Shown here piece after piece: positions 1-31,161 of a stretch of DNA of 31,161 bases. Under the pieces are notes generated by a model. It saw nothing but the letters and a program-made list of their open reading frames with translations. It had not been told where the DNA came from and made no database searches. Position numbers and translations under genes: made by a program. How positions within the stretch are numbered: the first letter of the stretch is position 1; every line of letters starts with the position of its first letter. The stretch spans positions 1 through 31,161 of IMG/VR virus record IMGVR_UViG_3300030090_006274. One strand, 5' to 3'. The DNA comes from a virus.

Positions 1-59
1 AAGAGTATTACAAAGAACCTTATGATTACGACAATATAGAACTTAAAAAATATAAATAA
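1..59 (+). CDS. 3' end of an unidentified protein (partial)
   Basis: Only the last 18 or so codons are in the window. The frame starting at base 3 is open and ends at TAA 57-59. The tail is acidic and tyrosine-rich (EYYKEPYDYDN at its start) and ends in LKKYK. The next start codon follows within 2 bases, as in the rest of this operon, so a real gene end is likely. Nothing can be said about function. Confidence 0.4.
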   Translation, partial: EYYKEPYDYDNIELKKYK

Positions 60-60
60 A

Positions 61-207
61 ATGAAAATAGAGACAAAAGGAAAAACTCTAAAGCAAATTG
101 AAGTAGAAGTTCTTAAGGCAGTTTTAAAAGAAAATAACGGAAACAAAAAAAAGACTGCTGAACAATTAGAAATTGGCAGGAGTACAATTTATAGATTAAT
201 AAAATGA
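61..207 (+). CDS. Stand-alone Fis-type helix-turn-helix protein (48 aa)
   Basis: This tiny protein is essentially just the C-terminal DNA-binding helices of the Fis/NtrC family (HTH_8). A first helix (KTLKQIEVEVLKAVL, about residues 8-22) is followed by NGNKKKTAEQLEIGRSTIYR at 26-45, matching the family pattern of N-x-x-x-A-A-x-x-L-G-I-x-R-x-T-L-Y-R. There is no sensor or ATPase domain. It probably binds DNA as a dimer and could regulate this phage operon or host genes. The start at 61 follows an A-rich leader with no Shine-Dalgarno. The stop overlaps the ATG of the next gene (ATGA), suggesting coupled translation. The fold assignment is good; the role is inference. Confidence 0.75.
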   Translation: MKIETKGKTLKQIEVEVLKAVLKENNGNKKKTAEQLEIGRSTIYRLIK

Positions 208-383
208 AAAAATATGAATATCAAACAATAAGAGTAAAAGATGTTTGCATCAGAAAAGACAAAGGATATGAACTTCATTTAGAGGAAGAATTAAACAAGT
301 TAGGTTATAGAGGTTATAAAGTCGTAGGCATTACCAAGAATAGATTTAGCGATATAATTATAATGGAAAAAACAAAAGAATAG
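204..383 (+). CDS. DUF4177-like small protein (59 aa)
   Basis: The protein starts MKKYEYQTIRV, then has LEEELNKLGYRGYKVVGI around residues 26-43 and ends in a short beta strand (DIIIMEK). This order (strand, helix with L-N-x-L-G-x-x-G-W/Y, strand, terminal I-x-x-x-K) is that of the DUF4177 family, small bacterial and phage proteins of unknown role. The usual Trp after the second Gly is Tyr here. It is translationally coupled to the Fis-like gene by an ATGA overlap. It is followed by a structured 100-base gap, so these two genes may form the end of a transcription unit. Confidence 0.65.
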   Translation: MKKYEYQTIRVKDVCIRKDKGYELHLEEELNKLGYRGYKVVGITKNRFSDIIIMEKTKE

Positions 384-408
384 GTGCTAGCCCTTTAAAC
401 CCTGCTAG

Positions 409-432
409 TCAAGGCTTTGTTTTTAGCCTTGA
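409..432 (+). terminator. Stem-loop with T-rich loop
   Basis: An 8-bp perfect stem (TCAAGGCT at 409-416, AGCCTTGA at 425-432) encloses an 8-base T-rich loop. It lies in the only sizeable non-coding gap of the left operon (384-484). It is not followed by a T tract, so it may be an attenuator or part of a tandem structure with the hairpin at 443-464 rather than a full terminator. Just upstream, TGCTAG occurs as a direct repeat at 385-390 and 403-408. Confidence 0.4.
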
Positions 433-442
433 GGTGTTGTTG

Positions 443-464
443 GGGAGGGTGTAAAAGCCCTCCT
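443..464 (+). terminator. GC-rich hairpin upstream of the thioesterase gene
   Basis: GGAGGG (444-449) pairs with CCCTCC (458-463) around an 8-base loop, and TTTAAATTAAA follows. In a genome this AT-rich, a 6-bp all-GC stem stands out. It could be a weak intrinsic terminator or attenuator, or an RNA element that protects or gates the downstream thioesterase-ssb message. Its right arm ends about 20 bases before the ATG at 485. Confidence 0.4.
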
Positions 465-484
465 TTAAATTAAACAAGAAAACA

Positions 485-886
485 ATGTATAATTTTAATT
501 TCACACTAAAAGACACAACTCCCTATGGAAATGTCTATTTTTCAAGGGCTTTTGATATTCAAGGGATAGTAAGGGAAATGTGGCTAAAAGAAAACAATTT
601 ATTAAGTTTTCTTAAAGATTATCAGTTAATAACAAAAAAGGCTTATAATGAATATATTAAAGAATGTTTCCCCTTTGTTGACTACAAAGTAGAATTTATA
701 GTTAAAAAAATTAATAACACATCTTTTATTTTTGAAATAGAAATAACAGATCAAGAAACAGGAGAAATCCATTGTAAAGGGGAGCAGAAAATATGTTTTG
801 CCAAAGCAAATAAACTTGTCCCTATTCCAGAGCTATTTAAAAAGGCTTTAATTCTAAATAAAAATAAAAATGGGAAATTCAATTAA
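485..886 (+). CDS. Hotdog-fold thioesterase, enediyne/PKS (DynE7/CalE7) type
   Basis: A 133-residue protein of normal length for a single hotdog domain. The N-terminal block D10-T-T-P-Y-G15-N16-V-Y-F followed by Q26-G27-x-x-R30-E31-M32-W-L closely resembles enediyne polyketide thioesterases (G-N-V-Y-Y, then W-Q-G-x-C-R-E-M-F-L). The rest fits the fold: a strand near 65-75, F-I-F-E-I-E-I at 81-87, a turn at D-Q-E-T-G-E and a G-x-Q-K-I-x-F strand at 99-105. The P-I-P-E-L tail at 113-117 is also usual. These enzymes hydrolyse acyl or polyketide thioesters; the substrate here is unknown. The gene overlaps ssb by 17 bases, so it belongs to the phage operon and is not a stray host fragment. Such a gene is unexpected in a podovirus. 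The family call is strong; the role is open. Confidence 0.8.
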   Translation: MYNFNFTLKDTTPYGNVYFSRAFDIQGIVREMWLKENNLLSFLKDYQLITKKAYNEYIKECFPFVDYKVEFIVKKINNTSFIFEIEITDQETGEIHCKGEQKICFAKANKLVPIPELFKKALILNKNKNGKFN

Positions 887-1268
887 TCGTGTAATTTTAA
901 TAGGAAATTTAGGACAAGATCCAGATATTAGACAAACATCAGACGGCAGAGAGTTAGCAAATTTTTCTCTTGCTACAAATGAGAAATGGGAAGCTAAAGA
1001 TGGCACGCCCAAAGAAAAAGTAGAATATCATAAAATTGTAGTCTTCAATCAAGGCTTAGTAAATGTAGTAAAAAACTATGTTAAAAAAGGCACTAAGCTA
1101 TATATTGAGGGACAGCTACAAACTAGAAAATGGACTGATAACAACGGAGTAGATAAATACACTACCGAGATTGTTTTACAAAATTTCAATTCTAATTTAC
1201 AACTTTTAAATAAAGTTGAGAAACAAAAGAATATTGATGAGCCAAACGATTTTGAGGCTAATTTTTAA
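870..1268 (+). CDS. ssb: Single-stranded DNA-binding protein
   Basis: A bacterial-type SSB of 132 residues with one OB fold (about residues 4-112). The opening I-N-R-V-I-L-I-G-N-L-G-x-D-P, then A-N-F-S-L-A-T-N-E, the H-K-I-V-V-F strand and K-G-T-K-L-Y-I-E-G-Q-L-Q-T-R-K-W are all diagnostic. It coats single-stranded DNA during phage replication or recombination. The C-terminal tail is short and acidic and ends D-F-E-A-N-F, a variant of the D-I-P-F tip that recruits host partners. The start at 870 inside the upstream gene gives the standard N-terminus, so the 17-base overlap is real. Confidence 0.95.
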   Translation: MGNSINRVILIGNLGQDPDIRQTSDGRELANFSLATNEKWEAKDGTPKEKVEYHKIVVFNQGLVNVVKNYVKKGTKLYIEGQLQTRKWTDNNGVDKYTTEIVLQNFNSNLQLLNKVEKQKNIDEPNDFEANF

Positions 1269-1286
1269 CTTAAAATAAATAAACAA

Positions 1287-1463
1287 ATGAACTATAACAA
1301 TTTAAAACTGGAGGATATTAAAAAAGAGTTGTGCAGAATAGTAGATCAGCATGAGGTAATGAAACAGTTTGTTGATTTGCCTACTGTAAGAAAAGAGCTA
1401 AAAGAGGCGATTGAGTGGTTTTTAGATCCAGTAGAAAGCGAAGAGAGGAAAGATGAATCATGA
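1287..1463 (+). CDS. Small acidic protein, unknown (58 aa)
   Basis: The protein begins MNYNNLKLED and is predicted mostly helical and acidic, with V-R-K-E-L-K-E-A-I-E-W-F-L-D-P at about 34-48. No family is recognised. The start follows the leader AACTTAAAATAAATAAACAA, the same type used by other genes here. The end overlaps the next gene by 11 bases. The packing and leader support it as a real gene despite its short length. Confidence 0.6.
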   Translation: MNYNNLKLEDIKKELCRIVDQHEVMKQFVDLPTVRKELKEAIEWFLDPVESEERKDES

Positions 1464-1641
1464 GAGCATTGAATTTTTAGAAAAAGAAATACTGAAAACA
1501 AAAACACATATAAGAGTTTTAAAAAATCCTTTTATTGGTTTAGTATTCTTTTTTTGTAAGAAAAAATTAATTTCCGATATGAAAAAGCACATTGAGGCGA
1601 TGGAAAATATTATAAAACAGTTAAATGCAAAAACACCATAA
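1453..1641 (+). CDS. Small helical protein, unknown (62 aa)
   Basis: Two amphipathic helices (about 3-20 and 38-58) flank a short hydrophobic stretch I-G-L-V-F-F-F at 28-34, followed by a K-K-K cluster. It might touch the membrane, but the stretch is too short to be a clear transmembrane segment. It overlaps the genes on both sides (11 and 17 bases), typical of this compressed operon. No family is recognised. Confidence 0.55.
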   Translation: MNHESIEFLEKEILKTKTHIRVLKNPFIGLVFFFCKKKLISDMKKHIEAMENIIKQLNAKTP

Positions 1642-1879
1642 TAGCTACGAAGAAACTAAAAAAATATACGGAAATACTATAGCATTGAGGATCAACAATG
1701 ATAGTTTAGCTTTTATTGAGCGTGCAATTTTAAAAAGGAACATTGAACAAGAAAAACCTAGAGACTTTAAGTTTAGAATTAATATTTATGAAAAAGAAAA
1801 ACTAGTTAATGTAATCAGAAAACTATTTTTTAAAAATAAATTAATTGACACGAGTCAGAAAAAATATAAATTGATATGA
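1625..1879 (+). CDS. Small basic protein, unknown (84 aa)
   Basis: A lysine- and arginine-rich protein with no recognised domain. It has a mixed strand/helix centre (T-I-A-L-R-I-N-N-D-S-L-A-F-I) and a basic C-terminal helix (V-I-R-K-L-F-F-K-N-K-L). It ends KYKLI and its stop overlaps the next ATG as ATGA. The 13 bases at this junction are repeated exactly at the next junction (1962-1974). Confidence 0.55.
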   Translation: MQKHHNSYEETKKIYGNTIALRINNDSLAFIERAILKRNIEQEKPRDFKFRINIYEKEKLVNVIRKLFFKNKLIDTSQKKYKLI

Positions 1880-1974
1880 TTGAATTTGACGAAGAAAAAA
1901 TATTATCTGAAAAAATGAAAAACAAAAATAGAAAAGCTGAATATTATCAAAGAAATAAAGATAAATTGATATGA
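1876..1974 (+). CDS. Micro-protein with YYQRNKDK motif (32 aa)
   Basis: A 32-residue reading frame bounded on both sides by ATGA stop-start overlaps (1876-1879 and 1971-1974). Its C-terminal half, A-E-Y-Y-Q-R-N-K-D-K, looks like one unit of the Y-Y-x-x-N-K-D-K type repeats seen in many phage small basic proteins. It may be a functional peptide or just a linker that keeps ribosomes moving to the next gene. Confidence 0.4.
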   Translation: MIEFDEEKILSEKMKNKNRKAEYYQRNKDKLI

Positions 1975-2309
1975 AAAAATGTAAGTGGAGTAGTATTGCT
2001 AAAAAAGTTTTAAGCAAAGAAGATATAGATGTTATAGGAGAAAAAGAAGCTATAAGACTTATTAACAATATACTTTCTGAATCAAGAGACGGAGTATTGT
2101 TTTTGGATGATCTGATAGGTGTTTCTAATAATTATAGAAAGATATTAAATAAACTTATAGAAAAAAATTGGCTTTTTGAAACAACAACTAATCGTGGAAC
2201 AATATATCATATACATCCACTAAAGCAGTTGTGGTATTGTTCTTTTTTATTAAATCCACAACCACCAAAATTTAAATGGATAAGCCCTATTAATACTAAC
2301 AATGATTAA
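1971..2309 (+). CDS. Possible winged-helix protein (112 aa)
   Basis: Residues about 22-76 read as a winged helix: helices at E-K-E-A-I-R-L-I-N-N-I-L and L-D-D-L-I-G, a putative recognition helix N-N-Y-R-K-I-L-N-K-L-I-E-K-N-W-L, then a two-strand wing (L-F-E-T-T-T-N-R-G-T-I-Y-H-I). The aromatic, proline-rich tail (L-L-N-P-Q-P-P-K-F-K-W) is unusual. A DNA- or partner-binding role is plausible, but this is inferred from pattern only. It overlaps the next gene by 8 bases. Confidence 0.5.
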   Translation: MKKCKWSSIAKKVLSKEDIDVIGEKEAIRLINNILSESRDGVLFLDDLIGVSNNYRKILNKLIEKNWLFETTTNRGTIYHIHPLKQLWYCSFLLNPQPPKFKWISPINTNND

Positions 2310-2829
2310 AACAATAATAGCATTTTTACTACTACCATTAACAGCAAATGCATTTATTGGAGTTTCAAATACAGTCTTTGCTCAAGATTATAAAGAGTAT
2401 AACACTCAAAAAATAGAGAATGGTTTATCGTTAAACTTAAACTACTATAAACCTATTTCTGAAAAATATATTATAGGAGTATCAACAAATAGACTAACAA
2501 GCCAATTTTTAAGGGCTGAGGGCTATTTAATAAGAAAAGATGATAAAGTAGCCATAAAAACTAAAACAAAGCTTACAACCGATTCTATAGGACTTTTCAG
2601 AGGGTTTAATAAATATTTAGTTGGGGGTAATGTTATAAATGCTAGAAAAGATAGTAACTTGTATCTAAGTAATACAAAGATCAACAATAATAAAGAAAGT
2701 GAGTTGCTTTTTGGCGTTTCCTTTGGTAAAATTCTTGATGGTGGTGTTTTGACTGCTACCTATATTTTTAAGAATGAAGATTTTGACTTAAAGAGAGGAA
2801 TTAATTTTAGTTATGCTTTTAAATTCTAA
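2302..2829 (+). CDS. Secreted, outer-membrane beta-barrel-like protein (175 aa)
   Basis: An N-terminal signal peptide (MIKTIIAFLLLPLTANA, cleavage likely after residue 17) leads into a protein dominated by alternating polar/aromatic strands. Examples are G-L-S-L-N-L-N-Y-Y, Y-I-I-G-V-S-T-N-R, S-E-L-L-F-G-V-S-F-G and G-V-L-T-A-T-Y-I-F. The C-terminus is I-N-F-S-Y-A-F-K-F, ending in Phe with alternating hydrophobics as outer-membrane barrels do. Phages rarely make outer-membrane proteins; those known often mask or alter the receptor against superinfection. That role here is inference. It sits in the early/middle operon, not with the virion genes. The signal peptide call is strong and the barrel call moderate. 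Confidence 0.6.
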   Translation: MIKTIIAFLLLPLTANAFIGVSNTVFAQDYKEYNTQKIENGLSLNLNYYKPISEKYIIGVSTNRLTSQFLRAEGYLIRKDDKVAIKTKTKLTTDSIGLFRGFNKYLVGGNVINARKDSNLYLSNTKINNNKESELLFGVSFGKILDGGVLTATYIFKNEDFDLKRGINFSYAFKF

Positions 2830-2862
2830 AAAAAACAAAATGAAAAGAATCTTTTTTGATAA

Positions 2863-3030
2863 ATGGAAATGCTTAAACTAGACAAAGATTATCTCACGAT
2901 CATATTAATACCTTTAATAATAGGCGTTTTGGCGATTGTAAATGCCGAAACTCCAAAAGAAAAACAAGACAGATATTTTTCCTGTCTAGAAAGATATGAT
3001 GAACAACAATGTCATAAAATATTTGAATAG
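2863..3030 (+). CDS. Small single-pass membrane protein (55 aa)
   Basis: After a charged start (MEMLKLDKDY), residues 11-27 are a clear hydrophobic segment (L-T-I-I-L-I-P-L-I-I-G-V-L-A-I-V). A charged tail with two cysteines (C41, C50) follows. The order suggests an inner-membrane anchor or uncleaved signal with the cysteine tail in the periplasm, possibly disulfide-bonded. It follows the secreted-protein gene directly, so the two may act together at the envelope. A 13-codon frame at 2840-2881 in front of it is probably not a gene. Confidence 0.5.
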   Translation: MEMLKLDKDYLTIILIPLIIGVLAIVNAETPKEKQDRYFSCLERYDEQQCHKIFE

Positions 3031-3289
3031 ATTAGTTATGATTTTATATTTTAAAAAAAGAAAGTTTAGAAAGTTTATAAGACAGTGCAGTATCCTTAAT
3101 GACAAAGAAGTGAGAGCTAAAGCTTGGTTTAGGGATGATCTCCTTTACATAAAAAGAGGTCTAAAAGAATGGGAGCAGGAGATATTAAACGAGGAAATAA
3201 ATAGAGTAGAAAGAGAAAAGAAAGAAAGAGAAATGGAAAGAGAAATGAAGAAAAGTAGAAAGGAATTTTTTGAGAAATGGGAAAAATAA
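2996..3289 (+). CDS. Highly charged helical protein (97 aa), start uncertain
   Basis: The second half is a long charged helix with runs of R/K-E (E-R-E-K-K-E-R-E-M-E-R), likely a coiled coil. The middle, V-R-A-K-A-W-F-R-D-D-L, is also helical. No family is recognised. Starts at 2996 or 2999 overlap the previous gene by over 30 bases; an internal ATG at 3038, after that gene's stop, is an equally good choice. It overlaps the nuclease gene by 13 bases. Confidence 0.55.
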   Translation: MMNNNVIKYLNRLVMILYFKKRKFRKFIRQCSILNDKEVRAKAWFRDDLLYIKRGLKEWEQEILNEEINRVEREKKEREMEREMKKSRKEFFEKWEK

Positions 3290-3660
3290 TTAGATCAGAA
3301 GATGATTTTCACCTACTAATAGGTAGTTATTTAAATATCAATGAACTTAATTTAAAGAAAAAGGGGTTAATATACTGGACTTACTCTCCAGCAGGAGAGT
3401 TAAGAAATAAATTAATTGCAATAAAATTAAAGAAAAAAGGCGTTAAAAAAGGAGACGCTGATTATAGGCTAGAATTTGTTAAAAACGATATACAATATAC
3501 TGGTTATTTTGAAATAAAGTTTGGTAAAAATAAACTTACAAAAGAGCAGAAAGCGATATTTGAATTAAGGAGCAAAATAAAAAACACAAAATGCTATACT
3601 TGTTATTCATTTGAAGAGTTTGAAGATAGTTTGAATAATTTTTTAGGTTTTATATGCTGA
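3277..3660 (+). CDS. VRR-NUC family nuclease
   Basis: A 127-residue stand-alone VRR-NUC domain, a branch of the PD-(D/E)XK nucleases often found in phages. The signature is present: G-E-L-R (40-43), then G-V-K-K-G-D60-A-D-Y-R at 55-64. The catalytic strand Y-F-E79-I-K81-F-G is followed by L-T-K-E-Q91-K-A-I. D60 or D62, E79 and K81 are the expected metal and catalytic residues and all are kept. Such enzymes cut branched or flap DNA, so a part in recombination, replication or packaging clean-up is likely. It overlaps both neighbours slightly. Confidence 0.85.
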   Translation: MGKIIRSEDDFHLLIGSYLNINELNLKKKGLIYWTYSPAGELRNKLIAIKLKKKGVKKGDADYRLEFVKNDIQYTGYFEIKFGKNKLTKEQKAIFELRSKIKNTKCYTCYSFEEFEDSLNNFLGFIC

Positions 3661-3974
3661 CAGAAAAGCAAAAAAAAGAAAGTAAAAGAGAATCAAATAG
3701 AAAATATAGACAATCTGAGAAAGGGAAAATCGCTGTAAAAAGATATAAAAAATCTGAGAAATATAAAAAAGCCTCTAAAAAATATAAACAATCTGAGAAA
3801 GGAAAAAAAACTCAGACAAGATACCTTTTGAGAAAAAAAAAAGAAAAAATAAAAATTAAATTATTGGTATTTGTGTTTCAAATGCTTAATTTAGGATATA
3901 AAATTAAAGTGAGTAAAATTATTGATTATTCAATAAATGGTTATTTGTCTAAAATTAGATTAGTCAATGAATAA
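3654..3974 (+). CDS. Lysine-rich 13-residue repeat protein (106 aa)
   Basis: The N-terminal half holds three copies of a 13-residue unit of the form K-x-Y-x-x-S-E-K-x-K-x-x-x (around residues 17-57). The C-terminal half has a hydrophobic helix (L-L-V-F-V-F-Q-M-L) and an I-D-Y-S-I-N-G-Y-L-S-K-I-R tail that looks like a small HTH. Similar repeats often precede HNH-type domains in phage proteins, but no HNH residues are seen here. With its extreme basic charge it probably binds nucleic acid. Confidence 0.65.
   Translation: MLTEKQKKESKRESNRKYRQSEKGKIAVKRYKKSEKYKKASKKYKQSEKGKKTQTRYLLRKKKEKIKIKLLVFVFQMLNLGYKIKVSKIIDYSINGYLSKIRLVNE
3705..3803 (+). repeat. Three 39-bp in-frame tandem repeats
   Basis: CAATCTGAGAAA at 3711, its one-base variant at 3750 and the exact form at 3789 are spaced 39 bases apart. 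This is three tandem units encoding the 13-residue repeat of the lysine-rich protein. Period and frame agree, so this is repeat growth within a gene and not a regulatory iteron. Confidence 0.7.
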
Positions 3975-4446
3975 ACAAATATACATTAAACGTCTTCTGA
4001 GGTATACTAAAGAGGGGCAAGGGTTTTATTGCTCACAAGTCTTTAAGATCAATGAAGGGTTAGATAAGCCCATTAAGGAGCCATTGTTAAGAAATAATAA
4101 ACCCCTATTTTTTTTAGAGAGACAGAAAGTAGCAATACCTAAAATGTCATATTCATTAGGAGCAGATTTTACAGGGAAGCATCAATGGGTGAAAATCTTA
4201 AATGTTCCAGAACGATTTAATATAGAAATTCACGCAGGAAATTACTTAAGAAATACTATGGGGTGTCCTTTATTAGGGCAAAACTATGATGAAAATAAAG
4301 AATATAGCAATCATGATTTAATAATTGGTGAAAGTCAAAACAGTTGCAATTGGTTTAGAAATGATTTTTTATTAAATGATAATAATAAAAAACAAACAAA
4401 GAAGGTAGATCAAGATGAGGTAATAGGTCATATAACTATTGCTTGA
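3967..4446 (+). CDS. DUF5675 family protein (159 aa)
   Basis: The sequence follows the DUF5675 layout: an I-K-R-L opening, an L-F-F-L-E-R segment, I-P-K-M-S-Y-S-L at 58-65, then V-P-E-R-F-N-I-E-I-H89-A-G-N-Y at 80-93 and M-G-C100-P-L-L-G-Q. H89 and C100 are the family's strongest positions and resemble the H...G-C layout of L,D-transpeptidase-like folds. DUF5675 proteins are common near phage lysis or tail genes but have no proven reaction. Here the gene is last in the plus operon and meets the lysis cassette tail to tail. A cell-wall role is possible but unproven. Confidence 0.75.
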   Translation: MNKQIYIKRLLRYTKEGQGFYCSQVFKINEGLDKPIKEPLLRNNKPLFFLERQKVAIPKMSYSLGADFTGKHQWVKILNVPERFNIEIHAGNYLRNTMGCPLLGQNYDENKEYSNHDLIIGESQNSCNWFRNDFLLNDNNKKQTKKVDQDEVIGHITIA

Positions 4447-4520
4447 CTTGTTAATAAGCTAATTTTATAATTGATAAACCTTCAAATTTTATCATTTCAA
4501 TCTTTTGAGATTGATCTTGA

Positions 4521-4558
4521 AGATAACCTTTTTCTTAACGACGGGAAAAAGGTTATCT
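4521..4558. terminator. Bidirectional terminator between convergent operons
   Basis: A perfect 14-bp stem (4521-4534 with 4545-4558) closes a 10-base loop. The stem's own A and T runs give T-rich flanks in both directions. It abuts the stop codon of the spanin lipoprotein (minus) and follows the DUF5675 stop by 74 bases (plus). Two weaker hairpins precede it: TGATAAA/TTTATCA (4472-4478, 4488-4494) and TCAATC/GATTGA (4497-4502, 4509-4514). Confidence 0.8.
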
Positions 4559-4768
4559 TTATTTACAAATCTCTCTATACTTCAACTCATTTTTCGTTAA
4601 TTTATCTATATTAATCAAAGATAAATTAACTGTTTCTTTCTCACTAAAAATAATAGGGTTATAAACTAGACAAAAAGCACTACTATTTTTTTCCGTGCAA
4701 GATGTCAAGTTTATCATTAAGAGACATATTGCTGACCCTTTTATCAATAGTTTTAGCTTTTCCAACAT
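4559..4768 (-). CDS. Rz1-like outer-membrane spanin lipoprotein
   Basis: A 69-residue lipoprotein. A basic N-terminus and hydrophobic segment end in the lipobox L21-T-S-C24, so lipidation at C24 is expected. After it comes C-x-x-Y-N-P-I-x-x-S-x-K-E-T, then K-N-E-L-K-Y-x-x-I-C, the C...PI...T...N...C layout common to Rz1-like proteins of many phages. It would pair with the inner-membrane spanin to fuse the envelopes at lysis. Its first 86 bases lie inside the Rz-like gene in another frame, the classic embedded spanin arrangement. It is the last gene of the late operon. Confidence 0.8.
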   Translation of the reverse strand: MLEKLKLLIKGSAICLLMINLTSCTEKNSSAFCLVYNPIIFSEKETVNLSLINIDKLTKNELKYREICK

Positions 4769-4889
4769 CTTTTAAAGTTTGTTTATTAATTTCATTTTTT
4801 AACGTGGTTTTCCCACTTCTCTTTCCTAACTGGAATATAGCAAATATAGCTCCAAAGATTGCTAGTATTTTGTAAATTAAACTTTTCAT
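4683..4889 (-). CDS. Rz-like inner-membrane spanin (short)
   Basis: A 68-residue protein with an N-terminal membrane anchor (I-Y-K-I-L-A-I-F-G-A-I-F-A-I-F, residues about 5-19). A polar, mostly helical periplasmic part of about 48 residues follows. The position directly upstream of and overlapping the Rz1-like gene, plus the anchor-helix layout, supports the i-spanin call. It is much shorter than lambda Rz. Its start overlaps the holin candidate's stop by ATGA. Confidence 0.7.
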   Translation of the reverse strand: MKSLIYKILAIFGAIFAIFQLGKRSGKTTLKNEINKQTLKDVGKAKTIDKRVSNMSLNDKLDILHGKK

Positions 4890-5140
4890 TTTAATTTTTC
4901 TTCTATTTTCTTTTGAACTAAAGAGACTATTTTTTCACTAGCTCCCTTCACGTTGCAGATTATTATTATAGCAGATAACCACATAATAGCTTCTATGATT
5001 ATTTCTTTGTTTGGTATCTCTACTGAAAATAAAGCTGTAAAGATGATTATGATTAATAATAATAAAGAAGTGATTGAAATTAATCTTCCACTACTCCAGC
5101 CTCCGTTCTCGTTTTTTAAAAAATTGTCTTCTTTATTCAT
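4886..5140 (-). CDS. Candidate holin (84 aa, two membrane segments)
   Basis: The N-terminus has N-G-G-W-S-S-G-R-L at 12-20, a motif frequent just before the first membrane helix in small phage holin-like proteins. Membrane segments lie at about 20-40 and 49-63, and the tail is short and strongly charged (V-Q-K-K-I-E-E-K-L-K). Size, topology and placement just before the spanins fit a holin, which opens the inner membrane for lysis. The 70-residue gene upstream is a rival candidate. Both ends overlap neighbours by ATGA. Confidence 0.65.
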   Translation of the reverse strand: MNKEDNFLKNENGGWSSGRLISITSLLLLIIIIFTALFSVEIPNKEIIIEAIMWLSAIIIICNVKGASEKIVSLVQKKIEEKLK

Positions 5141-5349
5141 TTTGATTTATCAATTTTAATGTCAGCCTTAATAGGTTTGTTTATAAGATTATTTATTGTG
5201 TCAATAACTCCATCTATGATGTGAATAGTACCAGCTGAAAAAATAACACCCAAAATAAGAAAACATACCAAACAAATTCTGCCTCTCACTTTGTGAATTG
5301 TTTGAACGCACTCTTTAAGCAGATCAACTAGATTTATTAAGGTTTTCAT
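5137..5349 (-). CDS. Small membrane protein, possible holin partner (70 aa)
   Basis: One clear transmembrane segment (about residues 25-45, I-C-L-V-C-F-L-I-L-G-V-I-F-S-A-G) lies between an amphipathic N-terminal helix and a polar, lysine-rich tail. It could be an antiholin, pinholin or accessory holin. It overlaps the downstream holin candidate by ATGA and the upstream gene by 26 bases, so it is part of the same cassette. Confidence 0.55.
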   Translation of the reverse strand: MKTLINLVDLLKECVQTIHKVRGRICLVCFLILGVIFSAGTIHIIDGVIDTINNLINKPIKADIKIDKSK

Positions 5350-6283
5350 AATTTTTTACTTTTTTCTTATATTCGTTGATTTTTCTTAAAAAATCTAGTA
5401 AAATATCGTGTATCGTTGAATCAAAAATAATATCCGTGTCGCTGTTAAAAGCATAATAAAAATATAAAACACTTCTACCTTGTGACGCATAAGGAACAGT
5501 AATATAATATACATTATTTATTTCGTTAAAGGTTTTTTGATCGTGTCCCTCAGTTCTCCCTGTTGCGTAAAAAAAGATGTCTTTAAAATCGCATACTTGA
5601 TACTCATAGCTTTCCTCCATATTTTTTAAATTTATTTGTAGAGGTCTTTTCATGCATTTTTCTGCCAAGCCACTTAAGAAGGCTTCTTTATCACGCCCTG
5701 CAAGAATTAAATCGCCTTTGAATAGTTTAGGGTTATCCTGTCTATAGCTTTCAGTATATAAAACATCATTTGAATACTTATTTTTACCAACAACGGATTT
5801 ATATTGAAAATAGACTTTGTTTTGCTCTCTATCAACAGTAACGATACCAAAGGTATTAGTCAAATGAGAGTTTTCCCATGTTTTTTTTAATGGAAAATTT
5901 ATTATTGTCTTATCATTTTCTAGCACTAGAAAATCTTTTATAGATCCCTTTTTAAGAACTTTTAGCAAATCTGAATATTCACGAGCTACATCTCCATTAC
6001 TAACAATTTTTTTTAAATTGTCGTACTTATCAAATTTTGATCGGATTACATCTACCTCTTTTTTTACTGTAACCACCGAATAAACTACAAAAAGGGTGGA
6101 AAAAAAAGTTATTGTTATGTAATATAGCTTTTGCTGTTTTCTTAAATGCTGACATAAATTTTTTAAATGTTTCCACAATAGTTTAACTAGTTTAGAAAAA
6201 ACTCCTTTGATTGTGCTTACAATTAAAGCAAGAAATATAGCCCCCAATGTTAATTCTTTTGTAAAGTCTTGAATTAGCTCCAT
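5324..6283 (-). CDS. Membrane-anchored protein, unknown (319 aa)
   Basis: Two N-terminal membrane segments (about 10-25 and 53-73) are separated by a basic loop (K-H-L-K-N-L-C-Q-H-L-R-K). They anchor a soluble domain of about 240 residues, predicted mixed alpha/beta with many strands. No catalytic motif is recognised. With both helices spanning, the loop and the large domain lie on opposite faces of the membrane; the basic loop suggests a cytoplasmic loop and a periplasmic domain. It sits between the peptidase-like gene and the holin candidates. A role at the envelope during lysis or superinfection control is inference. Confidence 0.6.
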   Translation of the reverse strand: MELIQDFTKELTLGAIFLALIVSTIKGVFSKLVKLLWKHLKNLCQHLRKQQKLYYITITFFSTLFVVYSVVTVKKEVDVIRSKFDKYDNLKKIVSNGDVAREYSDLLKVLKKGSIKDFLVLENDKTIINFPLKKTWENSHLTNTFGIVTVDREQNKVYFQYKSVVGKNKYSNDVLYTESYRQDNPKLFKGDLILAGRDKEAFLSGLAEKCMKRPLQINLKNMEESYEYQVCDFKDIFFYATGRTEGHDQKTFNEINNVYYITVPYASQGRSVLYFYYAFNSDTDIIFDSTIHDILLDFLRKINEYKKKVKNYENLNKSS

Positions 6284-6930
6284 TCTATTTTATTTTTTTT
6301 AACTTTAATAAGTTCCATAATTCCAATATTTTTTACTAAATAATAATCAATAGCTTCTGGGTGGTGGCTTCCAAATTTGCGAAAAAAATTTTCTCCAGTT
6401 GTTTTAAAATATTTGTGAAAAGGTTGGTATTTTAAAAATACAGAGCCACAATGACATTTGTTACTTTTATATCTATTTTTTTTTGAAATAAAAATATTTA
6501 AAAACCTAAAAAGTTTTAAAGAGCTTATAGCCTCTAATAAAGAATATTTTTGTTTTTCTCCATATTTGCAAAGCTTTTTAATCTCTTCATCTTCTATTGC
6601 TCCTAAATTAAAAATCCTTATTTGACCTTTTGTAATTTTTAAAAAAGTATTTGATTGTTCAATAGGACTTACTTTCCAAGAACTTTTTTTATCCATTTCT
6701 CCTACATAAAGCTCTCCGTCTTTATAAAAAATAATAAAAACATGAGCAATATATTTTGTTAAGTTGTCATAGAAAGCACCCGTGAACCACTGGATAACAT
6801 TTATAATATATTGAGCAGTAAAGCCTAAAAAATTTCTAAAGCCTTTGTAATTTGATGTAGCAATTATCAAATGATCTTTAGGAAATATTTTTTTTAAGTT
6901 TTCCATATCTTTTGAAAGAATTTTTATCAT
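6274..6930 (-). CDS. Possible permuted papain-fold (YiiX/NlpC-P60-like) peptidase
   Basis: In permuted papain-like enzymes the catalytic His comes before the Cys. Here Y-I-A-H63-V-F-I-I-F-Y is followed by G-E-L-Y-V-G-E78-M, a Y-S-L-L-E-A-I helix at 129-135, then K-C159-H-C161-G-S-V-F and a late H-H-P-E-A-I-D-Y-Y segment. That order matches the YiiX/DUF830-like layout. Such proteins cut peptide or amide bonds in cell walls or lipids, so it may be the phage endolysin or a virion peptidase. There is no signal peptide, so export would need the holin. An internal Met at residue 9 is an alternative start. The fold call is tentative. Confidence 0.5.
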   Translation of the reverse strand: MIKILSKDMENLKKIFPKDHLIIATSNYKGFRNFLGFTAQYIINVIQWFTGAFYDNLTKYIAHVFIIFYKDGELYVGEMDKKSSWKVSPIEQSNTFLKITKGQIRIFNLGAIEDEEIKKLCKYGEKQKYSLLEAISSLKLFRFLNIFISKKNRYKSNKCHCGSVFLKYQPFHKYFKTTGENFFRKFGSHHPEAIDYYLVKNIGIMELIKVKKNKIEWS

Positions 6931-6931
6931 G

Positions 6932-7738
6932 TTACGATATTTCTTTTGTTAAATCTTTTATTAGATGAATTTCTCCATTTTCATCTTGTATTTCCTTGAT
7001 AGCTTTTGTTATATTTTTTTTAATGCCGTTTTTAACAGTAATTGATACTAAGCTAGGCTTAAATTTTTCTAAAATTAACTCAGCTTCATTTTTAATATTA
7101 ATCATTATTCCGTTTGATATTCCTTTAAAAGAAATACTATTTAATTCTGAAATAGTCTTAGCGTTTGACACTTTATTTTTATAAATATCGTAAAATCTTT
7201 TATTTTGTGCAAAAATTAATGTTTTGCTTTCTTTATCAATAAAGAGACTACCAAAGACTTCACTCCATATTATAGAATCAGCAAAAAAGCCATAAATTTT
7301 TTTACCCTCTGATTGCCAATAACCAAGAGTACTATGTTTATAATTTCCAAAAAAAGATACTTCGTTCCAATTTGGAAGTTTTGGTAGATTTGCTATAAAA
7401 TGCTCTCTCTCTGGCGTATCGTGACTGATAACTAAGGTATTACCATTTTGTATAATAATTTTTTTACTATTATTGTAAACCTCATTTAGTTCTTTTAATT
7501 TTAATTTTTTTTGCTTATCTAGCTCTTCTTGCAAAAAATATGTTGAATACTCATTTTCGCCTACTTCAAATAATTTATTGTTTAAAATTTTATAATTTTT
7601 TTCTTCGTTAAAGTTTTCACATTCAAGGGCTATCCATTTTGACATATCATTACCAAAACTTTCCATAACTTCTCTGTCTCTAAGGAAACAAAAATTTTCT
7701 ACTCCCCCTTGAGAGTTTAATTTAAATAGATATTTCAT
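6932..7738 (-). CDS. DUF4376-like fibre partner or assembly protein, copy 2 (268 aa)
   Basis: The N-terminal half (about 1-110) resembles the lead-in of phage fibre-assembly proteins: a short strand region, then a helix K-L-K-E-L-N-E-V-Y-N. The end of the central part has I-Y-K-N-K-V-S-N-A-K-T-I-S-E-L-N-S-I, the closing motif of DUF4376 (K-x-x-I-x-x-A-x-T-x-x-E-L). The same motif ends the protein at 9712-10176. An extra insert, W-N-E-V-S-F-F-G-N-Y-K-H-S at about 123-136, is unexplained. It follows the second fibre gene, as copy 1 follows the first. The start uses the ACTTAAATTAAAATT leader. Confidence 0.55.
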   Translation of the reverse strand: MKYLFKLNSQGGVENFCFLRDREVMESFGNDMSKWIALECENFNEEKNYKILNNKLFEVGENEYSTYFLQEELDKQKKLKLKELNEVYNNSKKIIIQNGNTLVISHDTPEREHFIANLPKLPNWNEVSFFGNYKHSTLGYWQSEGKKIYGFFADSIIWSEVFGSLFIDKESKTLIFAQNKRFYDIYKNKVSNAKTISELNSISFKGISNGIMINIKNEAELILEKFKPSLVSITVKNGIKKNITKAIKEIQDENGEIHLIKDLTKEIS

Positions 7739-7754
7739 AATTTTAATTTAAGTT

Positions 7755-9191
7755 TTAATAAGCAACAACGCAAAGATCAGATACAGTTACTATCGAAGTT
7801 ACATAGGTAAAAAGAGCTGAAGATGCACTTGATGGTGTAGTTACAACAACGTAACGCGTGTCGTATTTGCCCATTTCATAAGGCGCACTAGTAGTTAAAC
7901 TTAAAGTTGGTATCGCTAAAGTACTTCTGCTATAATTAGTATTAAAATCAAAAATAATAAAGTCATAATCTGCGATTATTTGTGCTAACGTTTTTGAAAG
8001 AGAAAAAGAGCTACCAGATACACTTCCATTAAATAAAGTGTCAAATGTACGCCCAGTCGGCGGAGCTTTAAAAATAACATTTCCTGTCGTTGAATCTTTT
8101 GTTAAAACTTGTCCATTGGATGCACTGCTAACATCGGATAAATTGTTTAAAGCAGTTTGCCTATTGCCAACATCAGAAAGGTTGGCACTTTTATCCATCT
8201 TACTTTCCACAGAACTCCATTGATCAACATCTTTATAATATATCTCCCTTGTGGTTGCAGACAATGCTTTAGAAACAACATCAGGAGCAGATTCAAAAGT
8301 GTAGCTTAAAAAATGAAATTGCCCTACCTTATAAATTATATCTCCCTTTTTTAAGCCTGTTAAGCCTGTTACACTAGGACTGCTAAAATTTATTAAATGT
8401 AGCCCATCTAAAGTGTTGTTAGTTGTAGCTGTGATGACATTTAAGGCGGTTTGATTGCTAACTATACTAGTTAAAGTTGAACTTCTATCAACAACAATTC
8501 CGCTATTGGTGCCTATTGCTAGAAGCGAATTAACAACATAAACAGTCCAACCTGCACCAATATTAATTGGAATAACCCCTCCAGATACATTTTCTAATAT
8601 CAAAGTTCCCCCAGATCCAGTTAAATTAATTAATGAAGGTGCGGAGACTGAACCTCTAATTACTTTATATCCACCCCTGCTAAAATTAAGAGTTGCCCCA
8701 CCTATATTAACATTGTTCATATAAAATGTTCCTGCGCTATCATCGTTAATGGTCGCATTGGTTTTACCGTTGTAAAACTCCATCGAGGTATTTCCATTTA
8801 CCAAGTTTAATGTGCCACTAATTTTAAAGGCATCTGAAATGCTAGCCTTTATAGAATTTTGCGATGATGTGAAAGTGTGGTTAATACTTTGAGTATCAGA
8901 GCCTAAAATAACTACATTACCACTATTTGTAACTTCTGTTAAACCTTTACCAACGGTCTCAAAAGGACTAGCTAAACTTAACCCATTGTTATTATCATTA
9001 CCAATTAAGGAATTAACAAAAACTGCTGAATTTGCTTTTAAGTTGTTAATCGCAACTACATCATCTGCTTGAATATTGCTATTTTCTATTTCTCCATTAG
9101 AGTTTATTTTTGCTAAATCATTAACATTTGGGTTTGTTATTTTGTCAATTTTATTAGCATCTCCACCACTATTTTTATTTAAAATTCCCAT
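7755..9191 (-). CDS. Second tail fibre or spike protein (478 aa)
   Basis: The N-terminus (M-G-I-L-N-K-N-S-G-G-D-A-N-K-I-D-K-I) is short and lacks the T7-type fibre domain, so it probably docks onto another tail protein. Residues about 65-260 have a G-N-D-N-N-N-G-L-S-L-A-S-P-F start, then regular short strands rich in N, G and V, typical of a pectate-lyase-like beta helix. A coiled fibre motif (N-L-S-D-V-G-N-R-Q-T-A-L-N-N-L-S-D-V) lies near 340-357, and a compact beta tip ends in V-V-A-Y. It should bind, and perhaps cut, a host surface glycan; no catalytic residues were identified. Confidence 0.75.
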   Translation of the reverse strand: MGILNKNSGGDANKIDKITNPNVNDLAKINSNGEIENSNIQADDVVAINNLKANSAVFVNSLIGNDNNNGLSLASPFETVGKGLTEVTNSGNVVILGSDTQSINHTFTSSQNSIKASISDAFKISGTLNLVNGNTSMEFYNGKTNATINDDSAGTFYMNNVNIGGATLNFSRGGYKVIRGSVSAPSLINLTGSGGTLILENVSGGVIPINIGAGWTVYVVNSLLAIGTNSGIVVDRSSTLTSIVSNQTALNVITATTNNTLDGLHLINFSSPSVTGLTGLKKGDIIYKVGQFHFLSYTFESAPDVVSKALSATTREIYYKDVDQWSSVESKMDKSANLSDVGNRQTALNNLSDVSSASNGQVLTKDSTTGNVIFKAPPTGRTFDTLFNGSVSGSSFSLSKTLAQIIADYDFIIFDFNTNYSRSTLAIPTLSLTTSAPYEMGKYDTRYVVVTTPSSASSALFTYVTSIVTVSDLCVVAY

Positions 9192-9194
9192 TTT

Positions 9195-9548
9195 TTAAGT
9201 ATTTAAAAGTTTACTTATGTTTGAGCTTATATTATCTTCGGCATCGTGAAAATACTCGTCTTCTTCGTGTCCGCTCCTAGATTCAATATGTATTACTGCA
9301 CCTCCCCAATTATCGCAATAAACTCTTAAATAGTTAGCTTTTTTTATAACCCCTTCTGCTTGACTTCTAATAAAAGCTTTAATGTTTGCGTTAGGCGTTC
9401 CTACAATTTTAAGTCTTAACAATAAATCTTTGTCATCATTAGATATTTCGTCTGAATAAGAACCATCAGTATTGCTATCTAGTATTTTTATAAATCTACC
9501 AGTTTTGCCATTGAGTTTGTTTTTTTGGTCTTCTGTTAAAGCTGTCAT
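9195..9548 (-). CDS. Unknown tail-region protein (117 aa)
   Basis: An acidic protein lying between the two fibre modules. It starts L-T-E-D-Q-K-N-K-L, has a central strand/helix region and ends with an acidic stretch (R-S-G-H-E-E-D-E-Y-F-H-D-A-E-D) that could bind metal. No family is recognised. Position suggests a fibre adaptor or minor tail part, but this is only context. It has its own A/T-rich leader and ends 3 bases before fibre 2. Confidence 0.6.
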   Translation of the reverse strand: MTALTEDQKNKLNGKTGRFIKILDSNTDGSYSDEISNDDKDLLLRLKIVGTPNANIKAFIRSQAEGVIKKANYLRVYCDNWGGAVIHIESRSGHEEDEYFHDAEDNISSNISKLLNT

Positions 9549-9574
9549 AATTTTTTAAATTTTAATTAACAATC

Positions 9575-9715
9575 CTACTTTTTTAAAGTTGATTTCTTTT
9601 TTTTATTAGACTTTAGTTTGTCTTTAGGTAATAAATTCCTAGACATTAAAAAATTATATTTTTTTTGACTGCTTGAAAGTTTTTTATTTTTACTAATAGT
9701 TTTTTTAGTTCTCAT
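9575..9715 (-). CDS. Very basic small peptide (46 aa)
   Basis: The frame starts at 9715 through an ATGA overlap with the stop of the upstream fibre-partner gene and ends at TAG 9575-9577. It is almost half Lys, Arg and Ser (begins MRTKKTISKNKK, ends in a K-K-K-K-S-T-L-K-K tail). No family is recognised. Translational coupling argues that it is expressed. It could be a nucleic-acid binder or just a leftover reading frame. Confidence 0.45.
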   Translation of the reverse strand: MRTKKTISKNKKLSSSQKKYNFLMSRNLLPKDKLKSNKKKKSTLKK

Positions 9716-10176
9716 TTTATTATAATTTTATTTAAAGTTGTTAATGTTTTTGCATTATTAATTTTTTTCTCAACAGCCCTATAATCTAACCAAGCTTGAT
9801 TATATTGTTTACTTATTGCTAACAACCATTTATCTATAATAGTTTTTGTTAATTTTATTAATTTTTCATCTTTTAAGCCATACTCAGCAAGGGTAATGTT
9901 TTGATCTAGTATTTTTTTATAACCTTCTAAAATTAATACTGTTTCAGCTCTATTGTTAGTTTCTATTACCCCCTCATCAACAACAAAATTAGATATTTTT
10001 TCTTCTCTTTTTATTTTTGTTTCAAGTATTTTAGCTTTTTTTAGTTTTCCTAATTCAATATCTTTTACTTCTACCGTTGTTGCCTCTCTCCAATCTTGAC
10101 TGTAAAAACTAACTCCAAGTTGACCATTGTCATTTACTTCTTGCCCTGTTTTTATATTTATTCTGTATTTTTGCAT
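9712..10176 (-). CDS. DUF4376-like fibre partner or assembly protein, copy 1 (154 aa)
   Basis: It begins with a short strand domain typical of fibre-assembly proteins (M-Q-K-Y-R-I-N-I-K-T-G-Q-E-V-N-D-N-G) and has I-S-N-F-V-V-D-E-G-V-I-E-T-N-N-R-A at about 61-77. It closes with W-L-D-Y-R-A-V-E-K-K-I-N-N-A-K-T-L-T-T-L-N-K-I. This is the outline of DUF4376 proteins, which sit next to tail fibre genes and probably help fold or cap fibres. It lies directly downstream of the T7-type fibre gene. Confidence 0.6.
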   Translation of the reverse strand: MQKYRINIKTGQEVNDNGQLGVSFYSQDWREATTVEVKDIELGKLKKAKILETKIKREEKISNFVVDEGVIETNNRAETVLILEGYKKILDQNITLAEYGLKDEKLIKLTKTIIDKWLLAISKQYNQAWLDYRAVEKKINNAKTLTTLNKIIIK

Positions 10177-10189
10177 AATTTTATTTAAA

Positions 10190-11686
10190 TTATAATTGAT
10201 AATCTATCCAGCCATAACAGATTATAGTCAGCTGACAAGCAGAAGTTACTGCATTAGCTCTATATTGTATTTGTTTATTAGTACTAGATATTACAACATC
10301 AGAATTACTATCTCCTGCGCTATTACCATTATCTCTGTCAGTTGATAAAACTTGCCTACCTGTCGCTATGCCAGAATCAATAGTAAAATATTCCATATTA
10401 GTTGTTGAACTATTTGGAAAAGTTGCAATAAAGGTAACTAAAGCTCCTACATTTAATCCTGCTGGTACTGAAATTGATAAATTTGCAAAAGTAGTCGAAA
10501 CAGAAGTTTGCGCTAACTCTGTTACTCCTGCGATAGTAAATCTATTGCCATCCTGTCTAAAGCTTATAATATTAGAGGAAGCATTAGTTAAGATAGAGCC
10601 AACCCTTCTTTTTTTAGTATAGCCACTCGGCAGAGTTGGTGATAATGATAATGAAAATAGAAAATCACTAGTTTGTGTTGTAGGATTATATATTGCAAAA
10701 CAATGGTATGTATTGTGAGCAGATACTGAACCAGTATCTAAGCCCCCTTGACCTGTTCCTGCAGCCCAAGAAGCATCAAGTTTTTTTGTTAATGCTGTTG
10801 CTACTGCTTGACCTGTGCCATCATCAAAATTTATAACTCCTGCTGAAAAATCAATATCATGTTCGCTATCACTACTATTGTTAGCTATTGTTATTGGTTT
10901 GTTTAATATTGATAAACCTTTTTGAGTTTGACTTGCTGATAAAAAATTGCTATAAGATACTTTTTTACTATTGTTACTATCTTCACTATCAGCAATAATA
11001 AACTTGTCATTGGCAACTACTGATGTTTTTTCGGTTAATAAATTTGCCTTTTGTTCTGCTTCGGATTTACTATAAACATCTAAAGTTGTTCTTGCTTCTT
11101 CGCTTGTTTGGTCATCTATTAAAGTTTTTATAAAATCAGTTACTGCAATTGCCCCTATATCAGCAAGGTTTTTTACTTCAATATTATCTCCTGCGTTATT
11201 TACCACTAAGGCTTTATTAGCGTTTTGGCTTGATACTGGAATATTTATGTTAGATAAATCGCTACTTTCTGGCAAAGATATTGCTCTACTTTCTTTTTCT
11301 AAAAGCTGTCTAAGTAATATGGTTAGCTTATCTAAAGCTTTTTCGTGTGAATCGGCAGGAAAAGCCCCTGTTCCAATATTATTATAATCAGTTGCTTGGC
11401 TTACATCTACATCAGAAACAAAAGTAATTTTTTGCGTTGATGTTGGGGCTGTGTTAAAAGTAATAGTCCCCAGCCTTGTGTCCTCATTTAAAGTTACTGT
11501 GTAATCCGTTGTTTCAGTTTTTACTGTGTCAACAGTATTTTCAGTAATAATAACTTTTATAGAATATTCTTTATTGTCGGCTCTGTTTGACTCTTTTATT
11601 ACTGGAAAAGTAAAGTTATAGACTGTGGTTGAGCCATTTCCAGTATAATCATTTCTAGCAGGATTTGTTGAACTTGCTACTGTCAT
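10190..11686 (-). CDS. Tail fibre protein with T7 gp17-type N-terminus (498 aa)
   Basis: Residues about 1-150 match the T7-type fibre attachment domain: N-P-A-R-N-D-Y-T-G-N-G-S-T-T-V-Y-N-F-T-F-P, T-D-Y-T-V-T-L-N, the I-T-F-N-T-A-P strand and S-H-E-K-A-L-D-K-L-T-I-L-L-R-Q-L near 113-128. This part plugs into the tail nozzle. The middle is a coiled/stalk region and the C-terminus a beta-rich tip ending G-W-I-D-Y-Q-L, likely the receptor-binding end. At 498 residues it is near T7 gp17 size. It lies directly after the internal virion genes, as in T7. Confidence 0.9.
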   Translation of the reverse strand: MTVASSTNPARNDYTGNGSTTVYNFTFPVIKESNRADNKEYSIKVIITENTVDTVKTETTDYTVTLNEDTRLGTITFNTAPTSTQKITFVSDVDVSQATDYNNIGTGAFPADSHEKALDKLTILLRQLLEKESRAISLPESSDLSNINIPVSSQNANKALVVNNAGDNIEVKNLADIGAIAVTDFIKTLIDDQTSEEARTTLDVYSKSEAEQKANLLTEKTSVVANDKFIIADSEDSNNSKKVSYSNFLSASQTQKGLSILNKPITIANNSSDSEHDIDFSAGVINFDDGTGQAVATALTKKLDASWAAGTGQGGLDTGSVSAHNTYHCFAIYNPTTQTSDFLFSLSLSPTLPSGYTKKRRVGSILTNASSNIISFRQDGNRFTIAGVTELAQTSVSTTFANLSISVPAGLNVGALVTFIATFPNSSTTNMEYFTIDSGIATGRQVLSTDRDNGNSAGDSNSDVVISSTNKQIQYRANAVTSACQLTIICYGWIDYQL

Positions 11687-11689
11687 TTG

Positions 11690-14600
11690 TTAATCAGTTA
11701 AATTTGTTAATCCAAAATAATTATCGCCTGTGTAAGGTTCTAATATGTTTCTTAAATAAAACAAGTTTTGAAAAGGTATAGTGCTTACAAAATTTCTTGT
11801 TAAATTTTTATTATTATCAGTATAAAGATCTTCTAAAACTTGAAAAGGTAAGCCAAAGGTTGGACCAACCATTGTACCAAATAATCTTTTATGTTCATAT
11901 CTTGACGGAGCTTCAACATCTAAACCTAGTTTATTTGCAATCATTAATGGAATACTACTAAATTCGCCTAATATAGTTAAAAGACCGCTTCTATCTAATC
12001 CGTTTTTAAACCAATATTCAACATCTGTTGAAATATCTTTTTGCCTTGCAACATCTTTTAAATATTGAACAAGCATTCCCATTCCTACTAAACTAACTAA
12101 AGCCTCATAAGTTCTTCTATCATCAAGGGATTGAACAGCTCTACCAGTTAGTTTGTTTAATGAAGCAAAGGCGTGAGACTTAAACTGTAATACTGTTCTG
12201 CCTAACTCTGTATTAGCCCATAAAGGCATATCTCCAATAGACTTAGTTATAATACTTCTATTAACTTGAGCAAGTAAGGAGGTTTGAAACATTCTTTTAG
12301 CCTTTTGATTATCCCAAGAATCAATGCCAGAAATGTTAAAGCCATCGTCTTTACGAGAATATTTTTTTAATTGGTCAATTATTTCTAGTGAATTACTTTC
12401 ATCTAGTCCTAACTCCTTTAAAAAACTTAATTCTCTTTTATTAATTTTACCTGTTTTATCTAGTTTTAGCAAAGAATTAATAATCCTGTTTTGTGCTAAA
12501 ACAAAATTCATTCCCTTAAAAGCGTCGTTCCACATATTAATACCTGTGAATTTAGAAAATGTGCTTGTTAGGTTTCCTGTAAACTTTCTAAATCTTGACT
12601 CTCCATAATTGACATGGGATAGATCAGCTAAGTTATGTATTCTTTGAGCCAAGTCTCTTTCTAGTGCCGACCCTGCTAGTTCTGCCTCTTTTCTTGCTAG
12701 TTTATAGCCTTTTGCCCTAGTTATCATAGGTATTAAGCCTTTGCCTAGGGTATTAATCATTCCGTGAGACATAACAGCAGTAACTACATCTGGAATACTT
12801 GAAATAGTAACCCCACCAAGTTTTGACATATATTGAATTTCACGCATTATTTGTCCTGCTTGCACCATAAAGCCATCAGGCTCTCTAGGGCTTTTATAAT
12901 GTCCTCTTAATATATCCCTAAAGCCTTGTATAATTTCTATATTTCTTCTTTCTTCATTGTTGAGTTTTCTCATTTCTTTTGAGCCACTCTCAACCTTTTG
13001 CTTCATTAGGTTATATTCTGATCTTATTTCTTCTATTTCTTTTTGTAATCCAACTGAACCAAATTTTCTTTTTAAAGCAATATCAGAACCTGCTTGTCTA
13101 ACATACCTATTAGATATTTTAGTAATATTAGTTTCTAAATATGGTAAAAGTTTTTCTACATCAACAAAATCTAATTTTCTTTGCTTTACTATTCCTTTGT
13201 AGGTTTCTATGCCTTCAAATAAATCAGCGTCTAATTCATAATATTTGTTAGTTATATTTCTATGAATACCTTCTGCCATTTGTCTAGGTATATCTTCTAG
13301 CTTGATATCTTCTAATCTGTAAAGTTCTTGAAATTCTTCTATCTCTTTTTCTAAGTTAATAATATCTTTTGTTTTTAACTTTTTAAGTTCAGATTCTATT
13401 TTATTTCTTTGATTTGGCTTTAAAGTAACATCTAAAGACTGCTTTTCTAAATCTTTTATTTTTTGAGTTTGCAGGTTTTCTAGTTTTTTTCTTTTTGTTT
13501 CCAACCTCTCGCCTAACTCATCATATTTCTTTTTAATTTCTGGAAACAATTTTTTTCTTATTTCCTCTTCAATCATTGGCGTAAACTCCTTGCTGTCTCT
13601 AACCTTTTTAATGTTGTAAAAATAGGGTAAATAGTTTGGTCTTTTTTCAATAGTTTCTTTTTTTAATAACCCTGTTTCTACAAGGTCTTTTCCCATTGGG
13701 TCGCCTATTTCTTGTTTAAATAACTTGGTTGCTTGATTCATAGCTGGGTCTTCTAACTCTCTACCTAAAAATGTGCTTTCTCCTACTGCTTCTTGGAATT
13801 TTTCAAACGAACCTTTGAAGTTAGATTTTTTATACAGTTCTTTTAACTTTCTAGAGTGGTTGACTATATTAACATTATAAAGCTCTCTTTCTAGTTCTAC
13901 TGAATCTCTTGGATTTTTACCTTTAAGCAATACATCAATATTAACAAGTTTTGTTGCTATTGACTTTGCTCTTGTGCTTTTACTATCAAGTATATACCTA
14001 ATAGGATTTAAATTTTTTACTGCTTTATTTAATTTTTGGTTTATTACACCACCTTTTAGTAAAAAATCTTCTGGGGTATCAGTAGGCTTGACTTGAGCAG
14101 CTCCTACCGATTGGTCACTTAAAACATTTAATGTTTCCTTGTCTTTTTGTAAAGATTGTGCTAATTTATTAAAATTTTCTTTTGAAAGCATACTTCCTGC
14201 ACCACCAATCATACCACCTAAAACCAATCCACCAGAAACATTAATTGCTGACTCTTCTAAAGTTCTTGTTTCTTGCATTGATTGTAAAGCTGTTTCTGAC
14301 GCTATTTCTGATACTGCCCCTACCTCTGCACCTTTTAATATACTCCTTGCTACCTTGCCCCCTTTATAAGCCTTATATCCTACCCCTGCTACTGGTATTA
14401 AATTAACTGGATCTAAAACTGCTGAAACTAACCCTGCACCTAATCTATTAATAAATGGAGAGTTATCTTGTATCTTTCTGTCTTTTTCTTCTTTATCAAT
14501 TTTGTTGCTTAAAAAATCAAATTCCTTTTGGCTTTTAACATCTTGGAATTTTTCAAAGTAATACTCATCATCATATCTTGTGCCTTTTATTGCATTGCCA

Positions 14601-14800
14601 ACATTAAAATCAGGATCTTCATCAAAGGTTGCTTGTCCAATAGATTGCATAAAAGAACCTACTGTATTGTCTCTTCTAAGACTAGCTCCTAAAGTTTCCG
14701 TAAAAGTAGGGGATTCAACCTGTCTTTTTGCTTGATACTCACGATCAATGGTTTCTGCATTGTCTAATAATGAACCTACATCTACTGGCTTATACTTCAT
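11690..14800 (-). CDS. Large internal virion protein, T7 gp16-like (1036 aa)
   Basis: The longest gene of the window, in the gp16 position of the T7 order. The N-terminal region holds F-T-E-T-L-G-A-S-L-R-R and V-G-S-F-M-Q-S-I-G-Q (about 33-56). Hydrophobic glycine/alanine-rich stretches follow at 119-146 and 187-204, suited to membrane insertion. A charged coiled-coil region runs about 430-510 and a helical second half ends near an N-Y-F-G-L-T-N-L motif. Such proteins are ejected with the DNA and form the channel across the envelope. The transglycosylase domain of T7 gp16 is not seen. It overlaps the upstream gene by ATGA. Confidence 0.85.
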   Translation of the reverse strand: MKYKPVDVGSLLDNAETIDREYQAKRQVESPTFTETLGASLRRDNTVGSFMQSIGQATFDEDPDFNVGNAIKGTRYDDEYYFEKFQDVKSQKEFDFLSNKIDKEEKDRKIQDNSPFINRLGAGLVSAVLDPVNLIPVAGVGYKAYKGGKVARSILKGAEVGAVSEIASETALQSMQETRTLEESAINVSGGLVLGGMIGGAGSMLSKENFNKLAQSLQKDKETLNVLSDQSVGAAQVKPTDTPEDFLLKGGVINQKLNKAVKNLNPIRYILDSKSTRAKSIATKLVNIDVLLKGKNPRDSVELERELYNVNIVNHSRKLKELYKKSNFKGSFEKFQEAVGESTFLGRELEDPAMNQATKLFKQEIGDPMGKDLVETGLLKKETIEKRPNYLPYFYNIKKVRDSKEFTPMIEEEIRKKLFPEIKKKYDELGERLETKRKKLENLQTQKIKDLEKQSLDVTLKPNQRNKIESELKKLKTKDIINLEKEIEEFQELYRLEDIKLEDIPRQMAEGIHRNITNKYYELDADLFEGIETYKGIVKQRKLDFVDVEKLLPYLETNITKISNRYVRQAGSDIALKRKFGSVGLQKEIEEIRSEYNLMKQKVESGSKEMRKLNNEERRNIEIIQGFRDILRGHYKSPREPDGFMVQAGQIMREIQYMSKLGGVTISSIPDVVTAVMSHGMINTLGKGLIPMITRAKGYKLARKEAELAGSALERDLAQRIHNLADLSHVNYGESRFRKFTGNLTSTFSKFTGINMWNDAFKGMNFVLAQNRIINSLLKLDKTGKINKRELSFLKELGLDESNSLEIIDQLKKYSRKDDGFNISGIDSWDNQKAKRMFQTSLLAQVNRSIITKSIGDMPLWANTELGRTVLQFKSHAFASLNKLTGRAVQSLDDRRTYEALVSLVGMGMLVQYLKDVARQKDISTDVEYWFKNGLDRSGLLTILGEFSSIPLMIANKLGLDVEAPSRYEHKRLFGTMVGPTFGLPFQVLEDLYTDNNKNLTRNFVSTIPFQNLFYLRNILEPYTGDNYFGLTNLTD

Positions 14801-16566
14801 TTTTTTAGTACCTCCCTTTGTTTTTCTCCTGCTTTATAGCTTGGAAGTTTTGTTATATCTGGATAGTAGGCGAACATTAAATTATTTTCATTTGGCTTAT
14901 CCGAAACCGATCTTAATGTTTCAAATACTCCATCTTTGTTTTTATAAATAATATTATATCCTGTTTTTTCGTTTCCTACTGAACTAAGAATTGGTATTAA
15001 ACTAAAGTTTTCTGAATCATTGTCAAAAAAAGTACCTCCAGATTGTTGAATTTGCAATTTAACTACAGTATTAGCTTGTTGTATAATCTCATCAGTATAT
15101 CTAGGATATTGGCTTTCTATACTATATTTAGCTAATCTTGTTTTATTTCCGTCAATATCTTTTCCGACTGTGGTAACTTTCCAATTCTTTGATACTACTC
15201 TTTTAGCTGTTTCAATAGAACTGTCAAAATCCAATCCCTCATTAATGTAAAATTCTTCTGCAATCTCTATAACTTCTTGTGTCATTTGTTGTGGCACACT
15301 AGGGTCTCTACTTAGAAAAAAGTCTTGAAACCAATTAAGCCCTTTTTCTTTTTCATAAACATCTCCAAATTCATCAGCAATGTCCTTTGTCAAACTTGCT
15401 AATCTTTTATCAACATCTTCATTGTTTCTTTTATACTCATCTTTAAAATTGTTTTGCCTTAAATCCCTGTCCAAAGATTTGTTTTTACTAAATTCATTAT
15501 CAGTAAATTCTATTACTTTTGTAGGGTCTAAACCTAAAGAAGAACGCTCTGCTACTGCTGTTGCATAGGCAATATGGCTTGATTTAAATTGTTCTTGTAA
15601 GGCTTTGTTTTGAGTAATTAGATTATTAATAGTCATAGCACTATTAAATCTTTGTAAAGTTTCGCCCATTCTCATTGAATTTATTACTTCTCTTTTGAAA
15701 GAAGTTGGCAATACTCCTGTTTTAATAGCAATTTCCTGCCCTTTGCCTTTTAAATAATCAATATTACCAGTTTTTATATTATCAAAATATGAATCTAAAT
15801 CTTTTTGTTGAGTTTTAGGGTCTAGTATAACCTTGCCACCAATAGCTTGTTTTATTGCATTTCTTTTTTGAAATTGTAATTCCTTCTCTTTTCTTTCCTC
15901 GTTGATTGCTTTTATTTGAGAATCAATTTGTTTAGGTGTTAATGCTCCACTATTTTTAATAGAGTTTATAACGTCCTCAAAGCCTTGTTGTGCTTGTGCA
16001 AGCTCTATTTCATTAGTTGCATTAGAAAACTGCTCTGAGGCTTCTCTTATAGCTTCGTACGATATATTTTGCGTGTACTCTTTTTGTTTTCTTTGAAACG
16101 TTGTGCCAACTTTATATTCAAGATCAATTCCTTGAGCATCTGTAAAGGATTTTATTTTTGATTGTAAATAATCTGGAAGATTTCTTGTTGCTTCCTGTAT
16201 CCTTAAATTTCTTTGTTGTTGGTAAGTTTCGCCTAATTTTGTAAAGTTTTCATCAATACCCCTATCATTAGCATCTAATCTTATTTCGTTATCTATTCTT
16301 CTTATTTTGTTTTTTGCATCGTTGATTTGTGCTACCTCGTAAGCTTCTTGTTCTTTTTTAGCTTGTTCAAAAGCTATTTTTTGTTGCTCTTTCTGTATTC
16401 TATCTTGTCTTAACCGCTTTTGCTGAATTAAAGATTGACTTGTTGTAATAGCTTTTTGTGTTGCTTGAAAGCCTGCACCCTCTATGCCTAATGGTTGCCT
16501 TACAGTAGGGGCTTGTGCAACTGGTTTTTTTCTTTGTATTTGTGGGCTATCGGGTATCTTAACCAT
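14797..16566 (-). CDS. Internal virion protein, T7 gp15-like (589 aa)
   Basis: A long, almost wholly helical, Gln/Lys/Glu-rich protein. It begins with a proline-rich leader (P-D-S-P-Q-I-Q-R-K-K-P-V) and a long coiled coil at about 35-85. Gene order (tail tube B, GNAT-like, gp14-like, this, gp16-like) and length mark it as the gp15 equivalent, part of the core stack that leaves the capsid during DNA ejection. Sequence identity to T7 is not obvious, so the call rests on context, length and composition. Confidence 0.75.
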   Translation of the reverse strand: MVKIPDSPQIQRKKPVAQAPTVRQPLGIEGAGFQATQKAITTSQSLIQQKRLRQDRIQKEQQKIAFEQAKKEQEAYEVAQINDAKNKIRRIDNEIRLDANDRGIDENFTKLGETYQQQRNLRIQEATRNLPDYLQSKIKSFTDAQGIDLEYKVGTTFQRKQKEYTQNISYEAIREASEQFSNATNEIELAQAQQGFEDVINSIKNSGALTPKQIDSQIKAINEERKEKELQFQKRNAIKQAIGGKVILDPKTQQKDLDSYFDNIKTGNIDYLKGKGQEIAIKTGVLPTSFKREVINSMRMGETLQRFNSAMTINNLITQNKALQEQFKSSHIAYATAVAERSSLGLDPTKVIEFTDNEFSKNKSLDRDLRQNNFKDEYKRNNEDVDKRLASLTKDIADEFGDVYEKEKGLNWFQDFFLSRDPSVPQQMTQEVIEIAEEFYINEGLDFDSSIETAKRVVSKNWKVTTVGKDIDGNKTRLAKYSIESQYPRYTDEIIQQANTVVKLQIQQSGGTFFDNDSENFSLIPILSSVGNEKTGYNIIYKNKDGVFETLRSVSDKPNENNLMFAYYPDITKLPSYKAGEKQREVLKK

Positions 16567-16573
16567 GTTTTAT

Positions 16574-17059
16574 TTACTTCATTTTACTTTTTGCATATAT
16601 AGAAGTCATATTCGAACCTGTTTTTATTAACTGATTTGTAAATACATTTTTTCTAGCTCTTTTTAACTGTCTTTGCTCTGTTTTTAATTGACCCCTTTCA
16701 AATTCTAATCTTTTTACAGTATTAAAAGAAGATTCTCTAATATTTTTCATTGTTTCGTACCTATTTTTGTCTGTTTCTTCTAAGATTTGTACAGATGTGC
16801 CTGTTAATTCTATACCACTTGAGGCAATAGCTGTTTTTTGTTTAGAGTAATATTTATCAAACTGTTTACCCATTTGAATTTTTTCAAATTCTACTCTTTC
16901 TTTTTCATCCTCAATAGCTTCTGACACAAAATATTCTTGCAACTTAGCTTGATTTTCTGCCCTAGTAAATTTTAATCTTTCATTAAAAGCTTGCCCTATG
17001 CCTTTCTGGATTTCTAAACCCATTTGCATTGCCATTAATGCACCTTGACTAATTGCCAT
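16574..17059 (-). CDS. Internal virion protein, T7 gp14-like (161 aa)
   Basis: A helical protein with a glycine/alanine-containing, membrane-active N-terminus (S-Q-G-A-L-M-A-M-Q-M-G-L-E-I-Q-K-G-I-G). The middle motif I-A-S-S-G-I-E-L-T-G-T-S-V at 97-109 is typical of podovirus internal virion protein B. A basic helical tail follows. In T7-like phages gp14 forms a pore in the outer membrane at the start of DNA transfer. It overlaps the GNAT-like gene by 11 bases. Confidence 0.8.
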   Translation of the reverse strand: MAISQGALMAMQMGLEIQKGIGQAFNERLKFTRAENQAKLQEYFVSEAIEDEKERVEFEKIQMGKQFDKYYSKQKTAIASSGIELTGTSVQILEETDKNRYETMKNIRESSFNTVKRLEFERGQLKTEQRQLKRARKNVFTNQLIKTGSNMTSIYAKSKMK

Positions 17060-17465
17060 TGTTAAAAAATTTTGTATATAAATATTCGTCTTTTTTGTCG
17101 GTAGTTATTTTTTCTAAAACTGACTCTCTTTTAAATCCTAGGCTTTCAATCCACTTTACATGATTATTGTCAATAGTGGTTTGTAGTCTATGAATATTAA
17201 GTTTTCTAGCATATTTTTGAATAAATAAGCTAGTTTTTTTGTGTATAAGTATTTTATTTTTTTGTGTATAAATGGTTGGAATACTCCAACAATGCCCAAC
17301 ACCTTCTCTAATCATTTCTAAACCCCAAACAAAAACAACTCTATTATCTACAATAAAAGATTTTGCATTTTCTAAAGTGAAGCTTTCTAATATATCTTTA
17401 CATATTTTGTTATGTTTAAAGGCTATAAGGTCTAAATGGTCTATTTTAAAATTAATTACCTTCAT
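17049..17465 (-). CDS. GNAT-fold protein in the gp13 position (138 aa)
   Basis: The protein has the GNAT outline: a strand/helix start, a central E-M-I-R-E-G-V-G-H-C-W region, then helix R-L-Q-T-T-I-D-N-N-H-V-K-W-I-E-S-L-G-F at about 94-112 and a final strand (D-E-Y-L-Y-T-K-F-F). The S-L-G-F-K segment is the usual acetyltransferase motif B end. Podoviruses often carry such a protein between tail tubular protein B and the internal virion proteins. Whether it still acetylates anything is unknown. It overlaps tail tubular B by ATGA. Confidence 0.75.
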   Translation of the reverse strand: MKVINFKIDHLDLIAFKHNKICKDILESFTLENAKSFIVDNRVVFVWGLEMIREGVGHCWSIPTIYTQKNKILIHKKTSLFIQKYARKLNIHRLQTTIDNNHVKWIESLGFKRESVLEKITTDKKDEYLYTKFFNNGN

Positions 17466-19681
17466 AAACTATTAACATTAAATTTATAAGTAACGCTCTT
17501 TATAGTCATAGGTTGTGGTTCATTTTGTTTAATTTCAACAAAAGAATTGCTATTATATGATGATTTAATCAATACTTCTCTATCTTCGTTTATTAATGGC
17601 GATACTTCATTCATATTATCGCTAAAAGTTTTGGAAAAAACTGGTTCATTATTGACTAACCCCCCTAAAGTTTCTGAAAAAGTCACACTAGCTTTTGTAA
17701 TCTTTGTTAATTTATGCTGACTTGAGCCAATAACATTTCTTAAAGACAAAGCTTCAAGGGGCATAGATTTTTGTATTGACTCATAATTTAAGCCAACATG
17801 AATAATTCTTGAAAATTTACTTAAACTTACTGCCCCACTAGAAACGGTTTGTTTAGGCTGTGTTGTGTCATCTCCTGCAATATCAACTTGCTTACCCTCT
17901 AAATGATTTAACCCTGTAACTGTTTTTAGGGCTATTGACCAAGAAGAAAGACTATTAGAAGAAAAGGACTCAATAATGCTAATTGTTACCTGTGTTGAGC
18001 TTGTGTATCCCGTAATTGTCGCCTTTCCTGTTCCTGTTCCAAACTCGTGAATTTGTTTACCAATATCACTATTTGAAAAACTTGCTATACTAGATGTAGC
18101 GTTATTACCAGATATTGTTAATGTTCCTGTTTTTGTTCCGTCATAAGATAATCCACTATCAACATAAAATCTATTTATAGTAGAGTTGTCGTAATCTGGA
18201 CTACAAACTTCAACATATTGTTTAGTTACTCCATTTATAACTCTTTCAACTATTATATAAACTTCGTCATTATCTTCATTATCTGAAATAACCGCTAAAG
18301 ATTTTATATTACCATCTGTTTTTAACCTCCCCCAACCTCTAACATCTTGCTGTCTTTCAAAAAACATAATACAACATTCTCCATCTTTTCTAACAGAATA
18401 AATCCCATTAAAGGGGGTTTGTTGATAAGCAAAATGTGATATGCCTGTGCCTGTTATGTGGTTTGCATCTATGGTTAAATCATTTGTTGTGTATTTATCA
18501 ACGTCAAAATCAAAACTAATTGCTCTTGCAATCTTGCCTCCTTTTTGCATATATAAAGGTATATCTCCCAATAGTTCGGGGTTTACACTACTACAACCAT
18601 GTGATATATGCTTTTTAATATCAATATCTGTGGGAGTAATAGAAGATGAATTACTAGAATTTCTTATTCTAAATATGCCCCCTGTTGTTCCTGCATATAA
18701 TACTTGATCTGAAAATAACCATCTTATAGGGTCTCCAGATTGTGAGGCTATCTTAACTGTAAACGCTTCACTATCATTTGTTCCTTCTTCAAAGTTTTCA
18801 TAATCTCCTATTTGACTAAAAAATATCTTTTGTGGGCTTAGGGTTGTACCTGCTAATACTAATCTTTGTTCATGAATAGCCATAGCACTTGGATAACCCC
18901 TAACATCACTAAATTCCCCCTCTCTCCACTCGTAAGTGCTTAAACTGTGAATAGAAGATGGTACATCGTTATACAAAACCTCTGCACTAACAACTGTTGA
19001 GCTTGTAAAAGCAGTTATCTTAAAATAAGCAATATCACTATTTTTTTTTAACGTCCATATAGAACCAACATGACCAGATTGAAAAGGGCTATGCCCTGTT
19101 GCTGTTAGTGTTGTAGTGTTGCCAACATTATTATTTCCTGCTGTTTTTGCTATTGTTTTAGAAGTATCTAAATTTTGATCCATTAACGCACCTTTTAATA
19201 GCTCTACGCTTGATATATTAAATGATGTAGCACTAACCCTAATTAATTTTTGTATAGGGTGGTTAGGGTGCAATAAATACATTACATCTGCATCTTGCAC
19301 AAATCTAATTACTAACTCCCCTTTGTTGTTAAATATTTCTGATTCAAGAAAAACCGTTGATATTTCTAGTATATTATTAGAACCATCTAAAACCTGCCCT
19401 TGTTGAGAAAAAAACCTCATATATTGATTGCCAATTTCTATAACATAAGTTTGATTGGCTGAAAATTCAAAAGGAATTAAAGCTGTTTTTTTAGTTGAAT
19501 CTTTTACTTCATTTATATATTTAAAACCTTTTCGTCTAACTAATGAGCCTTGAGGTTTAATAATAAAATTTTGTAATATAGATGAACCGTTAAAATATCT
19601 TTCAAAGCTTGTCCTAGTGTCAATAGCGTCACTTAGTTCTCCTGCTGTAAAATTGTTTCTTAATTCCTTAGCAGTAGTCAT
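17462..19681 (-). CDS. Tail tubular protein B, T7 gp12-like nozzle (739 aa)
   Basis: The N-terminus is diagnostic: R-N-N-F-T-A-G-E-L-S-D-A-I-D-T-R, then Y-F-N-G-S-S-I-L-Q-N-F-I-I-K-P-Q-G-S-L-V-R-R-K-G. Later, G-Y-P-S-A-M-A-I-H-E-Q-R-L-V-L-A-G-T is the conserved propeller motif of gp12 proteins (about 259-276). The protein builds the tail nozzle to which fibres attach. Length is close to the 794 residues of T7 gp12. It overlaps both neighbours by ATGA, so it is translationally coupled to tail tubular A. Confidence 0.95.
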   Translation of the reverse strand: MTTAKELRNNFTAGELSDAIDTRTSFERYFNGSSILQNFIIKPQGSLVRRKGFKYINEVKDSTKKTALIPFEFSANQTYVIEIGNQYMRFFSQQGQVLDGSNNILEISTVFLESEIFNNKGELVIRFVQDADVMYLLHPNHPIQKLIRVSATSFNISSVELLKGALMDQNLDTSKTIAKTAGNNNVGNTTTLTATGHSPFQSGHVGSIWTLKKNSDIAYFKITAFTSSTVVSAEVLYNDVPSSIHSLSTYEWREGEFSDVRGYPSAMAIHEQRLVLAGTTLSPQKIFFSQIGDYENFEEGTNDSEAFTVKIASQSGDPIRWLFSDQVLYAGTTGGIFRIRNSSNSSSITPTDIDIKKHISHGCSSVNPELLGDIPLYMQKGGKIARAISFDFDVDKYTTNDLTIDANHITGTGISHFAYQQTPFNGIYSVRKDGECCIMFFERQQDVRGWGRLKTDGNIKSLAVISDNEDNDEVYIIVERVINGVTKQYVEVCSPDYDNSTINRFYVDSGLSYDGTKTGTLTISGNNATSSIASFSNSDIGKQIHEFGTGTGKATITGYTSSTQVTISIIESFSSNSLSSWSIALKTVTGLNHLEGKQVDIAGDDTTQPKQTVSSGAVSLSKFSRIIHVGLNYESIQKSMPLEALSLRNVIGSSQHKLTKITKASVTFSETLGGLVNNEPVFSKTFSDNMNEVSPLINEDREVLIKSSYNSNSFVEIKQNEPQPMTIKSVTYKFNVNSL

Positions 19682-20289
19682 GTTGTAGCACTTATTTGTA
19701 TATTAAACCCATTTGTTCTAGCTTGATTAAAAGAAGATATGCCCATACCCTCACTACTTGACAATGATTTTTCTTGATTATCTTTACTTGAGCTGGCTTT
19801 CAACATTTGCAAAAACTCTTCCCCTATTTCTCCTACTAAAGCCCTGTTTTCTGTTAAAGCAAACCCAACTTCATAGGCTAATTTTAAAGCAAAACAATCA
19901 ATAAATAAACTATCATATTTATTTACGTCAGTAACTTTACCTATAAAAGATATTTTCAATGACGAGGCATCAGTTAAGATATAATTATTTTCTATGACAA
20001 AAGGTTCGTTTCCTTCAATGCTAGTTAATTTTAAAAATTTTGGTATTGTAGGAAGTACGTAAGCGTTTTTATAGCCATATGATATAACCTTTGATGTGTC
20101 TATATTTAAACTTTGCCTAAAGGTGGCAAAATTCCAGTTGTGCATTCTTAGAACCGACTCCAAAACCTCATCATAACTAGCTTTAAGAATACCACTCTGA
20201 GTAGTGTCGTCAGTATCTACGTTTAAAATAGGTTGAGAAATGCTCAATCTTCTTAAAGCTTTATTACAAATAGCAGTTTTAGAAGACAT
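19678..20289 (-). CDS. Tail tubular protein A, T7 gp11-like adaptor (203 aa)
   Basis: The opening A-I-C-N-K-A-L-R-R-L-S, then D-T-D-D-T-T-Q-S-G-I-L-K-A-S-Y-D-E-V-L and M-H-N-W-N-F-A-T-F-R form the standard gp11 pattern. The protein forms the dodecameric gatekeeper ring between portal and nozzle. Size equals that of T7 gp11 (196 residues). It starts right after a strong hairpin (20310-20342) and uses the leader TTTTAAAACAAAATAAAACAAA without Shine-Dalgarno... the leader is read on the minus strand. Confidence 0.92.
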   Translation of the reverse strand: MSSKTAICNKALRRLSISQPILNVDTDDTTQSGILKASYDEVLESVLRMHNWNFATFRQSLNIDTSKVISYGYKNAYVLPTIPKFLKLTSIEGNEPFVIENNYILTDASSLKISFIGKVTDVNKYDSLFIDCFALKLAYEVGFALTENRALVGEIGEEFLQMLKASSSKDNQEKSLSSSEGMGISSFNQARTNGFNIQISATT

Positions 20290-20309
20290 TTTGTTTTATT
20301 TTGTTTTAA

Positions 20310-20342
20310 GTGAGGAGGGGGTAAAAACCGCCTCCTCCTCAC
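20310..20342 (-). terminator. Strong hairpin after the capsid genes
   Basis: A 12-bp stem (20310-20321 with 20331-20342, one G-T pair) made mostly of GC pairs encloses a 9-base loop. It is by far the most stable structure in this part of the genome. It lies 8 bases after the decoration gene's stop, on the leftward message. There is no T tract after it, so it is more likely a partial terminator or a 3' end protector. Either would give more capsid than tail message. Confidence 0.6.
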
Positions 20343-20350
20343 GATTTGCC

Positions 20351-20854
20351 TTAAACTAAAGCATAAGTTACTTGAATAGTTACTGTTCCATCGGCTGAAC
20401 CAACAGTATTACCAGTTAAAACAATATCAACTGCTTTGTTTGTTGCCTCGGTTAAGCCTGCTAACTCCCAAACTTGTTTGCCATAATTAGCAATATCAAC
20501 TGCATTGAAGCCATTGATAGTTTTAGAAGCTGAAGCAAGAGTTTGTCCGTCCATAAAGCAATCTTTGTCTATAACTGCACCATCATTGGTTTCTGGTACA
20601 TCATAAATACCTAGATCATAATCAGTACCTCCTGTTATAGCATCACAAAGAATTTTTATTTCTTTAATAACTGCATTTGCTTGAAGTCTTGCCACTCTAT
20701 ATTTAGAGCCGTTGTCATCACCAGAAGCAATTTCAACAGTTTCTATAATGGTTTGAAACTTAGCTCCGTTAGTTTGTGCTTTTGATACATCCAAATTAGG
20801 TGTATCAACGCTAGAAAGGTTATTTAAAGAACCTGCTTTATCTACTACTGCCAT
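20351..20854 (-). CDS. Putative head decoration or minor capsid protein (167 aa)
   Basis: A compact acidic beta-rich protein following directly after the major capsid gene, ending with V-T-I-Q-V-T-Y-A-L-V. Motifs such as Y-R-V-A-R-L-Q-A-N-A-V-I-K-E-I (57-71) and G-T-D-Y-D-L-G-I-Y-D-V (76-86) recur in small proteins placed between capsid and tail genes in marine-type podoviruses. A capsid-stabilising role is inferred from position and size. The leader ACTTTAAATAAAATAAATT is the best match to this genome's start motif. Confidence 0.6.
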   Translation of the reverse strand: MAVVDKAGSLNNLSSVDTPNLDVSKAQTNGAKFQTIIETVEIASGDDNGSKYRVARLQANAVIKEIKILCDAITGGTDYDLGIYDVPETNDGAVIDKDCFMDGQTLASASKTINGFNAVDIANYGKQVWELAGLTEATNKAVDIVLTGNTVGSADGTVTIQVTYALV

Positions 20855-20887
20855 AATTTATTTTATTTAAAGTTAATATTATTTTAT

Positions 20888-21784
20888 TTATGCTGTTTCG
20901 TTGCATTGAATAGCAACCACTTGTTCCTCCTCCATTCTAACTGCACCTAAAGATATTTTGTGTAGAATCTGAGTATTATTTAATTTATCTGGTCTTTTAT
21001 CTATTGAAATTTGCTCAATTCCAGCTTGGATACCAAATTTTATAGAATCATAAGTGTACATTACTGCTGATCTAATACTAGCACTCAAAGGTAATAAAGC
21101 TTTATTAGAAACAATTTTTACATTCACTCCTAAAACTTCACTAACTCCAGAAGTGTCTATTGTTTGACCATCAGTTAATCTAAAGTCTTTATTGATAAAC
21201 TCTGATTGGTTAAGAAGTGCTTGATACATTGAAGGAGAAATAGCTAAACAAACTTTGTTTTCTGATAAATCAACATCTTTTGCAAAAAACTTTTCTATTC
21301 CACTTTTGATTTTTGCAGTAGTTAAGTTACTATTACCATGAACAATAATCTGATCTGAAGGTAACGCAACTTGACTTGAAGCGTCATTTTTTCCTATCGA
21401 CTCTGCTTTTCCTAAAGCGGCTGCAATTATAACTTTGTCTTTTTGTAAGTTATAAGCCCTTAAAGATCTTTGAATAATATCAGATTGTGGGTTAATCATT
21501 GATCTTGAAATGTCTCTTTCATCAATAAGAGTTGAAAAAACGCTGTCAGAACATTCTAACGCTCTTCTTGAATATTTTATTTCGTTATGAGGAGTATCTT
21601 GATTTTGTGAAATAATAGGGGTAAATTCTACGTCTCCTATTCTATCAAAAAATTCTTTTTTAGTAGTCATAGAAACTTTAGAGACTGTTTCCTCTAGTTT
21701 AGAGTTCTTTTGACCTGCTAAATGAAAAAGAGTATCTGAATACTGCTTAGTATTTGCTAATAATGTATTGGTTAAATCTGCCAT
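20888..21784 (-). CDS. Major capsid protein (298 aa)
   Basis: A protein of about 300 residues directly after the scaffold gene. It begins A-D-L-T-N-T-L-L-A-N-T-K-Q-Y, has S-M-T-T-K-K-E-F-F-D-R-I-G-D near 39-52 and R-R-A-L-E-C-S-D at 73-80, and ends Q-V-V-A-I-Q-C-N-E-T. This layout is that of podovirus major capsid proteins with the HK97 fold. It forms the icosahedral shell. No decoration or Ig domain is fused. Position between scaffold and hairpin, and an own leader of 110 bases, fit high expression. Confidence 0.9.
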   Translation of the reverse strand: MADLTNTLLANTKQYSDTLFHLAGQKNSKLEETVSKVSMTTKKEFFDRIGDVEFTPIISQNQDTPHNEIKYSRRALECSDSVFSTLIDERDISRSMINPQSDIIQRSLRAYNLQKDKVIIAAALGKAESIGKNDASSQVALPSDQIIVHGNSNLTTAKIKSGIEKFFAKDVDLSENKVCLAISPSMYQALLNQSEFINKDFRLTDGQTIDTSGVSEVLGVNVKIVSNKALLPLSASIRSAVMYTYDSIKFGIQAGIEQISIDKRPDKLNNTQILHKISLGAVRMEEEQVVAIQCNETA

Positions 21785-21894
21785 AGCTTTAAATCTTTAA
21801 TAATTAATAAATAACAAAAATAAGTTTCCCTATTGTTCGCTACCCACAATTTTTTAAAGACTTAAAAAGCTACCTTTTACTTAATTTTGGACGA
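21785..21894 (-). promoter_or_regulatory. Leader region of the capsid gene
   Basis: This is a 110-base non-coding gap, long for this operon. It ends in the start leader TTAAAGATTTAAAGCT. On the minus strand TATTTTTG (21821 down to 21814) resembles the Bacteroidota -7 box TAnnTTTG, and a TTG lies 24 bases upstream. The spacing is at the edge of the known range, so a capsid promoter is possible but weak. Confidence 0.3.
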
Positions 21895-22656
21895 CTAATT
21901 TTTCAACTTGTCATATAACTCATTCATTTCTTCCAGTCCTTGTTTTGTTCCTTTGTGCCAAGGGTGGTTTTTATCTGAATAAATTGCGTTAATTTTATTT
22001 TGTATTTCTTCCTTTGTCAAGTCTTGTTGTCTATTAGGTGCTTCAACATAACTATCAGACATTGTTTTAGAAATATTAAACATTGCCTTTGCAACTGCTC
22101 CCTTCATCTCTGGTGTCATTTTAGAAAACATTTTATCTGCACTTTCTGGTGCAAATTTAGTCCAAAGATTTTCTGCTTTTTCTAAATTTTTACTATAATT
22201 ATTGCCCCAATCTTCTTTTAGCTTACTTGTAAATTCTTCATTTAAAGCTTCTTGCTCCTTGTTAAAATCATTTATTGCTTGTTGCTCGCTATCAACATAG
22301 GTTTTTATTAACTCCTTAAAAGCATCAGGATTAACCCCTAACTCAATAGCCTTATCAGTAAAGTTTTTATAAATACCCTCGTGAGGTTTGTAATCTTCTC
22401 CAAATTCATAGCTATATTGATCTGCTTCGTATTTTTCTGGCTCTTTTGGTTGCCCTAGTTTTTTTTCTAAATTAACATAAGATTTTGCTAAACCTTCAAC
22501 ATCTTTAAAATTACTCAAAGACTTAGAATTTTTTAATTCATTATCTTGTATTTTATCCATCCAGCTTGTTGTTGATTCATTTTGATTTGTTTCAACTTGT
22601 GCATTTTCTGCACTTGTTGGATTTTCTACAATGTCTTGATTGTTGTTTTCGGTCAT
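21895..22656 (-). CDS. Capsid assembly scaffolding protein (253 aa)
   Basis: A very acidic, Gln/Asn/Glu-rich helical protein with a disordered start and S-T-T-S-W-M-D-K-I at 29-37. Then comes L-S-N-F-K-D-V-E-G-L-A-K-S-Y-V-N-L-E-K-K-L-G at 47-68, the signature of podovirus scaffolds. Its C-terminus is helical, as needed to bind the capsid protein. It guides shell assembly and leaves or is degraded afterwards. It sits just upstream of the major capsid gene. Confidence 0.9.
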   Translation of the reverse strand: MTENNNQDIVENPTSAENAQVETNQNESTTSWMDKIQDNELKNSKSLSNFKDVEGLAKSYVNLEKKLGQPKEPEKYEADQYSYEFGEDYKPHEGIYKNFTDKAIELGVNPDAFKELIKTYVDSEQQAINDFNKEQEALNEEFTSKLKEDWGNNYSKNLEKAENLWTKFAPESADKMFSKMTPEMKGAVAKAMFNISKTMSDSYVEAPNRQQDLTKEEIQNKINAIYSDKNHPWHKGTKQGLEEMNELYDKLKN

Positions 22657-22657
22657 A

Positions 22658-22879
22658 TTAGTTATTTATTGCTGTTTTAGGTTTTTCTTTTTTTTCTTTC
22701 ATGGAGTTTATTATGTGGTTATATATTATAATTCCTCCCTCTCTTAATAATGCGTGAGTTTTTAAATCATCGTGGAGAAAATTTTTTAATAGTACTTGCT
22801 CTATATCTTCTATTACAATTTTACCTTCTTTTGTGTTGAAGGTTTTTTGATATGCTCTTGTTTTATCTTGTTCGTTCAT
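22658..22879 (-). CDS. Bbp19-like small phage protein (73 aa)
   Basis: The pattern R-A-Y-Q-K-T-F-N-T-K-E-G-K-I-V-I-E-D-I at 9-27, then L-R-E-G-G-I-I-I-Y-N-H-I, is that of the Bbp19 family. These are small proteins found before the scaffold in many podoviruses and named from Bordetella phage BPP-1. The function is unknown but linked to the head genes. Its ATG overlaps the stop of the 54-residue gene upstream, and it ends one base before the scaffold gene. Confidence 0.75.
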   Translation of the reverse strand: MNEQDKTRAYQKTFNTKEGKIVIEDIEQVLLKNFLHDDLKTHALLREGGIIIYNHIINSMKEKKEKPKTAINN

Positions 22880-23040
22880 TTTTTATCTTTTAAGTTTTTT
22901 AACTTTTCCAATACAAGTTGGTCAGGCTCTTGTAAAGAATCAGAAAGCATTAGATATTTAATTGTATAACCTGATGGAATTTTTGCACCTTCATGACAAG
23001 GAATAGTTATTATATCTTTATTAAATTTATTTGTTATCAT
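22876..23040 (-). CDS. Small unknown protein (54 aa)
   Basis: A frame from ATG at 23040 to the TGA at 22876-22878 that overlaps the Bbp19-like start (ATGA). It starts MITNKFNKDIITIP and has a central P-S-G-Y-T-I-K-Y-L-M-L-S and a helical lysine-rich end. It begins one base after the preceding gene's stop. The tight fit on both sides makes it a likely gene; no family is recognised. Confidence 0.6.
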   Translation of the reverse strand: MITNKFNKDIITIPCHEGAKIPSGYTIKYLMLSDSLQEPDQLVLEKLKNLKDKK

Positions 23041-23041
23041 T

Positions 23042-23530
23042 TTAATTATCTTTAAATGTAATATCTTTTTTAGAATATAAATGCTTTAAGCCATTACTAT
23101 ATATAACTTCATTTACGCACTTATCAGTTGAAGCCCTTACGCTACAAGGTTTTGTTTGGTCTGTATCTACAAAAATAGACATTTCTTTTATTTGTCTTTT
23201 TTGCAACATATTATCATATAGATCTTGTCCTATCTCATAATCAATTTCAATACAATCATCATAATATTTTTTAAGCTCTTGCAAAGAACTAAAAACCTTA
23301 TCTATATCAATTAAAGTGTTAGACTCTTTATTTATTTTTTCATTGTTATACAGTACATGATATTGGAAATGATTAACAATAGCTCCGTATCCCTCCCTTT
23401 CTTGCCTTACAATAACTGATAAAGAATTAATTTTTCCTCTAATAGGTTTATTTGTAATTTTACAAAGAAAATAAACAACATCATTTTGTTTAAATCTTAA
23501 TTTAGGTTTTTTTATATATGTTTTTGTCAT
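23042..23530 (-). CDS. Unknown cargo-block protein (162 aa)
   Basis: A soluble protein with a beta-rich first half that reads like a small barrel (L-R-F-K-Q-N-D-V-V-Y-F-L, G-A-I-V-N-H-F-Q-Y-H-V-L-Y). A helical stretch follows (V-F-S-S-L-Q-E-L-K-K-Y-Y-D-D-C). The opening Q-N-D-V-V-Y-F and I-R-G-K-I-N-S-L resemble the KOW/SH3-like domains of small phage proteins that bind nucleic acid or protein. No catalytic motif is seen. It is coupled to the secreted PD-(D/E)XK-like gene by ATGA. Confidence 0.55.
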   Translation of the reverse strand: MTKTYIKKPKLRFKQNDVVYFLCKITNKPIRGKINSLSVIVRQEREGYGAIVNHFQYHVLYNNEKINKESNTLIDIDKVFSSLQELKKYYDDCIEIDYEIGQDLYDNMLQKRQIKEMSIFVDTDQTKPCSVRASTDKCVNEVIYSNGLKHLYSKKDITFKDN

Positions 23531-23955
23531 TGATATATTTTAATTACTTCTATTTTATTAATTAAGTTTTTATTAATAATCTCTATTCTAGGTATATATC
23601 TTTTAAACTGCTTTTCAGTTCCTATTAATGCACAAACAGGCTTTCTTTTGTATTCACAAGAAAAAAGTAATTGTTTTTTCTCATTATCAGATAGATTATC
23701 GCATATAATATTTATTTTTTCAGCATAGTATATCGCTTGTCCTGCACATTCTGCCCATTTAGGGGCGAAGTCATGTTCTATAGCCTTTGTATCAGTTAGA
23801 CAATCAATTCTAGTTTTATCTTCTAGTTTATATTCTGTTTTTCCTCCTAAATTATCACAATGTATATCTTGATAATATCTTTCTTTTTTCTTTGCGTTTG
23901 CTTGAAATGTAAAGCTATAAAATATTAATAATGATGTTAAAATTATTTTTTCCAT
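23527..23955 (-). CDS. Secreted PD-(D/E)XK-like protein (142 aa)
   Basis: A signal peptide (residues 1-21, cleaved after A-N-A) precedes a domain with G-K-T-E41-Y-K-L-E-D, R-I-D51-C-L-T-D, A-I-E60-H-D62-F-A-P-K66-W-A-E and G-Q73-A-I-Y-Y. This is the core of a small phage and proteobacterial family that looks like a PD-(D/E)XK nuclease, with E41, D51, E60/D62, K66 and Q73 all kept. Four further cysteines in the second half fit periplasmic disulfides. A nuclease-like protein sent to the periplasm could attack incoming DNA; that is inference. It overlaps neighbours on both sides. Confidence 0.65.
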   Translation of the reverse strand: MEKIILTSLLIFYSFTFQANAKKKERYYQDIHCDNLGGKTEYKLEDKTRIDCLTDTKAIEHDFAPKWAECAGQAIYYAEKINIICDNLSDNEKKQLLFSCEYKRKPVCALIGTEKQFKRYIPRIEIINKNLINKIEVIKIYQ

Positions 23956-24125
23956 TTTGTTATTTTAAAATTTTTAATTAATTTTTCTGTTAAGGGAGTT
24001 TTGCAAACCCCTATCAAAAAATATTTACCATCTTCTACTATAACTTTTTGAAAAGATTGCCCTTTTTTCGTGTTTACAATGACTTGGTCGTTATCAGCAA
24101 GTTTATTTTCGTTAATATCTTTCAT
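23943..24125 (-). CDS. Small beta-rich protein, unknown (60 aa)
   Basis: Strands D-Q-V-I-V-N-T, Q-K-V-I-V-E-D-G-K-Y-F-L-I-G-V and a basic end (K-N-F-K-I-T-K-W-K-K) suggest a small SH3-like barrel. No signal peptide is seen, unlike its downstream neighbour. It overlaps that neighbour by 13 bases. No family is recognised. Confidence 0.5.
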   Translation of the reverse strand: MKDINENKLADNDQVIVNTKKGQSFQKVIVEDGKYFLIGVCKTPLTEKLIKNFKITKWKK

Positions 24126-24129
24126 TATT

Positions 24130-24492
24130 TTATTTAAGTTTTTCCTCTGCTTTTTTGTCCCAACCTAATATTTTACAACAAATAACAATAATGTTCATTC
24201 CTGCTAGATATGGTAAAGCCATTTTTATAATAGGCGGAGTTATTACTAAATTAGCAACAAAATATAAAGATATTGTTGATATAAATATTGCTATATACTC
24301 ATTTTGAAACAGTTTTAAAAACCTATTGTCTTCTTTTAAGCCAAATAACTTTAATATAAAGGTAGGTAAAAAACCAACAATGATTTTATTGGTCTCATTA
24401 TAGATTTTAATTAGCTTTAGTAATAGTTTTGATAGTTTTTTTAATAAACTATCTCTATTAATAATTATTAAATCTAAATCATTATTTTTCAT
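24130..24492 (-). CDS. Integral membrane protein, possible holin-type (120 aa)
   Basis: A basic amphipathic N-terminal half (L-L-K-K-L-S-K-L-L-L-K-L-I-K) leads into a weak hydrophobic stretch at about 37-50. Two clear membrane segments follow, at about 66-86 and 91-110, with a charged end (D-K-K-A-E-E-K-L-K). Size and layout resemble phage holins, but it lies far from the lysis cassette. It may instead be a membrane partner of the secreted protein two genes downstream. The leader before its downstream neighbour carries the ACTTAAATAAAATA motif. Confidence 0.55.
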   Translation of the reverse strand: MKNNDLDLIIINRDSLLKKLSKLLLKLIKIYNETNKIIVGFLPTFILKLFGLKEDNRFLKLFQNEYIAIFISTISLYFVANLVITPPIIKMALPYLAGMNIIVICCKILGWDKKAEEKLK

Positions 24493-24667
24493 TTCTTTTT
24501 ACTACATTTAAAATCGTTTGATTACAACACCCCCATTTTTCAGCTATTTCTTTAAGTGTCATTGCTTTTCTATCTTCAATAATTCGCTTTTCTTGTTCTT
24601 TTGTAAATTTTCTAGGTCTGTTCGGTGGTTTTTTAGGGTGTATATAACCACATTGAGGGCATTTCAT
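24482..24667 (-). CDS. Small HTH protein with a C-P-x-C-G knuckle (61 aa)
   Basis: C3-P-Q-C6-G-Y with H10 forms a single zinc-knuckle half. After a basic R-P-R-K-F-T-K-E-Q linker comes an HTH (M-T-L-K-E-I-A-E-K-W-G-C-C-N-Q-T-I-L-N-V-V at 36-56) like those of Hin-type resolvases. Two adjacent cysteines (47, 48) in the turn could complete a metal site. It probably binds DNA and may control the cargo block or late genes. It overlaps both neighbours (4 and 11 bases). Confidence 0.7.
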   Translation of the reverse strand: MKCPQCGYIHPKKPPNRPRKFTKEQEKRIIEDRKAMTLKEIAEKWGCCNQTILNVVKRNEK

Positions 24668-25221
24668 AAGCTGTAAATTTCTTGACTGTCTAAGTTTTTA
24701 TAAAAATGATTAAAAGTTTTCTTAAAATAGACGTCTACTTTATTATAAACAATTTCTGCCTCTTCTTTGGTTTTATAAGCTCCCCATTTTACAGTTGTTC
24801 TTCTATCTTCTAGCTCAAATTCTACTGTAAATAGTTTCTCTCTAAGCGTCTTAACAATCATCTCTTTAAGTTTTTTTTTATCGAGCTTTTTTATATGGTT
24901 AAAAATATCTTCTTTTTTTTTAAATTTATGTTCTCTTTTAAATTTTTCAACAATCGCAGAAGCCTTATATTGACTTAATAAGAGAAAGTTTATATTAGAA
25001 TTATCTTCGTACAATTGGCGATGAAAGTCATCTAAATTAACTTTTCCTTTTTGATGAATTAAAATCATTTCTTTAAATAGCTCTTCTATTTCTTCGTTTA
25101 TCTCTTCTTCTTTAACTGGCGATTTATTATCTACATTTCGTTTAATACAATAAGATTCTATATCCCTTATATCTATTGGCTTATAATTAGAGAATCTAAT
25201 TTTCCATAATGGATTGCTCAT
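24664..25221 (-). CDS. Unknown protein at the head of the cargo block (185 aa)
   Basis: A charged helical protein with a C-terminal strand-helix piece (F-T-V-E-F-E-L, then K-W-G-A-Y-K-T-K-E-E-A-E-I-V-Y-N at about 145-160). That piece recalls the small DNA-contacting beta-sheet domains (AP2-like) of phage proteins, but the match is weak. It is the first gene after a likely promoter and the G-rich gap downstream of portal. Its start has the leader AACTAAAATTAAATAAATT. Confidence 0.55.
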   Translation of the reverse strand: MSNPLWKIRFSNYKPIDIRDIESYCIKRNVDNKSPVKEEEINEEIEELFKEMILIHQKGKVNLDDFHRQLYEDNSNINFLLLSQYKASAIVEKFKREHKFKKKEDIFNHIKKLDKKKLKEMIVKTLREKLFTVEFELEDRRTTVKWGAYKTKEEAEIVYNKVDVYFKKTFNHFYKNLDSQEIYSL

Positions 25222-25258
25222 AATTTATTTAATTTTAGTTTTATTGAAAATAAATATT

Positions 25259-25287
25259 TATATAATAACTAAATTACTTATTGTCAA
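25259..25287 (-). promoter_or_regulatory. Likely sigma70-type promoter for the cargo block
   Basis: On the minus strand TTGACA (25287 to 25282) is followed after 17 bases by TATATA (25264 to 25259), with TATAAA available two bases further on. The -35 box is exact. It points leftward and lies 38 bases before the ATG at 25221. It would give the cargo block, scaffold and capsid an extra start of transcription independent of the terminase-portal message. Confidence 0.6.
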
Positions 25288-25385
25288 CAAAAAGTATCTT
25301 GCTTTTTAGGGGGGGCTTAGCACGGTGGGGAAAGTTGTCTAAAGTCAATAAATAGGGGAGGTCTTGAAATTGGCTAAATATAGGA
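25288..25385. other. G-rich non-coding island next to portal
   Basis: On the plus strand this gap contains a run of seven G (25309-25315), then GGTGGGG (25324-25330) and GGGGAGG (25355-25361). Such runs are rare in this AT-rich genome. No gene is seen in it. The runs could stack as a G-quadruplex, stall a polymerase, or mark a packaging or replication site. Which of these applies cannot be read from sequence. Confidence 0.5.
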
Positions 25386-27008
25386 TTATTGTTGCGTTTT
25401 GGCTATTTCTCCCACTACTTTACCTTGTTCAAGGGATTGCATTTGTTTTTGCTGTTCCGTTCTTTCTTTTCTTACTTGCTCAACCTTATCTTCATCTCTA
25501 TACAAATGTGCGTCAATGTCCAATATGTCGCCATATTTTTTAGTTATCTTGTCAAAGTCAATCAAATCTAACACTTGAGGTTGTACTTGTGCCAAATTGG
25601 AAACATTGCCGATAAATTTTTCAATCATGGTAGCTTGATTCATCTTTTGCGATTGTGTAACTGGATTATTGTAAATAACTTTAAATTCCTTACCTTTTAT
25701 TTCTTTTGGCAATTCTTTATTAAATAAGCCATTGCCTTTTATTAATTCTCCGTTCTCATCATATATCTTATTAAAAATAATATGAAAAGTTGAATTTAAT
25801 AAATCTTCTGTAAATTGCATAATACCGACCGCAAACTCCCCCATAATTCTATAAGATTCTGCCCTTAACTCTAATACTTGGGTCGCTGTTGCTCTAGGGT
25901 CATCAAATATTTTTAGCTTATCTAAGAAAAATACCTTTTCTATTGTGTCAAACTTTCTACTCATAAGGTTTTCATCTTCCCTAATATCGCCCACAACCAC
26001 TAAAGGCTCAATAGGGGATGTATTACCGATAGCTGTTTTAGTGGCATAGTTACAAGCTCCTGCTCTTAGATTTATAGGGTCATCAAACATCTCCCCATAT
26101 ACCACTAAGGGCGGACTAGCCTTTTTCTCTACTAGATTATTGTGTTGTTTGCTTATTTCTTGCACTTGTGAAGAATCTGCAAATGCTAAATGCCCCCGCC
26201 CTGTTCCGTATAAGTCTTGCGTTGCTTTTTCTGATCTCGCAACGGCAAAGGGGAATTGACTAAATCCTATTTCTTTTATCTCGCTTTGCTTGTCTACTTC
26301 GTACCATTTACCAGCAATAGGCATATTTAATTGATCTAATTTGTTTTCATCATATCTTTCCCTAGGATATATGATTAATTGAATATCAAATTCTTTATTG
26401 TCATCTTTTTCATTTCTGATTTTATCACTTAATTTTGCGTCTTTATCCTCTTCCCACTTATCAAGTAACTGTTTTTTTGTCATCTTGTAGCTTAATATAA
26501 CGCAATCAACGAATCCCTCTGAATCTTCACTAATCAAAAAGTTTTTAACTGATATTGTCTTGTAGTTAAGTGTTGCTTTCTTTCCCTCTTGAATAAATGT
26601 TCCAGATGTGCCGTAAATGATTAAATCTAGTATAGCTTGGCTAAAAGATATTTCAAAGTTGCTCTTGCTTTTAAACATCTCACTCAAAATAACATCTGTA
26701 AAGCTTTCAATCCACTTTTTAACATCATCTTTTTTAGCAACTTCTTTATCAATAGCTGTGAATTGAATAGGGTTTATATTTCTATTAAAAAATAGACTTA
26801 CTACGATTGACTTTAGCGTGTTAGCTGAAAGCATAGGTTGACTTTCGTATATATCAGTAATCTTTTTTTTATCTCCTTTTGCTTTTTCCTGCTTAAATGT
26901 TGCGTTTTGTGGGTCAAATATCTCTGCTAAATGTTGCCAAGTGGTTACCCAGTTAGTTCTATTGTCTTTTAATGACTGTGATTTTTTGATTATTTCTTTG
27001 ATATTCAT
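25386..27008 (-). CDS. Portal, head-to-tail connector protein (540 aa)
   Basis: The start E-I-I-K-K-S-Q-S-L-K-D-N-R-T-N-W-V-T-T-W-Q followed by L-A-E-I-F-D-P is standard for podovirus head-tail connectors. Further family motifs include Y-G-T-G-R-G-H-L-A-F near 266-275 and R-A-T-A-T-Q-V-L-E-L-R near 369-379. It forms the dodecameric ring through which DNA enters and leaves. Length is typical (T7 gp8 is 536). The C-terminus is Gln-rich. Its ATG overlaps the stop of the gene before it. Confidence 0.95.
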   Translation of the reverse strand: MNIKEIIKKSQSLKDNRTNWVTTWQHLAEIFDPQNATFKQEKAKGDKKKITDIYESQPMLSANTLKSIVVSLFFNRNINPIQFTAIDKEVAKKDDVKKWIESFTDVILSEMFKSKSNFEISFSQAILDLIIYGTSGTFIQEGKKATLNYKTISVKNFLISEDSEGFVDCVILSYKMTKKQLLDKWEEDKDAKLSDKIRNEKDDNKEFDIQLIIYPRERYDENKLDQLNMPIAGKWYEVDKQSEIKEIGFSQFPFAVARSEKATQDLYGTGRGHLAFADSSQVQEISKQHNNLVEKKASPPLVVYGEMFDDPINLRAGACNYATKTAIGNTSPIEPLVVVGDIREDENLMSRKFDTIEKVFFLDKLKIFDDPRATATQVLELRAESYRIMGEFAVGIMQFTEDLLNSTFHIIFNKIYDENGELIKGNGLFNKELPKEIKGKEFKVIYNNPVTQSQKMNQATMIEKFIGNVSNLAQVQPQVLDLIDFDKITKKYGDILDIDAHLYRDEDKVEQVRKERTEQQKQMQSLEQGKVVGEIAKTQQ

Positions 27009-27310
27009 TGTCCTAGCTTTTGTTTTATAATGGTAGGATTAAAATCTTGACTCATTCCCGCAAATGTTCTTTGAGTTCTTTGTTTTCTTGCTAGATTTTT
27101 TTTTCTATTTGAATCATAGAAGTCAACTTCCCTTTGTTTTTCCGCTTGTTTTTCCGCTTCTTGTTCGCGTTCCATTTTTGCCATTTTTTCGTTTGCTCTC
27201 TTTTTTTCTAGCTTTTCCGCTCGCCTTGTTCTCTGTGCTGTGTACGCTGCTGAACCTGCACTTGCTACTGCACTTGCTATGTATATCGCTGTTGCTGTTT
27301 CAATACCCAT
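27005..27310 (-). CDS. Small coiled-coil protein between terminase and portal (101 aa)
   Basis: An alanine/serine-rich N-terminal helix (I-A-S-A-V-A-S-A-G-S-A-A) leads into a long charged coiled coil (A-E-K-L-E-K-K-R-A-N-E-K-M-A-K-M-E-R-E-Q, about 31-50). The end is F-N-P-T-I-I-K-Q-K-L-G-Q. Its small size and position recall minor virion or ejection proteins of other podoviruses. The function is unknown. The start has the ACTTAAATTAAATAATT leader. Confidence 0.6.
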   Translation of the reverse strand: MGIETATAIYIASAVASAGSAAYTAQRTRRAEKLEKKRANEKMAKMEREQEAEKQAEKQREVDFYDSNRKKNLARKQRTQRTFAGMSQDFNPTIIKQKLGQ

Positions 27311-27321
27311 AATTATTTAAT

Positions 27322-28635
27322 TTAAGTTATCGCATAAGCTGGCTTTTTAGCTTGTTGATTTAGATTTTGCAACCTTTCAATCTGAATTGCCATATATCTA
27401 AAAGCATCTGCACCGTGGCTTGTCCAATCGTGCAAAGGCTCATCACTAAATTTATTTAGATTTTCATTAAAAACCCTTTTATAATTTTTCAATGCTTTAA
27501 AGCCTTTCTCACAAGTAAGTTTATTAAAAACACATCTGCTGAATATTGATCTAGCTTTATTTATGCCATCTGCGATTGATAGCTTAGGCGTTATATTAAA
27601 ATTAATACCGTATTGCTTAGCTGTTTCTAATCTACTCAATCCACTCGTAAATTCTCTATTTACTATGTCATGCGGGGCATTATGACTATTGTAAATATAA
27701 GGCTTGTTTTTGATTTCCTTGATATAATAATCTAACCCCTTCCCAAAGTCTTCTATGTAGTCAATGATGTTAATAACGTTTCTTTGTTTATCATATTGAG
27801 TAAACCAAATAGCTGTCGAATCTGAAACGCCCAAATCCCAGAAAGTGTTAACCATATAAGCATTGTTATAAGGCAGGTTTGTATATCTTCCCTCTTTCTC
27901 TACAAGCTCTGTTTCAACTCCATAGATTGCCCCACTAATATTAGCGTTAAAATCACAATAATATTCTTGGTTGAATATATCTAAGCCTCCAGTCTGCTTA
28001 GATAGTTCTTCTTTTATGTTTTCAAGTTCTTCTTTTGGTATTGCTCCAGTATCATCAACGGTTAAAACCTGTGCGAACCAGCGTTTAGATTGCCTCGCCA
28101 TTTGCAAAAGGTCGTAAGCGTGGTTGTCTTTGCCATTAGGCGTGAAGTTAAAACCTGCTGTACCTCCGTTTCTTGCCAACATAGGTTGGATAATTTCTGA
28201 CCAAATGCTAGATTTTTGTAAAGCAAATTCACTAAATAAAACCCCTACTGGTCCCGATCCCCTCATTGCATCTTTGTTATCACTACCAATCACCTTATAA
28301 CTTGATCCGTTTATAAATTCCACTTCCATTCTATCGTTACGAATATGCTTAATTAGTTGTTTTGGGATACAATCAAGATATTTGACCCCTTCATGTGTAC
28401 TGGCCTGCCAAATTGCGTTGCGTCCTTGATTATATTGAGGGAAGATATGCCAATAAGGTCCTATTCTTTTATAAATAGCTTTGTAAACCAATTCATTTAA
28501 GCCAAATAAGTCTTTTCCTGCTCTTCTATGCCAACAATAGACATATCTTTTATAGTTTTCTTGTAATATGGCTTTTGCAAGCGGCTTTTGATATTCTGCG
28601 GCTTTGAATTTGTAAGGAAGTGAAATATTAACCAT
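27322..28635 (-). CDS. terL: Terminase large subunit
   Basis: An ATPase-nuclease packaging motor of 437 residues. Walker A is H36-R-R-A-G-K-D, Walker B with catalytic Glu is G-V-L-F-S-E136, and the coupling motif lies in N-F-T-P-N-G-K. The nuclease half has F-W-D267-L-G near 265-269, P-H-D-I-V-N-R-E-F near 321 and a late H-G-A-D-A-F-R-Y. All catalytic positions look intact. It docks on portal and drives DNA into the shell. The small subunit lies one base upstream. Confidence 0.95.
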   Translation of the reverse strand: MVNISLPYKFKAAEYQKPLAKAILQENYKRYVYCWHRRAGKDLFGLNELVYKAIYKRIGPYWHIFPQYNQGRNAIWQASTHEGVKYLDCIPKQLIKHIRNDRMEVEFINGSSYKVIGSDNKDAMRGSGPVGVLFSEFALQKSSIWSEIIQPMLARNGGTAGFNFTPNGKDNHAYDLLQMARQSKRWFAQVLTVDDTGAIPKEELENIKEELSKQTGGLDIFNQEYYCDFNANISGAIYGVETELVEKEGRYTNLPYNNAYMVNTFWDLGVSDSTAIWFTQYDKQRNVINIIDYIEDFGKGLDYYIKEIKNKPYIYNSHNAPHDIVNREFTSGLSRLETAKQYGINFNITPKLSIADGINKARSIFSRCVFNKLTCEKGFKALKNYKRVFNENLNKFSDEPLHDWTSHGADAFRYMAIQIERLQNLNQQAKKPAYAIT

Positions 28636-28636
28636 A

Positions 28637-29077
28637 TTAACTAGTTTTCACGCCAAATCCTGCCTCTGCTCCGTTATGAATATTAACTTGTTTTTCAATT
28701 ATTTTATCTTCTTCTTTAAAATCGTCTTTAAAAGCACTTTTAATATAAAATATAGCTAAAGCAGGGTTGCATTTCTTATCACTAAAAGCCGAATCTCTTA
28801 CATTTTTCATCCACCAACTTTTTCGCAAAAGATAGCATTCTTTTATTGTGTTGCATAAGTCAAGCTCTTCTTCGCTTAAAACCTTGGGATCGTCTTTCTC
28901 TTTTTTTAATAAATTATAATATGAATCCCTTGTAATTGGCAAAACTTTTAACATTTCTTCAACGTGCGCCCCTTCTTTAGCTAATTTAATCATTTCTTTT
29001 CTGTATTCTTCTTTCTGATCTCCCTGCCATACTTCTTTAATAACCTTTCTAGGTCTATAGGGTGGATTCTTTGACAT
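28637..29077 (-). CDS. Terminase small subunit (putative)
   Basis: A 146-residue, mostly helical protein directly before terL. An HTH-like part (M-L-K-V-L-P-I-T-R-D-S-Y-Y-N-L-L-K-K, about 43-60) follows a basic N-terminus (R-P-R-K-V-I-K-E-V-W). A central S-W-W-M-K-N-V-R-D-S-A-F region is also present, as in small terminases that recognise the packaging site. Sequence family was not recognised outright; position and layout carry the call. It is the first gene of the late operon. Confidence 0.75.
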   Translation of the reverse strand: MSKNPPYRPRKVIKEVWQGDQKEEYRKEMIKLAKEGAHVEEMLKVLPITRDSYYNLLKKEKDDPKVLSEEELDLCNTIKECYLLRKSWWMKNVRDSAFSDKKCNPALAIFYIKSAFKDDFKEEDKIIEKQVNIHNGAEAGFGVKTS

Positions 29078-29166
29078 ATTTTTAATATATTTAAATTAAT
29101 TAATTAACTACCATCTCAATAATATACATTTTTTTAAAAAAAAAGCATTTTTATTTATTTTTCTTA

Positions 29167-29195
29167 TTGACATTATAATTTTATAATATTATAAT
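29167..29195 (+). promoter_or_regulatory. Consensus sigma70-type promoter of the right operon
   Basis: TTGACA (29167-29172), a 17-base spacer and TATAAT (29190-29195) form an exact consensus promoter pointing right. It gives a G-poor leader of about 40 bases before the ATG at 29243. The spacer is itself TATAAT-rich. Such a perfect early promoter is expected of genes expressed by host polymerase right after infection. No equally good promoter for the leftward terminase operon was seen in 29078-29160. Confidence 0.85.
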
Positions 29196-29201
29196 CTTTT
29201 T

Positions 29202-29242
29202 AACACCACAACAAACAACAGCAACTTAAAACAAAAAACAAT
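29202..29242 (+). repeat. CA-rich leader repeat, copy 1
   Basis: The leader AACACCACAACAAACAACAG is followed by CAACTTAAAACAAAAAACAAT and the start codon. It has a single G in about 40 bases, so it cannot fold. Copies with the same CA-rich block and the ACTTTAAA core precede other genes of this operon. Confidence 0.6.
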
Positions 29243-29467
29243 ATGAAAAATTTCGCAATAAGTAATCTTAATAGCATAATGTCAAAAGATATAATCATAA
29301 AATCTAAATCCCCTATAAATGCTATTCGTGAATATAAAAAAACAAAAAATATTTATAAAATACCAACCAATCAAGGTGGAGCTAGTTATATGGTTAGAGA
29401 GGTAATTTATAAAAACGATAAAGTATTTTACAAAGCAGGTGGTAAACATAACTTTTACGCAACTTAA
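29243..29467 (+). CDS. First gene of the right operon, unknown (74 aa)
   Basis: A basic protein whose second half is likely a beta hairpin pair (Y-K-I-P-T-N-Q-G-G-A-S-Y-M-V-R-E-V-I-Y-K-N-D-K-V-F-Y-K-A-G split by turns). The G-G-A-S-Y-M-V and K-V-F-Y-K-A-G pieces recur in small phage early proteins of unknown role. As the gene nearest to the strong promoter it should be among the first made. The end of the gene doubles as the leader of the next gene. Confidence 0.65.
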   Translation: MKNFAISNLNSIMSKDIIIKSKSPINAIREYKKTKNIYKIPTNQGGASYMVREVIYKNDKVFYKAGGKHNFYAT

Positions 29468-29480
29468 AAATAAAAACAAA

Positions 29481-29636
29481 ATGAAATTAACTATTGAGCA
29501 ACAGAAAAAACTAGTAGCAGATTCTACTTTTTTTGTCAAATATATGAGTTATGACAACTACGAACTAACAAGAAAAACACCTACCATCGAAGAGTTTTTT
29601 TATTTAAAAAAAGACGAGTTTGAGCATTTAATCTAA
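29481..29636 (+). CDS. Small acidic early protein (51 aa)
   Basis: A start at 29481 is preferred over the in-frame ATG at 29439. It follows the standard leader (CAACTTAAAAATAAAAACAAA) and avoids overlap with the upstream gene. The protein starts MKLTIEQQKKLVADSTFF and is predicted helical, with many aromatic residues (F-F-V-K-Y-M-S-Y-D-N-Y). No family is recognised. Small acidic early proteins often inhibit host enzymes; that is only a guess here. Confidence 0.6.
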   Translation: MKLTIEQQKKLVADSTFFVKYMSYDNYELTRKTPTIEEFFYLKKDEFEHLI

Positions 29637-29670
29637 CGTACAAAATTTAAAATAAACAACTAAAACAAAA

Positions 29671-29886
29671 ATGAAATTAAAAACAGTAAAAAAAAGATTT
29701 ATTAACAGTAAAAAATTTTATTCAAACTGCCCAAAGGAAGCAGAAGAAATAGGCTTAAAATTTTGGAAAGAAAGCATCAAAACAATAAAAAAAATGTTTT
29801 GGCACGCTGGAGAATTCAATAGAACACCAGCTTTTATGATAGAATTTTGTGATGCAACAAATGGAATTGATGGAGTAGAAAGGTAG
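29671..29886 (+). CDS. Small early protein, unknown (71 aa)
   Basis: A basic first part (T-V-K-K-R-F-I-N-S-K-K-F) is followed by a helix (C-P-K-E-A-E-E-I-G-L-K-F-W-K-E-S-I-K) and an end with F-M-I-E-F-C-D-A. No family is recognised. The leader AACAACTAAAACAAAA is of the local type. The TAG at 29884-29886 is followed by the G-free leader of the next gene. Confidence 0.6.
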   Translation: MKLKTVKKRFINSKKFYSNCPKEAEEIGLKFWKESIKTIKKMFWHAGEFNRTPAFMIEFCDATNGIDGVER

Positions 29887-29901
29887 ATTAATATAATTAA
29901 C

Positions 29902-29938
29902 AAACACCACCAACCAACAACTTTAAACTAAAAACAAA
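29902..29938 (+). repeat. CA-rich leader repeat, copy 2
   Basis: AAACACCACCAACCAACAAC runs into TTTAAACTAAAAACAAA and the ATG at 29939. It has no G at all. It matches copy 1 and the leaders at 30195 and 30573 in both the CA-rich block and the CAACTTTAAA core. Confidence 0.65.
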
Positions 29939-30097
29939 ATGACAAAAGCACAAATAGAAGAACTAATAATTAACGATAATTTATATTTATTAAAATCAAA
30001 AAATGAAAGTAAATTTTTTTATAATATAAAAAGAATAAAATTAATCATTAAGCATAATTTAACATTAAAACAATATGAAAAAAGAAAGCCCCTATAA
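29939..30097 (+). CDS. Small early protein, unknown (52 aa)
   Basis: A frame with a good leader, starting MTKAQIEELIINDNLYLL and continuing as a helical, lysine-rich protein that ends R-K-P-L. No family is recognised. It overlaps the next gene by 23 bases in another frame. Confidence 0.55.
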   Translation: MTKAQIEELIINDNLYLLKSKNESKFFYNIKRIKLIIKHNLTLKQYEKRKPL

Positions 30098-30227
30098 ACC
30101 AATACAAATAAAAAAAGAAATTCACAAGGAGCTTAAAAAAATAGCGTTTGATGAGGAAATTACTATCATTGAGTTGATTACAAAACTACTAAAACACTAC
30201 AAAGCAACAACTTTAAATAAAAAATAA
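30075..30227 (+). CDS. Ribbon-helix-helix (Arc/CopG-type) regulator (50 aa)
   Basis: The strand Y-K-P-I-Q-I-K-K, a first helix E-I-H-K-E-L-K-K-I-A-F and a second helix I-T-I-I-E-L-I-T-K-L-L-K-H-Y form a minimal RHH fold (residues about 7-42). Such proteins bind operators as dimers through the N-terminal strand. It is a good candidate for the repressor of early or late promoters, including the promoter at 29167. The end of the gene contains the leader of the following gene. Confidence 0.75.
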   Translation: MKKESPYKPIQIKKEIHKELKKIAFDEEITIIELITKLLKHYKATTLNKK

Positions 30228-30228
30228 A
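30195..30228 (+). repeat. CA-rich leader repeat, copy 3
   Basis: CACTACAAAGCAACAACTTT followed by AAATAAAAAATAAA precedes the ATG at 30229. This copy lies inside the last codons of the RHH gene, so coding and leader functions share the same bases. Confidence 0.55.
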
Positions 30229-30558
30229 ATGAAAGATTTAAATTTCTCAAAACTACTACAAATAGGCAACCAAGCGAAAAAACTAAGGGAGCAAATGATA
30301 GAGAAAGACGCAAAATTCTCTTTAATGCCATTAAATTATTTTATAAAACTTAACTACAACTTAGGCAATCAAAAACTTAACACTTTCAAAAAATGGAAAA
30401 ATCAAGGTTTCAAAGTTAAAAAAGGTGAAAAAGGTTATCTTTTTTTCTCTGCTCCTAAGCAAGTAAAAGTAAAAACTAAGGCAGAAGAAGAAGCAACTTA
30501 CAGCCGTTTTATGAAATGTTATTTATTTGCAGAAAGTCAGGTTGAAAAAATGGCATAA
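30229..30558 (+). CDS. ArdC-type N-terminal domain protein, possible antirestriction factor
   Basis: The sequence L-N-T-F-K-K-W-K-N-Q-G-F-K-V-K-K-G-E-K-G (50-69), then Y-L-F-F-S-A-P and C-Y-L-F-A-E-S-Q-V-E-K-M near 97-108, matches the ArdC N-terminal single-strand-DNA-binding domain (W-x-x-x-G-x-x-V-x-K-G-E-K-G, then x-x-F-x-x-x-Q-x). The metalloprotease half of full ArdC is missing, so this is the domain alone (109 residues). ArdC protects incoming DNA from host restriction. Expression from the first operon after entry would suit that job, which remains inference. Confidence 0.7.
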   Translation: MKDLNFSKLLQIGNQAKKLREQMIEKDAKFSLMPLNYFIKLNYNLGNQKLNTFKKWKNQGFKVKKGEKGYLFFSAPKQVKVKTKAEEEATYSRFMKCYLFAESQVEKMA

Positions 30559-30572
30559 GTTAAAACCACCAA

Positions 30573-30612
30573 TAAACACCACAAAACAACAAATTTTAAA
30601 CTAAATAAAAAA
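30573..30612 (+). repeat. CA-rich leader repeat, copy 4
   Basis: AAACACCACAAAACAACAAA followed by TTTTAAACTAAATAAAAAA precedes the ATG at 30613. It is G-free and shares the ACACCAC block with copies 1 and 2. Confidence 0.6.
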
Positions 30613-30831
30613 ATGACAATAACAGAATACAGAGAAAAAGCAATAACAAAACTTATAAAAAAATATAACGGCTTTTTTGCCTTTAGCATAGAGCAATTTA
30701 ACGAAGCTAAAAAAGAAGGGTTAAAATATGTTTCACGAGGTGCGGGATTGTATCACGAGGCGGGAAAGGTGAAAGAATTTGATAAAGAATATAATGATAT
30801 TTTTAAAAGAAAGCCTAAAAATTTAAACTAA
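30613..30831 (+). CDS. Small early protein with FFAFS-EQF motif (72 aa)
   Basis: The sequence G-F-F-A-F-S-I-E-Q-F-N-E-A (20-32), then K-Y-V-S-R-G-A-G-L-Y-H-E-A, is a pattern I have seen in small conserved phage and plasmid proteins without a known function. It is mixed alpha/beta with a basic tail. It follows the ArdC-like gene, with which such proteins may be linked in host takeover. Its leader is copy 4 of the repeat. Confidence 0.6.
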   Translation: MTITEYREKAITKLIKKYNGFFAFSIEQFNEAKKEGLKYVSRGAGLYHEAGKVKEFDKEYNDIFKRKPKNLN

Positions 30832-30839
30832 AAAAGAAA

Positions 30840-31091
30840 ATGAAAAATTACAAATTTAAAAAATTTGAAAAAACAATGATAACAAGAATAGCGATCGAAA
30901 TGGCAGAGAACAACATTAAGCCAAATCACGAAAATATTAAATCAACATTTAAAAAAATACTAAAAAGAGACAAAGAAACACTAAAAAATAGCGTAGATGT
31001 GGTATATAAACTTTTAACCGCTGATGTATGGTCAAGAGTTAAAAAACAAGAAATAGATAAGAAAGCAAATATTTTAAAAATGGTAAAGTAG
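30840..31091 (+). CDS. Helical lysine-rich early protein (83 aa)
   Basis: An almost purely helical, basic protein (M-I-T-R-I-A-I-E-M-A-E-N-N-I-K at 13-27, K-N-S-V-D-V-V-Y-K-L-L-T at 48-59). No family is recognised. The leader AATTTAAACTAAAAAAGAAA is of the local type. Near its end, T-TTA-AAA forms a slippery heptamer, and the minus-one frame stays open to the window's end. Confidence 0.6.
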   Translation: MKNYKFKKFEKTMITRIAIEMAENNIKPNHENIKSTFKKILKRDKETLKNSVDVVYKLLTADVWSRVKKQEIDKKANILKMVK

Positions 31092-31161
31092 TTATTTTAG
31101 GTAATTATTTTCAAAAAAAGTTAAAAAAATATTTACTTAAAGAGGGAATATCTCAATTTAA
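31061..31161 (+). other. Open frame running off the right edge, start unclear
   Basis: From 31061 to the edge the frame is open (33 codons; K-V-V-I-L-G-N-Y-F near its start) but has no ATG, GTG or TTG at its beginning. It lies in the minus-one frame of the preceding gene, downstream of T-TTA-AAA at 31072-31078. It may be entered by frameshifting, be the result of an indel, or be chance in AT-rich DNA. Confidence 0.25.

What the first reader, a model, noticed from the sequence alone, without database searches (positions are those of the whole stretch)
485..886. Phage-encoded enediyne-type hotdog thioesterase overlapping ssb
The G-N-V-Y-F, Q-G-x-x-R-E-M-W-L blocks match the DynE7/CalE7 branch of hotdog thioesterases, otherwise known from polyketide and fatty-acid pathways. 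It is translated in a 17-base overlap with ssb, so it is a true phage gene. A podovirus using a thioesterase could be changing host lipids or acyl-carrier traffic, or clearing a toxic acyl product. The family match is read from sequence; the purpose is inference.
Basis: partly seen in the sequence, partly recalled or inferred. Interest (0 to 1): 0.75.

Follow-up and report, generated by a model that had tools for sequence, protein, structure and literature searches.

The report
Phage hotdog protein with altered active site
A small bacterial virus carries a gene for a "hotdog-fold" protein that normally cuts or binds activated fatty acids; its closest bacterial relatives are not antibiotic-making enzymes but proteins encoded beside membrane sensor kinases, and the virus copy has changed a residue that never varies in those relatives.

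Summary
The gene at 485-886 is real and overlaps ssb by 17 bases. It encodes a hotdog protein: Pfam 4HBT_2 E=1.3e-12, AlphaFold model pLDDT 93, nearest solved folds among enediyne thioesterases. So the fold and broad branch are right.

"Enediyne-type" is only partly right. The nearest relatives (up to about 43% identity, mostly Burkholderiales, also Gammaproteobacteria, Desulfobacterota and one Bacteroidota genome) form a sister branch: 94.5 bits against its profile, 40.3 against an enediyne profile built from only four sequences. In 79 of the 80 nearest genome loci the hotdog gene lies beside a 7TM-type sensor gene, usually a histidine kinase, 78 of them within 300 bp; the four enediyne-type loci checked have none. 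In Desulfobacterota the hotdog can be fused to a PilZ domain.

The phage protein keeps the active-site Arg (R30, = EspE7 R35), N16, Q26, G27 and E31, but has Thr at position 12, where all 80 relatives have Asn and YbgC enzymes the catalytic Asp. Hydrolysis is therefore unproven.

The gene is accessory: a relative with a 71% identical ssb lacks it, and no homologue turned up in 50,697 phage records or in IMG/VR pattern scans. Best reading: a captured acyl-ligand hotdog, plausibly acting on host acyl signalling or lipid traffic.

The parts
485..886 (+). hotdog-fold (4HBT_2) gene, 133 aa
   Evidence: Pfam 4HBT_2 E=1.3e-12; AF2 pLDDT 93.2 with a hotdog order of elements, long helix 20-36 and strands 47-57, 66-74, 80-89, 95-107; Foldseek TM about 0.87 to enediyne thioesterases
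518..520 (+). codon for Thr12, the position that is Asn in all 80 nearest genome relatives (catalytic Asp in YbgC-type enzymes)
   Evidence: alignment; YbgC motif from PMC12794305
572..577 (+). codons for Arg30-Glu31; Arg30 aligns with EspE7 R35, the residue changed to Ala in PDB 9ccr
   Evidence: alignment (9ccr reads A where P0001 reads R30); invariant in 37 of 37 non-redundant relatives
870..886 (+). 17-base overlap of hotdog gene and ssb
870..1268 (+). ssb (132 aa)
   Evidence: phrog_44 E=1.4e-38
409..432 (+). hairpin followed by a T-rich stretch, terminator-like, just upstream of the hotdog gene
   Evidence: a second hairpin, GGAGGG 444-449 with CCCTCC 458-463, read by eye; suggests a new transcription unit, not tested
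204..383 (+). upstream neighbour, DUF4177-like (just below Pfam cut-off)
   Evidence: PF13783 E=4.4e-5, 24.1 bits vs cut-off 25
61..207 (+). 48-aa Fis-type HTH protein
   Evidence: PF02954 HTH_8 E=7.3e-12

Best explanation
The gene encodes a hotdog-fold protein captured from a bacterium. It belongs to the branch that bacteria encode beside 7TM-type sensor genes, the sister of the enediyne thioesterases rather than that group itself. Most likely it forms the usual hotdog dimer and engages an acyl thioester (acyl-ACP or acyl-CoA) or its acyl product in the tunnel around N16, Q26-G27, R30 and E31, made together with ssb during infection. By binding or slowly hydrolysing that ligand it would alter acyl-derived signalling or lipid supply in the host. 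Shown: gene, fold, branch, conserved residues, the Asn-to-Thr change at position 12, accessory status. Inferred: dimer, ligand class, timing of expression, effect on the host. Not determined: whether it still hydrolyses thioesters (about even odds).
For: Pfam, fold and PDB matches. Nearest genomic relatives are 397 loci in GTDB genomes, best 80 kept, up to about 43% identity. 79 of those 80 have a 7TM-type sensor gene adjacent, 78 within 300 bp; the domain is Pfam HisKA_7TM in six of seven neighbours tested, one of them below cut-off. P0001 scores 94.5 bits vs that hotdog profile, 40.3 vs the four-member enediyne profile. R30 aligns with EspE7 R35. The ligand idea rests on the family: a YbgC-like hotdog thioesterase of Sinorhizobium hydrolyses acyl-ACP/acyl-CoA and contributes to the infochemical 2-tridecanone (PMC12794305); the non-catalytic hotdog FapR responds to malonyl-CoA (PMC516016).
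Against: Position 12 is Thr; even the D-to-N change at this position inactivates YbgC enzymes (PMC12794305), though enediyne-branch enzymes naturally carry Asn there. Position 22 is Ala where relatives have Tyr, Phe or His. The phage record holds no HisKA_7TM and no ketoacyl synthase, and the host is unknown, so a sensor partner in the host is not shown. The branch of P0001 is very long (4.85) and its exact place in the tree is weakly supported (80/75).
Confidence: 0.5

Rival explanations
1. It is an active thioesterase carried as an auxiliary metabolic gene, hydrolysing host acyl-ACP or acyl-CoA to shift fatty acid or membrane supply; Thr12 replaces Asn functionally, with R30 and E31 in the helix doing the chemistry.
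For: All other invariant positions of the family are kept (N16, Y18, Q26, G27, R30, E31, T50, G99, Q101, P115), which is hard to explain if the site were under no selection. From general knowledge, other hotdog classes use a helix Glu/Asp as catalyst.
Against: The residue at the Asp/Asn position is changed, Tyr22 is lost, and YbgC enzymes with D changed to N at this position are inactive (PMC12794305).
Confidence: 0.3
2. It is a non-catalytic hotdog, comparable to FapR in having given up catalysis, that acts as a decoy or ligand trap: it sequesters an acyl signal or mimics the host hotdog partner of a 7TM-type sensor kinase, so that the host signalling pathway is blunted.
For: Linkage of 79 of 80 relatives to a 7TM-type sensor, PilZ-hotdog fusion in Desulfobacterota (protein 8), GGDEF or HD output on some sensors, Thr12 and Ala22 only in the phage copy. 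Non-catalytic hotdog precedent: FapR (PMC516016).
Against: No sensor or partner in the phage; host not known to have the module; in a sample of 395 genomes from the phylum of the Bacteroidota genome only that genome had a strong match with an adjacent sensor, so the module is rare there.
Confidence: 0.3
3. It is an enediyne-type thioesterase captured from a polyketide cluster, with hydrolysis and decarboxylation chemistry as in CalE7.
For: Top PDB sequence and fold hits are enediyne thioesterases.
Against: Those are the nearest solved structures, not the nearest sequences. In the genome scan 79 of the nearest 80 loci lie beside sensors. Both the Asn and the Tyr that I recall as important in CalE7 are changed. 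No ketoacyl synthase in the record.
Confidence: 0.05
4. It is a passenger without selected function, recently acquired and drifting.
For: Absent from the related phage record G002 and from the other records tested.
Against: Intact frame in a compact 37 kb genome, tight overlap with ssb, composition like the phage (26% G+C against 30%), 10 of 11 invariant positions kept.
Confidence: 0.1

Closest known systems
Sensor-linked 4HBT_2 hotdog proteins of Burkholderiales, Gammaproteobacteria, Desulfobacterota and one Bacteroidota genome (no published name found)
   Same: Highest sequence similarity (up to about 43% identity, 94.5 bits against their profile); shared LKD-[ST]-x(3)-GN-x-YFxR-x-F-x(2)-QG-x(2)-RE block
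   Different: Bacterial copies lie beside a 7TM-type sensor gene and always have Asn at position 12; the phage copy lies beside ssb and has Thr12 and Ala22
Enediyne thioesterases CalE7, DynE7, SgcE10, EspE7
   Same: Same fold (TM about 0.87), GN-x-Y and QG-x-x-RE blocks, active-site Arg
   Different: About 25% identity; Asn and Tyr positions changed; no polyketide synthase nearby
YbgC / 4HBT class I acyl-CoA thioesterases
   Same: Hotdog fold, DT-x(3)-G start of the active loop
   Different: Catalytic Asp is Thr12 and the catalytic-loop His is Phe19 in the phage protein
FapR (non-catalytic hotdog regulator)
   Same: Precedent for a hotdog protein that responds to an acyl-CoA without hydrolysing it
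   Different: FapR has an N-terminal HTH and is restricted to Firmicutes; no sequence relation tested
HTVC010P-type pelagiphages
   Same: Portal 26-28% and major capsid 33-35% identity, same podovirus-type structural genes
   Different: HTVC028P, the one tested, lacks a 4HBT_2 gene; Shine-Dalgarno motifs at 3 of 49 genes here versus 11 of 26 in HTVC028P

Membership tests
4HBT_2 hotdog family (PF13279) | Pfam score above the curated cut-off | tested here: met
   48.7 bits vs 25.5, residues 8-122
4HBT_2 hotdog family (PF13279) | Hotdog fold: long helix wrapped by an antiparallel sheet | tested here: met
   AF2 pLDDT 93.2; Foldseek TM about 0.8-0.9 to many hotdog thioesterases
Enediyne thioesterase (DynE7/CalE7/SgcE10) | Sequence closest to this group | tested here: not met
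   40.3 bits vs enediyne profile, 94.5 vs sensor-linked profile; enediyne profile had only four members
Enediyne thioesterase (DynE7/CalE7/SgcE10) | Active-site Arg in the QG-x-x-RE helix | tested here: met
   R30 aligns with EspE7 R35, PDB 9ccr R35A
Enediyne thioesterase (DynE7/CalE7/SgcE10) | Asn in the active loop (ETN) | tested here: not met
   Thr12 in the phage; Asn in the four enediyne-type sequences, the aligned PDB enediyne enzymes and all other relatives aligned
Enediyne thioesterase (DynE7/CalE7/SgcE10) | Encoded with an iterative polyketide synthase | tested here: not met
   no ketoacyl synthase in the 37 kb record
Enediyne thioesterase (DynE7/CalE7/SgcE10) | Hydrolysis of ACP-bound polyene or beta-keto thioester | not testable with these tools
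   needs an enzyme assay
Sensor-linked hotdog branch | Sequence closest to this group | tested here: met
   tree placement 80/75 with a long branch
Sensor-linked hotdog branch | Invariant N12, N16, Y18, Q26, G27, R30, E31, T50, G99, Q101, P115 | tested here: inconclusive
   10 of 11 kept, N12 is Thr
Sensor-linked hotdog branch | 7TM-type sensor gene adjacent | tested here: not met
   no HisKA_7TM in the phage record; neighbour is ssb
YbgC / 4HBT class I thioesterase | Catalytic Asp in DTD-x(2)-GVV-x-H-x(2)-Y | tested here: not met
   P0001 reads DTT-PY-GNV-Y-F-SR-A (motif from PMC12794305)

The most novel reading that the evidence does not exclude
Bacteria of several phyla use an undescribed two-part acyl-signal system, a 4HBT_2 hotdog protein plus a 7TM-type sensor with kinase, HD or GGDEF output, and this phage carries an active-site-altered copy of the hotdog part to read or silence that signal during infection.
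Probability: 0.15. Interest if true: 0.85.

Novelty: new variant of a known kind. Interest (0 to 1): 0.5.

Why it matters
Phage-encoded hotdog proteins are barely known: no PHROG family matches this one or its relatives, and only two weak viral fold matches were found. If it acts on acyl ligands, it would be a route by which a very small phage changes host lipid supply or acyl signalling. The linkage found on the way, a hotdog gene beside a 7TM-type sensor in 79 of 80 loci and in several phyla, points to an acyl-linked sensing module that I could not find described in the open-access papers searched, and it can be tested in culturable Duganella, Massilia or Paraburkholderia.

Tried and rejected
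Single-sequence scans with P0001 of viral contigs and genome contigs found no relative; an alignment scan of viral contigs also found none, while the same alignment found 397 loci in genomes. The tool works from short exact patterns, so the negative viral result is not exhaustive. Search of 50,697 phage records by tblastn: no match at E up to 1. Vibrio plasmid hits (E about 0.1, 27.8%) were set aside as weak. A Bacteroidota host was considered because Shine-Dalgarno motifs are almost absent (3 of 49 genes), but Bacteroidota promoter motifs were only three in 31 kb and the structural proteins resemble those of proteobacterial phages; host left open. Joining the record's ends to test circularity was inconclusive: no terminal repeat, and the joined frame stops at the joint. 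The CalE7 paper is not held, so the roles of its Asn and Tyr rest on my memory, and the Arg on the existence of the EspE7 R35A structure.

Full report
Observation. The ORF at 485-886 is present as described and overlaps ssb by 17 bases. The record is a 37,005-base virus record of which the window is bases 1-31161. Its minus-strand genes are those of a podovirus: terminase, portal, major head protein, tail proteins and an internal virion protein. Portal and capsid resemble HTVC010P-type pelagiphages at 26-28% and 33-35% identity.

What the protein is. Pfam 4HBT_2 matches at E=1.3e-12 over residues 8-122. The AlphaFold2 model, made with 31 relatives from genome loci, has mean pLDDT 93.2. Foldseek places it among hotdog thioesterases, with enediyne enzymes first: an Actinomadura verrucosospora thioesterase, CalE7, EspE7, SgcE10, DynE7, at TM about 0.87. 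In the viral structure library only two matches pass E 0.001, both partial, one of them named a PaaI-type phage protein.

Which branch. A scan of GTDB genomes with an alignment found 397 loci, of which the best 80 were kept. Most are Burkholderiales (Duganella, Massilia, Paraburkholderia, Ralstonia), with some Gammaproteobacteria, Desulfobacterota and one Bacteroidota genome. A profile of the non-redundant members scores P0001 at 94.5 bits; a profile of four enediyne-type sequences scores it at 40.3 (the second profile is thin, so the size of the gap is rough). In the tree P0001 lies with the sensor-linked group except the Bacteroidota sequence, on a long branch of 4.85 with support 80/75.

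Neighbourhood of the relatives. Reading the loci showed a conserved membrane protein next to the hotdog gene. Seven of these neighbours were scanned with Pfam. HisKA_7TM, the N-terminal 7TM region of histidine kinases, was found above cut-off in five, below cut-off in one and not in the seventh, which still aligned with the others in my own profile. One sensor carries an HD output domain and the Bacteroidota one a GGDEF domain without a kinase. A profile of the N-terminal region finds it in 79 of 80 loci, 78 of them within 300 bp of the hotdog gene, in 10 loci on the same strand and in 69 on the opposite strand. The four enediyne-type loci have none, though they were fetched with shorter flanks. 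The 80 loci are not independent, since most are from one order, but gene order and fusion differ between phyla: in Desulfobacterota one hotdog protein carries a PilZ domain. More distant hotdog relatives found in later genome samples often lack an adjacent sensor, so the linkage marks this branch and not the whole family. For one gammaproteobacterial kinase the best NCBIfam model is LuxN, over the kinase core only and far below its cut-off, so this says little about ligand.

Active site. Across 37 non-redundant relatives (31 genome loci and six plasmid loci, four of these enediyne-type) eleven positions never vary: N12, N16, Y18, Q26, G27, R30, E31, T50, G99, Q101, P115. The phage protein keeps all but N12, which is Thr. 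In all 80 genome loci the residue is Asn; at position 22, Ala in the phage, they have Tyr (76), Phe (3) or His (1). The search patterns allowed Thr as well as Asn at position 12, so this is not produced by the search. In YbgC enzymes position 12 is the catalytic Asp, and its change to Asn inactivates them (PMC12794305). R30 aligns with R35 of EspE7, the residue mutated in PDB 9ccr. I recall that the CalE7 work assigned catalytic roles to the equivalent Asn, Arg and a Tyr, but that paper is not held. So the phage site is altered at one or two of three important positions, and activity cannot be assumed.

Is the gene fixed in related phages? The record IMGVR_3300025120_000300 shares a stretch with the window (ssb 71%, the gene at 2302-2829 87% identity) but has short unrelated ORFs where the hotdog gene would be, and no 4HBT_2 match anywhere in its 31 kb. 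Seventeen other viral records, some of them fragments, and HTVC028P also have none. A closer relative by terminase and portal (88-90%) is only a 4.8 kb fragment without this region. The gene is therefore accessory.

Mechanism. The best-supported account is a captured acyl-thioester or acyl-ligand hotdog, made with ssb, acting on host acyl signalling or lipid traffic. The steps shown are gene, fold, branch, conserved residues and the altered position. Ligand, timing, dimer and host effect are inferred. Precedents exist on both sides: a hotdog thioesterase that contributes to a methylketone infochemical (PMC12794305) and a non-catalytic hotdog regulator, FapR (PMC516016). The same review notes that in Bacillus a hotdog gene, comA2, is cotranscribed with the response regulator gene comA, without known role, which is a loose parallel to the sensor linkage seen here.

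Novelty. New variant of a known kind: a known fold and superfamily, in a phage, from a branch whose link to 7TM-type sensors I did not find described. Only open-access papers could be searched.

Noticed in passing
L028-L107 (genome loci), e.g. L029:3884-5809, L063:3662-7039, L071:926-3608: 4HBT_2 hotdog genes lie next to 7TM-type sensors with kinase, HD or GGDEF outputs in several phyla; in Desulfobacterota (L063) the hotdog is fused to a PilZ domain.
   Followed up: partly
2302-2829 (+): Protein of 175 aa with a likely signal peptide and a C-terminal Phe, resembling a small outer-membrane barrel; 87% identical in IMGVR_3300025120_000300 while the structural genes of the two records differ, so the two share a module.
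   Followed up: partly
61-207 (+): 48-aa protein that is little more than a Fis-type helix-turn-helix (PF02954 E=7.3e-12).
   Followed up: no
window, 49 gene starts: Shine-Dalgarno motifs precede only 3 of 49 genes, against 11 of 26 in pelagiphage HTVC028P; starts are preceded by A/T-rich stretches, which hints at a host that does not rely on Shine-Dalgarno.
   Followed up: partly
3967-4446 (+): DUF5675 protein (E=1.6e-10), 69% identical in IMGVR_3300025120_000300.
   Followed up: no
4559-4889 (-): Two overlapping small ORFs (4559-4768, 4683-4889), one with a lipoprotein-like signal, arranged like an Rz/Rz1 spanin pair.
   Followed up: no
L130:1456-2511 (-): Gammaproteobacterial protein with two tandem hotdog domains of this branch (two separate matches to P0001).
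   Followed up: no
L113 and L133: Hotdog domain of this branch inside very long open frames (2013 and 2676 aa), which would fit megasynthases.
   Followed up: no
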